From positions 1 through 35,850 of IMG/VR virus record IMGVR_UViG_3300035698_006058: a stretch of DNA of 35,850 nt; one strand, given 5' to 3'. This DNA comes from a virus. Below are positions 1 through 35,850 of the stretch, in pieces (positions within the stretch are counted from its first letter, which is position 1; each line of letters starts with the position of its first letter). Made by a program: the position numbers and the translations under genes. The notes below the pieces were generated by a model that worked only from the letters and a program-made list of their open reading frames with translations, had not been told where the DNA came from and searched no databases.

Positions 1-93
1 ACAAAAGACGAAACAATTTGGGAAAAAAGCCTAGAAATTAAAGAGTTTTTAGAACTGGACAACGCCGCACTGTGGCAAGCGCCTAAATCGTAA
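1..93 (+). CDS. C-terminal fragment of unknown protein (cut by window edge)
   Basis: An open frame runs from the first base and stops at a TAA at 91-93, giving 30 residues. The fragment is charged and looks like ordinary coding sequence (it ends LWQAPKS). The start lies outside the window. I also tried joining the right edge of the window to base 1: the frame then meets a TAA within five codons and has no start, so the two edges do not simply join through this gene. Function is not recognisable. It is the first of three small co-directional genes. Confidence 0.5.
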   Translation, partial: TKDETIWEKSLEIKEFLELDNAALWQAPKS

Positions 94-122
94 ACACGCC
101 ACAACAAAAGAAAGTTAAAATA

Positions 123-230
123 ATGACACACCTACAATCCTGGGCAACCTTACACAAACAAACGCGTTACAACGCATTTAAAGCCCGTTTAACTTCCTTC
201 CTCATGTATTGGGTAGGCGAAGACAAATAA
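123..230 (+). CDS. Small basic protein, unknown function (35 aa)
   Basis: ATG at 123 to TAA at 228-230 gives 35 residues, starting MTHLQSWATLHKQTRYNAFK. A purine-rich AAAGAAAG about 10 bases upstream could act as ribosome binding site. The protein is basic and aromatic and has no recognised domain. It sits between a truncated gene and the 304-537 gene on the same strand, typical of packed early phage genes. It could be a chance reading frame; the spacing and ribosome site favour a real gene. Confidence 0.45.
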   Translation: MTHLQSWATLHKQTRYNAFKARLTSFLMYWVGEDK

Positions 231-234
231 TCTA

Positions 235-278
235 GCACATAGGGCATCCTGTGCCCCTTGTGGTGAGTTACCACCACA
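235..278 (+). promoter_or_regulatory. Tandem hairpins between two small genes
   Basis: Two short inverted repeats sit back to back. GGGCA 242-246 pairs with TGCCC 252-256, and TGTGGTG 259-265 pairs with CACCACA 272-278. An alternative stem, GCACA 235-239 with TGTGC, would exclude the first one. No T-run follows, so this is not an ordinary terminator. It could be an RNA-processing or translation-control element in the leader of the 304-537 gene. Confidence 0.3.
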
Positions 279-303
279 CATAAACAAACGGAGAACTAAA
301 ACA

Positions 304-537
304 ATGGACTTTATTAATCAAGAAGAAGCAACTAAGCGTTGCGAAGAACTGCGCCTCAAAAATATATCTGTACGCTTCTTCATCTACACCATCAACTTTG
401 AAGGCGACGTTGAAGTAACTGAATGCGCGGAAAATGTATTTGTACGCGGTGAGGGATACATAGAATACGAGCGCCACACAATGAACCTTAACGGGGTGAA
501 TCAAATATGCCTTACTAAAAATAACCTAGGCATGTAA
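304..537 (+). CDS. Small unknown phage protein (77 aa)
   Basis: The ATG at 304 is preceded by CGGAGA about 8 bases upstream, a clear ribosome binding site. The 77-residue product is mixed alpha/beta in character (acidic N-terminus, then alternating hydrophobic stretches such as VRFFIYTINFEGDVEV). I see no transmembrane segment or known motif. It is the last gene of the left plus-strand group and is followed 26 bases later by an intrinsic terminator. Function not recognised. Confidence 0.7.
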   Translation: MDFINQEEATKRCEELRLKNISVRFFIYTINFEGDVEVTECAENVFVRGEGYIEYERHTMNLNGVNQICLTKNNLGM

Positions 538-563
538 AAACAGACAAGCGTTCCAAACATAAG

Positions 564-592
564 AAAGCCCTAGAACGTGACTAGGGCTTTTT
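564..592 (+). terminator. Intrinsic terminator of the left plus-strand genes
   Basis: A perfect 10-bp stem, AAAGCCCTAG (564-573) with CTAGGGCTTT (581-590), has a 7-base loop and runs into five Ts. It lies between the plus-strand gene ending at 537 and the minus-strand gene ending at 612. On the other strand the T-run is interrupted, so the plus direction is the better fit. Confidence 0.85.
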
Positions 593-611
593 GTACGGTT
601 TTGGAGAACTG

Positions 612-1013
612 TTACTCCTCAACTGTACCTGATATCGGCCAAACAGGCAAGCCCAAAATGGCGCTCTCCTCTTCCCCAATCCGTTGTTCTGCGCTATCCT
701 TAACCTTGGCCATCTCCTCGTTTGCCAACTTAGTAATCTCGTTCACGTTAGTCACCATGCGCTTAAACTGCGTGCTAAACGCATCTGTAGGATTGATGCA
801 CGCGAGTGGGGTGTTAAAAGATTTCATATCTTGATTCTCTAACAAAACAAGCGCGCGGCCGTTGTGATCTACTCCGACGCCTTTAAACCGCGCTTCACCC
901 TGTCCGAACATATCCGCGGGATCTTTCTCCCCTCGCACTGCGTCAACACGTATGTAACGCACCAAGTCACCAATTTTCAAGCCATTCAAGTCATTCATCC
1001 TCATATCTTTCAT
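612..1013 (-). CDS. Unknown phage protein, last gene of leftward block (133 aa)
   Basis: Codes for 133 residues from ATG at 1013; in-frame ATGs four and six codons in are alternatives, and none has a convincing ribosome site. The N-terminal half (LKIGDLVRYIRV, then VGVDHNGRALVLLEN) looks like a small beta-barrel fold. The C-terminal half is a charged helix (residues ~80-120) followed by a hydrophobic tail LGLPVWPISG. No family is recognised. It lies downstream of the origin-like repeats and of the primase-helicase on the same strand, and ends facing a terminator. It could be expressed by read-through or from its own promoter, which I could not identify. Confidence 0.65.
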   Translation of the reverse strand: MKDMRMNDLNGLKIGDLVRYIRVDAVRGEKDPADMFGQGEARFKGVGVDHNGRALVLLENQDMKSFNTPLACINPTDAFSTQFKRMVTNVNEITKLANEEMAKVKDSAEQRIGEEESAILGLPVWPISGTVEE

Positions 1014-1104
1014 TATTTATATTTAATGGTTTATTAATCGCCACTTTTACGCACTATTGCATAAACTCGTAAATTCTTGCGTGTTCAGAGGGCTTACACA
1101 CCTC

Positions 1105-1390
1105 TGTCCCACGTGTCCCACGTCTGTCCCACGTCAAAAAAGGTACATATGGGACAGCACAAGCCTTTGTGGCCGTGGGTTGTAGCTATTTTGTCCCATG
1201 TCCCACGCACTTTTGACCCCTCAACCTTCCTACGTGGCCACTCCTCTCTATATAATATATACTCTATTACTTTTATAGAGAAAGACATAGGACACGTGGG
1301 ACAAAACGCTCCCCCCCACGGCCACAAAGGCTTGTGCTGTCCCACGTGTACCCGTTTTGACGTGGGACAGACGTGGGACACGTGGGACAA
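1105..1390. repeat. Large inverted repeat with iteron-like 9-mers; candidate replication origin
   Basis: The left arm 1105-1179 is complementary to 1315-1389 with only four mismatched positions (1140, 1141, 1148, 1149). After small gaps the complementarity continues to about 1205/1291, so each arm is close to 100 bp. The 9-mer GTCCCACGT occurs perfectly eight times in both orientations (starts 1106, 1115, 1126, 1294, 1339, 1360, 1371, 1380), with variants at 1147, 1193 and 1200. The central loop (about 1206-1290) holds an AT-rich TATAATATATA core with its own TCTCTATA/TATAGAGA repeat. The stretch 1014-1496 holds no credible gene. Repeated binding sites, AT-rich core and position next to the primase-helicase resemble a replication origin. 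This is inference; a recombination or packaging site is possible. Confidence 0.6.
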
Positions 1391-1501
1391 ACTCTTTTTC
1401 AACTCTTTTTCAACTCGCATAAAACTACAAACTCGCATAAAACTACAAACTCGCATAAAACTACAAACTCGCATAAAACTACAAACTCGCATAAAACTAC
1501 A
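1390..1501. repeat. Five 18-bp and two 11-bp direct repeats beside the primase gene end
   Basis: AACTCGCATAAAACTACA occurs five times without interruption (1412-1429, 1430-1447, 1448-1465, 1466-1483, 1484-1501). Two copies of AACTCTTTTTC (1390-1400, 1401-1411) precede it and share the AACTC start. The last 18-mer covers the TAG stop codon (1497-1499) of the minus-strand primase-helicase gene. There are no spacers, so it is not CRISPR. Together with the inverted repeat at 1105-1390 it probably belongs to one replication or binding locus. Confidence 0.85.
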
Positions 1502-3857
1502 AAATACTATCTGCAATCCACACGTATTGCCGCTCCCCGTCAACGCGCACTCTTTTACGTGAAAACCCTAACTTGCGTAGTATCTCCCCTACGCGTTTGG
1601 CCGATGCGTGATTTATCACGCTTTGCGCGTGTCCTAACGCCATCACCAGCACATCTGATACTAAAAACCCGTTGGCTGACCCCCGCGGGGAAGTACCATC
1701 AACGTCCTCTGTGTTTAGCCAACGTAAAATAATGACTTCCCATGGGTCAACGGCTTCAAACCCTTTGTTGTGTTCATTCAGTAGTGCGACCACTTGCCGC
1801 CACTGGACACCTTCGCGCGACACATTCGCACCATTCGCACCATTCGCACCAACCCACGTGCCGTTGTACAACGCGGCGCCCTCCGCCAACAACTGCTCCG
1901 CGTCCCGCTTCAAGGCTTCAACGTCTATCATGTTGTCCCCCTCACAGTCACCTTCAACACCCTTATTTACCTCATCGTCATTGTCACGCGTCGCCTTGCT
2001 ACGTCCTTTTAGCGTCAACGGTACAAAACGGCGGGAACCCGTCATATCGTTCAATATTTCGTGGTGGTTAGATGTGCCCATAAACATACACCTGCGGGCG
2101 TAGTTGCGCGACTGCTCTTTATATTTTGGTATCCAGCTGTCAATAATCCGCGTGATGAAAGATTTAATATCTTCTAGCACGCCAGTGTGTAGCCCGCGCA
2201 TCTCCCCCAGCTCCACAATCGCCTTACCGCGTATCATCCGCGCGCGCTTCTCGTCCGCGTCCGTCAAACCGACTTCACCAAACAACTGGATATGTGGCGC
2301 AAGCGCGCGCACCGCGGACGTCTTACCAATCCCTTGCCCACCACACAGGATAGGCGCAATATCAGCCTGTACACCCAAGTCAAGCGCGCGGCCAGCCATC
2401 CCACTCATAAAGTAAGCCCCTAGTGGCGCAGCAATGGCGCACTCCTCACACTTGAAGTAATCAATGAAAAGATTATGCACCCGTGGCACACCATCCCACA
2501 CCAATCCAGCAACGTAACGCTGGTAGCTATCAAACGCATTATTCAGCGCCACCATATACATCGTGTTGCGTATCATCTCACGACCCAGCGGGGCGAACCC
2601 CACCACCCGCTCTAAATGCAGTTGAATACGGGTGAAATCCTCATCCTCTAATATCCGCATATCATTACGCGCATCCCATACCACCCCGCCAATATCCTCC
2701 GCTTTCTCCCCGCTGTAGGGTTGAAGGATGATTTCTTCTAAAAATTTATCATGGGATAGAGTAAACCCACAAACATCTGCCCGCGACAACGCCATCTCAA
2801 CATTACTAATAGTGGCCTTAATCACCCCCGTCTTTGGCATACGGTCAAAGTTAGGCAAGTCAGGCTCAACCTCACCTGTATGCGCGTTCACCACTGTGGG
2901 CAACACCTCAAACTTGTCAGCAGGCAGCGCACCAATACCTGCCTTTGCCATAAACTCCGCGTCAGTTCGCCCCTCACAATGCCCATGCAGACAACGAAAA
3001 TGCCCCTCCATATAACCATTCGTCCCCGCGGGGAAATACGTCGTAGAACTTTCACCACTCTCACCTGTATGCTCTTCATGGAAAGGGCACACAATGTTCA
3101 ACTGCTTGCCGTCTACTCCCTTCACCATCCCAGCGGACTCCAACTGCTGTGCCACGTAGTCATCCATTACAATATCCGCACCAACACGACGCGCTTGACC
3201 GTCGCCGCGCTTGTCCACACCACCGAACCGCTCCGCCAAATTCTCCCATAATTCCTCAAACTCGGCGAGCGTCAACTGCCCAAAATCTTCACCCGTCCAC
3301 ACGTACGGCACGCCACTTGGGTGCATACCGTGGGCAATGAACTGCTGGCCTGTGGCCAAAAACTCAATCATCCCGCCGTTTTCGTAGTCAGGGAAGTGCA
3401 TGACGCGCTTGCGCAAACCCAATGAGTCACCTAAAACAGTGAAGGGGACTAAAAATTTACTACTGTTTTCGCGAAAGCGAATTGCAAAATCGCAACTCTT
3501 ATTTGCGACGAAACCATTGATGAAAGTTTTAATCTCTCCCGCTAAATCCTCGTTCTCAACATCCACATCTAACGCCCGCAGCACGCGTGTTTGAATACAA
3601 ATACCGTAGTCCTGTTCACCCCGCCACACCTCAATTTCGGATTCAGTAGCCAACTTCTGCGTCCACTCTTTAATGCCCGCCACCTCGCGATGCCTGTTAA
3701 GAATAGAGGGGGTTTTACCTGTACTCGCCAGCTTACTCAATGGTGATATTTTAACATGCGGGTTACTCACCACTGGCAACAAGTCTGCCGTTAAACCGTC
3801 TAGCAAGGTAAGTTTATCCCAGTCCGCCTCTAGTGCGCCATATCGAGTGTTAGTCAT
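1497..3857 (-). CDS. Primase-helicase, VapE-type (prim-pol + zinc motif + helicase)
   Basis: A 786-residue protein that probably primes and unwinds phage DNA. The first ~230 residues resemble a primase-polymerase domain (SPLSKLASTGKTPSILN, then YGICIQTRVLRALDVDVEN with acidic residues). A Cys/His zinc-like motif follows (CPFHEEH then CLHGHC, roughly residues 255-300). The C-terminal half matches virulence-associated E helicases: Walker A GGQGIGKT near residue 505, then VELGEMRGLHTGVLEDIKSF, GTSNHHEILNDMTGSRRF. The ATG at 3857 has AAGGAAAC about 10 bases upstream. It is co-transcribed with the HTH gene (15-base gap). Its 3' end runs into the direct repeats at 1412-1501, so the gene and the presumed origin are physically joined. 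The family assignment rests on motifs only. Confidence 0.88.
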   Translation of the reverse strand: MTNTRYGALEADWDKLTLLDGLTADLLPVVSNPHVKISPLSKLASTGKTPSILNRHREVAGIKEWTQKLATESEIEVWRGEQDYGICIQTRVLRALDVDVENEDLAGEIKTFINGFVANKSCDFAIRFRENSSKFLVPFTVLGDSLGLRKRVMHFPDYENGGMIEFLATGQQFIAHGMHPSGVPYVWTGEDFGQLTLAEFEELWENLAERFGGVDKRGDGQARRVGADIVMDDYVAQQLESAGMVKGVDGKQLNIVCPFHEEHTGESGESSTTYFPAGTNGYMEGHFRCLHGHCEGRTDAEFMAKAGIGALPADKFEVLPTVVNAHTGEVEPDLPNFDRMPKTGVIKATISNVEMALSRADVCGFTLSHDKFLEEIILQPYSGEKAEDIGGVVWDARNDMRILEDEDFTRIQLHLERVVGFAPLGREMIRNTMYMVALNNAFDSYQRYVAGLVWDGVPRVHNLFIDYFKCEECAIAAPLGAYFMSGMAGRALDLGVQADIAPILCGGQGIGKTSAVRALAPHIQLFGEVGLTDADEKRARMIRGKAIVELGEMRGLHTGVLEDIKSFITRIIDSWIPKYKEQSRNYARRCMFMGTSNHHEILNDMTGSRRFVPLTLKGRSKATRDNDDEVNKGVEGDCEGDNMIDVEALKRDAEQLLAEGAALYNGTWVGANGANGANVSREGVQWRQVVALLNEHNKGFEAVDPWEVIILRWLNTEDVDGTSPRGSANGFLVSDVLVMALGHAQSVINHASAKRVGEILRKLGFSRKRVRVDGERQYVWIADSIL

Positions 3858-3871
3858 GTAACAGTGTTTCC

Positions 3872-4189
3872 TTATTTATCTTGATACATTTTTGCCTGCG
3901 CCTCGCGACACTTCTTGTAAAACGGGCACTCATTGCACGTTGGTACAAGGTCTCCACGTGTCATCACAGGCAGACGTATTTTACTTTCTTCTGTAGCCAA
4001 ACGGATACTTTCCGCAGCGCGCGCAAGTCTACCCCCCAACTCGGGGGAGGGGTTGCGCCACCCGTTGGCAATTTGATTTAGGTATCCCGCGGATGACCGA
4101 CTAAGTTTAGCGAGTTCCCGTATCTCGGCCTTGCGCGCTTTGCGCATCCAGCGTTTAATAGGGCGGTATTCTTGTGCTTTTTCGGTCAT
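3872..4189 (-). CDS. HTH transcriptional regulator with Cys-rich tail
   Basis: 105 residues. Residues ~20-62 fit a Cro/CI-type helix-turn-helix (AEIRELAKLSRSSAGYLNQI followed by ANGWRNPSPE), which should bind operator DNA. The C-terminus has three clustered cysteines (C85, C88, C94 in CNECPFYKKC), which may bind a metal; a fourth ligand is not evident. It is the first gene of the leftward operon and is divergent from the rightward early genes across a control region with two palindromes, so it probably represses one or both promoters. No strong ribosome site precedes the ATG. Whether it is a lysogeny repressor or only an early-gene switch is unknown; no integrase is seen. Confidence 0.78.
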   Translation of the reverse strand: MTEKAQEYRPIKRWMRKARKAEIRELAKLSRSSAGYLNQIANGWRNPSPELGGRLARAAESIRLATEESKIRLPVMTRGDLVPTCNECPFYKKCREAQAKMYQDK

Positions 4190-4206
4190 AGGCAGACAGA
4201 ATAAGC

Positions 4207-4252
4207 ACGTAAACTAGTATACGTCAATTTATTTTTAATAGCACCGTGCTAT
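4207..4252. promoter_or_regulatory. Two palindromic operator candidates in the divergent control region
   Basis: Palindrome 1 is ACGTAAACTAGTATACGT (4207-4224), symmetric except for one central pair. Palindrome 2 is ATAGCACCGTGCTAT (4238-4252), a perfect 7-bp inverted repeat around one base. On the minus strand TATACT (4214-4219) can serve as a -10 for the HTH operon, so palindrome 1 would overlap it. Palindrome 2 lies just upstream of the rightward -35 box. This is a typical layout for a two-way switch bound by the neighbouring HTH protein. Confidence 0.6.
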
Positions 4253-4261
4253 CACTTTTAC

Positions 4262-4290
4262 TTGACACTTATATAATTAACTTATATAAC
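4262..4290 (+). promoter_or_regulatory. Sigma70-type promoter for rightward early operon
   Basis: TTGACA (4262-4267, consensus -35), a spacer of exactly 17 bases, then TATAAC (4285-4290). The spacer is AT-rich. The first gene starts at 4320 behind AGGAGG. This is the clearest host-type promoter in the window and probably drives much of the early region. Confidence 0.85.
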
Positions 4291-4319
4291 TTAGCGATAC
4301 AAACAACTAGGAGGTACGT

Positions 4320-4493
4320 ATGAAAACATACCAAGTAAATTTTTGTGAAGTGTCCAAAGGATATTTCGTATATGAAATGACGACCGCTGACTGGGGTAGA
4401 GATGAGCGCGCCTTGCGGGCAGCGCAAAAAGCATACGCCGCGGTACACAAGCTTGCAGTGGACTCCGCCGATTATACTGACATGACAACGTAG
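4320..4493 (+). CDS. Small unknown early protein (57 aa)
   Basis: ATG at 4320 with a full AGGAGG (4309-4314) six bases upstream, the strongest ribosome binding site in this part, to TAG at 4491-4493. The 57-residue product begins MKTYQVNFCEVSKGYFVYEM and continues with an amphipathic helix (RALRAAQKAYAAVHKLAVD). No known family. As the first gene behind the strong early promoter it should be highly expressed soon after infection; such phage genes often interfere with host functions or regulate others, but nothing here identifies the role. Confidence 0.72.
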   Translation: MKTYQVNFCEVSKGYFVYEMTTADWGRDERALRAAQKAYAAVHKLAVDSADYTDMTT

Positions 4494-4508
4494 CGAAAGA
4501 ATAAAAAT

Positions 4509-5045
4509 ATGAACACGTATCAACCTAGTGAGTTTATGCCCGAAGATAATACTAAGTACGACATTAAAGTAATGTGCGACGACGAGCGTGTTGATTTTGA
4601 CTTACCTGCACCCACCGAGGAGAACGTCACACGTTTTGGCTACCTCGTGCCGGTAGATGACCGCTGTGTGCGTGGTGTGGTGTCCGAACAAACAGCGCTA
4701 AACGCCGCGCTGCAACCTGTACTTGGTAGCACGTACGCAGATGCGGAGCTTAATGTACAAGTGGTTAAGCAGGTTACGGTAGCGTTGCACGATGTCACTA
4801 TTTTGGGATACATTAAAGAGGACGTGATAGACCCCCGTATTACGGCGAGGGTGGCGACTATATGGGAAGTGTATTTAGATAACAGAATCTTCTCTTCGTC
4901 AGGGGACGCAGATTGGCAAGATATGATGGGGCGACTCATACAGTACGAACAAGATAACCCTACCGCTGACGCCGAGTTGGTTGATGATATGCAGCAAAGG
5001 TTGCTAAAACAGGTGAACAAAAAAGTAGGAAGGTTTACATTATGA
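4509..5045 (+). CDS. Unknown early phage protein (178 aa)
   Basis: 178 residues, acidic, with no recognised domain or membrane segment. Hydrophobic strands alternate with acidic stretches (YDIKVMCDDERVDFDLPAPT) and the C-terminus is helical and charged (LVDDMQQRLLKQVNKKVGRF). The ribosome site is weak (GAAAG), with the previous gene ending 15 bases upstream. Its TGA overlaps the next gene's ATG in an ATGA arrangement, so the two are translationally coupled and probably act together. Function not recognised. Confidence 0.72.
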   Translation: MNTYQPSEFMPEDNTKYDIKVMCDDERVDFDLPAPTEENVTRFGYLVPVDDRCVRGVVSEQTALNAALQPVLGSTYADAELNVQVVKQVTVALHDVTILGYIKEDVIDPRITARVATIWEVYLDNRIFSSSGDADWQDMMGRLIQYEQDNPTADAELVDDMQQRLLKQVNKKVGRFTL

Positions 5046-5443
5046 TGCGCAGAGACATGAATTTCACACCTAACATGCGAGTGTCAACACGGCTCCGAGT
5101 TATTAACGAGATACGTTTAGAAAGCATTTTTACGATTAAAGAGATTGATACCCGAGGTGTTGTCAGCGTGTACGAGAGTCCTATGCTGTTTAAGCAAGGC
5201 ACTGGAGTTGAAGTACCCCCACGCAACGCCCCTGAAAGGATAGCGCACCGCCGCTGGATTGAACCAACAGAAAGGATTGATGAAGAAACACTCGTCCTGC
5301 GCGCTAAAAAACTAACGATGCAAAACGCGCAGCTGCGGGTAGATGCAGGCCTACGAGCACACCACAACTGGAGCGTAAATAAGATTGACGGGGTCAACCA
5401 CGCACTTGAAATGCTGATGCAACAAATAAACAGACCAGAATAA
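5042..5443 (+). CDS. Unknown early protein, coupled to previous gene (133 aa)
   Basis: 133 residues, basic. The start overlaps the preceding stop (ATGA at 5042-5045). Residues 15-45 could form a small beta domain (RVINEIRLESIFTIKEID), then a proline-rich segment, then a helical tail from about residue 75 (ERIDEETLVLRAKKLTMQNA). No motif identifies the function. The coupling suggests it works with the 178-residue neighbour in similar amounts. Confidence 0.68.
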   Translation: MMRRDMNFTPNMRVSTRLRVINEIRLESIFTIKEIDTRGVVSVYESPMLFKQGTGVEVPPRNAPERIAHRRWIEPTERIDEETLVLRAKKLTMQNAQLRVDAGLRAHHNWSVNKIDGVNHALEMLMQQINRPE

Positions 5444-5473
5444 ACCGACACTAACAAAATGAGGATAACAAAT

Positions 5474-5533
5474 ATGAGTGAATTTAAATACGAAGGTGCA
5501 GGATGGTATTTCAAAACGCTCAGAAAGCTTTAG
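5474..5533 (+). CDS. Possible micro-protein (19 aa)
   Basis: ATG at 5474 behind GAGGAT (5461-5466), reading 19 residues, MSEFKYEGAGWYFKTLRKL, to TAG. The ribosome site and spacing are acceptable, and otherwise the stretch between 5443 and 5570 is empty. It is too short to prove. It could be a leader peptide for the next gene or a remnant of a longer gene. Confidence 0.3.
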   Translation: MSEFKYEGAGWYFKTLRKL

Positions 5534-5569
5534 CTAAACACACAACAAAGGAAAGGAAAGTAAATAGAT

Positions 5570-5728
5570 ATGATTCACTGGATAGAAGAAAAAACAAACA
5601 CGCCATTCGCCGCTATGATGATTTACAAAGCAAGTGGATATAGTATTAACCCAAGTAAGTTTTATGATTCTGAAACAGTAGCTTTGGACGATATGAAACG
5701 CTTGTCTGAAAACAACAAAAGAGAATAA
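5570..5728 (+). CDS. Small unknown early protein (52 aa)
   Basis: ATG at 5570 with GGAAAGGAAAG upstream, TAA at 5726-5728, 52 residues. The N-terminus MIHWIEEKTNTPFAAMMIYK is amphipathic and the rest is polar and charged. It lies six bases before the small HTH gene and is probably co-translated with it. No family recognised; it is not long enough for a membrane role to be clear. Confidence 0.5.
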   Translation: MIHWIEEKTNTPFAAMMIYKASGYSINPSKFYDSETVALDDMKRLSENNKRE

Positions 5729-5734
5729 ATAAAG

Positions 5735-5941
5735 ATGACATTTGAAAAGTACGACGACACATGGTTTAACTCAAAAGCACGAGAGTTTTACGGGGGTACC
5801 CGCGGATGGCAAGTACGGCTAGCAAAAGAGCTTTCGGTCACCCCGCAAACAGTAAGTAATTGGTCAACAGGACGCACACCAATACCACTCTACGTATACT
5901 CGCTTTTGCTTGACCGATTGAAGGCTAACCAAAATAAGTAG
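5735..5941 (+). CDS. Small HTH DNA-binding protein (68 aa)
   Basis: 68 residues, almost entirely a helix-turn-helix domain: WQVRLAKELSVTPQTVSNWS at about residues 25-44, followed by TGRTPIPLYVYSLL. The recognition helix (PQTVSNW) is typical of Cro/XRE or YdaS-like phage regulators. It probably binds operator DNA and adjusts early transcription, possibly at the 4190-4319 region or at the next promoter. It is the last gene before the terminator at 5952-5977. Nothing suggests enzymatic activity. Confidence 0.75.
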   Translation: MTFEKYDDTWFNSKAREFYGGTRGWQVRLAKELSVTPQTVSNWSTGRTPIPLYVYSLLLDRLKANQNK

Positions 5942-5951
5942 TTGACAAGAC

Positions 5952-5977
5952 GCACCTTAATTGGTAGGGTGCTTTTG
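5952..5977 (+). terminator. Intrinsic terminator, possibly overlapping a promoter
   Basis: An 8-bp stem with one G-T wobble (GCACCTTA 5952-5959 with TAGGGTGC 5965-5972) and a 5-base loop is followed by TTTTG. It follows the small HTH gene directly. A TTGACA at 5942-5947 with TAGGGT 17 bases later could alternatively be a promoter for the 6026 gene; the -10 is poor, so termination or attenuation is the better reading. Confidence 0.6.
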
Positions 5978-6025
5978 TTAAACACTTAAATACATAAACA
6001 CTGAAACAACTAGGAGAATATCACA

Positions 6026-6451
6026 ATGTTCACATTGACTATGCAGTTCGCAACTAAAGACGAACTAATCAAACACCTCACCCAAGCCCAAGATGTCACC
6101 AACGTAGAAGCCAAAATAACAGGCACTACATCGGCGCATATCAAACACAACTCACCGCATATTGAAGAGGTGGCTAAGGAAACTACCCCCAAGAAAAAGC
6201 CTGCCAAAACTCCCAAAGAAGTAGACGAACCAGTGCAGGCGGCGGTTGACGCAGCACCCACAGCACCCACAGCACTAACATACGTAGACGACGTTCGCCC
6301 CCTCATCGGAAAGGTAATGAAAGCACAAGGTCGTGAAACAGTTATCGCGCTGCTTGACGAGTTTGGTGTGACTATCGCTACCTACTTGGAAGAAGACCAG
6401 TGGCCTGCGTTTATCGCGCGTCTCAATGAAGTAATCGCGGAGGGTAAATAA
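6026..6451 (+). CDS. Unknown phage protein with Pro/Ala linker (141 aa)
   Basis: 141 residues in three parts: an N-terminal domain beginning MFTLTMQFATKDELIKHL; a Lys/Pro/Ala-rich linker (residues ~50-85, PKKKPAKTPKEVDEP then APTAPTA); and a compact C-terminal helical domain (IGKVMKAQGRETVIALLDEF, then WPAFIARLNEVI). A linker plus a C-terminal helical pair is common in small phage proteins encoded beside DUF2800/DUF2815 genes. AGGAGA precedes the ATG. The partner and role are unknown; a link to replication is inferred only from its neighbours. Confidence 0.72.
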   Translation: MFTLTMQFATKDELIKHLTQAQDVTNVEAKITGTTSAHIKHNSPHIEEVAKETTPKKKPAKTPKEVDEPVQAAVDAAPTAPTALTYVDDVRPLIGKVMKAQGRETVIALLDEFGVTIATYLEEDQWPAFIARLNEVIAEGK

Positions 6452-6452
6452 T

Positions 6453-6668
6453 ATGGCTGACCCAACCACATTTGAAGACGACGTAATGTCCGCCATCATA
6501 TTATCGATGCAGAAGAAAGCTAACGAGCTGGTTGACCAGTACGTGGAAGAAATGCGCGCTGCCTTGAATAACCAAGCTGACAGTGTTGCGCTGTCGGTCT
6601 TGTCCGAGTACGAAATGCGCACGATGAACAACAGAATCATCATCGAAGTTAAAAAGAAGGGAGTGTAA
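6453..6668 (+). CDS. Small unknown protein (71 aa)
   Basis: 71 residues, mostly helical. It starts one base after the previous stop and has GAGGG from the end of that gene as its ribosome site. The next gene begins one base after its own stop. Such tight packing on both sides supports a real gene. The sequence (MADPTTFEDDVMSAIILSMQ, then a charged helix and KKKGV tail) shows no known motif. It probably belongs with the adjacent nuclease and ssDNA-binding genes. Confidence 0.65.
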   Translation: MADPTTFEDDVMSAIILSMQKKANELVDQYVEEMRAALNNQADSVALSVLSEYEMRTMNNRIIIEVKKKGV

Positions 6669-6669
6669 T

Positions 6670-7935
6670 ATGCCTGACGAACACGCAAGACTATCACCCT
6701 CGGGGATGCACCGCATTATTCGTTGCCCCTCGTCACTGCGAGAGGGTGAGAATCACGAGAAGATGTACGGACGCGACGAGAGCAGCCCCTACGCCGCCGA
6801 AGGGACAGCCGCGCACGAGTTAGCGGAGACATGTTTCAACAACAACGACGAGAGCGCACATGCTTACGTAGATATGGAGGCCGAAAACGGTCACATATTT
6901 ACCGAGGATATGTGCGACAGCGTAGATGAATATCTCAACAGCGTGCGCAAGTACGTTGTTAAAGGGGACGATATGCTCATTGAGCAGAAACTGGACTTCT
7001 CTGAAATCGTTGGGGTACCTAACAGCTTCGGCACCGCAGATGTGGTTGTACTTAAAGCCGACGGCTTGGAAATCCAAGTACACGACTTGAAATTCGGTAA
7101 AGGTGTCAAAGTCTACGCCGAGAATAACGAGCAAGGCATGACGTACGCACTTGGCGCGCTAGCAGCACACGACATAGCGGATATGGTGGCTGATGTACGC
7201 ATTGTTATCCACCAACCCCGTATCAATCACTATGACGAATGGGTTATTTCTGTGGATGAGCTGCGTGCTTTTGGTGAGAAACTACGGGAGCGTGGACAGC
7301 TAGCAATTAAGATTGCGGATGCTGACGACGCCGACCTTAGCCGTGAGCACATGTCCCCTTCGTATAAGACGTGCCGCTGGTGCGCGGTGAAAGGCAGCTG
7401 TCCTGCCATCATCGAGGATGTAGTAGAGACTCATACCAAAGTAGAGTTTAGCAATCTCGATGAAGCGGAAGGAACCCGCGGCATCATTGAAGAGATTACA
7501 AATCTGCCCCAACGCTCGCTCACCGAGTTGGCAGAGTTAATGAAATTCACCGACTTAATTGTCGATTGGGCGAAGGCTGTGCAAGAGCGCGTAGCATCTG
7601 AACTCCATGACGGTAAAATGGTCGTTGGATATAAGCTTGTGGAAGGCAAAAAAGGCAACCGCAAGTGGACGAATAAAGAAGAGGTCGAGGAAGCGATGAA
7701 GGCTATGCGTCTCAAAAAAGACGAGATGTACAAGCAAGACATCATCACTCCAACTGCTGCGTTAAAACTACTGAAGGCGAATCCACGTAAGTTGAATAAG
7801 CTTAACGAGTTTATCGAGCAGAGCAAAGGTAGTTTAACTGTCGTTGCGTCGAGTGACCCCAGAGTGGAAGTTAGGTTAGGTATTCAAGCGAATGAGTTTG
7901 ATAACTTAGATGACGACCTCGACGGCCTCGCATAG
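6670..7935 (+). CDS. DUF2800-type PD-(D/E)XK nuclease (Cas4/RecB-like)
   Basis: 421 residues matching the phage DUF2800 family. The N-terminal signature HARLSPSGMHRIIRCPSS is present, with AEGTAAHELAE near residue 40. The nuclease core is recognisable as FGTADVVVLKADG followed by QVHDLKFGKGVKV (D then DxK) and EQGMTYALGAL. A cysteine cluster, CRWCAVKGSC, near residue 235, perhaps with the early RCP cysteine, suggests an iron-sulfur site as in Cas4/AddB-type nucleases. Its likely role is exonuclease processing of DNA ends during replication or recombination. It sits directly before the DUF2815 ssDNA-binding gene, the usual pairing in phages with a family A polymerase. Activity is inferred from motifs. 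Confidence 0.85.
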   Translation: MPDEHARLSPSGMHRIIRCPSSLREGENHEKMYGRDESSPYAAEGTAAHELAETCFNNNDESAHAYVDMEAENGHIFTEDMCDSVDEYLNSVRKYVVKGDDMLIEQKLDFSEIVGVPNSFGTADVVVLKADGLEIQVHDLKFGKGVKVYAENNEQGMTYALGALAAHDIADMVADVRIVIHQPRINHYDEWVISVDELRAFGEKLRERGQLAIKIADADDADLSREHMSPSYKTCRWCAVKGSCPAIIEDVVETHTKVEFSNLDEAEGTRGIIEEITNLPQRSLTELAELMKFTDLIVDWAKAVQERVASELHDGKMVVGYKLVEGKKGNRKWTNKEEVEEAMKAMRLKKDEMYKQDIITPTAALKLLKANPRKLNKLNEFIEQSKGSLTVVASSDPRVEVRLGIQANEFDNLDDDLDGLA

Positions 7936-7969
7936 ACAAACAACACACAAACAGAAAGGACACTTAAAC

Positions 7970-8587
7970 ATGTCAACTAATACACCAATGGGTGAAGTAA
8001 CCTTAAAAAACGTACGCCTCGCATTCAGCGACAACTTGTTCGAAGCAGGCATTAACAAAAATATCCAACAGAAGGCTGGGGAAAAACCACCTAAACCGCA
8101 GTTTAGCTCTACTTTCCTTGTCCCTAAAGGCAGTGAAGCAGATAAAGAACTCCGCGCAGCGATGATGGAAGTCGCGGTCGCTAAATGGGGCAAAGCTGCT
8201 GAGAAGAATCTCGAAGTTGCTCGCGGAAGCACCAACACTAACTGCTATCAGGATGGCGACAGCGCCGCGAAGCGTGACTACGATGGCTATGCAGGACACT
8301 ACGCTTTGGCAGCTAAGAACACCAAACGTCCCACCGTCGTAGACCGCGACCGCACGCCCCTTACTGAGAGCGAAGGCAGACCCTACTCGGGATGCTACGT
8401 CATGGCTAAGGTTAGCCTATGGGCGCAAGACAACAGCAACGGTCGCGCTATTCGTGCGTCACTCCTTGGTGTGCAGTTCTACAAAGACGGCGATGCCTTC
8501 GGAGCAGGACGTGTTGCGACGGTAGATGAGTTCGAAGACTTAGGTGTCGACGAGGACGCAGTTGATGACATGGATGGTATTGCGTAA
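7970..8587 (+). CDS. DUF2815-type single-stranded DNA-binding protein
   Basis: 205 residues from the ATG at 7970, chosen because AGAAAGGA lies 10 bases upstream; an in-frame start at 7910 would lie inside the nuclease gene. The start GEVTLKNVRLAFSDNLFEAG and the later SGCYVMAKVSLWAQDN, RASLLGVQFYKDG are typical of the DUF2815 family, thought to have an OB-fold like T7 gp2.5. The acidic C-terminal tail (DEDAVDDMDG) is a hallmark of phage ssDNA-binding proteins and recruits polymerase or helicase. It should coat single strands during replication. It is followed without a gap by a tiny membrane-protein gene. Confidence 0.85.
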   Translation: MSTNTPMGEVTLKNVRLAFSDNLFEAGINKNIQQKAGEKPPKPQFSSTFLVPKGSEADKELRAAMMEVAVAKWGKAAEKNLEVARGSTNTNCYQDGDSAAKRDYDGYAGHYALAAKNTKRPTVVDRDRTPLTESEGRPYSGCYVMAKVSLWAQDNSNGRAIRASLLGVQFYKDGDAFGAGRVATVDEFEDLGVDEDAVDDMDGIA

Positions 8588-8752
8588 ATGCAATACGGAT
8601 ACGTTGCGGTAGCCCTCGTCTGCTTTGCGGCAGGCGTGGTGCTCACACAACTGGCATGGGTGCACGACCGTACAAACGTCGCGTTAATAGCGCAGATGTG
8701 TGAGGCTGACCTCAAAGTCGCCTCCGCGGTCTTACCCCCGCCCTTAATTTAA
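8588..8752 (+). CDS. Small membrane protein (54 aa)
   Basis: The ATG at 8588 directly follows the TAA of the ssDNA-binding gene (TAAATG), and the stop is at 8750-8752. The 54 residues open with one hydrophobic segment (YVAVALVCFAAGVVLTQLAW, residues 5-24), then a short soluble tail ending LPPPLI. A single-pass inner-membrane protein with the tail in cytoplasm or periplasm is predicted. Function unknown; tiny early phage membrane proteins can affect the host envelope or exclude other phages, but nothing here shows that. Confidence 0.6.
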   Translation: MQYGYVAVALVCFAAGVVLTQLAWVHDRTNVALIAQMCEADLKVASAVLPPPLI

Positions 8753-8769
8753 AATGAAAGAAAATAGAT

Positions 8770-9159
8770 ATGGACTTAGACACACTAACACTAGGAGACA
8801 TTAAACAGCTTCAAAGCCTTATGGGCGGGAGCACATCTAACAAGCCATCACTTGGAAGCCATCTTATTGGTAAGTATGTGATTGTGAGAACGCGCAATGA
8901 AGGTATTAATTCAGGGTATATCACCGCGTTAGACGACACAGGTATCGTTCTTAAAGACGCCCGCCGCTTCTACTACCACAAACCGAAAGACAAGGCGCAA
9001 TCTTGGTACGAGGGAATAGCAAACAGTGGCTTACATAAGGATTCAAAAGTCAGTTCAGCCGTGAGTGAAAAAGTGATTGTTGAAGATTACTCAATTACCG
9101 TTTGCTCTGCTGACGGGCAGAAATCAATTGAAGGATTTGCGAGCCATGAACAAAATTAG
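8770..9159 (+). CDS. DUF6948-like small phage protein (129 aa)
   Basis: 129 residues. The N-terminus DTLTLGDIKQLQSLMGG and the core HLIGKYVIVRTRNEGINSGY followed by DARRFYYHKPK resemble a widespread small phage family that I know as DUF6948. The core looks like a small SH3/Sm-like beta-barrel (KYVIVRT, GYITALDDTGIVLKDARRF). Biochemical role not established. The final 14 bases overlap, in another frame, the start of the Gly-X repeat gene at 9146, so the two genes are coupled. The GAAAG ribosome site is modest. Confidence 0.7.
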   Translation: MDLDTLTLGDIKQLQSLMGGSTSNKPSLGSHLIGKYVIVRTRNEGINSGYITALDDTGIVLKDARRFYYHKPKDKAQSWYEGIANSGLHKDSKVSSAVSEKVIVEDYSITVCSADGQKSIEGFASHEQN

Positions 9160-9472
9160 TTCTAAAATAGAATCTTTCAATGGCTTTGGCTATAGCTATA
9201 GCTATGGCTATGGCACTGGCTACGGTTCTGGCTTTGGCGCTGGCACTGGCGATGGCGCTGGCGCTGGCTTTGGCGATGGCTTTGGCGATGGCAATGGCGC
9301 TGGCGATGGCGATGGCACTGGCGCTGGCACTGGCGATGGCACTGGCTATAGCTTTGGCGATGGCTTTGGCGATGGCTACGGTTCTGGCACTGGCGCTGGC
9401 ACTGGCGATGGCTATGGCTATGGCGCTGGCTATGGCACTGGCGATGGCGCTGGCGATGGCTATGGCTATTAG
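9146..9472 (+). CDS. Gly-X dipeptide-repeat protein, copy 1 (108 aa)
   Basis: The start is taken at ATG 9146, which is where the sequence shared with the second copy begins. After the leader MNKISSKIESFNG, nearly every second residue is Gly, alternating with Asp, Ala, Thr, Tyr, Phe, Ser or Asn, e.g. GYGSGFGAGTGDGAGAGFGD. Such a chain is likely flexible and acidic, perhaps binding ions or acting as a surface or spacer protein. I recall Gly-rich repeat proteins next to DUF6948-like genes in other phages, but know no function. Because the unit is six bases, copy number can change by slippage without breaking the frame. Confidence 0.62.
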   Translation: MNKISSKIESFNGFGYSYSYGYGTGYGSGFGAGTGDGAGAGFGDGFGDGNGAGDGDGTGAGTGDGTGYSFGDGFGDGYGSGTGAGTGDGYGYGAGYGTGDGAGDGYGY

Positions 9473-9504
9473 TCAAAAAAGGTCACGTATGAAAGGAAAA
9501 AGTC

Positions 9505-9693
9505 ATGAACAAAATTAGTTCTAAAATAGAATCTTTCAATGGCGCTGGCACTGGCGATGGCGCTGGCGATGGCTATGGCGATGGCTATGGCGATGGCTAC
9601 GGTTCTGGCTTTGGCGCTGGCACTGGCGATGGCGCTGGCGCTGGCGCTGGCTATGGCACTGGCGATGGCGCTGGCGATGGTGATGGCTATTAG
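9505..9693 (+). CDS. Gly-X dipeptide-repeat protein, copy 2 (62 aa)
   Basis: A shorter paralogue of the 9146-9472 gene. The first 39 bases from ATG are identical to copy 1 (9146-9184 versus 9505-9543), and 22 bases across the stop codon are also identical (9464-9485 versus 9685-9706). The repeat is shorter, with runs such as GDGYGDGYGDGYGSG. GAAAGGAAAAAG lies before the ATG. It arose by tandem duplication followed by change in repeat number. It may be expressed separately, or may be a by-product of repeat instability. Confidence 0.58.
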   Translation: MNKISSKIESFNGAGTGDGAGDGYGDGYGDGYGSGFGAGTGDGAGAGAGYGTGDGAGDGDGY

Positions 9694-9754
9694 TCAAAAA
9701 AGGTCAGAGGCTACCAAGCCTCACAGAGTTTTAACGATAAAGAAAGCTACTGAA

Positions 9755-9886
9755 ATGACTAAACAGCAACTAGATATCTTCTATAAAATACCGCTAATCA
9801 TATGCGCAGTGCTGATTGTAATGGTGCTTATATTCTTTTTAATCACTCACACATTAAAAACAATAGCGGTTTTGTTTGCGCTTTAG
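9755..9886 (+). CDS. Small hydrophobic membrane protein (43 aa)
   Basis: ATG at 9755 with AAAGAAAG about 10 bases upstream, to TAG at 9884-9886, 43 residues. It begins MTKQQLDIFYKIP and is then almost wholly hydrophobic (LIICAVLIVMVLIFFLITH), a single membrane span. The same frame stays open upstream through the alternative Ala-Leu-Met frame of the Gly-X repeat to 9539, but the internal ATG with its own ribosome site is the more reasonable start. A role in host-membrane modification is possible but not shown. Confidence 0.5.
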   Translation: MTKQQLDIFYKIPLIICAVLIVMVLIFFLITHTLKTIAVLFAL

Positions 9887-9968
9887 GTTGTGGTTGCCAT
9901 TATTTATTTCGCATAGAGATAAAGAAGTGCAAGATAAACTAAAACTAAAACTAAAAGGAAAATAACAT

Positions 9969-12251
9969 ATGGTTAAGCAATACCTATACCTAGATACCGA
10001 AACCTACAGCGAGGAACCCATCGCGAACGGCACATACAAGTATGCCGAAAACGCCGCGGTTATGATTTGCACTTATGCACTGGGCGACGGCGAGGTGAAG
10101 GTGTGGGACGCTTCGCCGTGTGGGCAGGACAAACGTGCACAGATGCTCGAACAGATATGGCGCGAGCACGAAACTATCGAACAATTTGACCCCAAAAACG
10201 GGGATGTGCAGTGGCTGAGCGCTAACATCTCAAACGCGTGTTCTGAGTGGTTGCATTCACCTACCGTGGTGTGCCAACCCGACATGCCCGAAGATTTACG
10301 GAGGATGTTGAACGACGAGGACATCACGCAGGTTTGGCATAACAGTATGTTTGACCGCAACATACTGAAGTACGCGGAAAACATTCACGTTCCACCTGAA
10401 CGAATCTTTGACACCGCGGTAACCGCGGCGATGCACGGCTTACCTATGGGGCTAGACAAACTATGCAAGATTTTTGGAATCGCTGAGGACAAAGCTAAGA
10501 GTAAAGACGGGCGTAGACTCATCATGTTGTTTTGTAAACCCAGACCTAAGAGTTTCAAACTCGCCCGCGCGACAGCGGGAACACACCCAGAAGAGTGGGC
10601 GGCGTTCATCGACTACGCCAAGAAGGATGTTGTAGCGATGCGAGAAATTCACCGCAAGATACCCAAGTGGAACTGCACCGAGGGAGAGATGGGGTTGTGG
10701 TGCCTAGACCAACGTATCAACGACAGAGGATACCGCATCGACACGGAGCTGACGGACGGAGCACTAGATGCTGTTACATTGGTACAGAAGAAATTGGCCG
10801 CGAAAACCAAACGTATGACTGAGGGCTACGTCCAGTCTGCAACACAGCGAGACGAACTCTTACTGCACTTACTCGCGGAACATGGTGTAAGTTTACCCGA
10901 CATGACTAAAAGCACGCTACAACGCCGCATGGACGACGAGAGTTTACCTAAGTATGCGCGCGACCTTATCGCCACTCGCCTAGAGACCGCGACTACCAGC
11001 ACCAGTAAATATAAGAAGCTACGTAACGGGGTGAACGTAGATGGTCGCCTGCGAGGGACACTCCAGTTTTGTGGTGCGTCACGCACGGGGCGTTGGAGTG
11101 GACGTACGTTTCAACCCCAAAACCTCCCTCGACCAACACATAAGCAGGCAGTTATCGAAGCCGCGATACCGTATTTTAAACTGGGCTGCATTGACTTAGT
11201 CAGTGACGACGTGATGAAGCTTGCGAGCTCTAGTATCCGCTCGTGCATTGTGGCGGAGGAGCACCACCAACTCGTGGTATCAGATTTGTCTAATATCGAA
11301 GGCAGAGTAGCCGCATGGTTGGCAGGGGAGCAATGGAAAGTTGACGCGTTTTCTGCGTACGATAATATCCTTGGTTGGGGGGTGGATAAAGAGGGGAACC
11401 CACAAGCTGTACGTGAAGGACACGATTTGTACGCCCTCGCGTACGCCCGCTCGTTCAATACTACACCAGAAGCTGTTGTAGATAACAAAAATAACGGAGA
11501 TGGTTCGATGCGTCAACTTGGTAAGGTGCAGGAACTCGCACTCGGTTATGGTGGTGGGGTAGGTGCGTTTGTATCTATGGTGGCTAACTATCGTATCGAC
11601 TTAACGGATATGGCTACGAAGGTTTTGCCTAATGTCCCCGCAGATGTTCTGAGTGATGCGACCCGTTTCTATAACAGTCGTACAGACGCTCAACGCTTTG
11701 GGCTAACAAAAGATGTTTTCGTGGCATGTGACTCGGTCAAGCGACTATGGCGTGCGTCACAACCTGAGATATCCAGCTACTGGTACGAGCTGGAAGACGC
11801 TATGCGTCGGTGCATCGAGACAGGTTCCCCGCAGAAAACCCGTCGAATTATTTTTGATATGAAGAAGGCGTGGTTGCGCGTTCTCCTCCCATCTGGCCGC
11901 GTGCTGTGCTACCCGTCTCCTAAAATATCAGAGGAAGGCACCATAACGTACTCGGGCATCAATCAGTATACTCGCCAGTGGGGGCGCATAAAAACTTACG
12001 GGGGAAAGATTTTTGAGAATATTTGTCAAGCAGTAGCACGTGACGTGATGACGGCTAACATGCCCCGCATTGAACAACGTGGATTTGATATACTACTCAC
12101 AGTACACGACGAGCTTATCACCGAGGTACCGACGTCCCTCGGGTTGAACGATAGGGTTCTGTCAGCGTTGATGGCGGAGGTGCCCCCGTGGGCAGAAGGC
12201 CTCCCTCTAGCCGCGGCAGGATTTACAGCAGATAGATATAGAAAGGACTAA
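9969..12251 (+). CDS. Family A DNA polymerase with 3'-5' proofreading domain
   Basis: 760 residues. The N-terminal exonuclease domain has all three motifs: Exo I LDTET (D9, E11), Exo II WHNSMFDRNIL, and Exo III YAKKDVVAMREI. The polymerase domain has motif A SDLSNIEGR (D439), motif B around LGKVQELALGYGGG, and motif C TVHDELITE (H713, D714, E715). The catalytic aspartates are intact, so it should be an active proofreading replicase. AAAGGAAA precedes the ATG. Gene order (nuclease, ssDNA-binding protein, polymerase, VRR-NUC, SNF2 helicase) matches a known phage replication module. The phage therefore brings its own polymerase while still using host RNA polymerase. Confidence 0.95.
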   Translation: MVKQYLYLDTETYSEEPIANGTYKYAENAAVMICTYALGDGEVKVWDASPCGQDKRAQMLEQIWREHETIEQFDPKNGDVQWLSANISNACSEWLHSPTVVCQPDMPEDLRRMLNDEDITQVWHNSMFDRNILKYAENIHVPPERIFDTAVTAAMHGLPMGLDKLCKIFGIAEDKAKSKDGRRLIMLFCKPRPKSFKLARATAGTHPEEWAAFIDYAKKDVVAMREIHRKIPKWNCTEGEMGLWCLDQRINDRGYRIDTELTDGALDAVTLVQKKLAAKTKRMTEGYVQSATQRDELLLHLLAEHGVSLPDMTKSTLQRRMDDESLPKYARDLIATRLETATTSTSKYKKLRNGVNVDGRLRGTLQFCGASRTGRWSGRTFQPQNLPRPTHKQAVIEAAIPYFKLGCIDLVSDDVMKLASSSIRSCIVAEEHHQLVVSDLSNIEGRVAAWLAGEQWKVDAFSAYDNILGWGVDKEGNPQAVREGHDLYALAYARSFNTTPEAVVDNKNNGDGSMRQLGKVQELALGYGGGVGAFVSMVANYRIDLTDMATKVLPNVPADVLSDATRFYNSRTDAQRFGLTKDVFVACDSVKRLWRASQPEISSYWYELEDAMRRCIETGSPQKTRRIIFDMKKAWLRVLLPSGRVLCYPSPKISEEGTITYSGINQYTRQWGRIKTYGGKIFENICQAVARDVMTANMPRIEQRGFDILLTVHDELITEVPTSLGLNDRVLSALMAEVPPWAEGLPLAAAGFTADRYRKD

Positions 12252-12255
12252 GGAT

Positions 12256-12489
12256 ATGTACGAACTGAACCAAATAGTAATTATTGAATTGCAGAACGAA
12301 ACCAACAAACAACGTGGCATGTTACACAGTGACCCCTCAAAAAACACGGGGTTTGTTTTGGTGAATGCTGAGGTGTTGGACGAGTTATTGTGGAACGCAG
12401 AGAATAAGGGAATAATAGAAGAGTTAGAGGAGATGATAGAAGATTTAGAGGGCGAACTCAGTAGCTTACAGGAGGCCATAAATGGGTAA
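12256..12489 (+). CDS. Small acidic coiled-coil protein (77 aa)
   Basis: 77 residues. The N-terminal half is a beta-like strand pair (NQIVIIELQNETNKQRGML, then TGFVLVNAEVLDELLW). The C-terminal half, about residues 48-75, is a strongly acidic helix (IIEELEEMIEDLEGELSSL) likely to form a coiled coil. AAGGA lies before the ATG. It overlaps the VRR-NUC gene by eight bases and follows the polymerase by four, so it is co-expressed with both. It might modulate one of them, but no family is recognised. Confidence 0.62.
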   Translation: MYELNQIVIIELQNETNKQRGMLHSDPSKNTGFVLVNAEVLDELLWNAENKGIIEELEEMIEDLEGELSSLQEAING

Positions 12490-12802
12490 GCCAGAAGCAC
12501 ACATCGAAGGATACTTTGTAAAGAAGGCAACTGACCTCGGCGCGATGGTACGGAAATTGGAATGGGTAGCCCACAACGGCGCGCCTGACCGCTTTGTCGC
12601 TTTGCTTGGGTTAACTGTTTTCATAGAGTTCAAGTCGCCCGAAGGTAGAGTTAGTAAAGCTCAGATTAGAGAGCTAGAATTGCTGACACACCACGGAGTG
12701 AAAGCTATGGTCATTAGTAGTCGTGAAGAGGCTGATGCTCTCCTTAACCATATGAAATATATCGTAACAAAAAACTCAATGTATGAGAAAATAAATGACT
12801 GA
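12482..12802 (+). CDS. VRR-NUC domain nuclease
   Basis: 106 residues, the usual length of stand-alone phage VRR-NUC proteins. Motifs: an early Glu in PEAHIEGYFVKKATDLG; the catalytic part GAPDRFVAL followed by VFIEFKSPEGRVSKAQIREL (PD-(E)xK arrangement with D, E and K); then the helix leading to GVKAMVIS. This superfamily cuts structured DNA such as branched junctions. GGAGG sits six bases before the ATG, inside the previous gene. The helicase gene starts before this one ends (12795), so nuclease and helicase are made together, a pairing seen in many phages. Confidence 0.9.
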   Translation: MGKPEAHIEGYFVKKATDLGAMVRKLEWVAHNGAPDRFVALLGLTVFIEFKSPEGRVSKAQIRELELLTHHGVKAMVISSREEADALLNHMKYIVTKNSMYEKIND

Positions 12803-14201
12803 AAAAACACTCCACCCGTTTCAGCACGACATTATTGATTACATCATGGAGAAGCCGCGTTGCGGGCTGTGGGTTCCGATGGGCATGGGTAAAACAGTGT
12901 GCGTACTTACAGCGGTCGACATACTAAAAACCCTGGGTGAGATAACGGGTAAGGTGTTGGTGGTAGCGCCGCTGCGTGTCGCGAACAGTACGTGGCCTGA
13001 CGAGGTAGAGGAATGGCCACATCTTTCCCACCTGACCGTGTCAACAGTTACGGGTTCCCCCGATAAACGACGCAGAGCGTTACTAAAAGCAGCGGATATT
13101 TACACAATAAACTACGACAATCTCGTATGGCTGGAAGAAACAATCGAGCGGATATTCGATGGTCAGTGGCCTTTCGAGATGGTCATTGCAGACGAGAGTA
13201 CGAAGTTAAAAGGCTTCCGCACAAAACAGGGGGCTACCCGACCGAGAGTGCTGGCACGCGTGGCGCACCACCCTGTGAAGCGATTCATACAGTTGACAGG
13301 GACGCCCGCTCCGAACGGTGTTAAAGATTTGTGGGCGTGCGGTTGGTTTATCGACAGAGGGGAGCGACTCGGCAAGTCATTTAAAGCGTTCACAGACCGC
13401 TGGTTTCGTCGTGACTACACGGGGTTTAACTTTGAGCCAATGCCTTTTGCGCAAAAAGACATTGAAGACAAATTGAAAGACGTGTGTTTTTCCCTCAACG
13501 TGAAAGACCACTTTGATATTGACGACCCGATTAAACACAGCCGCATGGTGGCGCTGCCGAAGAAAGCTATGGCGCAATACAAGCAGATGGAAAAACGTAT
13601 GTTCACCGAGCTTGAAACCGATGTAAAAAACAACGAAGTCATCGTCGCAGTGAACGCAGCCAGCAAAACTATGAAGTGTTTACAATTGGCCAACGGAGCC
13701 GCCTATGTGGGCGATGAAAGCAAGGACTGGAGGGAAGTACATACCACGAAGCTTGAAGAGCTTGAAAACATCGTTGCGGAGGCCAATGGGATGCCTGTGC
13801 TCGTTGCGTATCATTTTAAGAGTGACTTAAAGCGATTGCTTAAACATTTCAAGCAGGGAAGAGCACTGGATAAAAATCCGCAGACCATTAAGGATTGGAA
13901 CGCAGGGAAAATTCCTGTGTTGTTCGCGCACCCCGCGTCGGCAGGTCATGGTCTCTCACTACAACATGGTGGAAACATTCTTGTGTTCTTCTCAGTCAAC
14001 TGGAATTTAGAAGAGCATCAACAAATTATTGAGCGCATAGGTTGCACTCGCCAAAAACAATCAGGATACGACCGCCCTGTGTACATCTACTACATTTTGT
14101 CTAAAGGTACGATTGACGAGGTCATAATGAAACGGCTGAAAGGTAAGGGCAAGATACAAGACTTGCTGATGGCCGCTATGAAGAACCACAGAGACGTGTG
14201 A
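12795..14201 (+). CDS. SNF2-type SF2 DNA helicase/translocase
   Basis: 468 residues. The ATPase motifs are clear: Walker A MGMGKT (residues 29-34), motif II ADEST (D133, E134), motif III LTGTPAPNG. The second RecA-like domain ends with the SNF2 signature FAHPASAGHGLSLQHG, WNLEEHQQIIERIGCTRQ, and GTIDEVIMKRL. It should couple ATP hydrolysis to movement on DNA, probably in fork remodelling or recombination together with the VRR-NUC nuclease, whose gene it overlaps by eight bases. It is the usual length for phage members, with no sign of damage. It overlaps the next gene in a GTGA arrangement. Confidence 0.92.
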   Translation: MTEKTLHPFQHDIIDYIMEKPRCGLWVPMGMGKTVCVLTAVDILKTLGEITGKVLVVAPLRVANSTWPDEVEEWPHLSHLTVSTVTGSPDKRRRALLKAADIYTINYDNLVWLEETIERIFDGQWPFEMVIADESTKLKGFRTKQGATRPRVLARVAHHPVKRFIQLTGTPAPNGVKDLWACGWFIDRGERLGKSFKAFTDRWFRRDYTGFNFEPMPFAQKDIEDKLKDVCFSLNVKDHFDIDDPIKHSRMVALPKKAMAQYKQMEKRMFTELETDVKNNEVIVAVNAASKTMKCLQLANGAAYVGDESKDWREVHTTKLEELENIVAEANGMPVLVAYHFKSDLKRLLKHFKQGRALDKNPQTIKDWNAGKIPVLFAHPASAGHGLSLQHGGNILVFFSVNWNLEEHQQIIERIGCTRQKQSGYDRPVYIYYILSKGTIDEVIMKRLKGKGKIQDLLMAAMKNHRDV

Positions 14202-14383
14202 AGTATTTAGTGTTGTTTTTGCTTGGTTCGTGTGTACTCCCGCCTGAACACGTGGTTGGCATAAACGCACAGGTGAACGCAAACATGACCTACCTTAGTG
14301 ACATACGCCTATATGGTGTATCTAGCTCAAACGGGACAGCAATGCCTGGAGGTATGATGGGGTACTTAGCTAAAGAGGTATAA
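14198..14383 (+). CDS. Possible small lipoprotein (61 aa)
   Basis: Starts at GTG 14198, overlapping the helicase TGA (GTGA). The N-terminus MKYLVLFLLGSCVLPPEH resembles a short signal peptide with a lipobox-like LGSC, predicting a lipid-anchored mature protein of about 50 residues. The rest is polar (GINAQVNANMTYLSDIRLYG). It could be an outer-membrane lipoprotein acting as a spanin-like component or altering the surface, but no partner inner-membrane spanin is encoded next to it. It is the last rightward gene before the convergence terminator. Confidence 0.5.
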   Translation: MKYLVLFLLGSCVLPPEHVVGINAQVNANMTYLSDIRLYGVSSSNGTAMPGGMMGYLAKEV

Positions 14384-14416
14384 CTACCTACGTCGTAGTA
14401 TGACTAGCATGAAGAA

Positions 14417-14434
14417 GCCCGCCGAAAGGCGGGT
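14417..14434. terminator. Bidirectional terminator between convergent halves
   Basis: Stem GCCCGCC (14417-14423) with GGCGGGT (14428-14434), one end pair being a wobble, closed by a GAAA tetraloop. It lies between the last plus-strand gene (ends 14383) and the last minus-strand gene (stop at 14439). A T-rich stretch follows in both directions, though neither is a perfect T-run. Just upstream, CTACG-T-CGTAG (14388-14398) is a second small inverted repeat. Confidence 0.75.
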
Positions 14435-14438
14435 CTGG

Positions 14439-14861
14439 TTATTTGTTTGCGCTGAGGTTTTTTAACGTATGTTTTTCAAACGGGCGAACACCAAACCAGA
14501 AAGCTATAACACCGCCGATGACAGCATAATCCTCTGTTGCGAGGGCGATACCATTCACTCGTGAGTAGACGTACCACAACACACAAATCAGAGTAATGAG
14601 AGGGCGTACAGTCCCGCGTAAATCGTTGACCCAGCGGCTATTATTCTGAATAAGAGCAATATCATGTTGGCGTGCGTTCTCTACTTGTGAATCTATCTGC
14701 TTGCGTAAAGTCATATCGTTTTCAAAGTTCTGCTGTGTGGCGCCGAGCACCTTGCCTACTACATCCTCGTCGATACCTATCTTCTTTGCGATGTCTTTTG
14801 CACTGCCGCCTAGTTTATCGAAGATTGTCTTTATAACGATTGGGGCGAGGGCGGCTAGCAT
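14439..14861 (-). CDS. Holin, 3-TM GTA-holin-like
   Basis: 140 residues. The C-terminal half has the pattern of the three-transmembrane holin family first described for gene transfer agents: WVNDLRGTVRPLITLICVLW, then AVIGGVIAFWFGVRPFEK. The N-terminus (MLAALAPIVIKTIFDKLGG) is amphipathic, and the middle is a polar helix. Holins pore the inner membrane at a set time so the endolysin can reach the wall. The gene shares a base with the endolysin stop (14861), giving a typical lysis cassette at the end of the late operon. The family call is by pattern. Confidence 0.82.
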   Translation of the reverse strand: MLAALAPIVIKTIFDKLGGSAKDIAKKIGIDEDVVGKVLGATQQNFENDMTLRKQIDSQVENARQHDIALIQNNSRWVNDLRGTVRPLITLICVLWYVYSRVNGIALATEDYAVIGGVIAFWFGVRPFEKHTLKNLSANK

Positions 14862-15316
14862 TATGTACTCTTTCTAGTTGTTAATTCAAAATGTGGTAAG
14901 TCGTGGAAATTTTGGTCTTTGTTGACGAAGTCGCCGTCCCAGTCTCCACCCCATCGAAGGTGTACACCCTCTTCAGCAGCAGCCGTAAGGATGACGCCTG
15001 CTGCGAGGTGGAACGCGAAAGAATTTTTCCAGTCGATGCCGACGTTAGGGATTAAAGGCACTACGTCGAACGCAGCGGCTAGCTCGCGACCAGTGTTACC
15101 GCCAATTTGATGTTTACTGAAACGCGTAACACCATCAATGTGCGACCGCCCTTCTGCAAAATATCGCCGCTGTCTCTTGGTGGAGCGAGCGCCATCTATA
15201 ACCGTGAGGTCGATGACTCCGTAAGATAGCGCTCGGTTCAACACGCGCACTAAATCAGGATGTAATGTGTCTATGTGGGTTTGGCTGCGCTTACCCCAGC
15301 TGTATTTGCTTGTCAT
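14861..15316 (-). CDS. Endolysin, M15-type peptidase (VanY/T5 lysin-like)
   Basis: 151 residues. It begins with a typical phage M15 peptidase pattern (THIDTLHPDLVRVLNRALSY, VIDGARSTKRQRRYF). The zinc-site segments follow: SKHQIGG, then AAAFDVVP, and near the end DLPHFEL supplies the last histidine. The enzyme should cleave peptidoglycan cross-bridge or stem peptides (L-alanyl-D-glutamate or D-Ala-D-Ala type). No signal peptide is seen, so release depends on the holin just downstream. The start overlaps the preceding gene by four bases. Confidence 0.88.
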   Translation of the reverse strand: MTSKYSWGKRSQTHIDTLHPDLVRVLNRALSYGVIDLTVIDGARSTKRQRRYFAEGRSHIDGVTRFSKHQIGGNTGRELAAAFDVVPLIPNVGIDWKNSFAFHLAAGVILTAAAEEGVHLRWGGDWDGDFVNKDQNFHDLPHFELTTRKST

Positions 15317-15720
15317 GGTTTATAGTGTTTCAATATAAAAAACACAAGAGTGTAGACTATCGGAGCCAGAACCCCAGCAGTAAGGGACATACCTAGGCTT
15401 ATCATTTTTGTACCATGTATGTCTTGGCTGGCTTTCTCGGCCGTTATCTTAACCGCGTCGACCTCATGTACGAGATTCTCAAAATCTTTTTTGTCAGCGA
15501 CGTTATCCATCCGCTTATCCATCTTTTTAAATTCCTTCTTGTGAGAGTCCATCATGTGATTTAGGTCGCGAAGTATAGTTAGCTCACTAAACATAGTAGT
15601 TAAAGTGCTGTTAACTGAGAGCATACTCTCCGCCAAGTGTTTATCCATCGACTTTACACGCTCGTCTAGTCGAGCGACAGATATCGCTGTGTTTTCTCTA
15701 TTGACGCCCCTTTCGTTCAC
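15313..15720 (-). CDS. Coiled-coil protein with C-terminal membrane anchor (XhlA-like)
   Basis: 135 residues. Residues ~15-100 are a long charged helix or coiled coil (ARLDERVKSMDKHLAESM, HKKEFKKMDKRMDNVADKKD) and the C-terminus is one membrane span (LGMSLTAGVLAPIVYTLVFF). This layout matches the hemolysin XhlA type of lysis accessory protein and also some phage superinfection or tail-anchor proteins. Being directly upstream of endolysin and holin, a role in lysis is most likely. It is not a usual i-spanin, whose membrane span is N-terminal. Confidence 0.62.
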   Translation of the reverse strand: MNERGVNRENTAISVARLDERVKSMDKHLAESMLSVNSTLTTMFSELTILRDLNHMMDSHKKEFKKMDKRMDNVADKKDFENLVHEVDAVKITAEKASQDIHGTKMISLGMSLTAGVLAPIVYTLVFFILKHYKP

Positions 15721-15721
15721 G

Positions 15722-16021
15722 TTAGTTCCAACTCACTGTATTGGAACCAGCCGTGAACGTGGTTATCTTATGGATACCTAGTGTTGTAGTTGAGCTGGTG
15801 GGGATTGTTGTGTCGTTATCGTTTGACCCGATACCATCAGCTTCTGTTACTAGAGTTGCTGCATCTTTTTGCACGGTTGTTAAATCAATCATTTTGCCAG
15901 TTGCCGCTGCATTGTTGTTTTGTCCCATCATTACATTTTGCGCTTGCGTTTGAGATGCAATTGTTTGAAGCAGATCGTGCATCATGTTTTGCATTTCTGT
16001 TTTATTTACCGTATCTGACAT
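15722..16021 (-). CDS. Unknown small late protein (99 aa)
   Basis: 99 residues rich in Asn, Thr, Gln and Met (MMHDLLQTIASQTQAQNVMM, then a Thr/Ser-rich stretch ending TAGSNTVSWN). The N-terminal half is helical, the C-terminal half beta-like. Its composition suits a minor virion or fiber-associated protein. It lies between a membrane protein and the lysis cassette in the late operon. No homologue recognised. Confidence 0.6.
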   Translation of the reverse strand: MSDTVNKTEMQNMMHDLLQTIASQTQAQNVMMGQNNNAAATGKMIDLTTVQKDAATLVTEADGIGSNDNDTTIPTSSTTTLGIHKITTFTAGSNTVSWN

Positions 16022-16022
16022 A

Positions 16023-16697
16023 TTAAACTACCGCCAGTACGCACCACGGCCAAAACCATGCGCCCCAAAGCCATTCACTTAAAGGCCACCCACGGTTGGG
16101 GTTACTATAAACTTTACGGCAAAATTCAATTCCTACTAAATAAACAACCCCCATAAACAAGCCGCCAAACAAAGGCATAAAACTTAATGTAAAAAGAGAA
16201 ACGCACGCCCCCCACAGACCACCACGGAGAGTCACGCTCACAAAACCCCATTTACGCAATGCCGCAATATTTAAATATCTCACCTTTTCACTTTTGTTTA
16301 TCTTTTCATATTGTGGAGTTAGCCCCGCTTTCTCTGTGAGCCAATCAATATATCTCATTTCTGTTGGGCGCTCATCCTCCCATCCGCCAAGAGCGCCAAC
16401 ATAACGCCCCCAACCCCATGTACTACCCAACCACATACCAAGAGTGACGAGGGACGCTGAAACAAACGCTGGCAGGGCGAGGTTGTACACAGGCACGCCC
16501 TCCCCTGTCAACGCGACCTTATCTGCACCTGCAAACAACATCACGAGGAAAAACACAATTAAAAACAATCCAGTGCCGCCAATGTTTTGCAGAAAGCGTA
16601 CACGCTTATCCCACTGGTCTAAGCGGTCAAGCCCCCCGCCAAGCACACGGTTCATTAAAGCACCAATTAAACTCACTAAACCTAATAAACTAAACAT
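16023..16697 (-). CDS. Multi-spanning membrane protein (224 aa)
   Basis: The start is taken at ATG 16697, overlapping the upstream gene's stop by eight bases; the open frame begins farther up with TTG inside that gene. The 224-residue product has about five hydrophobic segments: MFSLLGLVSLIGALM, TGLFLIVFFLVMLFAGA, ALPAFVSASLVTLGMWLGS, a GGLWGACVSLFTLSF/GLFMGVVYLVGIEF pair, and LWGAWFWPWCVLAV at the end. It is rich in Trp and Gly. An inner-membrane location during late infection is predicted. It might assist lysis or modify the envelope; the function is not known to me. Confidence 0.65.
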   Translation of the reverse strand: MFSLLGLVSLIGALMNRVLGGGLDRLDQWDKRVRFLQNIGGTGLFLIVFFLVMLFAGADKVALTGEGVPVYNLALPAFVSASLVTLGMWLGSTWGWGRYVGALGGWEDERPTEMRYIDWLTEKAGLTPQYEKINKSEKVRYLNIAALRKWGFVSVTLRGGLWGACVSLFTLSFMPLFGGLFMGVVYLVGIEFCRKVYSNPNRGWPLSEWLWGAWFWPWCVLAVV

Positions 16698-17127
16698 CTT
16701 TGTGCACCTTATATCCTCGCTTGTCTTTGCGCGTGTTGATACTTGCTGGAAATGTATTATATAGCTCGTCCAAAGTTTTTGCTGCGTCAACAGCGGGTTT
16801 TAAGTCTTCAATCTCTTTGGCAACTTTTGCAAAATCCTGTTTACCAAAAGCATCATGTGAGGTTTTAAGCACCGCTTGCTGCACCATAAGGTTTTTATGA
16901 ACTTCTTTAGCTTTGCCCAAGTCTACATCTACCAACTTTGTGGGCTTATCGTCTGTCCAAGCATCGCGCCAATTCCGACTAACAGGTAACGCGTCAACAT
17001 CTACAATGCGAAAAGAGAGGCCTTCAGGCACATCTTTTTTAGCCACATCCTCTATAGCATAACCCTTTGCTGGGATTATAATTCCCACTGTTCCGTCTGC
17101 GTTCTTAACTACGATGCGTTTATTCAT
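16690..17127 (-). CDS. Fiber-associated accessory protein (145 aa)
   Basis: Start at ATG 17127 behind GGAGG (eight-base spacing); the open frame extends upstream only to a TTG. The N-terminal domain has the pattern NKRIVVKNADGTVGIIIPAK, then FRIVDVDALPVSRNWRDAW, which I recognise from many phage genes placed right after tail fiber genes. The C-terminal half is a charged helix (AKVAKEIEDLKPAVDAAKTL). Position after the fiber gene suggests a fiber assembly chaperone or minor tail component. The specific function is unproven. Confidence 0.68.
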   Translation of the reverse strand: MNKRIVVKNADGTVGIIIPAKGYAIEDVAKKDVPEGLSFRIVDVDALPVSRNWRDAWTDDKPTKLVDVDLGKAKEVHKNLMVQQAVLKTSHDAFGKQDFAKVAKEIEDLKPAVDAAKTLDELYNTFPASINTRKDKRGYKVHKDV

Positions 17128-17128
17128 T

Positions 17129-19084
17129 TTAGTTTCCTCCAAATATTACCGCAAAAGCAAACTCTAAGTCAGAAGTGCTATACCCTGCGTTTGCTCCCGT
17201 TAGACGGGCGGCTGTTGTTAAGTTATTGTTTACGTTTCCAGGCGAGGAGAGAAAGAATCCCGCCGAATTGTTAGACGCGTTCCCGCTGGTAGCCACAACA
17301 TAATTAGCGTTTGCCATCGCGGTTGCAAAATTCATCCTGTATTGCCCTGTTGCATCGTCAGTAATACTTGAAACATTAAAGCTATCACGGATTGCAACCG
17401 TGCCCGTACCGTTAAAGTTAACCCACGCGGTGGCCTTGCCCTCAGAGCCACCAGCTAAAGCGTCTATGGCTTCCTTAGTCCGCAACGGCGTCATACCAAC
17501 AGTGTCCAACGTTCCCGCTTCGGCCTGTGCTTGCGAGGCTTTGTTTAGTGTCCCCATATCGTTTATCCCTAGGTTAGTCCGCGCACCAGCAGCATTGCTT
17601 GAATTTGTGCCCCCGTTAGCAACGGATAAGTCCGTCCCTGACCAGTCAGAGTTGTTTATGTTACTTTTAAAAGCAAGGTCGCTAATGCCGTTATCACTTA
17701 TGATTTGGCTATAAAAGTTACTTATGTTTATAAAGGCTGGCTCGCCAGTCGTCGCGTCAACAGACAACATAACACCATCTGCTGACTGTGTATTTGAAGT
17801 TTCGGTTAACGTAGAAAAGTCTAAGTCTTCAGCTTTTACAGCATTCAACACCCCTACAGCTCCGATACCCAAATTGTTTCTGGCTGTTGCTGCGTTAGAC
17901 AGGTCTGACAGATTGTTGGCTGCGAGCAAGTCCCCTGCCCCCGCCCCGTCGGTACCCTTCGCGGCAAGAATATCCCAGTATGTTACGTTTGGCGGTGATT
18001 GGTTGCTGTGCGCCTGAATACATATGTATGACGTGCCCGCTTTCTCAACTGCGTCATTGAGTGCGTAAGTAGTTGCGCTACTCCAAACACCCTGCCACTC
18101 AATCATAGCCACAGCAGCAGCTGTCGCGCTGGTCGCGGCGTTAGTCTCGCTAGTAGCAGCAGCTGTCGCGCTGGTCGCGGCGTTAGTCTCACTCGTAGCA
18201 GCAGCTGTCGCGCTGGTCGCGGCGTTAGTCTCACTCGTAGCAGCATTGGTCTCACTCGTAGCAGCTGCACTCGCGGAGTCCGCGGCATTGGTCTCACTTG
18301 TAGCTGCGTTTGTCTCTGAACTAGCAGCATTGGTTGCTGCTGTTGCTGCCGTTCCCTCCGCGGCTACAGCTGCTGTTTCACTCGCAGCTGAGGCTGTGGC
18401 GGAAGAAGATGCTGCGGAAGCAGAAGTTGAAGCTGTGCTGGCCGACCCTGCCGCCGCGGTAGCTGAGCTTGAAGCGGCGGCGGCGGCTGTGCTTGCTGTG
18501 CTGGCAGACGCTGAAGCGGATGAGGCGGATGAAGCAGCGTTAGTCTCACTCAACGCGGCGGCTGTTGCTGCCGCCTCTGCGGCTGCTTTGTCCGTTGCGA
18601 CACTGGCCACGGATACACCGTTTTTGGTGTTACCAGATGTACCATCCCACGCTAGAATAGCGTCGTCTACTGGATTCTGTCCGATAGTTCCTGTGAATGA
18701 ACTACCAAGGGGGAAGGCCAACCCACGGCCTAGCTCGTTTTGTTGCTCTTGGGCGATGGCAGTTAGTTTGTCATACGCACTCTCTGTGTTAGCGCCTTGA
18801 AATCCTTTTGAAGTACGGAAAGGTACCGTTTGGTCTCGGGTCACTTCCCGCGTTGTAATAACGTAATTGGCGCTAGTGGGAGCGACAGAGAAGGTGACGG
18901 TAACTTGGGTCGAAGTAATAGCTACTGTGAATCCTGAGGACTGCAACGTCTGCGAACCTGTAGTAACATCTTCAAAATAAACTTTAACAAACGAGACGTT
19001 TAGCGCGTCCCATGTGGATGTGAAAATAGTTGTAGCGCCATTACCTAGCTGGCGGGTGGGAGCGTAGTTGTCGGATATGCTCAT
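17129..19084 (-). CDS. Tail fiber protein, T7-type N-terminus
   Basis: 651 residues. Residues 1-150 match the N-terminal tail-attachment domain of T7 gp17-like fibers (NYAPTRQLGNGATTIFTSTW, RDQTVPFRTSKGFQGAN). Residues ~165-325 form a long Ala/Ser/Thr-rich rod with coiled-coil tendency, including three exact or near-exact 14-residue repeats. A carbohydrate-module-like segment follows (WQGVWSSATTYALNDAVEKA). The C-terminal ~150 residues are the likely receptor-binding tip, with beta-rich, Gly/Asn-rich sequence (TAWVNFNGTGTVAIRDSFNV). This protein should decide host range. AAGGTGA lies seven bases before the ATG. No reverse transcriptase or template repeat is nearby. Confidence 0.9.
   Translation of the reverse strand: MSISDNYAPTRQLGNGATTIFTSTWDALNVSFVKVYFEDVTTGSQTLQSSGFTVAITSTQVTVTFSVAPTSANYVITTREVTRDQTVPFRTSKGFQGANTESAYDKLTAIAQEQQNELGRGLAFPLGSSFTGTIGQNPVDDAILAWDGTSGNTKNGVSVASVATDKAAAEAAATAAALSETNAASSASSASASASTASTAAAAASSSATAAAGSASTASTSASAASSSATASAASETAAVAAEGTAATAATNAASSETNAATSETNAADSASAAATSETNAATSETNAATSATAAATSETNAATSATAAATSETNAATSATAAAVAMIEWQGVWSSATTYALNDAVEKAGTSYICIQAHSNQSPPNVTYWDILAAKGTDGAGAGDLLAANNLSDLSNAATARNNLGIGAVGVLNAVKAEDLDFSTLTETSNTQSADGVMLSVDATTGEPAFINISNFYSQIISDNGISDLAFKSNINNSDWSGTDLSVANGGTNSSNAAGARTNLGINDMGTLNKASQAQAEAGTLDTVGMTPLRTKEAIDALAGGSEGKATAWVNFNGTGTVAIRDSFNVSSITDDATGQYRMNFATAMANANYVVATSGNASNNSAGFFLSSPGNVNNNLTTAARLTGANAGYSTSDLEFAFAVIFGGN
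18114..18239 (-). repeat. Three 42-bp direct repeats in the fiber rod
   Basis: Units at 18114-18155, 18156-18197 and 18198-18239 are identical except for a couple of bases. Each encodes 14 residues of the ATSETNAATSATAA type. The next segment, to about 18300, continues with partial units. Because the unit is a multiple of three, expansion or loss lengthens or shortens the fiber rod without breaking the frame. Confidence 0.88.
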
Positions 19085-19122
19085 GTTTTGTCACCTTACG
19101 TTGCGCAGTTTTAACATATATT

Positions 19123-22100
19123 CTACCTAAAACTAACTTTGTTGCCATTGTATGTGGATTCGTCGTATTCGTCAAACCAAAAGTAGTACAGCTCACCGCC
19201 AAGGGGTACCGAGCGTATTGACCTAGCGTTCGTGATCGTGAGCCCGTCTTTTTGGAATTTCTTAATGTCTTTCTCTAAGTTATCTATAAACTTTGTGGGA
19301 GGTATTACTAAGTCAAACGCGGATTGGGATAGGCCATCACGATGCAACATATCTTTTTGGTATCTACTGAACCCAATGGCTTTCCACATATTATCAAGAA
19401 CGTATGCCTCTGGCTCTTCCATTTCATCTCCGCCAAACGCGCTACGCAACATATCCTTCATAAAGTCAGCCGAGGCGCCCATGACAACATACAGAGAATA
19501 CAGTCTCGCAAAGTTAGTTATACCTTGTAGTACGAGTTTAGGATTTTTCGTGCGTACACCGTCATATATTTTAGATGTACCTTCTCGGCGGTAAGCATCT
19601 ATTTGTTTAATTGTGAACGATTTCAGTACATACGCAAGTTTCATATTACCAGACGTCAGGTAGTATTGAGGCATCTCACTCTTCGCGACAGGTTGGAAGT
19701 CCAAAAGAGTGTTAAACGCTAAGAATTTAATATCTTCAGACATAACTCCATTTTTTAAATCTTGCAAGACTTGTCCAGCGTCTTCTTCAAACATGGCCTC
19801 TAGTTGTTGCACGAAATCCTGATTTAACTTTTTCTTTTTTGCCATCGCTCGGTATTTTTTGAGGGTAGAGTTTACAAGCGTCAACTTACCTATTTTGTCA
19901 ATTTTGGTGAGGCCTGTCAACGCAAACGTCTTCTCAACCATTTTGCTTGTCATAGCGCCGTTATCAAACTCTTGAGCGATTTTGTCCATACCAATATCGG
20001 TTAAGTTTAATTCCCCTTTGTTCATGACCGCCATAGGTAATGTAGTGAAGGAATTCACGATACCTGCGTTATATATGGATGTCGCTAAGTCACCAAATTG
20101 AGTAATTGCATTTAGTGGCGAACCCATAACGTCGACGTATATTAAGTCTCGGACACCAAATAGAAATGCCCCTGTGCGGCCTTCGTTAAACCTCGCGTTG
20201 AGCGCCTCGCTGACAATACGAGCCTGCTTCGGGGTTATATCCTGTTTGGCTGCTAACTCAGAAACAAGAGTACCTATGCTGTCGCCGTTGTCGGTGTTCC
20301 CGTGGATGTCTATACCTCGGCCGAAGAGGCGAGATGTCGCAATGCTGTCGTTCGCAACACCAATGTACGTCAGCAAAGCCTTATTCGACGTGTCATAGTA
20401 TTTGGATAGTTCTGGAGGTAGCTGCTCGATACTACGGTCTTTATGTATCCCTTTTTTGGCCAGTGAAATATTCTCTACTTTATGTCCGCGTAGCAACGAA
20501 TCGATAATCTGTACGCGCTCTTCGTCAGTTACTTTCTTACCTGTTTTGCTTTCCTTAGCGGCTACAGCGGCCTGTAAAACTGTCCACGTCTCTGTCTTGT
20601 GAATGGCTGACATGAGTCCTTCCATGTCCCGCACGCGACGTGGGAAGAAGAACGCACGATACTCAACGTCTACTTGCACAGCTTTTGCACGGGTGTACAA
20701 ATCATCTAGTAAATCACGTACAGCTTGAACTTCGGCGACCATGTTGTTGGCCTCTGCTATAACTTTAACCGCTTTTACATCACTGTTTTTCATGGCGTAG
20801 TCCAACGCCGTTTGTGTGTCCCCGTCGAGGTTAGCAAACTTTTTCAAGAAGGGGTTGATGGTTGCGTTATCGCTCATTGTTTGTGTTTTCACTTCAAACT
20901 CGTACTTGCGCAAACGAAAAGCGAGCTTCAGACTTACATTGCGAATTTGAGTTGATATGGGTACTAACGCCTTGCCGAAACCTGTGCTGACTGCCCCTAT
21001 CGCGTCTCCCGTAGACGCGACTAACCCAGACATAAAGCCGCTGCTGTCTGTTTTCACTTGTGATACGCTTTTAACAAATGACGCGTCCAAACCTTTAAGT
21101 TGAGTGAATGGGACTGTTTTGCTGTCAGATTTCTTGACTGCTATTTTGTTACCTGTGAAAGTGAACAGTGGTTTACCCCCTAAGTTATCCACGCTCACGA
21201 TACCCCCATCCCTCCCAAGAGCGGTTAGTTCCGTGTGGCGAGCGTTACTCGCCTTTGTTCGTTCTGCTGCGTTGATGCTAGTGACGCCGCCATCTCGGTA
21301 TGGAATTTGTCGATTCTTTGTACTTTTATAATCTTGCGCTAACTTCCTGTATAGCCCCTTAGCATCGGCGCTTATTATTGTGTCACTCTCCACCACATAC
21401 CCATTATCCAACGCGGAATCGATAACCTGTTTATGTGCGTTGTACGCCGCGCCGCTGCGTCGAGAATCTTCTTTCACGTCCACGTTTAAGATACGCAATG
21501 TTTTGTTCTCTGGGTTTATTTTTACTTTAATCTCTCCGACCTTTTTATCCTTCGTCACGATATTAAAGACAGTTTTGTCAAAATCTTTAGTGTTCGCTGC
21601 GACAACATCGTAGCCTGCATAATTTACGGGGTCACGTCTCGTAGGCTGTTGTGTATTCGTGTCGGATTGCGCGTCTTGCGCAAGAAGCTGTTCTGCCGTT
21701 TTGCTGCTGACTTGTTGTTCGAGTGCGTCCATTTTCGCGAAGGCAGCCTTTATGTCCGCCTCGCTTTGGATGGTCGCGTTATCGGTGCGATTTATGACTT
21801 GTTTAGCTTTTTTCAAGGCGACGCCTGCCACGTTACCTGAAGTACCTACAGACGCGCCTATGGCGGTCTGAGCAACTGATTGCCCTAGCCCCGTTATGCT
21901 TTCCAGAATGGCGTCTTTTACATCAATCTTTCCGAAGCCAGCCAGTTGCCCCGCTGCTTCTCCGATGCCTTCTCCCGCGGACTGTATAGCTACGTCGACC
22001 GCGCCCACTGCGGTTTTTTTAACTCCAGTTGCCCCTGTTTTAGACGCGGCACGCAAGAAGCGTCCCCCCACTACTTGAAACAGTGAGTCTACTGCCGCTG

Positions 22101-22848
22101 TAGTTATCCCTTTGCGCTCCGCTTGTGTTCGAATACCCGCCATCAACTGGTCGTTCTGCAACAGCGCAAGCACCTGATTTGGGTCACTGGTGTCGTATCC
22201 TGCTTCTTGGGCTAATTGGTCGATTACCGCGCCTATTTCGACGATACTCCCTCCGACAAGGCTCCCAGCTGCCCCACCTGCTACACCTCCGAAGGGACCC
22301 GCTACGGCGGTACCTGCCACCGCGCCCCCGAACGTGGTCAATATCGGAATCATAGAGTTGGCAGACTGGGTGATAACTTGTCTACCAAGCCCCCGCGGGT
22401 TGCCCACAATAGCTGCCATGCCTTCAAAGAAGCCATCTGCGTTTTCCCATTCTGAACTAAATTGTTTTGCGTACTCAGGTTGCCGGCGTTGCGCGCTGGC
22501 GAGTGCCCTGCTACGACTAGCTATAAACTCGTGAATCTCGTCGTCTGCTATAAGGCCATACGCGTTAGCCACAAAAGCGATGTACGCTGCTTGCTTCTCC
22601 ATCGCGGCATTCGACTCTTTGAACACTGTAGAGGGTGCGTCAAATACGTCGTCGTTTTGCACCGTGGCGAAAAAGTTTGCGCTGCCTAGCGGCGCGTCCA
22701 CTGTTTCGCCTGACTGTTCGAGTAACAATTTCTCGCTGGTCTCCCCCTCGGCGGGGTTCATGGGCGCATATGTCGTTTTGTTGAACGAGTTCGTCTCCCA
22801 CGGAACACCATCGGATACCGCGTTAAAGTTTTGTTCCCAAGGTTTCAT
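19123..22848 (-). CDS. Large internal virion protein with GNAT-like insert (1241 aa)
   Basis: 1241 residues, in the position of the largest internal core or ejection proteins of T7-like phages. Residues ~170-215 are a Gly/Ala-rich membrane-like stretch (GGAVAGTAVAGPFGGVAGGA), and there are several amphipathic helices, suiting insertion into the host membrane during DNA ejection. Near residues 400-520, YAGYDVVAANTKDFDKTVFN through NVDVKEDSRRSGAAYNAHKQ and ISADAKGLYRKLAQDY resembles a GNAT fold (R/GxGxA-like loop and ly..L tail). The C-terminal half is helical. No lytic transglycosylase motif was recognised. Start ATG overlaps the stop of the upstream gene (TAATG). Confidence 0.78.
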   Translation of the reverse strand: MKPWEQNFNAVSDGVPWETNSFNKTTYAPMNPAEGETSEKLLLEQSGETVDAPLGSANFFATVQNDDVFDAPSTVFKESNAAMEKQAAYIAFVANAYGLIADDEIHEFIASRSRALASAQRRQPEYAKQFSSEWENADGFFEGMAAIVGNPRGLGRQVITQSANSMIPILTTFGGAVAGTAVAGPFGGVAGGAAGSLVGGSIVEIGAVIDQLAQEAGYDTSDPNQVLALLQNDQLMAGIRTQAERKGITTAAVDSLFQVVGGRFLRAASKTGATGVKKTAVGAVDVAIQSAGEGIGEAAGQLAGFGKIDVKDAILESITGLGQSVAQTAIGASVGTSGNVAGVALKKAKQVINRTDNATIQSEADIKAAFAKMDALEQQVSSKTAEQLLAQDAQSDTNTQQPTRRDPVNYAGYDVVAANTKDFDKTVFNIVTKDKKVGEIKVKINPENKTLRILNVDVKEDSRRSGAAYNAHKQVIDSALDNGYVVESDTIISADAKGLYRKLAQDYKSTKNRQIPYRDGGVTSINAAERTKASNARHTELTALGRDGGIVSVDNLGGKPLFTFTGNKIAVKKSDSKTVPFTQLKGLDASFVKSVSQVKTDSSGFMSGLVASTGDAIGAVSTGFGKALVPISTQIRNVSLKLAFRLRKYEFEVKTQTMSDNATINPFLKKFANLDGDTQTALDYAMKNSDVKAVKVIAEANNMVAEVQAVRDLLDDLYTRAKAVQVDVEYRAFFFPRRVRDMEGLMSAIHKTETWTVLQAAVAAKESKTGKKVTDEERVQIIDSLLRGHKVENISLAKKGIHKDRSIEQLPPELSKYYDTSNKALLTYIGVANDSIATSRLFGRGIDIHGNTDNGDSIGTLVSELAAKQDITPKQARIVSEALNARFNEGRTGAFLFGVRDLIYVDVMGSPLNAITQFGDLATSIYNAGIVNSFTTLPMAVMNKGELNLTDIGMDKIAQEFDNGAMTSKMVEKTFALTGLTKIDKIGKLTLVNSTLKKYRAMAKKKKLNQDFVQQLEAMFEEDAGQVLQDLKNGVMSEDIKFLAFNTLLDFQPVAKSEMPQYYLTSGNMKLAYVLKSFTIKQIDAYRREGTSKIYDGVRTKNPKLVLQGITNFARLYSLYVVMGASADFMKDMLRSAFGGDEMEEPEAYVLDNMWKAIGFSRYQKDMLHRDGLSQSAFDLVIPPTKFIDNLEKDIKKFQKDGLTITNARSIRSVPLGGELYYFWFDEYDESTYNGNKVSFR

Positions 22849-24434
22849 TATTTAACAATCTCCCAGTTAGACTGTACGCTAGGGTCGCCTCCTCTGAAAC
22901 GATACAAGTTCCCTGTACTGGCGTCAGCCATGGTTTGACCAACGGGCACCTTAGGTTGCACTGGCCGAACGATACCATTCACATCATTGCGCCCGAACAT
23001 TTTTTGGTTAAACGCAGACTTAGCCTTGTTTAGCGCTTTGTTGTACACTTTAGTCTCCTCTTCGTATGTCAAGCTCGACAGCCCAGACACCGTTGTGTTC
23101 CGCGCGGCGGCTTCTTGCCCGAGTGACTGCACGTATATGCCCAACATGAAGTTGTAATTGTTCTTAGCGTTAAACTCTTGCTGCTTGGTGGGCTTCGTCC
23201 CGTTGCTTCCTGTGTTACCCATAATCACGCTTGCTTCTTGGTCGAAGGTATCTAGTCCTAAGTTCTCCTCAAAAGGATTCCATTCCCCTGCTTCGAACTG
23301 GTCTGCGCGCTCTGTCTGTTTAGCAATAAGTGGGTCAAGTATCTGGTTGAGCAACCCAAAGCCTTCGTTTTTAGTTAGGATGTTTTTTGACATAGCGTCA
23401 TACACGCCGTCCTGCATGACCGCCATATTATCTGGCGTGATGCTATCGTTACGCACAAAATCGGCGAACAATATGTTAAATTTGTTTTTAGTGTTCGTCT
23501 TTTCTTCCGTGGTGAGTTTGCGTTTTGTTCGCGCAAACCCGTTGACTTCGTTGAAAAAGTTCTGCGCAGTAGGAGACATCCCTGCTTTCTCGAAGTTCTG
23601 TTGTAGTTCTGTGTAACTCATCCCTGCGGAGTTACGTGCAAGAGCGTTGGTCGCTGCGAGAGAAGCAGATTTCTCTTTTGCTTTTGATGCGCGTGCTGTG
23701 CGCTCGGAGCGCACCTCGACACTGCGTTTAAATTTCAAGTATTGTTCCCCGTCGGAAAACTCTTTTTTAACTTCATCGGTACTTAACAGTGTCAATGCCT
23801 TGTCTGGGTTGACGTCAGCAACGCCAGACACGAAAGACTTAATGTAGTCTTCACGATAGTCTTCCAACATTTCGGCAGTAGTCTCTTCCCCTAAATTTTC
23901 TGTGCCGAAATCATTCAACCGTTTGTAGCTCTCGGAAAAACGCCCCATGCTTTCTGCGAAGTCAATATCCCCTGACGTACCAAAACTTGACCCATCTACG
24001 AGTGCTTGGTTAAAGTCCGTTTTCATGCTGCTGTTTATCGACGTTGCGATATTGCTTTGCGATTGAGTGTACTGCCACGTTTGGTTCGCGACATCTGAAC
24101 GCCCTGTGACCCCGCTAGCGGCAGTTACAAAGTCCCGACGGAAGAAGGGGGATATGTCAGCGCTGTATTTCTCTACAAGCTCCCCACGTTTCTCTTTGTA
24201 CACCGCGTTTGCCTCTGCGTTGAAAGGGTCGCCTTCGTTGTCTACACGGAATGCTTTATCCATCGCGACCAAGTCTGATTGTAAGCCAGATACGTTTTGA
24301 GTTACCTTTGCTTTCTGGCTAGATACAACCCAGTCTTTGGCGACACTCGCCGCAGCCTCTAGCACGCCGCTGTCAACTTTGGGCTGTGCGACACTTGTTA
24401 CTTTATTCAAGGTGCTTAAATCACGATTTGCCAC
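22848..24434 (-). CDS. Internal virion protein, helical (528 aa)
   Basis: 528 residues, largely helical and hydrophilic, rich in Ala, Ser, Asn, Lys and Glu. It starts at GTG 24434 behind GAGGG. The C-terminus (TMADASTGNLYRFRGGDP, then SVQSNWEIV) looks like a small beta cap found at the ends of phage structural proteins. Its position between two other core proteins, with TAATG coupling to the 1241-residue protein, indicates an internal core or ejection protein comparable in role, not proven in sequence, to T7 gp15. No enzyme motif seen. Confidence 0.72.
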   Translation of the reverse strand: MANRDLSTLNKVTSVAQPKVDSGVLEAAASVAKDWVVSSQKAKVTQNVSGLQSDLVAMDKAFRVDNEGDPFNAEANAVYKEKRGELVEKYSADISPFFRRDFVTAASGVTGRSDVANQTWQYTQSQSNIATSINSSMKTDFNQALVDGSSFGTSGDIDFAESMGRFSESYKRLNDFGTENLGEETTAEMLEDYREDYIKSFVSGVADVNPDKALTLLSTDEVKKEFSDGEQYLKFKRSVEVRSERTARASKAKEKSASLAATNALARNSAGMSYTELQQNFEKAGMSPTAQNFFNEVNGFARTKRKLTTEEKTNTKNKFNILFADFVRNDSITPDNMAVMQDGVYDAMSKNILTKNEGFGLLNQILDPLIAKQTERADQFEAGEWNPFEENLGLDTFDQEASVIMGNTGSNGTKPTKQQEFNAKNNYNFMLGIYVQSLGQEAAARNTTVSGLSSLTYEEETKVYNKALNKAKSAFNQKMFGRNDVNGIVRPVQPKVPVGQTMADASTGNLYRFRGGDPSVQSNWEIVK

Positions 24435-24435
24435 A

Positions 24436-24945
24436 TTATAACCCTCTAAAACTATTCAGTGAAATGGGTGCACTGCTGGGTGCTGACCCGCCTATGGCAA
24501 CCGACCCGAACGACCCTGCCGAGGAGTTGATGGGGGTAAACGCAGGTGCAGCACTTCCTGTACTACTCCCTGTTATTCCTCCGCTTATGCCTCCGCCTAT
24601 TAAAGTAGCGCCCATTCCTGCAATTTTCATCAACGCTGCTGAACGAGCGGAAGACAAAATGTTTTTAGCGTTCTTGTTCGCGGTGTCCGCGGTGCGTCGA
24701 AGGTCTTCAAGTCCTGCGTCGAATATGCCGTCAAGTCCTAGCGCAACGGAACCACTTACTTCTAACCCTGAGTTTAAAAACGATACTTTAGTTTTAGCAG
24801 CACGACGTTGAATCGTCTTAGACTGGTTGGCGCTCTCTAAATTGGCTTTTTCCACGACGGCCGCGGCTTGGCGTTTACCCTCACGCATTTTTTGGTCAAC
24901 TTTGAACGCTGTTATTCCGATGAGTATTGCTGTTTCTATTCCCAT
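24436..24945 (-). CDS. Small internal virion protein with hydrophobic Gly-rich part (169 aa)
   Basis: Start taken at ATG 24945 with GGAG six bases upstream; the open frame extends farther upstream only to a GTG inside the previous gene. 169 residues: a hydrophobic start (IETAILIGITAFKV), a charged helical centre (MREGKRQAAAVVEKANLES), then a Gly/Ser-rich part with a potential membrane segment (ALMKIAGMGATLIGGGISGG). It resembles T7 gp14-type proteins in order and features. Likely ejected with the DNA to help form the channel into the cell. Confidence 0.72.
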   Translation of the reverse strand: MGIETAILIGITAFKVDQKMREGKRQAAAVVEKANLESANQSKTIQRRAAKTKVSFLNSGLEVSGSVALGLDGIFDAGLEDLRRTADTANKNAKNILSSARSAALMKIAGMGATLIGGGISGGITGSSTGSAAPAFTPINSSAGSFGSVAIGGSAPSSAPISLNSFRGL

Positions 24946-25343
24946 GTTCGACTCCAAATATCGCACAATTTTCCGTTGACGTCTATCTGTCCTGTTATCT
25001 GTAGTTTCAAGAACGCGTGCCACCGAGAGAGCTTGTCATCTGCTAAACTAACAGTCCACAATTCGGTGGGCTTATATTCGGTAATCTTAGTTTCTATAAA
25101 CTTGCGTGTCGCCGCTGCGTGTCGCGCTTTAAAGTAGTCTGACACCATGAGGAACCCTCCCCATATATTATCTTTTTCGTTAGTTTGTGCGAACAACACC
25201 ATCGCTGCTACGTGCCCATTGTCGTCTAACGTAAACTTTTTGTATCGCCCGTTTTCAAAGGCGTCCCGAGCGACGTCAGGGGAGCTAAATTCGTTCGGCT
25301 GAAACTCTACTAAATCATCTGGGGTGTATTTTCTAAACATCAT
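24936..25343 (-). CDS. DUF2833-like, GNAT-related phage protein (135 aa)
   Basis: 135 residues. The sequence (MMFRKYTPDDLVEFQPNEFS, GHVAAMVLFAQTNEKDNIWG, SDYFKARHAAATRKFIETKI) resembles the DUF2833 family of podovirus proteins encoded between tail tube B and the internal core proteins. The fold looks like a small acetyltransferase, but I cannot confirm an intact acetyl-CoA site. T7 gp13 is the positional counterpart. It overlaps tail tube B by four bases and the next gene by ten. Probably a virion-assembly or internal protein. Confidence 0.7.
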   Translation of the reverse strand: MMFRKYTPDDLVEFQPNEFSSPDVARDAFENGRYKKFTLDDNGHVAAMVLFAQTNEKDNIWGGFLMVSDYFKARHAAATRKFIETKITEYKPTELWTVSLADDKLSRWHAFLKLQITGQIDVNGKLCDIWSRTWE

Positions 25344-27682
25344 AATGTTACCGCGTACGCCCCTTCAAGCAGCACTGCGGAGATGGTCATAGGTAGCGGG
25401 ATATCCTGCACGATAACAAACTCTTTATCTACGTCATGGTCGTCTACGAAATCGACAAAGCGGGTGCCGTTCATCGGTAGTGGTGGTAAGTAGTTTAAGT
25501 CTGTTTGAGTTAGCGTCTGCGCAGGGTCAGTCAAATACTCCGTTGAACCAAACCGTACTCCCGCGGAATTATGAAAACGAATACCGCATCGGCTTACGTT
25601 TTTAAACGTGCCTTGCGTATTTTCTGCCTGCACCTGAAAACCTAATACGAAAGACTGAATCACTCCACGGTACGTGTACCCGACGACAATACTTGTCGCT
25701 TCTTGCCCAAGGTCTACGGTGCCTCCGCTTACTTCGAAGTCGTCTAAGTAACCTCCATCTGCAACTATGCCCACTGTTTGGCCGTTGTACTGCGAAAGGC
25801 CACTAACGGTTGAAAATGACATGTACCAATCGCTCCATGTGAGGTCTGTTGGTTCTTGCAAAACAATCACGTCTACGTTGGTGACGCTGTTGTACGCGGT
25901 GATTTCATACCTCCCGCTTTCGTATCCTGTCGCGGTACGTAATGCAATGTGCTTGCCCACGTCCCCTGACACAAAAGAAGACGACCCCGCGGTAACCTCA
26001 CCTGTGCCGCTGTCGTATGTTATCTGTACGTCGCGACGGTCAGAAAACAACGAAGCGTTATCGACGTGTACACTGCCACGTAACTCTTCCGCGATAGTGC
26101 GATAGTACGCCTCATCATCGGCTTCTTCCGCTGCCTGTAGCAAAGCAATGTCTTCCCGTGGTATCCCCCCCGCGGTGAAGAAGTCTTGTCGACGAGAAAA
26201 CTCGATTGGTTTTGCGGCCAACTCTATGTAAAATGAGCCGAAACGCTGAGTGAGCGTGAACAGTTGTTCAACGCCGTCATTGTCGGATATTTGTGCGATG
26301 TCTTCAAAAGTCCCTTGGGTGTCGTGTGGGTGCCACCCAACAATGTTTTCTTTTTCGTTAAAGTTTAGTGTAAGGATGTCTCCGTTGCCTTTCAAGCACC
26401 AGATTAAATCGTCCTTATCTTTAACAAAACGCACTTTAGTAATGTTGTTCCTAGTTATGTCGTATGATACTGCGTTGGTGTCCGCCGCCACAAACTGCTC
26501 AGAGAGCAAGTCATACTTAAAGTACATCAAGTTGCGTCCGTCGTTACTCGTGTAAAATATAAATCCATCTTTCGCTAGTGGCTCAGCGGCGCTGGCACCT
26601 GTTGCGTCGGTTGTGGTGACATCAATGCTTTCCGCGTCGATAGGAACGTCCACACTCCCTCCGTTGACCGCGACCACTTGGTTATTTGTTCCGACGATTA
26701 AACTGTTTTGCCCCTTAAACATCCACTCAATTTGTGATGTGAGTTCTGCGATGGTGAATTTAAGAGGGCTGTCGGCCACAATAGGGTCTGGGATTTCGAA
26801 CTCACTATAATCACCTGCCGCGCTTCCCCACACAGTCGTTATCTCTGCCACGCTTCCGCCGAAGTACAACCGACTTTTGTAGTACAGTGCGGTCTTGGGG
26901 TTGTCACTTGTCAGTACCTTTTCCCCTGTGCCCCCTGATACGTATGTGGTGAATATGTCATCTCCCGCGCTGTCTTTGCGCGCAGTGTTTAACGAAACAA
27001 TTACATTGTCAGCGTTCAGCACACTTATAACCCCAACGGTGAACCCGTTGATTTCTGTCATGCCGGTGACCGCCGCTATCCTGAACGAGTCGCCTGCCAC
27101 ATACCCGTGGGCGACGATTGTTATTTGGGCATGCGTTGCTTTGGAAATCGCCGTTATCCCCTGCGTACCCGCGAACGTCAACCCAAACGGGTCGCCGTGG
27201 CGTGAGTGCGGAGAAAAAGAGAAGTCGTTTGCGGCAATGCGTTGCAACTCGTACGCTACATGCGACGGGTGGGTTATGACCATGCTGTCAAAGTTTTGCG
27301 TGAACGCTTTCGTCTTAGCGATTTCTTTTGACTCGGCGAGTGAGTAAGGTGTCGTGACTTCCAAAATAGATGCCCCGCCGTCTAACACCCATCCGAACGC
27401 GCCACTTAAGTCGTAGGACAAGAACCGTATGGTGTTAGCGTATAGCACTAATATATAGTTTTGGTTTTGTGAGAACTTAAACTCAATAAGTGCGCAGTCT
27501 TGAAAGGTGACCATGCTTTGAAACCCTGTACGGAACATGGCGTTTCCTTTGAAGTTAGAAATACAATTTCTAAACGTCTTTGTACCCGAGCGGTAAATCG
27601 GCAAGTCGAAGCGCCCGTCCATATCTAAATCCAACTGCGCTCGCGCGAAGTTGTTGTACGTGGTGATTGCGTTTACGGTCAT
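25340..27682 (-). CDS. Tail tubular protein B (T7 gp12-like)
   Basis: 780 residues, the usual size of podovirus tail nozzle proteins. The N-terminus NNFARAQLDLDMDGRFDLPI, NCISNFKGNAMFRTGFQSMV followed by IEFKFSQNQNYILVLYANTI is diagnostic for this family. The remainder is beta-rich with many Gly, Asp and aromatic residues, as in a beta-propeller nozzle. It forms the hexameric tail tip below the adaptor, through which DNA leaves. The gene overlaps the tail tube A gene by four bases and the DUF2833-like gene by four. Confidence 0.9.
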   Translation of the reverse strand: MTVNAITTYNNFARAQLDLDMDGRFDLPIYRSGTKTFRNCISNFKGNAMFRTGFQSMVTFQDCALIEFKFSQNQNYILVLYANTIRFLSYDLSGAFGWVLDGGASILEVTTPYSLAESKEIAKTKAFTQNFDSMVITHPSHVAYELQRIAANDFSFSPHSRHGDPFGLTFAGTQGITAISKATHAQITIVAHGYVAGDSFRIAAVTGMTEINGFTVGVISVLNADNVIVSLNTARKDSAGDDIFTTYVSGGTGEKVLTSDNPKTALYYKSRLYFGGSVAEITTVWGSAAGDYSEFEIPDPIVADSPLKFTIAELTSQIEWMFKGQNSLIVGTNNQVVAVNGGSVDVPIDAESIDVTTTDATGASAAEPLAKDGFIFYTSNDGRNLMYFKYDLLSEQFVAADTNAVSYDITRNNITKVRFVKDKDDLIWCLKGNGDILTLNFNEKENIVGWHPHDTQGTFEDIAQISDNDGVEQLFTLTQRFGSFYIELAAKPIEFSRRQDFFTAGGIPREDIALLQAAEEADDEAYYRTIAEELRGSVHVDNASLFSDRRDVQITYDSGTGEVTAGSSSFVSGDVGKHIALRTATGYESGRYEITAYNSVTNVDVIVLQEPTDLTWSDWYMSFSTVSGLSQYNGQTVGIVADGGYLDDFEVSGGTVDLGQEATSIVVGYTYRGVIQSFVLGFQVQAENTQGTFKNVSRCGIRFHNSAGVRFGSTEYLTDPAQTLTQTDLNYLPPLPMNGTRFVDFVDDHDVDKEFVIVQDIPLPMTISAVLLEGAYAVTL

Positions 27683-28296
27683 TTCTTAGCGTTATTCCGT
27701 ACAGGGTTTGAGTATCTAGCTTGTTTAAACTTAGATACACTCTTGCGAATAGGAGGGTTTTCTTGTGCATCAGCTCCCGACAACTCGAGTATCTTCATTG
27801 GGAGCTTCTTCTCGATGTCCTGCATGATGGGGCGCTTCTGGGTGATTGACATCGCTGTGTAGCTCGCGAGTACCCAACTGAATAAAATTTTAAAGGTGGA
27901 CGTCATCTTGCTAACGTCGGTTGCGTTGCTGATAAAGCGCAACTGTAGCCCGTCTGGGTAGTCCTCGTCCATGAGGATGTCTTCACCCTCTACGGTATAA
28001 CTACGGTCTTTGGCGTCGATGTCGCCGAAACCTAATACTTTGACGCAGTCAGCGGGGTACTCATATGCATACGTGTACCCAAATGCGGGGGCTGTCGCGC
28101 GTTTAGAAACAATACGCCGCGAACGTGCAAAATTGGGAATGGAAAGTCGGAGGGTTGCTTCGAGAGCATCATCATACCATAAGGCAAATGTTGTCTCTTT
28201 GGTCGACGAAGGGTCGTCTATGTTATTGATGGTGCCATAGTTGCCCATGTGTCCTATCGCCATGTTGCAGATGTCGTTTTTACCTGTAACCGCCAT
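27679..28296 (-). CDS. Tail tubular protein A (T7 gp11-like adaptor)
   Basis: 205 residues with the clear gp11-like start GKNDICNMAIGHMGNYG, then LWYDDALEATLRLSIPNFAR, FGYTYAYEYPADCVKVLGFG, and the helical C-terminal part (ASYTAMSITQKRPIMQDIEK). It should form the dodecameric ring between portal and nozzle. It overlaps tail tube B by four bases. A 70-base gap without a gene separates it from the upstream decoration-like gene. Confidence 0.92.
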   Translation of the reverse strand: MAVTGKNDICNMAIGHMGNYGTINNIDDPSSTKETTFALWYDDALEATLRLSIPNFARSRRIVSKRATAPAFGYTYAYEYPADCVKVLGFGDIDAKDRSYTVEGEDILMDEDYPDGLQLRFISNATDVSKMTSTFKILFSWVLASYTAMSITQKRPIMQDIEKKLPMKILELSGADAQENPPIRKSVSKFKQARYSNPVRNNAKK

Positions 28297-28366
28297 AATA
28301 ACGTCTTTCTTTTTGTTTGAAAATTGAGCGACCTATTACAGCCGCCCTATTCCGTTGTAGCGTGAA

Positions 28367-28873
28367 CTAGCGAGTCGCTTGTTCGATAAGCACGTCAAAG
28401 TCCAATGTGCGGTCTTGGGTAGTCGCTTTGGTATTCATAGTCAAAGCGAGTACAACTCCACCTGATGGTTCTTGGTCGACACCTAAGCCGAGCAATTCAC
28501 CGATAGATTTAACGGCGTCCGCAGCAGACAAGCCAGACAATAGGTCTGTCCCGAGTGCGATACCACTAGCATAGTTAGCGCCATCGATTAGGATGTCCGC
28601 ATCGATGGCTACCAACACGCCGTCGGCGTCTTTACGGTAGAAACCGATGTCATTGTTAGTCGCAGCAGTCAGCGCGCCTGTTGTGGTTGCAGACACGATA
28701 CGGTGTACGCGAGTAGCATAAGACAAGCTCTCCGCGAGTACGTAAATGTCGCCGTTGGTGTTTTCTGAAACATCAACAAGGTGACGAGCCTGTACAGTAG
28801 TAAGGCACTTACCAACTGTATAGAATGGGTCGTTGGGTTTAGCAACTTTCCCTTGGTTGTAAATTGTAGTCAT
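28367..28873 (-). CDS. Putative head decoration/minor capsid protein (168 aa)
   Basis: 168 residues, mostly beta-type sequence with little charge, rich in Ala, Thr, Asp and Gly (HLVDVSENTNGDIYVLAESL, VLVAIDADILIDGANYASGI). AGGAG lies nine bases before the ATG. It follows the major capsid gene directly, which is the normal place for a capsid decoration (cement) protein. The assignment rests on position and composition, not on a recognised family. A minor tail or head-closure role is an alternative. Confidence 0.62.
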   Translation of the reverse strand: MTTIYNQGKVAKPNDPFYTVGKCLTTVQARHLVDVSENTNGDIYVLAESLSYATRVHRIVSATTTGALTAATNNDIGFYRKDADGVLVAIDADILIDGANYASGIALGTDLLSGLSAADAVKSIGELLGLGVDQEPSGGVVLALTMNTKATTQDRTLDFDVLIEQATR

Positions 28874-28885
28874 ATCTTGTTACTC

Positions 28886-29815
28886 CTAGATTGTTGTTGA
28901 TACGATTTGAACCCGTGCACCTTCGGTACGCATAGCGTTAATCCAAAAGTCGATGGTGATGTCGTATGAGTTAACTTTAGTCGCAGATTTCTCTACGCCC
29001 ATTTTGTTAAGTTCCATTGACATAACAACGCTCTCTGGAGCCATAACCGCGCAAGAGCGCAAAGTAGCGCCTTCTGGTACGATTGGATTGGTTACAGTAA
29101 TGCCCCCAGTTTTAGAGCCAGCAAACTTTTTAAGACGGTAAAGTCCTGCACGGTTCATCTGACCTGCTGCCACAGGTTTGTCATTCATGTAGTCGTTGTT
29201 GATGAACTTATCTTCATTCATCAAATCGGTATGTTCTGTACCAGTAATCGCCCAACACGCGCCTTCGAAATCACTTTCGTCGAGGTCGTTGTTGATGTAG
29301 TTCTCTGTTACTTCGAGAACCTTGGCGTACGTTACTCCAGCCGATGCGTCAACAGTGATGACACCATCTTGCGCCGCGGTTGTTGTCGTAGGTGCTGCGT
29401 CAGGCGCGCCAGTGAGAACAGAACCCACAGCTGCTGATAATCCGATACGGTCTACAACACGCTCTTTAGCTTTATCTAGCTCAGAGATGATATTGCTGGT
29501 TGGGTCTTTAAGTAGTTCGTTCATATCGTGCTTCGCGTCTACAGTAATAGTACGTGTGAAGCGGCGCTTGCTGAACTGGCGGTTATCTAGTGCGTAATCG
29601 CCGTATTGTTTGTTTGGGTTACGTCCTTCGACTTCAACTAGGTTAAGGCGTCCGATACGTGCGTAGTGATGTGTTTTACCTTTTGATGGTAAAAACTTGA
29701 AAATGCCTGCGCCGACCAATTTTGATTTTGATTGCTGAGCCATTTCATGGAAATTATCCTGAAACATTTCAAGCGCACCTTGGTCGATGCTTGGGCTAAT
29801 AATGTTAGAACTCAT
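28886..29815 (-). CDS. Major capsid protein (HK97-fold family, podovirus type)
   Basis: 309 residues, the size expected for the mature shell protein. Typical segments: MFQDNFHEMAQQSKSKL, the R-rich loop NRQFSKRRFTRTITVDAKHD, the GTEHTDLMNEDKFINNDYMN stretch, and the C-terminal DFWINAMRTEGARVQIVST, as in the phage capsid family that follows scaffold genes in T7/Bordetella-type podoviruses. GGGAG lies about nine bases before the ATG. No protease gene is nearby, so assembly probably uses the upstream scaffold without cleavage. It should be the most abundant late product. Confidence 0.9.
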   Translation of the reverse strand: MSSNIISPSIDQGALEMFQDNFHEMAQQSKSKLVGAGIFKFLPSKGKTHHYARIGRLNLVEVEGRNPNKQYGDYALDNRQFSKRRFTRTITVDAKHDMNELLKDPTSNIISELDKAKERVVDRIGLSAAVGSVLTGAPDAAPTTTTAAQDGVITVDASAGVTYAKVLEVTENYINNDLDESDFEGACWAITGTEHTDLMNEDKFINNDYMNDKPVAAGQMNRAGLYRLKKFAGSKTGGITVTNPIVPEGATLRSCAVMAPESVVMSMELNKMGVEKSATKVNSYDITIDFWINAMRTEGARVQIVSTTI

Positions 29816-29882
29816 TGTCTAAACTCCCGTTTGGTTAATATATGTTTTTACTTTTTTCGAAAAGTATCCCAAACAGGGGTTT

Positions 29883-29967
29883 TCTACCGTTTAGGTGGCT
29901 AACCTATGAGAACATGGGCTTCGGTAGAAGGTATCCACAAAAGTACATTACTACATGATGTGGATAC
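29883..29967 (-). promoter_or_regulatory. Structured intergenic RNA before the capsid gene
   Basis: In the 166-base gap upstream of the capsid gene there are three nested or adjacent inverted repeats: TCTACCG (29883-29889) with CGGTAGA (29922-29928), inside it TAGGT (29892-29896) with ACCTA (29902-29906), and GTATCCAC (29931-29938) with GTGGATAC (29960-29967). As RNA these could form a branched structure. Possible roles are an RNase III processing site, mRNA stabiliser or partial terminator adjusting capsid expression. No clear T-run or promoter is present. Confidence 0.5.
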
Positions 29968-29981
29968 AGACAAGTGTTTTG

Positions 29982-30647
29982 TTACGCGTTGAATATTTTC
30001 TCTTGTAACTTCCCATCTTTAATAGCTGGGTTAAAAGTAATATTTTTCTTCGCGGCCAGTGCTTCCAGTTGTGGTCGAGACAGGACTTTCTTGGTGGGTG
30101 CGTTTGTCACGTTGTCTTGCTCCATGCTAATCATCTCGTCGTTCGTGATGGTTTTCTGAATGTTGCGCTCAGATTCCGCGTCTATGAAAATATCGGGTTG
30201 TTCCATGATATTAAACCCTTCCGCGCGGTAGTCTACATCCCATCCTAAGACTTTGTTAGCAAACTCGACATAGGCAAGCGTTCGGCCGTGGCGTAACCCA
30301 CTGACTTTGTACAGCGGAACGGCGCGCAGGTCTTTGGCTGTTGCTAAGTCCTGTAGCTCTTCGTAGTCCAGTGTCATGATACTTTTGTTGATGAACGAAA
30401 ACTCGTGGTCAACTTCTTCCATCTTATCGATGAAGCACTCCCGTGTCTCCATAACTTTTTCTGGGTAGTCCTTACTCAACGTAAGCCACATAACTGCGTA
30501 GCGTTTACGCGTCATGGCGGTAGCCTGTTCTTCTTCACAGAAAGGAATGTAACCTACGAGACTTTCGAAGTCCACGTGTTCTTTTTTACCCGTTAAATAC
30601 GAGCCAGAGATAGTCACCTTCAATGCGTTTTTGTGTTGTTTAGTCAT
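29982..30647 (-). CDS. Head-region protein with HeH/LEM-like C-terminus (221 aa)
   Basis: 221 residues between scaffold and capsid genes. The N-terminal ~150 residues are mixed alpha/beta without a recognised family (VDFESLVGYIPFCEEEQATA, HGRTLAYVEFANKVLGWDVD). The last ~35 residues, VLSRPQLEALAAKKNITFNP then AIKDGKLQEKIFN, fit a helix-extended loop-helix (HeH/LEM) motif seen at the ends of many phage head-completion and capsid-associated proteins, often tied to DNA or protein contact. Head completion or internal head protein is likely, based on place and this motif. Confidence 0.66.
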   Translation of the reverse strand: MTKQHKNALKVTISGSYLTGKKEHVDFESLVGYIPFCEEEQATAMTRKRYAVMWLTLSKDYPEKVMETRECFIDKMEEVDHEFSFINKSIMTLDYEELQDLATAKDLRAVPLYKVSGLRHGRTLAYVEFANKVLGWDVDYRAEGFNIMEQPDIFIDAESERNIQKTITNDEMISMEQDNVTNAPTKKVLSRPQLEALAAKKNITFNPAIKDGKLQEKIFNA

Positions 30648-30658
30648 GATATTATATC

Positions 30659-31594
30659 CTATTTAGTATATGTTTTGTGAAGTTGGTCGATGAGCGCCTG
30701 CTTATCGTCCGCGGTGTGGTAGGGTTTCGCACTCAGCTCGGTGATTTGTTTACGTAAATCCGCCCGCTTCTGGTCGACGCTTACTGGTGCCACGTTACCT
30801 ACTCGATGCTCGCCGCCTTTTCCCGTATCCTCGATGCCGTATGACTTCTGCATATTGTGCGCTAGTTCGTAAACTGTTTTTAGGAACTGATTCGGGATAC
30901 CCTCCAACTGCGCCTTTTGTTCAGCGTTTAAGTTGGCCTCGATAACCGCTTTCGCTTGTGCTGTCTTCATCTCGTACCCGTTACCAAAAGATTGTTCCAT
31001 GCTGTCTAGGAAACTGTCAGCGTCGAATAGCTCCGCGCGCTTGGCGTTTTCAAGCGCTTGGTACCCCTCGATGAGTTTGTTACCTTGGAACTTAGTTATT
31101 CCTGTCTGGTGTAGCAACTCGCCGAACGCGCCTTCTAGCCCTGACTCTTGGTAGTCGTCAGAAGTTTTGAACGTGTATGCATCTGGTGCTTCTGGTCGCA
31201 CGTCGTTAAAATACTGCTCAACCTCTTGCGGAGTGGCGGTCTCGAAGTCAGGTGTTGGGTGGCGACGTCCAAGGAGTTGCTGCGCGTTAGCCGCGGTTTT
31301 CCATAAGTCGTCGACGTTTTTAACCTTCTCAACCCAAGCGTTTTGTTTTTTCCCGTCTTGAAGTTCTTTTACTTGATACGCGTCGGGTATTTTAAACTCG
31401 CCCTTTGCGGGTGCTTCTGGTGTACCTTCTTCGGGGGGAGGGGTATCGCCTGTTGGTTCTGGGGGTAGTTCTGTTGGAGTTATTGGAATCTCGTTATCAA
31501 TCAGAGTTTCTTTACTTGTGCCTTCTTTACCTGTGCCTTCGTTACCTATTGGTGCCGCAGGCGCAGTATCCACTGGGGGTGCGCTGTCTTGCAT
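30659..31594 (-). CDS. Capsid scaffolding protein
   Basis: 311 residues. The first ~65 are a Pro/Glu/Thr-rich disordered region (TPTELPPEPTGDTPPPEEGT), followed by helical charged sequence (VKELQDGKKQNAWVEKVKNV, KAVIEANLNAEQKAQLEGIP) and a basic C-terminus (KRADLRKQITELSAKPYHTA), the layout of podovirus scaffolds. The basic C-terminus would contact the capsid protein. Position between portal and capsid agrees. AGGA precedes the ATG. The scaffold should guide shell assembly and leave before or during packaging. Confidence 0.82.
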   Translation of the reverse strand: MQDSAPPVDTAPAAPIGNEGTGKEGTSKETLIDNEIPITPTELPPEPTGDTPPPEEGTPEAPAKGEFKIPDAYQVKELQDGKKQNAWVEKVKNVDDLWKTAANAQQLLGRRHPTPDFETATPQEVEQYFNDVRPEAPDAYTFKTSDDYQESGLEGAFGELLHQTGITKFQGNKLIEGYQALENAKRAELFDADSFLDSMEQSFGNGYEMKTAQAKAVIEANLNAEQKAQLEGIPNQFLKTVYELAHNMQKSYGIEDTGKGGEHRVGNVAPVSVDQKRADLRKQITELSAKPYHTADDKQALIDQLHKTYTK

Positions 31595-31604
31595 GGTAGT
31601 ATTC

Positions 31605-31931
31605 CTATCTTTGATTTTCGACCAAGACTAGAACGTCTGGGTCGAGATATTTACGGAACAACTCTAACCAAAGGTTACGTTGTGCTCGCTTTTCTAGCAA
31701 CCTCGCAGCGTCGACCGTATTATCGACGGCGTACAATCCGACGTATTTAACCATGTACTTAGCCATAAGTTTTCCGTCGTTGGTTGCTAAAATTCTATTG
31801 ATGGCGCTGCGCCATTCATCTTCTTTTTCGATGATGACTTCGCGCGCTTGCTCTTTGCGTTTGTTTGCCTCTGCCATCCGCTGTATCGCAGATTGCGCGT
31901 CAATGGTCATGTCGGGTGCGTGGTTAGGCAT
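31605..31931 (-). CDS. Bbp19-like small head-region protein (108 aa)
   Basis: 108 residues, mainly two charged helices followed by a conserved-looking part (AINRILATNDGKLMAKYMVK, ARLLEKRAQRNLWLELFRKY). The pattern of a near-start 'F/I..N..G' and then 'a..le.Rr....l....' resembles the small protein encoded just after the portal in Bordetella phage BPP-1 (Bbp19). It overlaps the portal gene by eight bases. The role in the head is unknown; a portal-associated or scaffold-accessory protein is plausible. Confidence 0.62.
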   Translation of the reverse strand: MPNHAPDMTIDAQSAIQRMAEANKRKEQAREVIIEKEDEWRSAINRILATNDGKLMAKYMVKYVGLYAVDNTVDAARLLEKRAQRNLWLELFRKYLDPDVLVLVENQR

Positions 31932-33738
31932 TGTCGGTAGCCTGTGCTTGGTTCTTGCCTGCTTGCGTTGCGTCCTTAGCGGTACTCGCTGCGGCTTGCT
32001 GCTGCATCATAGCTGACTCTGCTTGCCGCTGCTCTACCATCTGTTGGAGCGCGTCGTTAAACTTGCTCTTCGTCAGGAACACTTTACCACCGATGTTGAG
32101 GTCGCGCACTGCATCGCTCACGTACTCGTACCAGTCAATCGCAGATACGATTTCTGGGTAGACCTGCGCCACACTGGCAATGATGTTAAACAGTTGTAAG
32201 AGGTTCTGAACACGTTCTGTCCGTGTAAGTTTTTCAAGCTCGTTGTTGAACTCTAGTTCAAACCAAGGTTTACCCGCTTCCATTGCTTGGAGCACTGCGT
32301 CTGGGATAACGCGCTCTCCGCGGTTGTTACCGCGCAGCTCTTGCGCACGAGCAGCGTCAGTGTTGGGGTCTGTGCCGAGGAGCCCCATGCCGAGGAGGAC
32401 TGAAAGCCCGCGGCGGCTGTCTGGTACGAGGCGCTCGTTCTTCTGTTGGGTTAAAATACCTGAGAGAGATTGCCCACGAATAACATACCGTTGCATGCTT
32501 TCCGTAGCAGTCATCTCTTTTTCACTGGCAAAGTCCAAAAGTGCATCGACTTTGAACGCTGTCGTGATTTTTTCGTTGAGGTAAGGCACGAGGAAATTGA
32601 TGATGGCGGAGGGGTCGCCCACGTCGTATAGTTTGAAAGTTGGGTCTTGACCACCCGCTAACGTGTTGTTGAAAACTGTGAGACCTGTAGGGCTGGTGTC
32701 CAACACGTCGTCGCCGAATACAGCATTTGAGAAAATACCGAGGGCGGGGTCAGCCATCTTCTCGATGACCTCAATGCTGGTACCGACCATGTAGTTCACT
32801 GCGCGAATAGATGACATGAGCATAGTGCCGCTGGCACGTCCCCAAGCATCCCCACGGACGACAATCATCCGTGCGATGTTGATGGGGCGCTCTTTGAAGC
32901 CTTCTTCGAGGAAAAACTTGTTGTTGCCTTGCATGTTGCTGTCAGGGCAGAACCACACTCCACGGTAACGTGTGCCGCGTTTACCCGCGTATTTAGGGCT
33001 GTAGTCTGCGCGAGGCATCATTCCAAACACAATTTCAAAGCGGTCGTTGATAGTGTTTTTCTTGTACGCCTCTTGAATTGCTTTAGGCATCTCTGCGAAC
33101 TTCTCTTCGTCCAACACGCCGCCCTCCATGCAAAACTCGCCGATAATGCGGTTCACACGCCAGTAGTAAGTCGCGAAGACATACTCCACCTGACCGCTTT
33201 TGCCCGTATCAATGACAATATTATCTACGCCGTAGCTGCGACAGACAAGCGCATTGTCCTCTACGCCCTCTAAAAATGCTTTGTTGGGGAAGATACCGAT
33301 GCCACTGGTACCAAAGGCGAACTGGTCGTAAGCATACGGACGTAGCGCAGTTTGGTAACCTGCGTCGCTGTGGTTCATGTGGTACGAAAATTGGTCGCTC
33401 ACGAAGTCGTAGTATTCTTTGATCGTCTCTGCGTCCACCAGCTCGGTGACGTAGCGACTCGGCTTAACGCGCACCACGCCATCGCCTGTGCCCCACATGA
33501 TGCCAGTCATGTAGTCGCCTGCTTGGTTTACGCTAATTGCTGCGGTTGGGTCGTCTACTTGGTTGTCCAGTTGGTCGCTCTTATTCTCACGACCACGCGT
33601 GTATGGGTACTCCGTATTGGTGTTGATGCCGACGAAGCTCCCGATGTCATCCCACAACGGTTTAACTTGGTCGCGTGTGACACGCAGCTCCTCATATAGG
33701 GAGCGAACGTTTACAAAATCGGTGGGTTTGGCGGTCAT
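31924..33738 (-). CDS. Portal protein (podovirus head-tail connector)
   Basis: 604 residues, the usual size of T7-like/Bordetella-type connectors. It begins with a helical stem (DFVNVRSLYEELRVTRDQVK then PLWDDIGSFVGINTN), has the conserved QAGDYMTGIMWG segment, the crown-wing sequence KEMTATESMQRYVIRGQSLS, and a C-terminal Gln/Ala-rich coiled tail (AESAMMQQQAAASTAKDAT). It forms the dodecameric ring through which DNA is packaged and released. The start overlaps the stop of the tiny upstream gene (ATGA). Confidence 0.92.
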   Translation of the reverse strand: MTAKPTDFVNVRSLYEELRVTRDQVKPLWDDIGSFVGINTNTEYPYTRGRENKSDQLDNQVDDPTAAISVNQAGDYMTGIMWGTGDGVVRVKPSRYVTELVDAETIKEYYDFVSDQFSYHMNHSDAGYQTALRPYAYDQFAFGTSGIGIFPNKAFLEGVEDNALVCRSYGVDNIVIDTGKSGQVEYVFATYYWRVNRIIGEFCMEGGVLDEEKFAEMPKAIQEAYKKNTINDRFEIVFGMMPRADYSPKYAGKRGTRYRGVWFCPDSNMQGNNKFFLEEGFKERPINIARMIVVRGDAWGRASGTMLMSSIRAVNYMVGTSIEVIEKMADPALGIFSNAVFGDDVLDTSPTGLTVFNNTLAGGQDPTFKLYDVGDPSAIINFLVPYLNEKITTAFKVDALLDFASEKEMTATESMQRYVIRGQSLSGILTQQKNERLVPDSRRGLSVLLGMGLLGTDPNTDAARAQELRGNNRGERVIPDAVLQAMEAGKPWFELEFNNELEKLTRTERVQNLLQLFNIIASVAQVYPEIVSAIDWYEYVSDAVRDLNIGGKVFLTKSKFNDALQQMVEQRQAESAMMQQQAAASTAKDATQAGKNQAQATDNA

Positions 33739-33866
33739 GTATTGGCCTTCGTGTTGAGCACGCTGAGTTGTTTCTTACCCAACTCTACGCGCTTCTTAGC
33801 GACTTGCTGGATAGGCAATTTACCTTTGCCGCCCATTTTAAGCAGCCCATTAAATAAGTGACCCAT
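33735..33866 (-). CDS. Tiny basic head-region protein (43 aa)
   Basis: ATG at 33866 to TGA ending at 33735, overlapping the portal start (ATGA). The 43-residue product, MGHLFNGLLKMGGKGKLPIQ continuing to VAKKRVELGKKQLSVLNTKANT, is basic and amphipathic. It resembles the small upstream protein in its MG-x-(L/V)-F start. Such tiny genes occur beside the portal in many T7-like structural modules and may encode head accessory factors. Translational coupling makes co-expression with the portal likely. Confidence 0.62.
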   Translation of the reverse strand: MGHLFNGLLKMGGKGKLPIQQVAKKRVELGKKQLSVLNTKANT

Positions 33867-33875
33867 ACTGTTCCC

Positions 33876-34076
33876 TTAATTTCCGTATAACGTACCGCTA
33901 CCACTGGTCACTTGACCTGTCTGCAACTCCTCACCAGTCACTCCACCGTCGGTTGACGTCAGTGCGACCTTTGAACGCCGCTTGCGTTTCTTATCCGCTT
34001 CGACCGCGTCAGCTGCCGAGGTATCGACCGTGGGCTTCTTGCTGCCTCCGAAAATGGCACTAAAAACATTTCCCAT
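33876..34076 (-). CDS. Small head protein (66 aa)
   Basis: Start taken at ATG 34076, with AAAGGA about nine bases upstream; an in-frame ATG at 34085 sits on top of that site. 66 residues: MGNVFSAIFGGSKKP, an Ala-rich acidic part, a basic KKRKRRSKVALTST block, and a Gly-rich tail ending TLYGN. The layout (MG start, Arg/Lys-rich middle, short -TLxG ending) recurs in small proteins beside the portal in podovirus-type structural modules. Function unknown, probably a minor head component. It follows the promoter at 34108-34137. Confidence 0.65.
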   Translation of the reverse strand: MGNVFSAIFGGSKKPTVDTSAADAVEADKKRKRRSKVALTSTDGGVTGEELQTGQVTSGSGTLYGN

Positions 34077-34107
34077 GATGTACATCCTTTATTATATATA
34101 TTTAATC

Positions 34108-34137
34108 AATATACCACGCACCTGCTATCTGTGGCAA
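34108..34137 (-). promoter_or_regulatory. Sigma70-like promoter before head genes
   Basis: On the minus strand TTGCCA (34137-34132) is separated by 18 bases from TATATT (34113-34108) in the short gap after the terminase stop. The downstream leader is AT-rich and leads to the AAAGGA ribosome site of the 34076 gene. Good boxes with a slightly long spacer suggest a real host-type promoter feeding the head genes independently of the terminase transcript. Confidence 0.6.
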
Positions 34138-34147
34138 CCCTTAAATA

Positions 34148-35554
34148 TCACCGTCGCTGTGCGCGGCCGTTGCGTTGCCTATGTGATGACTTGCGCTGTA
34201 TCTTGCCCCCTGAGTGCCCGATTCCTACCAGTTGTCCGTCAGCCGTGCCTACGAAGTTCACAGCTGCCCAAACCGCCATCATTAAGCTATCTGCATAGTC
34301 TGGTGAAAACCCTAGCTCGCGCTTCATATCAACCTTAGGCTGTAACAGGCGTCTGCCATCGCTACGGAACTTCATGCGAATCTTCTTCAACTCTTTAAGC
34401 ACCTGCCTGTGGTGGCTCGGTATGCTCAGGAACCCTTGGTCAAACCACTCACTCAACAGGTAATACCCGTGTGCTCGTGCGTTGACATAGTGCTTATTGT
34501 CCACGCCCTCAATGCTCGCCCCGTCGAACCGCTGGATATTCACTCCCACTTCGGTCAACCTGTTGTACACCACGTGCCCCATACCCCCCACGTCCAGTAT
34601 CGCAGCGGTCGGCTTTATCCGCCCAATCATGTCCGTTATCTTGCCCGTACTGACCATGGCGTCAGGCTCGTCCCACGGCAGCTGCTCGTCCAGCACCCAG
34701 TGTTGGTTTGTATGTCTCGAAATAAGTGTAGCTACACACTGGTCGTCCCCATGCGCTGCAAAGTCAATCCCGAGTGCGGTTGCAGGGAACTGCGTCGTAC
34801 CAAACGTCTGCATATCCACTGCCTGTTCTAGCTTGGCGTAGTTAAACAAGTAGTCACTCGCGCCGTCGAGCGGTGTCCCGAGGTAAATATGATTATACTC
34901 CTTAATACTTTTTGCCTTCATCGTATCGGCCTCAATCTTAATCGCTTGCGGACAGAACGGATTCTCGAAATAATCAATATGCACCTGCATCGTATCGGGT
35001 CGCCCCTCGAGAAAATTATACACCGCATCATCCCGCATAAACCTGTTCATCGTGAAAAACAACCGTGCTTTGTTCTTCCGTATCGTAGGTATCAAAGTCT
35101 GCAATGTAAGCTCTGTCACCGACTGCGCTTCATCAATCCACAATATATCCACGCCCTCCAGCCCTTTAATGCTCACGCTTCCTTGTTCTCTAAACCCCTT
35201 AAAAGTAAACGTACTCCCTGTAATCAAGTGCGTTATTTTCCGTGCTTGCACCTCAAAAGGCAGACTATACTGCTCAATCAAATCCTTCAACACCGTGTAC
35301 ACACTATCCTCAATACTGTTCTGCGTCTCCCGCCCACACACAATCCGCAGCTTATACTGACTCGCAAGGTACGATAGGAACCGCGCAACGCTATGTGTCT
35401 TACCGCTTCCTCGTCCGCCTTCTCCTAGAAAATACCGATAGTCATTAAACCCCGTCACCATCGGCAACATCTTTGGTGGCATCGCCAACAGCTCGGGCAA
35501 GTGCACTTGCCCCTTATTCTCTGGGTCTACGGGTGGGCGCGTAGTAACCTCCAT
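34148..35554 (-). CDS. terL: Terminase large subunit
   Basis: 468 residues from ATG 35554, preferred because this ATG overlaps the stop of a small upstream frame (TAATG); the open frame extends upstream only to a GTG at 35608. Motifs: Walker A GEGGRGSGKT (residues 44-53), Walker B ILWIDEAQ (D141, E142), and C-terminal nuclease acidic residues in GIDFAAHGDD (D264), AILDVGG (D321) and FSPDYADSLM. It packages DNA into the prohead through the portal using ATP and cuts concatemers. The family is that of podovirus/Bordetella phage terminases. No small subunit gene was recognised. Confidence 0.94.
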   Translation of the reverse strand: MEVTTRPPVDPENKGQVHLPELLAMPPKMLPMVTGFNDYRYFLGEGGRGSGKTHSVARFLSYLASQYKLRIVCGRETQNSIEDSVYTVLKDLIEQYSLPFEVQARKITHLITGSTFTFKGFREQGSVSIKGLEGVDILWIDEAQSVTELTLQTLIPTIRKNKARLFFTMNRFMRDDAVYNFLEGRPDTMQVHIDYFENPFCPQAIKIEADTMKAKSIKEYNHIYLGTPLDGASDYLFNYAKLEQAVDMQTFGTTQFPATALGIDFAAHGDDQCVATLISRHTNQHWVLDEQLPWDEPDAMVSTGKITDMIGRIKPTAAILDVGGMGHVVYNRLTEVGVNIQRFDGASIEGVDNKHYVNARAHGYYLLSEWFDQGFLSIPSHHRQVLKELKKIRMKFRSDGRRLLQPKVDMKRELGFSPDYADSLMMAVWAAVNFVGTADGQLVGIGHSGGKIQRKSSHRQRNGRAQRR

Positions 35555-35628
35555 TACACCAACACCGCTAGCGCTACTGTCACAATGTGTTGTTGCGCGT
35601 TGAACCACTGTTTGATTTTAGTATACAT
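35554..35628 (-). CDS. Possible 24-aa leader peptide of terminase
   Basis: ATG at 35628 behind AAGAAAGAGAAG, reading MYTKIKQWFNAQQHIVTVAL then AVLV, and ending in TAA that overlaps the terminase ATG (TAATG). The terminase ATG itself has no good ribosome site, so translation of this peptide could deliver ribosomes to it. The C-terminal half is hydrophobic. It could be a real mini-protein, a regulatory leader, or the remnant of a longer gene. Confidence 0.42.
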   Translation of the reverse strand: MYTKIKQWFNAQQHIVTVALAVLV

Positions 35629-35669
35629 GAGCTTCTCTTTCTTTTGGTTGATTTTTGGTTTTAAAAAAT

Positions 35670-35675
35670 ATTATA
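35670..35675 (-). promoter_or_regulatory. TATAAT -10 element for late operon
   Basis: On the minus strand a perfect TATAAT lies 42 bases before the leader-peptide ATG. Nothing close to TTGACA is found 16-18 bases upstream, so on its own it would be weak or need an activator. Four tandem repeats begin about 40 bases farther upstream and are candidates for activator binding. Confidence 0.45.
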
Positions 35676-35714
35676 TCGGTTTCTGCATTTTTTGCGGGTT
35701 GTTGGTTTTTGCGT

Positions 35715-35850
35715 GTATACATAGGTTAAATTTACATTCTAGTATACATAGGTTAAATTTACATTCTACATTCTACATTCTAGTATACATAGGTTAAATT
35801 TACATTCTACATTCTACATTCTAGTATACATAGGTTAAATTTACATTCTA
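35715..35850. repeat. Four 27-bp tandem repeats at the right edge
   Basis: The 27-mer starting GTATACATAGGTTAAATTTA and ending CATTCTA occurs at 35715-35741, 35742-35768, 35783-35809 and 35824-35850. Between copies 2/3 and 3/4 there are two extra CATTCTA units, giving a 41-base period there. The window ends exactly at the end of copy 4, so the array may continue. Copies 2-4 are preceded by CTA, forming CTAGTATAC, also present at 4214-4222. Likely binding sites for a regulator of the late promoter, or part of a genome end. Confidence 0.85.

Follow-up and report, generated by a model that had tools for sequence, protein, structure and literature searches.

The repeat complex located at positions 1105-1389 of the window, by which the entire analysed stretch of 35,850 bases of a virus record is meant, is very probably the replication origin of this phage, and the VapE-type primase-helicase encoded next to it is the protein that would recognise it. 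The complex lies 3' of the primase-helicase gene, whose stop codon occupies positions 1497-1499. Besides this gene, the window holds terminase, head-tail connector, major head, tail and tail-fibre genes, hence it is to be regarded as a phage and not as a phage-inducible chromosomal island (PICI), and it further encodes a family A DNA polymerase, a DUF2800/PD-(D/E)XK exonuclease, a gp2.5-like single-stranded DNA-binding protein and an SNF2-type helicase. Within the literature searched, which was mostly open-access, no experiment on the window phage or on the origin of a VapE phage was found.

Counting of inverted repeats and 9-mers across the whole window verified the repeat cluster as real. 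The first-pass annotation had described a near-perfect inverted repeat as well as eight exact 9-mers in both orientations, and both descriptions were borne out. The arms are 87 nt long and 90% complementary, their first 75 nt contain four mismatches (at 1140, 1141, 1148 and 1149), and their score of 63 compares with 15 for the runner-up in the window when arms up to 500 bp apart are considered. All eight exact copies of GTCCCACGT, both strands counted, lie inside 1106-1388, and with up to one mismatch allowed 20 sites were identified in the window as compared to 7.6 +/- 2.5 in shuffles. Re-phased as TGTCCCACG, which is the phase that was used for the relatives, the 9-mer occurs in 12 copies (nine exact, one with one change and two with two changes), six per half and in mirror order flanking a 76-bp core, i.e., three forward, one reverse, two forward, the core, two reverse, one forward and three reverse (Table 1). 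The spacing of these iterons is 9, 11 and 7 bp and thereby less regular than in many relatives, and 23 bp of non-iteron sequence are common to both arms. Folding of positions 1090-1400 as a single DNA strand, a check that had been proposed earlier, yielded -114.7 kcal/mol versus -35.6 +/- 4.5 kcal/mol for shuffles. The core had been called AT-rich, which holds true in relation to the window (63% versus 52%), though the AT-richest 40-mer within 900-1600 was found at 997-1036, outside the iteron array. In agreement with the earlier view that no credible gene crosses the repeat, the two spanning open reading frames (1077-1562 on the plus strand and 1094-1543 on the minus strand) gave no PHROG match at E 0.01. 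Neither a terminator nor a sigma-70 promoter was found in the array above chance level, and searches for non-coding RNAs (Rfam gathering scores) and tRNAs returned none. No turn of the GC skew is seen at 1.2 kb, and its sign change near 4-4.5 kb tracks gene orientation, which renders it uninformative on the start site. The tandem repeats between the complex and the initiator gene have the unit AACTCGCATAAAACTACA and are adjoined by two 11-bp repeats at 1390-1411; neither of the two repeat types is iteron-like.

Table 1. Features of the origin-like complex and of the adjacent gene for the proposed initiator (positions in the window).
Feature	Position	Strand	Details
Whole origin-like complex, inverted repeat	1105-1389		arms 1105-1191 and 1303-1389; from folding and repeat search
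Outer left iteron triple	1105-1133	+	TGTCCCACG at 1105, 1114 and 1125
Single opposed iteron, left arm	1148-1156	-	two changes
Non-iteron part of left arm	1157-1191		first 23 bp repeated exactly in right arm (within 1303-1337)
Inner left iteron pair	1192-1207	+	1192 (one change) and 1199 (exact), 7 bp apart
Spacer, proposed unwinding element	1208-1285		63% AT (1209-1284); TATA-rich stretch near 1248-1278
Inner right iteron pair	1286-1303	-	1286 (two changes) and 1295 (exact)
Single opposed iteron, right arm	1338-1346	+	able to pair with the copy at 1361
Outer right iteron triple	1361-1389	-	copies at 1361, 1372 and 1381
18-bp tandem repeats between complex and initiator gene	1412-1503		about five; overlap the stop codon of the primase gene
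VapE-type primase-helicase, proposed initiator	1497-3857	-	winged helix about residues 703-786, wing strands 765-772 and 775-782 (predicted)
Codons of last wing strand and tail	1500-1535	-	E775-L786, ERQYVWIADSIL; segment covarying with the iteron in one clade of relatives

The proposed initiator comprises 786 residues and matches the VapE family PF05272 at 153.8 bits, the curated cut-off being 25. The only PDB entry matched by sequence was 7pds (E 6e-34; E 6e-55 in a profile search), which carries the labels 'PriRep1' and 'Similar to D. nodosus vapE' and which we take to be a SaPI protein. The AlphaFold2 model of the primase-helicase (mean pLDDT 86.5, pTM 0.56) likewise returned 7pds, 'PriRep1 with dsDNA', as the top Foldseek match (E 1.5e-24), followed by the C-terminal region of the NrS-1 polymerase (6k9c, E 1.5e-10) and by poxvirus and asfarvirus helicase-primases. 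In this model the C-terminal 84 residues fold into helices and, at the very end, a beta hairpin, and the C-terminal domain is predicted to be a winged helix. When modelled separately, this domain gave no Foldseek match at E 0.001 (best 0.05), while VIA-align identified matches at Z 5-7, among them the C-terminal part of 7pds (Z 6.0, 77 residues), with Z values below 8 possibly reflecting a common arrangement and no more. Most of these VIA-align matches are winged-helix proteins. The Prim-Pol family PF09250 was not matched by the window protein at E 0.1; three of nine phage homologues match it, one (L018) at the cut-off and two (L020 and L024) above.

Close relatives of the window were found neither by DNA among phage records nor by window peptides among viral contigs, and these collections may omit the records nearest to the window. 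With tblastn, 709 phage records were found to match the primase-helicase, every one at less than 60% identity, and ten of these were taken for analysis; by scanning viral contigs with a profile, 293 loci were confirmed, the best 80 of which were kept. Including the window, 91 loci were thus available, 89 of them with at least 300 bp downstream, and 51 remained after near-duplicates had been dropped. In the region that starts 30 bp ahead of the stop codon and ends 450 bp past it, self-matches of 6-mers peaked at a lag of 9, where 440 were counted; the upstream region gave 39, the gene itself 19, the region further downstream 17 and shuffled sequence 10. At least two such self-matches occurred downstream in 40/51 loci, the corresponding values being 8/48 upstream, 6/51 in the gene, 4/41 further downstream and 2/51 after shuffling. 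Under a stricter rule, which demands that a tandem pair be faced, at a distance of 30-220 bp, by an inverted tandem pair, 39 of the 51 non-redundant loci possess the arrangement 3' of the gene, whereas it was found in 3/48 upstream controls, in 5/51 and 0/51 within the gene, in 2/44 and 0/39 further downstream and in 4 of 510 shuffles. For the other 12 of the 51 homologues, no array was detected within 400 bp under this rule. The comparison with relatives that keep the gene, which had been proposed as a way to refute the origin, could be carried out with distant ones only; it did not refute it, even though the negative homologues remain. The homologue spacers have a median length of 81 bp and an AT content of 0.61 versus 0.43 for the respective locus, the spacer value being higher in 37 of 39 cases (p = 9e-8; spacers were picked by a script, and for the window the outer iteron sets, 156 bp apart, were used). 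Among the possible readings, that of an origin built of iterons and an AT-rich core beside the primase-helicase is hence the best supported.

By eye, a common layout of these loci consists of a short iteron hairpin after the stop codon, three forward iterons, a spacer and three reverse iterons, from which the window departs by possessing a hairpin-like unit at both flanks. Its arms are the longest of all 51 loci (the next, L052, scores 35), while its number of tandem iteron copies, eight as compared to 2-11 in the relatives, is unexceptional. As the best arms do not exceed 31 nt in 48 of the 50 other loci, a cruciform is seemingly not required; the long palindrome, in which the first-pass annotation had seen a possible cruciform, does not belong to the common design, and a cruciform as the essential signal was rejected, long arms being exceptional in the family. 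Several side observations were made in the homologues. On the gene strand, many spacers carry a TATA-rich stretch followed by a purine-rich AGGGAAAGG/AGGAAA, which by eye is retained while the iterons change, and in five loci (L032, L043, L055, L068 and L021) the initiator gene itself contains iteron-like units among its final 5-15 codons. Furthermore, an E. coli prophage whose VapE-family primase gene carries a frameshift (L130) still has an array, and no array was seen beside a VapE-family primase gene with stops in a Sodalis endosymbiont (L122).

The suggested mechanism assumes that the primase-helicase binds the 9-bp iterons via its C-terminal winged helix, whereby facing oligomers, probably hexamers, would assemble on both iteron sets. 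Next, the AT-rich spacer would melt and the helicase rings would load, so that two forks could depart in both directions, and the N-terminal half of the protein would serve as primase. The palindrome of the window may have been formed by copying one flank of a standard origin in mirror orientation, and such a mirror duplication would explain why the hairpin-like iteron unit that resides on the gene side in the relatives is found at both flanks here. Two hexamers would be in keeping with the six iterons of each half, an agreement of little weight given that the iteron number varies in the relatives.

Three other functions of the array were weighed against that of an origin. It is improbable that the array is mainly regulatory, with the initiator or an HTH-like protein controlling transcription and replication starting elsewhere. 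A small protein encoded beyond the initiator gene (3872-4189) does show a weak HTH_3 match (21 bits, cut-off 23), and the core contains a promoter-like match (1235-1263); yet a single such match equals the shuffle expectation (mean 1.0), the array of the family is placed downstream and not upstream of the gene, and iteron similarity tracks the helicase core and the C-terminus of the initiator but not its N-terminal half. Long palindromes can be recombinogenic, and the terminase gene (34148-35608) is located at the opposite end of the record, which would place it at a distance of about 1.3 kb from the array should the ends be joined; a terminase recognition site for packaging or a recombination hotspot is nevertheless very unlikely, as the arrays of the homologues follow the VapE gene and, in the family, long arms are rare and iterons are not. 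Just as little probability was assigned to a stem-loop origin of the pRN1 type, whose initiator would recognise an extruded cruciform instead of the iteron sequence: replication of pRN1 needs a 100-nt stem-loop 3' of orf904 (PMC4234260), and the window folds very stably, but most homologues have short arms with the 9-bp period conserved, and near-identical proteins were found with the same layout and different iteron letters, which would be needless for a signal of structure only.

The iteron letters of the arrays were compared among the phages. Phasing was done by hand for 38 of the 51 loci, unclear ones being left out, and in these the letters vary around TGTNNCCAC, whereby T3, C6 and T1 are best kept and positions 4 and 5 are most variable. 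When viral contigs were searched with a 17-mer taken from the window, thus using iteron DNA alone, 13 contigs were identified. In four of them, copies of the window iteron form an array directly 3' of a DUF5906/D5-type primase-helicase gene (L005, 11777-12023; L009, 5586-5860; L012, 2960-3050; L013, 7810-7900). These four primase-helicases gave no tblastn match from ten VapE queries at E 0.001, although three of them also have weak VapE matches, with L013 just above the cut-off. The letters and the position of the window iterons therefore recur beside a different branch of initiators. In another contig (L004), the array is located at the 3' end of a gene for an AAA-type ATPase with replicative-helicase matches. 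The other eight contigs gave no indication of a replication gene beside the array, neither in a family scan of one or two open reading frames each (L006, L010, L014, L015 and L016) nor in tblastn with the ten VapE queries (L007, L008 and L011). The array of L006 (994-1170) is made up of 14 tandem GTGGGAC units on one strand and adjoins a gene of phrog_17147, which has weaker tail-protein matches; no replication gene was seen alongside.

A relation between the iteron and the C-terminal wing of the initiator was identified within a clade of enterobacterial prophages, in which the initiators are near-identical up to the GK of the wing and then diverge, as do the iterons. Where two initiators have 99% identity as far as the wing of the winged helix and differ beyond it, their iterons differ, too; for instance, L068 and L095 have 710 of the 714 residues that precede the wing in common but only 2 of the 14 that follow, and their iterons are TGGAACCAC and TGTACCAAC. 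Conversely, L101 and L102, which are 78% identical before the wing and both possess MTRIFE, have the common iteron TGTACCAAC, and L059 and L106 (67% before the wing, both KCKVWE) have the common iteron TGGAACCAC. Predictions from the wings were fixed first and new loci were examined afterwards. Genome contigs provided 19 loci, of which 16 were read, the unusable ones being L119 (no stop codon), L122 (pseudogene) and L127 (fragment). Three of these loci had listed wings: L126 and L121 fit, the latter being a close relative of the APSE-1 case on which that prediction was based, and L117 has mixed iterons (GTAACC, GTATCC and GAAGCC). The near-variant wings of L109 and L120 fit as well, while L110 (MTKAW), with GAAGCC twice and GTAACC once but not GTAC, followed neither MTRIF nor MTRIW; the remaining loci had unlisted wings. 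Among 5426 complete E. coli genomes, 101 contain a match that spans 80% or more of a 961-base fragment of one VapE-type initiator gene, and in ten of these 101 records all nine listed wings and one near-variant fit the prediction, though many E. coli loci repeat combinations already seen and hence weigh less than their number.

For wing statistics, 52 hand-chosen loci of the GK wing type were used, 42 of which remained after duplicates had been dropped. Taking the nearest neighbour by the five wing residues gave the correct iteron core in 34.2 of 42 cases (ties shared) versus 12 of 42 when the preceding about 350 residues were used. With backbones at least 95% identical, the core was equal in 22/26 pairs with equal X1X2 (the two residues after GK) and in 13/106 pairs with unequal X1X2; with backbones below 85% identity the values were 19/42 and 39/602, respectively (permutation p 0.0002). 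The aromatic residue of the wing follows the same trend, F or Y occurring with CAAC in 15/15 and W with CCA in 25/27 loci, counts which each include one locus re-phased by eye (L060 and L056); the exceptions are APSE-1 and L121, where W occurs with CAAC. Across the whole VapE family the signal is weaker than in the clade. Here 34 of 37 loci entered the test (L041 was left out, its gene end being cut short), and wing position -2 versus iteron position 7 was the sole family-wise pass (p = 0.024), whereas wing position -4 versus iteron position 4 reached p = 0.002 pointwise and 0.18 family-wise. Iteron similarity correlates with the helicase core (r 0.29) and the C-terminus (r 0.23) but not with the N-terminal half (r -0.05) of the initiator. 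In Mantel tests the contributions of the C-terminal domain and of the helicase core could not be told apart (partial r 0.07, p = 0.14 for the C-terminal domain given the core; partial r 0.20, p = 0.009 for the core given the C-terminal domain).

Based on this covariation, we consider it somewhat probable that VapE-type initiators carry a short, exchangeable address label, meaning that the last wing strand sets the 9-bp iteron and that wing and origin are swapped as a unit. The motif GK-X1-X2-K/R-V/I/L-W/F/Y and the tail following it would determine which iteron is bound, and in the one clade W would correspond to ..CCA., F or Y to ..CAAC and the X1X2 pair to the middle bases. As the origin begins right after the stop codon, wing and origin together would make up a cassette of a few hundred bp, and its swap between phages would confer a new origin specificity at one stroke, perhaps thereby escaping origin-directed counter-defence or competing replicons. 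The mirror-image origin of the window would then represent one specificity, ERQYVW with TGTCCCACG. Linkage alone, i.e., the joint exchange of the adjacent wing and origin, could be behind part of the covariation; that like wings on different backbones go along with like iterons argues for recognition.

In the literature searched, largely excluding subscription papers, neither iteron arrays in VapE phages nor a relation between wing and iteron was found to be reported. The design of facing iterons is known from SaPI/PICI elements and appears to be used also by a phage that encodes its structural proteins itself and by many VapE relatives, and the wing-iteron relation is the part worth following. 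VapE phages and prophages, which form a broad group, thereby gain a testable origin, and since near-identical initiators with different wings and iterons exist in nature, the DNA specificity of a helicase family becomes testable by swaps of a few residues. The wing-iteron variants also suggest how replicons may change their origin specificity without losing function.

The first-pass annotation had found no origin design that it could name; the design is that described for SaPI/PICI satellites in PMC7581432, according to which SaPI Rep is said to recognise its origin via the C-terminal domain. As in these satellites, the proposed origin of the window lies immediately 3' of the initiator gene, and the initiator is homologous to the 7pds chain by sequence, profile and fold; on binding of iterons by the C-terminal domain, the indications are indirect, namely the predicted winged helix of the window protein and the wing-iteron covariation in one clade of relatives. 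The window differs in being a phage that itself encodes a family A polymerase, a terminase and head and tail proteins and, as compared to PICI origins by their description, in its 9-bp period, mirror symmetry and 87-nt arms. Cch2 of SCCmec is likewise a helicase with a D5-like domain, and its C-terminal domain binds direct repeats downstream of its own gene, as is proposed for the window initiator, but the same source, as far as accessible, describes three 5-nt iterons, a separately encoded polymerase-primase and a putative origin, and no facing second set of iterons (PMC7581432). ORF904 of pRN1 and its counterpart in Bordetella phage BIP-1 join an AEP primase to an SF3 helicase and, like the window, have an inverted-repeat element 3' of the gene, though that element is a stem-loop and the authors found no origin-like iterons in BIP-1 (PMC4234260); downstream of the BIP-1 position given there, no 9-bp array was seen by eye. 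The window has such a large stem-loop 3' of its replication gene and in addition 12 iterons, in which it departs from the pRN1 type. The NrS-1 PrimPol, whose C-terminal region is a structural relative of the window initiator (see above), starts at specific template motifs (PMC8718748), and two 8-nt genome sites have been discussed as its possible origin, with no iteron array described in the accessible text (PMC7102993). A parallel to the proposed exchange of wing and origin is RepA of the Vibrio cholerae PLE, for which PMC8263062 reports that origin and DNA-binding domain covary, were apparently swapped together and replicate in cognate pairs only, an origin-directed nuclease being a likely driver of this modular exchange. 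RepA, unlike the VapE relatives, uses a RepA_N DNA-binding domain and repeats of about 30 bp (PMC8263062), and whereas an entire domain is exchanged in PLE, it would be the last few residues of the protein in the VapE relatives.

Follow-up and report, generated by a model that had tools for sequence, protein, structure and literature searches.

Silk fibroin-type repeats alternate glycine with alanine, serine or tyrosine. In Acinetobacter baumannii, RNA binding by Hfq is altered by the GGFGGQ repeats and the acidic tip of its low-complexity tail, and this tail is reported to be fully conserved between clinical strains (PMC11617691). Glycine-rich regions also occur in the linker of the single-stranded DNA-binding protein SSB, where they influence condensation, and acidic residues added to the linker suppress it (PMC12143593). 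A hypervariable tandem-repeat gene of a Gracilibacterium is built of PTD repeats, with nearly all of its variation synonymous and the tripeptide fixed (PMC6851277). For the Pfam family DUF6948 (PF22253), no function, fold or partner is recorded in the libraries that we searched, and the family is not mentioned in the literature searched.

Here, we describe a conserved two-gene phage cassette in which a DUF6948 gene is followed by a gene encoding a chain of glycine alternating with a variable residue X (Gly-X). One copy lies in the window, by which we mean the whole 35,850-base IMG/VR virus record IMGVR_UViG_3300035698_006058 (positions 1 to 35,850). The record also carries a terminase, a portal-type adaptor and an endolysin. 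The locus comprises the following features:

7970–8587, + strand: gp2.5-like ssDNA-binding/annealing protein (phrog_112, 1.2e-41)
8770–9159, + strand: DUF6948 gene, 129 aa; Pfam domain at 8869–9129, predicted Sm/LSm-like beta-barrel
9130–9135, + strand: Shine-Dalgarno-like GAAGGA of Gly-X gene 1 (direct reading)
9146–9472, + strand: Gly-X gene 1, 108 aa; ATG at 9146, TAG at 9470–9472
9146–9184 and 9505–9543, + strand: 39-nt start ATGAACAAAATTAGTTCTAAAATAGAATCTTTCAATGGC, encoding MNKISSKIESFNG, identical in both Gly-X genes
9217–9268 and 9594–9645, + strand: 52-nt internal block identical in genes 1 and 2
9462–9485 and 9683–9706, + strand: 24-nt end across the stop codon, identical in genes 1 and 2
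9492–9497, + strand: Shine-Dalgarno-like AAAGGA of Gly-X gene 2 (direct reading)
9505–9693, + strand: Gly-X gene 2, 62 aa; shorter-tract tandem copy of gene 1
9969–12251, + strand: DNA polymerase (phrog_17, 3.8e-113)

The upstream gene belongs to DUF6948 over the curated cut-off, to which our analysis adds a predicted Sm-like fold and the Gly-X partner. As in Acinetobacter Hfq, an Sm-type beta-barrel (predicted in DUF6948) is combined with a glycine-rich, aromatic and acidic low-complexity chain. However, the phage chain is a separate gene, strictly alternating and hypervariable between near-identical phages; a glycine-rich tail in cis on the Sm core was not found in the window or in the relatives examined, where the chain has its own frame. 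With the SSB linker it shares a glycine-rich, low-complexity make-up with acidic residues and a DNA-recombination context, the neighbors of the cassette often being SSB or ssDNA-annealing proteins, whereas the SSB linker lies in cis on an OB fold and loses condensation upon acidic substitution. The likeness to silk fibroin lies in glycine at every second residue with Ala, Ser or Tyr between (gene 2 of the window is rich in GAG and GYG), but this is a short cytoplasmic phage protein with about one quarter Asp at X, no homology and no secretion signal seen, and no Pfam match passed the cut-off. The PTD gene likewise varies between near-identical genomes while keeping its motif and breaking assemblies (PMC6851277); it is nevertheless cellular and has no Sm-like partner, and Gly-X changes both residues and length. 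The RTX nonapeptide GGxGxDxxx does not apply to the window genes, which alternate strictly with period 2 and have no GG pairs. Nor is this an on/off phase-variable contingency locus, since every length difference is a multiple of 6 and leaves the frame intact.

In the window, the first 14 nt of gene 1 also belong to the 3′ end of the DUF6948 gene, and period-6 arrays (TRF) span 9180–9469 and 9539–9687. The original prediction of two adjacent Gly-X genes with an identical 39-base start and different repeat numbers was borne out; their ends are identical as it held, over 24 nt rather than the 22 it gave, with 8 nt before the stop codon and 16 nt from the stop onward. None of 2,000 repeat-unit shuffles reached the 52-nt internal block (maximum 47 nt), which makes gene 2 a duplicate of altered length rather than a chance resemblance. 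At X, gene 1 has D11 Y10 T8 A8 F5 S2 N1 (net charge −10) and gene 2 has D8 A7 Y5 T3 S1 F1 (net charge −7), differing from the family in having Ala and Thr in place of Ser. Across 59 full GGC-NN-T units, the first N is never C and the second never G; these changes would bring His/Leu/Pro/Arg or Cys/Gly/Arg/Ser, respectively, into the Gly-X frame. A second forward frame of the tracts, reading Ala-Met/Leu, is also open, which carries no weight, as no forward frame of a GGCNNT repeat can contain a stop, and the coding argument for Gly-X thus rests on residue choice and on relatives. Directly after gene 2, at 9755–9886, lies a small predicted membrane protein, MTKQQLDIFYKIPLIICAVLIVMVLIFFLITHTLKTIAVLFAL, whose frame runs on from the Ala-Met/Leu frame of the repeat and may mislead gene callers.

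A scan of the window returned no Rfam family and no promoter or terminator signal above chance. Neither megablast against phages nor an exact search with the leader DNA recovered a near relative of this phage. Relatives of its DNA polymerase reach at most 62% identity over part of the protein, with no Gly-X array in the flanks that we fetched, and the closest relatives of its DUF6948 protein share at most 40% identity. No profile in PHROGs, NCBIfam or PADLOC matched the Gly-X proteins and/or DUF6948. Matches of the tracts to Pfam TrAA12 fell below the cut-off and were discarded as resembling low-complexity chance.

The window DUF6948 protein scored 52.5 bits against PF22253 (curated cut-off 27), and an AlphaFold2 model built with 29 relatives reached a mean pLDDT of 90.1 and a pTM of 0.75. 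All 50 Foldseek matches listed against the PDB were Sm/LSm chains (probability 0.98–1.00, target TM up to 0.73), among them archaeal SmAP, yeast Lsm3 and spliceosomal Sm proteins. The best E-value was modest (3.3e-3), and small beta-barrels resemble each other. The model has the five-stranded bent beta-barrel of the Sm fold, in prediction and without a solved structure, and the conserved G45, G49, L61 and R65/R66 are compatible with an Sm1-like core. At the sequence level, no Sm/LSm/Hfq profile (Sm1/Sm2 motifs) passed its curated cut-off, the match to Pfam SM-ATX was sub-threshold (16.6 against 29.8 bits, E = 0.0094), and a PDB sequence search gave no match; we therefore call DUF6948 Sm-like and do not file it as an Sm member. 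Judging from the model, it is probably an Sm/LSm-like beta-barrel forming a nucleic-acid-binding oligomer, the ring and the RNA or DNA binding being inferred. In a viral structure library (BFVD), the top matches were DUF6948-named proteins and the next was a Rheinheimera Barba phage protein, a ranking that fits with gp018 of Barba phages being a divergent member. The Barba phage transcriptomes resolve early and late clusters (PMC9305737), and we claim no expression time for gp017 or gp018.

We scanned IMG/VR for seven GGCDHT units and obtained at least 120 stretches, a search biased to the GGC/NNT codon scheme. After low-entropy removal, at least 83 sources, the window included, hold (Gly-X)n proteins with a short leader and a tract of tens of residues, sometimes as several tandem genes. 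The entropy filter also removed GSGSGS, GVGV and GDGD runs, which are low-complexity frames within larger or reverse ORFs and have no relation to the Gly-X genes. DUF6948 passed the PF22253 cut-off in 44 of 49 array-bearing virus records against 0 of 14 control genomes, mostly immediately upstream of Gly-X on the same strand. Among the remaining five, a divergent DUF6948-like gene stands in that position in L024, and L041 is cut at the contig end; in L030, L064 and L067 no DUF6948 was found in the available stretch. The L030 array (IMGVR_UViG_3300044630_005032) is of a Gly-X/His type near other long simple repeats, and it may be a different kind of element.

In a reciprocal test, we used DUF6948 alone as the query and collected 31 loci in bacterial and archaeal assemblies together with the best 80 of 262 viral-contig loci. 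A Gly-X gene lay directly downstream in 88 of the 90 loci with at least 250 nt after DUF6948. In 0.95 Mb of DUF6948 stretches, 105 Gly-X ORFs were found beside DUF6948 and a single one elsewhere, just upstream of a DUF6948 gene. Collection scans could not rely on the wide DUF6948 alignment (A1), which was too divergent, and the closer subset used instead (A2) biases this test to canonical members; divergent forms (Rheinheimera, L024, L043, L085, L103, L111) were covered separately. One record, MW202478 (Manatee Spring), has DUF6948 without an adjoining Gly-X gene. The suggestion that alternating-glycine proteins be sought beside DUF6948-like genes proved decisive. The composition, which had been called very unusual, is unusual indeed, but the protein type is not rare and proved to be very widespread.

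Phages with the pair were recovered with Proteobacteria, Bacteroidota, Clostridia and candidate phyla, with hosts inferred from the metagenome-bin titles of contigs (Gracilibacteria, Saccharibacteria, Bacteroides, Prevotella, Clostridia, Syntrophaceae, Rhodoferax, Acidobacteria and a Woesearchaeota bin). Isolates with the pair include seven Pectobacterium phages, Dickeya phage Setonix, Iodobacter phage PhiPLPE, Vibrio phage IKEMa6-1, Chlorobiaceae phage CV-1-33 and 115 Rheinheimera Barba records. Tandem Gly-X genes recur, with five in L023, seven in L096, two each in L106 and L128, and further cases in L172, L177, L204 and L228. Neighbors in other loci include exonuclease VIII, Erf, SSB, RecE, Bet, Sak4 and RusA, and most loci are set among replication and recombination genes rather than virion genes. 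In the Chlorobiaceae phage (MT192033.1), the CDS annotated at 5349–5594 follows the wrong frame through the repeat (MAMAMALA...).

On these grounds we propose, with a probability of roughly 0.4, that the cassette encodes an Sm-like protein with a separately encoded, acidic and tyrosine-rich disordered tail that acts in replication or recombination. DUF6948 would form a small Sm/LSm-like barrel, probably a nucleic-acid-binding oligomer. The second gene would encode a leader of about 7–13 residues followed by a long acidic low-complexity chain with Ser, Tyr, Asp, Asn or Phe at X (Asp, Tyr, Ala, Thr or Phe in the window), serving as a tail detachable from the Sm-like protein and supplied in trans. 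The leader may dock on the Sm-like core, and the flexible chain would tune the binding, release or clustering of nucleic acid in the replication/recombination compartment. Such a function would need only composition and rough length, and under this proposal dipeptide order and copy number would drift freely for that reason; six-base slippage or unequal recombination could then yield in-frame length alleles and whole-gene tandem duplicates like that of the window. The proposal of a disordered tail encoded in trans draws on the replication and recombination neighbors and on the Acinetobacter Hfq and SSB parallels. The two-way pairing, the gp2.5-like SSB/DNA polymerase context, the acidic chain, its variability and the predicted Sm fold speak for this reading, and the folded C-terminal domain of some gut versions, described below, is left unexplained by it. 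The physical partnership, the nucleic-acid binding and the tail function are all inferred, and no experiment bears on expression or on either interaction. Since acidic residues suppress SSB condensation, plain homotypic condensation of the acidic chain is disfavored. A simple electrostatic pair is unsupported too: DUF6948 is near neutral in net charge, and its charge does not correlate with that of the chain across loci (rho 0.08, p 0.49).

The broader suggestion is doubtful and should be read as a conjecture: an undescribed phage system, spread across many bacterial phyla, in which a Sm-like nucleic-acid-binding protein and a trans-encoded hypervariable Gly-[Ser/Tyr/Asp] chain would jointly organize or protect replicating phage nucleic acid, for instance as a tunable condensate, with slippage as a tuner or as an escape from host recognition.

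Gly-X genes are hypervariable and duplicate in tandem. In all seven Pectobacterium phages the protein opens with the leader MSKLIKPEKYG, and in most it closes with GEG-stop; the genes measure 162, 204, 222, 222, 222, 258 and 270 nt, all multiples of 6. Two of them, Ymer and Amona, show 100% identity across the 2,000 nt that precede the tract, yet the longest block that their tracts share is 15 residues. Among 60 evenly spaced records of the 115 Rheinheimera Barba records, the spans were 1275 (41), 1281 (17), 1305 (1) and 1317 (1) nt. Across 1,065 flanking nt (523 upstream and 542 downstream), five Baltic Rheinheimera alleles show no mismatch; their tracts are told apart by a single Asn-to-Tyr change and by 6-nt insertions, which fall at three separate sites. 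Two more phages, with 1–3 flank mismatches, carry +30 and +42 nt relative to the common allele. In-frame length variation in steps of 6, as the original prediction anticipated, is therefore real in both isolate collections; it rests on relatives and not on the window's own phage, for which no near relative is available. Contig ends within 300 nt of DUF6948 lie downstream in 22 cases and upstream in 2 (p = 4e-5), as expected if the array breaks assembly.

The main rival to the tail model draws on this same variation. The chain may be a counter-defense or decoy protein under diversifying selection, either recognized by the host or binding a variable host target, with slippage as an evolved diversity generator. 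Extreme tract variation between otherwise identical flanks in two isolate collections, the tandem gene copies and a location in the early region would all agree with this. However, the residues drift in order but not in composition, a pattern to be expected where constraint on order is relaxed, and five environmental contigs with 99.3–99.9% identical flanks carry identical tracts, from which we conclude that the rate of variation differs by lineage. None of the 29 DUF6948 members matched a PADLOC defense profile, and no known defense partner was seen. We consider such a role unlikely, though it cannot be set aside.

To return to the chain itself, we re-measured codon use on DUF6948-found loci because the first scan was biased to GGC/NNT. 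The schemes were GGC+NNT (39), GGC+NNC (21), GGT+NNC (17), GGG+NNC (4) and a few others. Ser (34%), Tyr (25%) and Asp (22%) dominate X overall and under each main scheme, followed by Phe (4%) and Asn (4%), with Lys, Leu, Pro, Val and Gln almost absent; the median net charge of the chain is −9. Short leaders of about 7–13 residues are conserved within groups. A tract without frame conservation in relatives would have counted against the original prediction, and practically all relatives preserve the Gly-X frame. What is conserved, though, is the amino-acid pattern and not the six-base unit that had been singled out.

Gut-type Gly-X proteins run in frame into a C-terminal domain of roughly 155 aa with invariant LTGSC and FAHG (L041, L026, L027, L042, L051, L074, L075, L101, L126 and L136–L158). 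Its model is confident (pLDDT 93.6), with a five-stranded sheet part and helices; no Pfam, PHROG or NCBIfam family matched it, and the PDB gave no structural match (best E 0.48) and no sequence relative, so the domain offers no clue to function. In L092, the tract is fused on the minus strand, near 513–1008, to DUF7666, a gut-phage domain. These in-frame fusions argue for Gly-X translation. The L092 tract also slips into an Ala-Met frame (MAMAMA...) adjoining a DUF6948-like ORF, which looks like a frameshift inside the repeat.

The confidently modeled gut domain and the fibroin-type alternation of Gly with Ala, Ser or Tyr could suggest a structural protein, a silk-like or sticky fiber for the virion, the tail or host-cell remodeling, with DUF6948 as an assembly factor. 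This is improbable: about 22% Asp at X would disturb sheet packing, most loci adjoin replication and recombination genes and not virion genes, and the adjacent Pectobacterium tail genes are on the opposite strand. Still less credible is a selfish or neutral microsatellite ORF without function, since the almost free evolution of order and length that such an ORF would show is accompanied by constant pairing with DUF6948 across very diverse phages, a constant residue class and short leaders conserved within groups.

The repeat could act as DNA or RNA, that is, as a recombination hot spot, a structured RNA or an origin element with an incidental Gly-X reading, and the RNA of gene 1 does fold better than dinucleotide shuffles (z −5.3), but this is already largely refuted by the four main codon schemes with similar X composition, folding strength that is not conserved across them, the lack of an Rfam match, the retention of start codon, leader and frame, and the in-frame fusions to folded domains (the C-terminal domain in L041, L126 and others, DUF7666 in L092). 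Mean folding z was −4.3 for GGC/NNT, +2.0 for GGC/NNC and +1.7 for GGG/NNC, the latter two weaker than shuffles, so RNA structure is not a common feature. Because differing codon sets keep the X composition while RNA folding is unconserved, the tract is selected as a protein.

No description of Gly-X proteins was found in the literature searched, which lacked most subscription journals, and an earlier one cannot be excluded. In that literature neither gene has an assigned function and no system combines the two, although the way the cassette is proposed to work has known parallels. Hundreds of phages sampled from soil, water, the sea and the gut carry this pair, which was apparently overlooked because its second gene is of low complexity: BLAST filters it out, none of the family libraries searched has a profile for it, annotation sometimes picks the wrong frame, and it breaks assemblies. 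Trypsin-based proteomics would also be blind to it, as the tract has no Lys or Arg. Gly-X offers, in isolates, a natural model for a protein constrained in composition yet free in order and length, and DUF6948 gains a predicted fold and a partner that make its function testable in cultured phages.

Further repeats lie in the window. At 1412–1503, an iteron-like 18-base repeat, AACTCGCATAAAACTACA, stands in five perfect copies at the 3′ end of a minus-strand 786-aa ORF, with an 11-base repeat adjoining. Repeats of 42/63 bases at 18113–18316, within a minus-strand 651-aa ORF (17129–19084), encode the Ala/Ser/Thr/Asn-Glu repeats of a fiber-like protein. At the end of the record, a 41-base unit is repeated perfectly in tandem, in 2.9 copies (35733–35850), another site where assembly may have stopped at a repeat.
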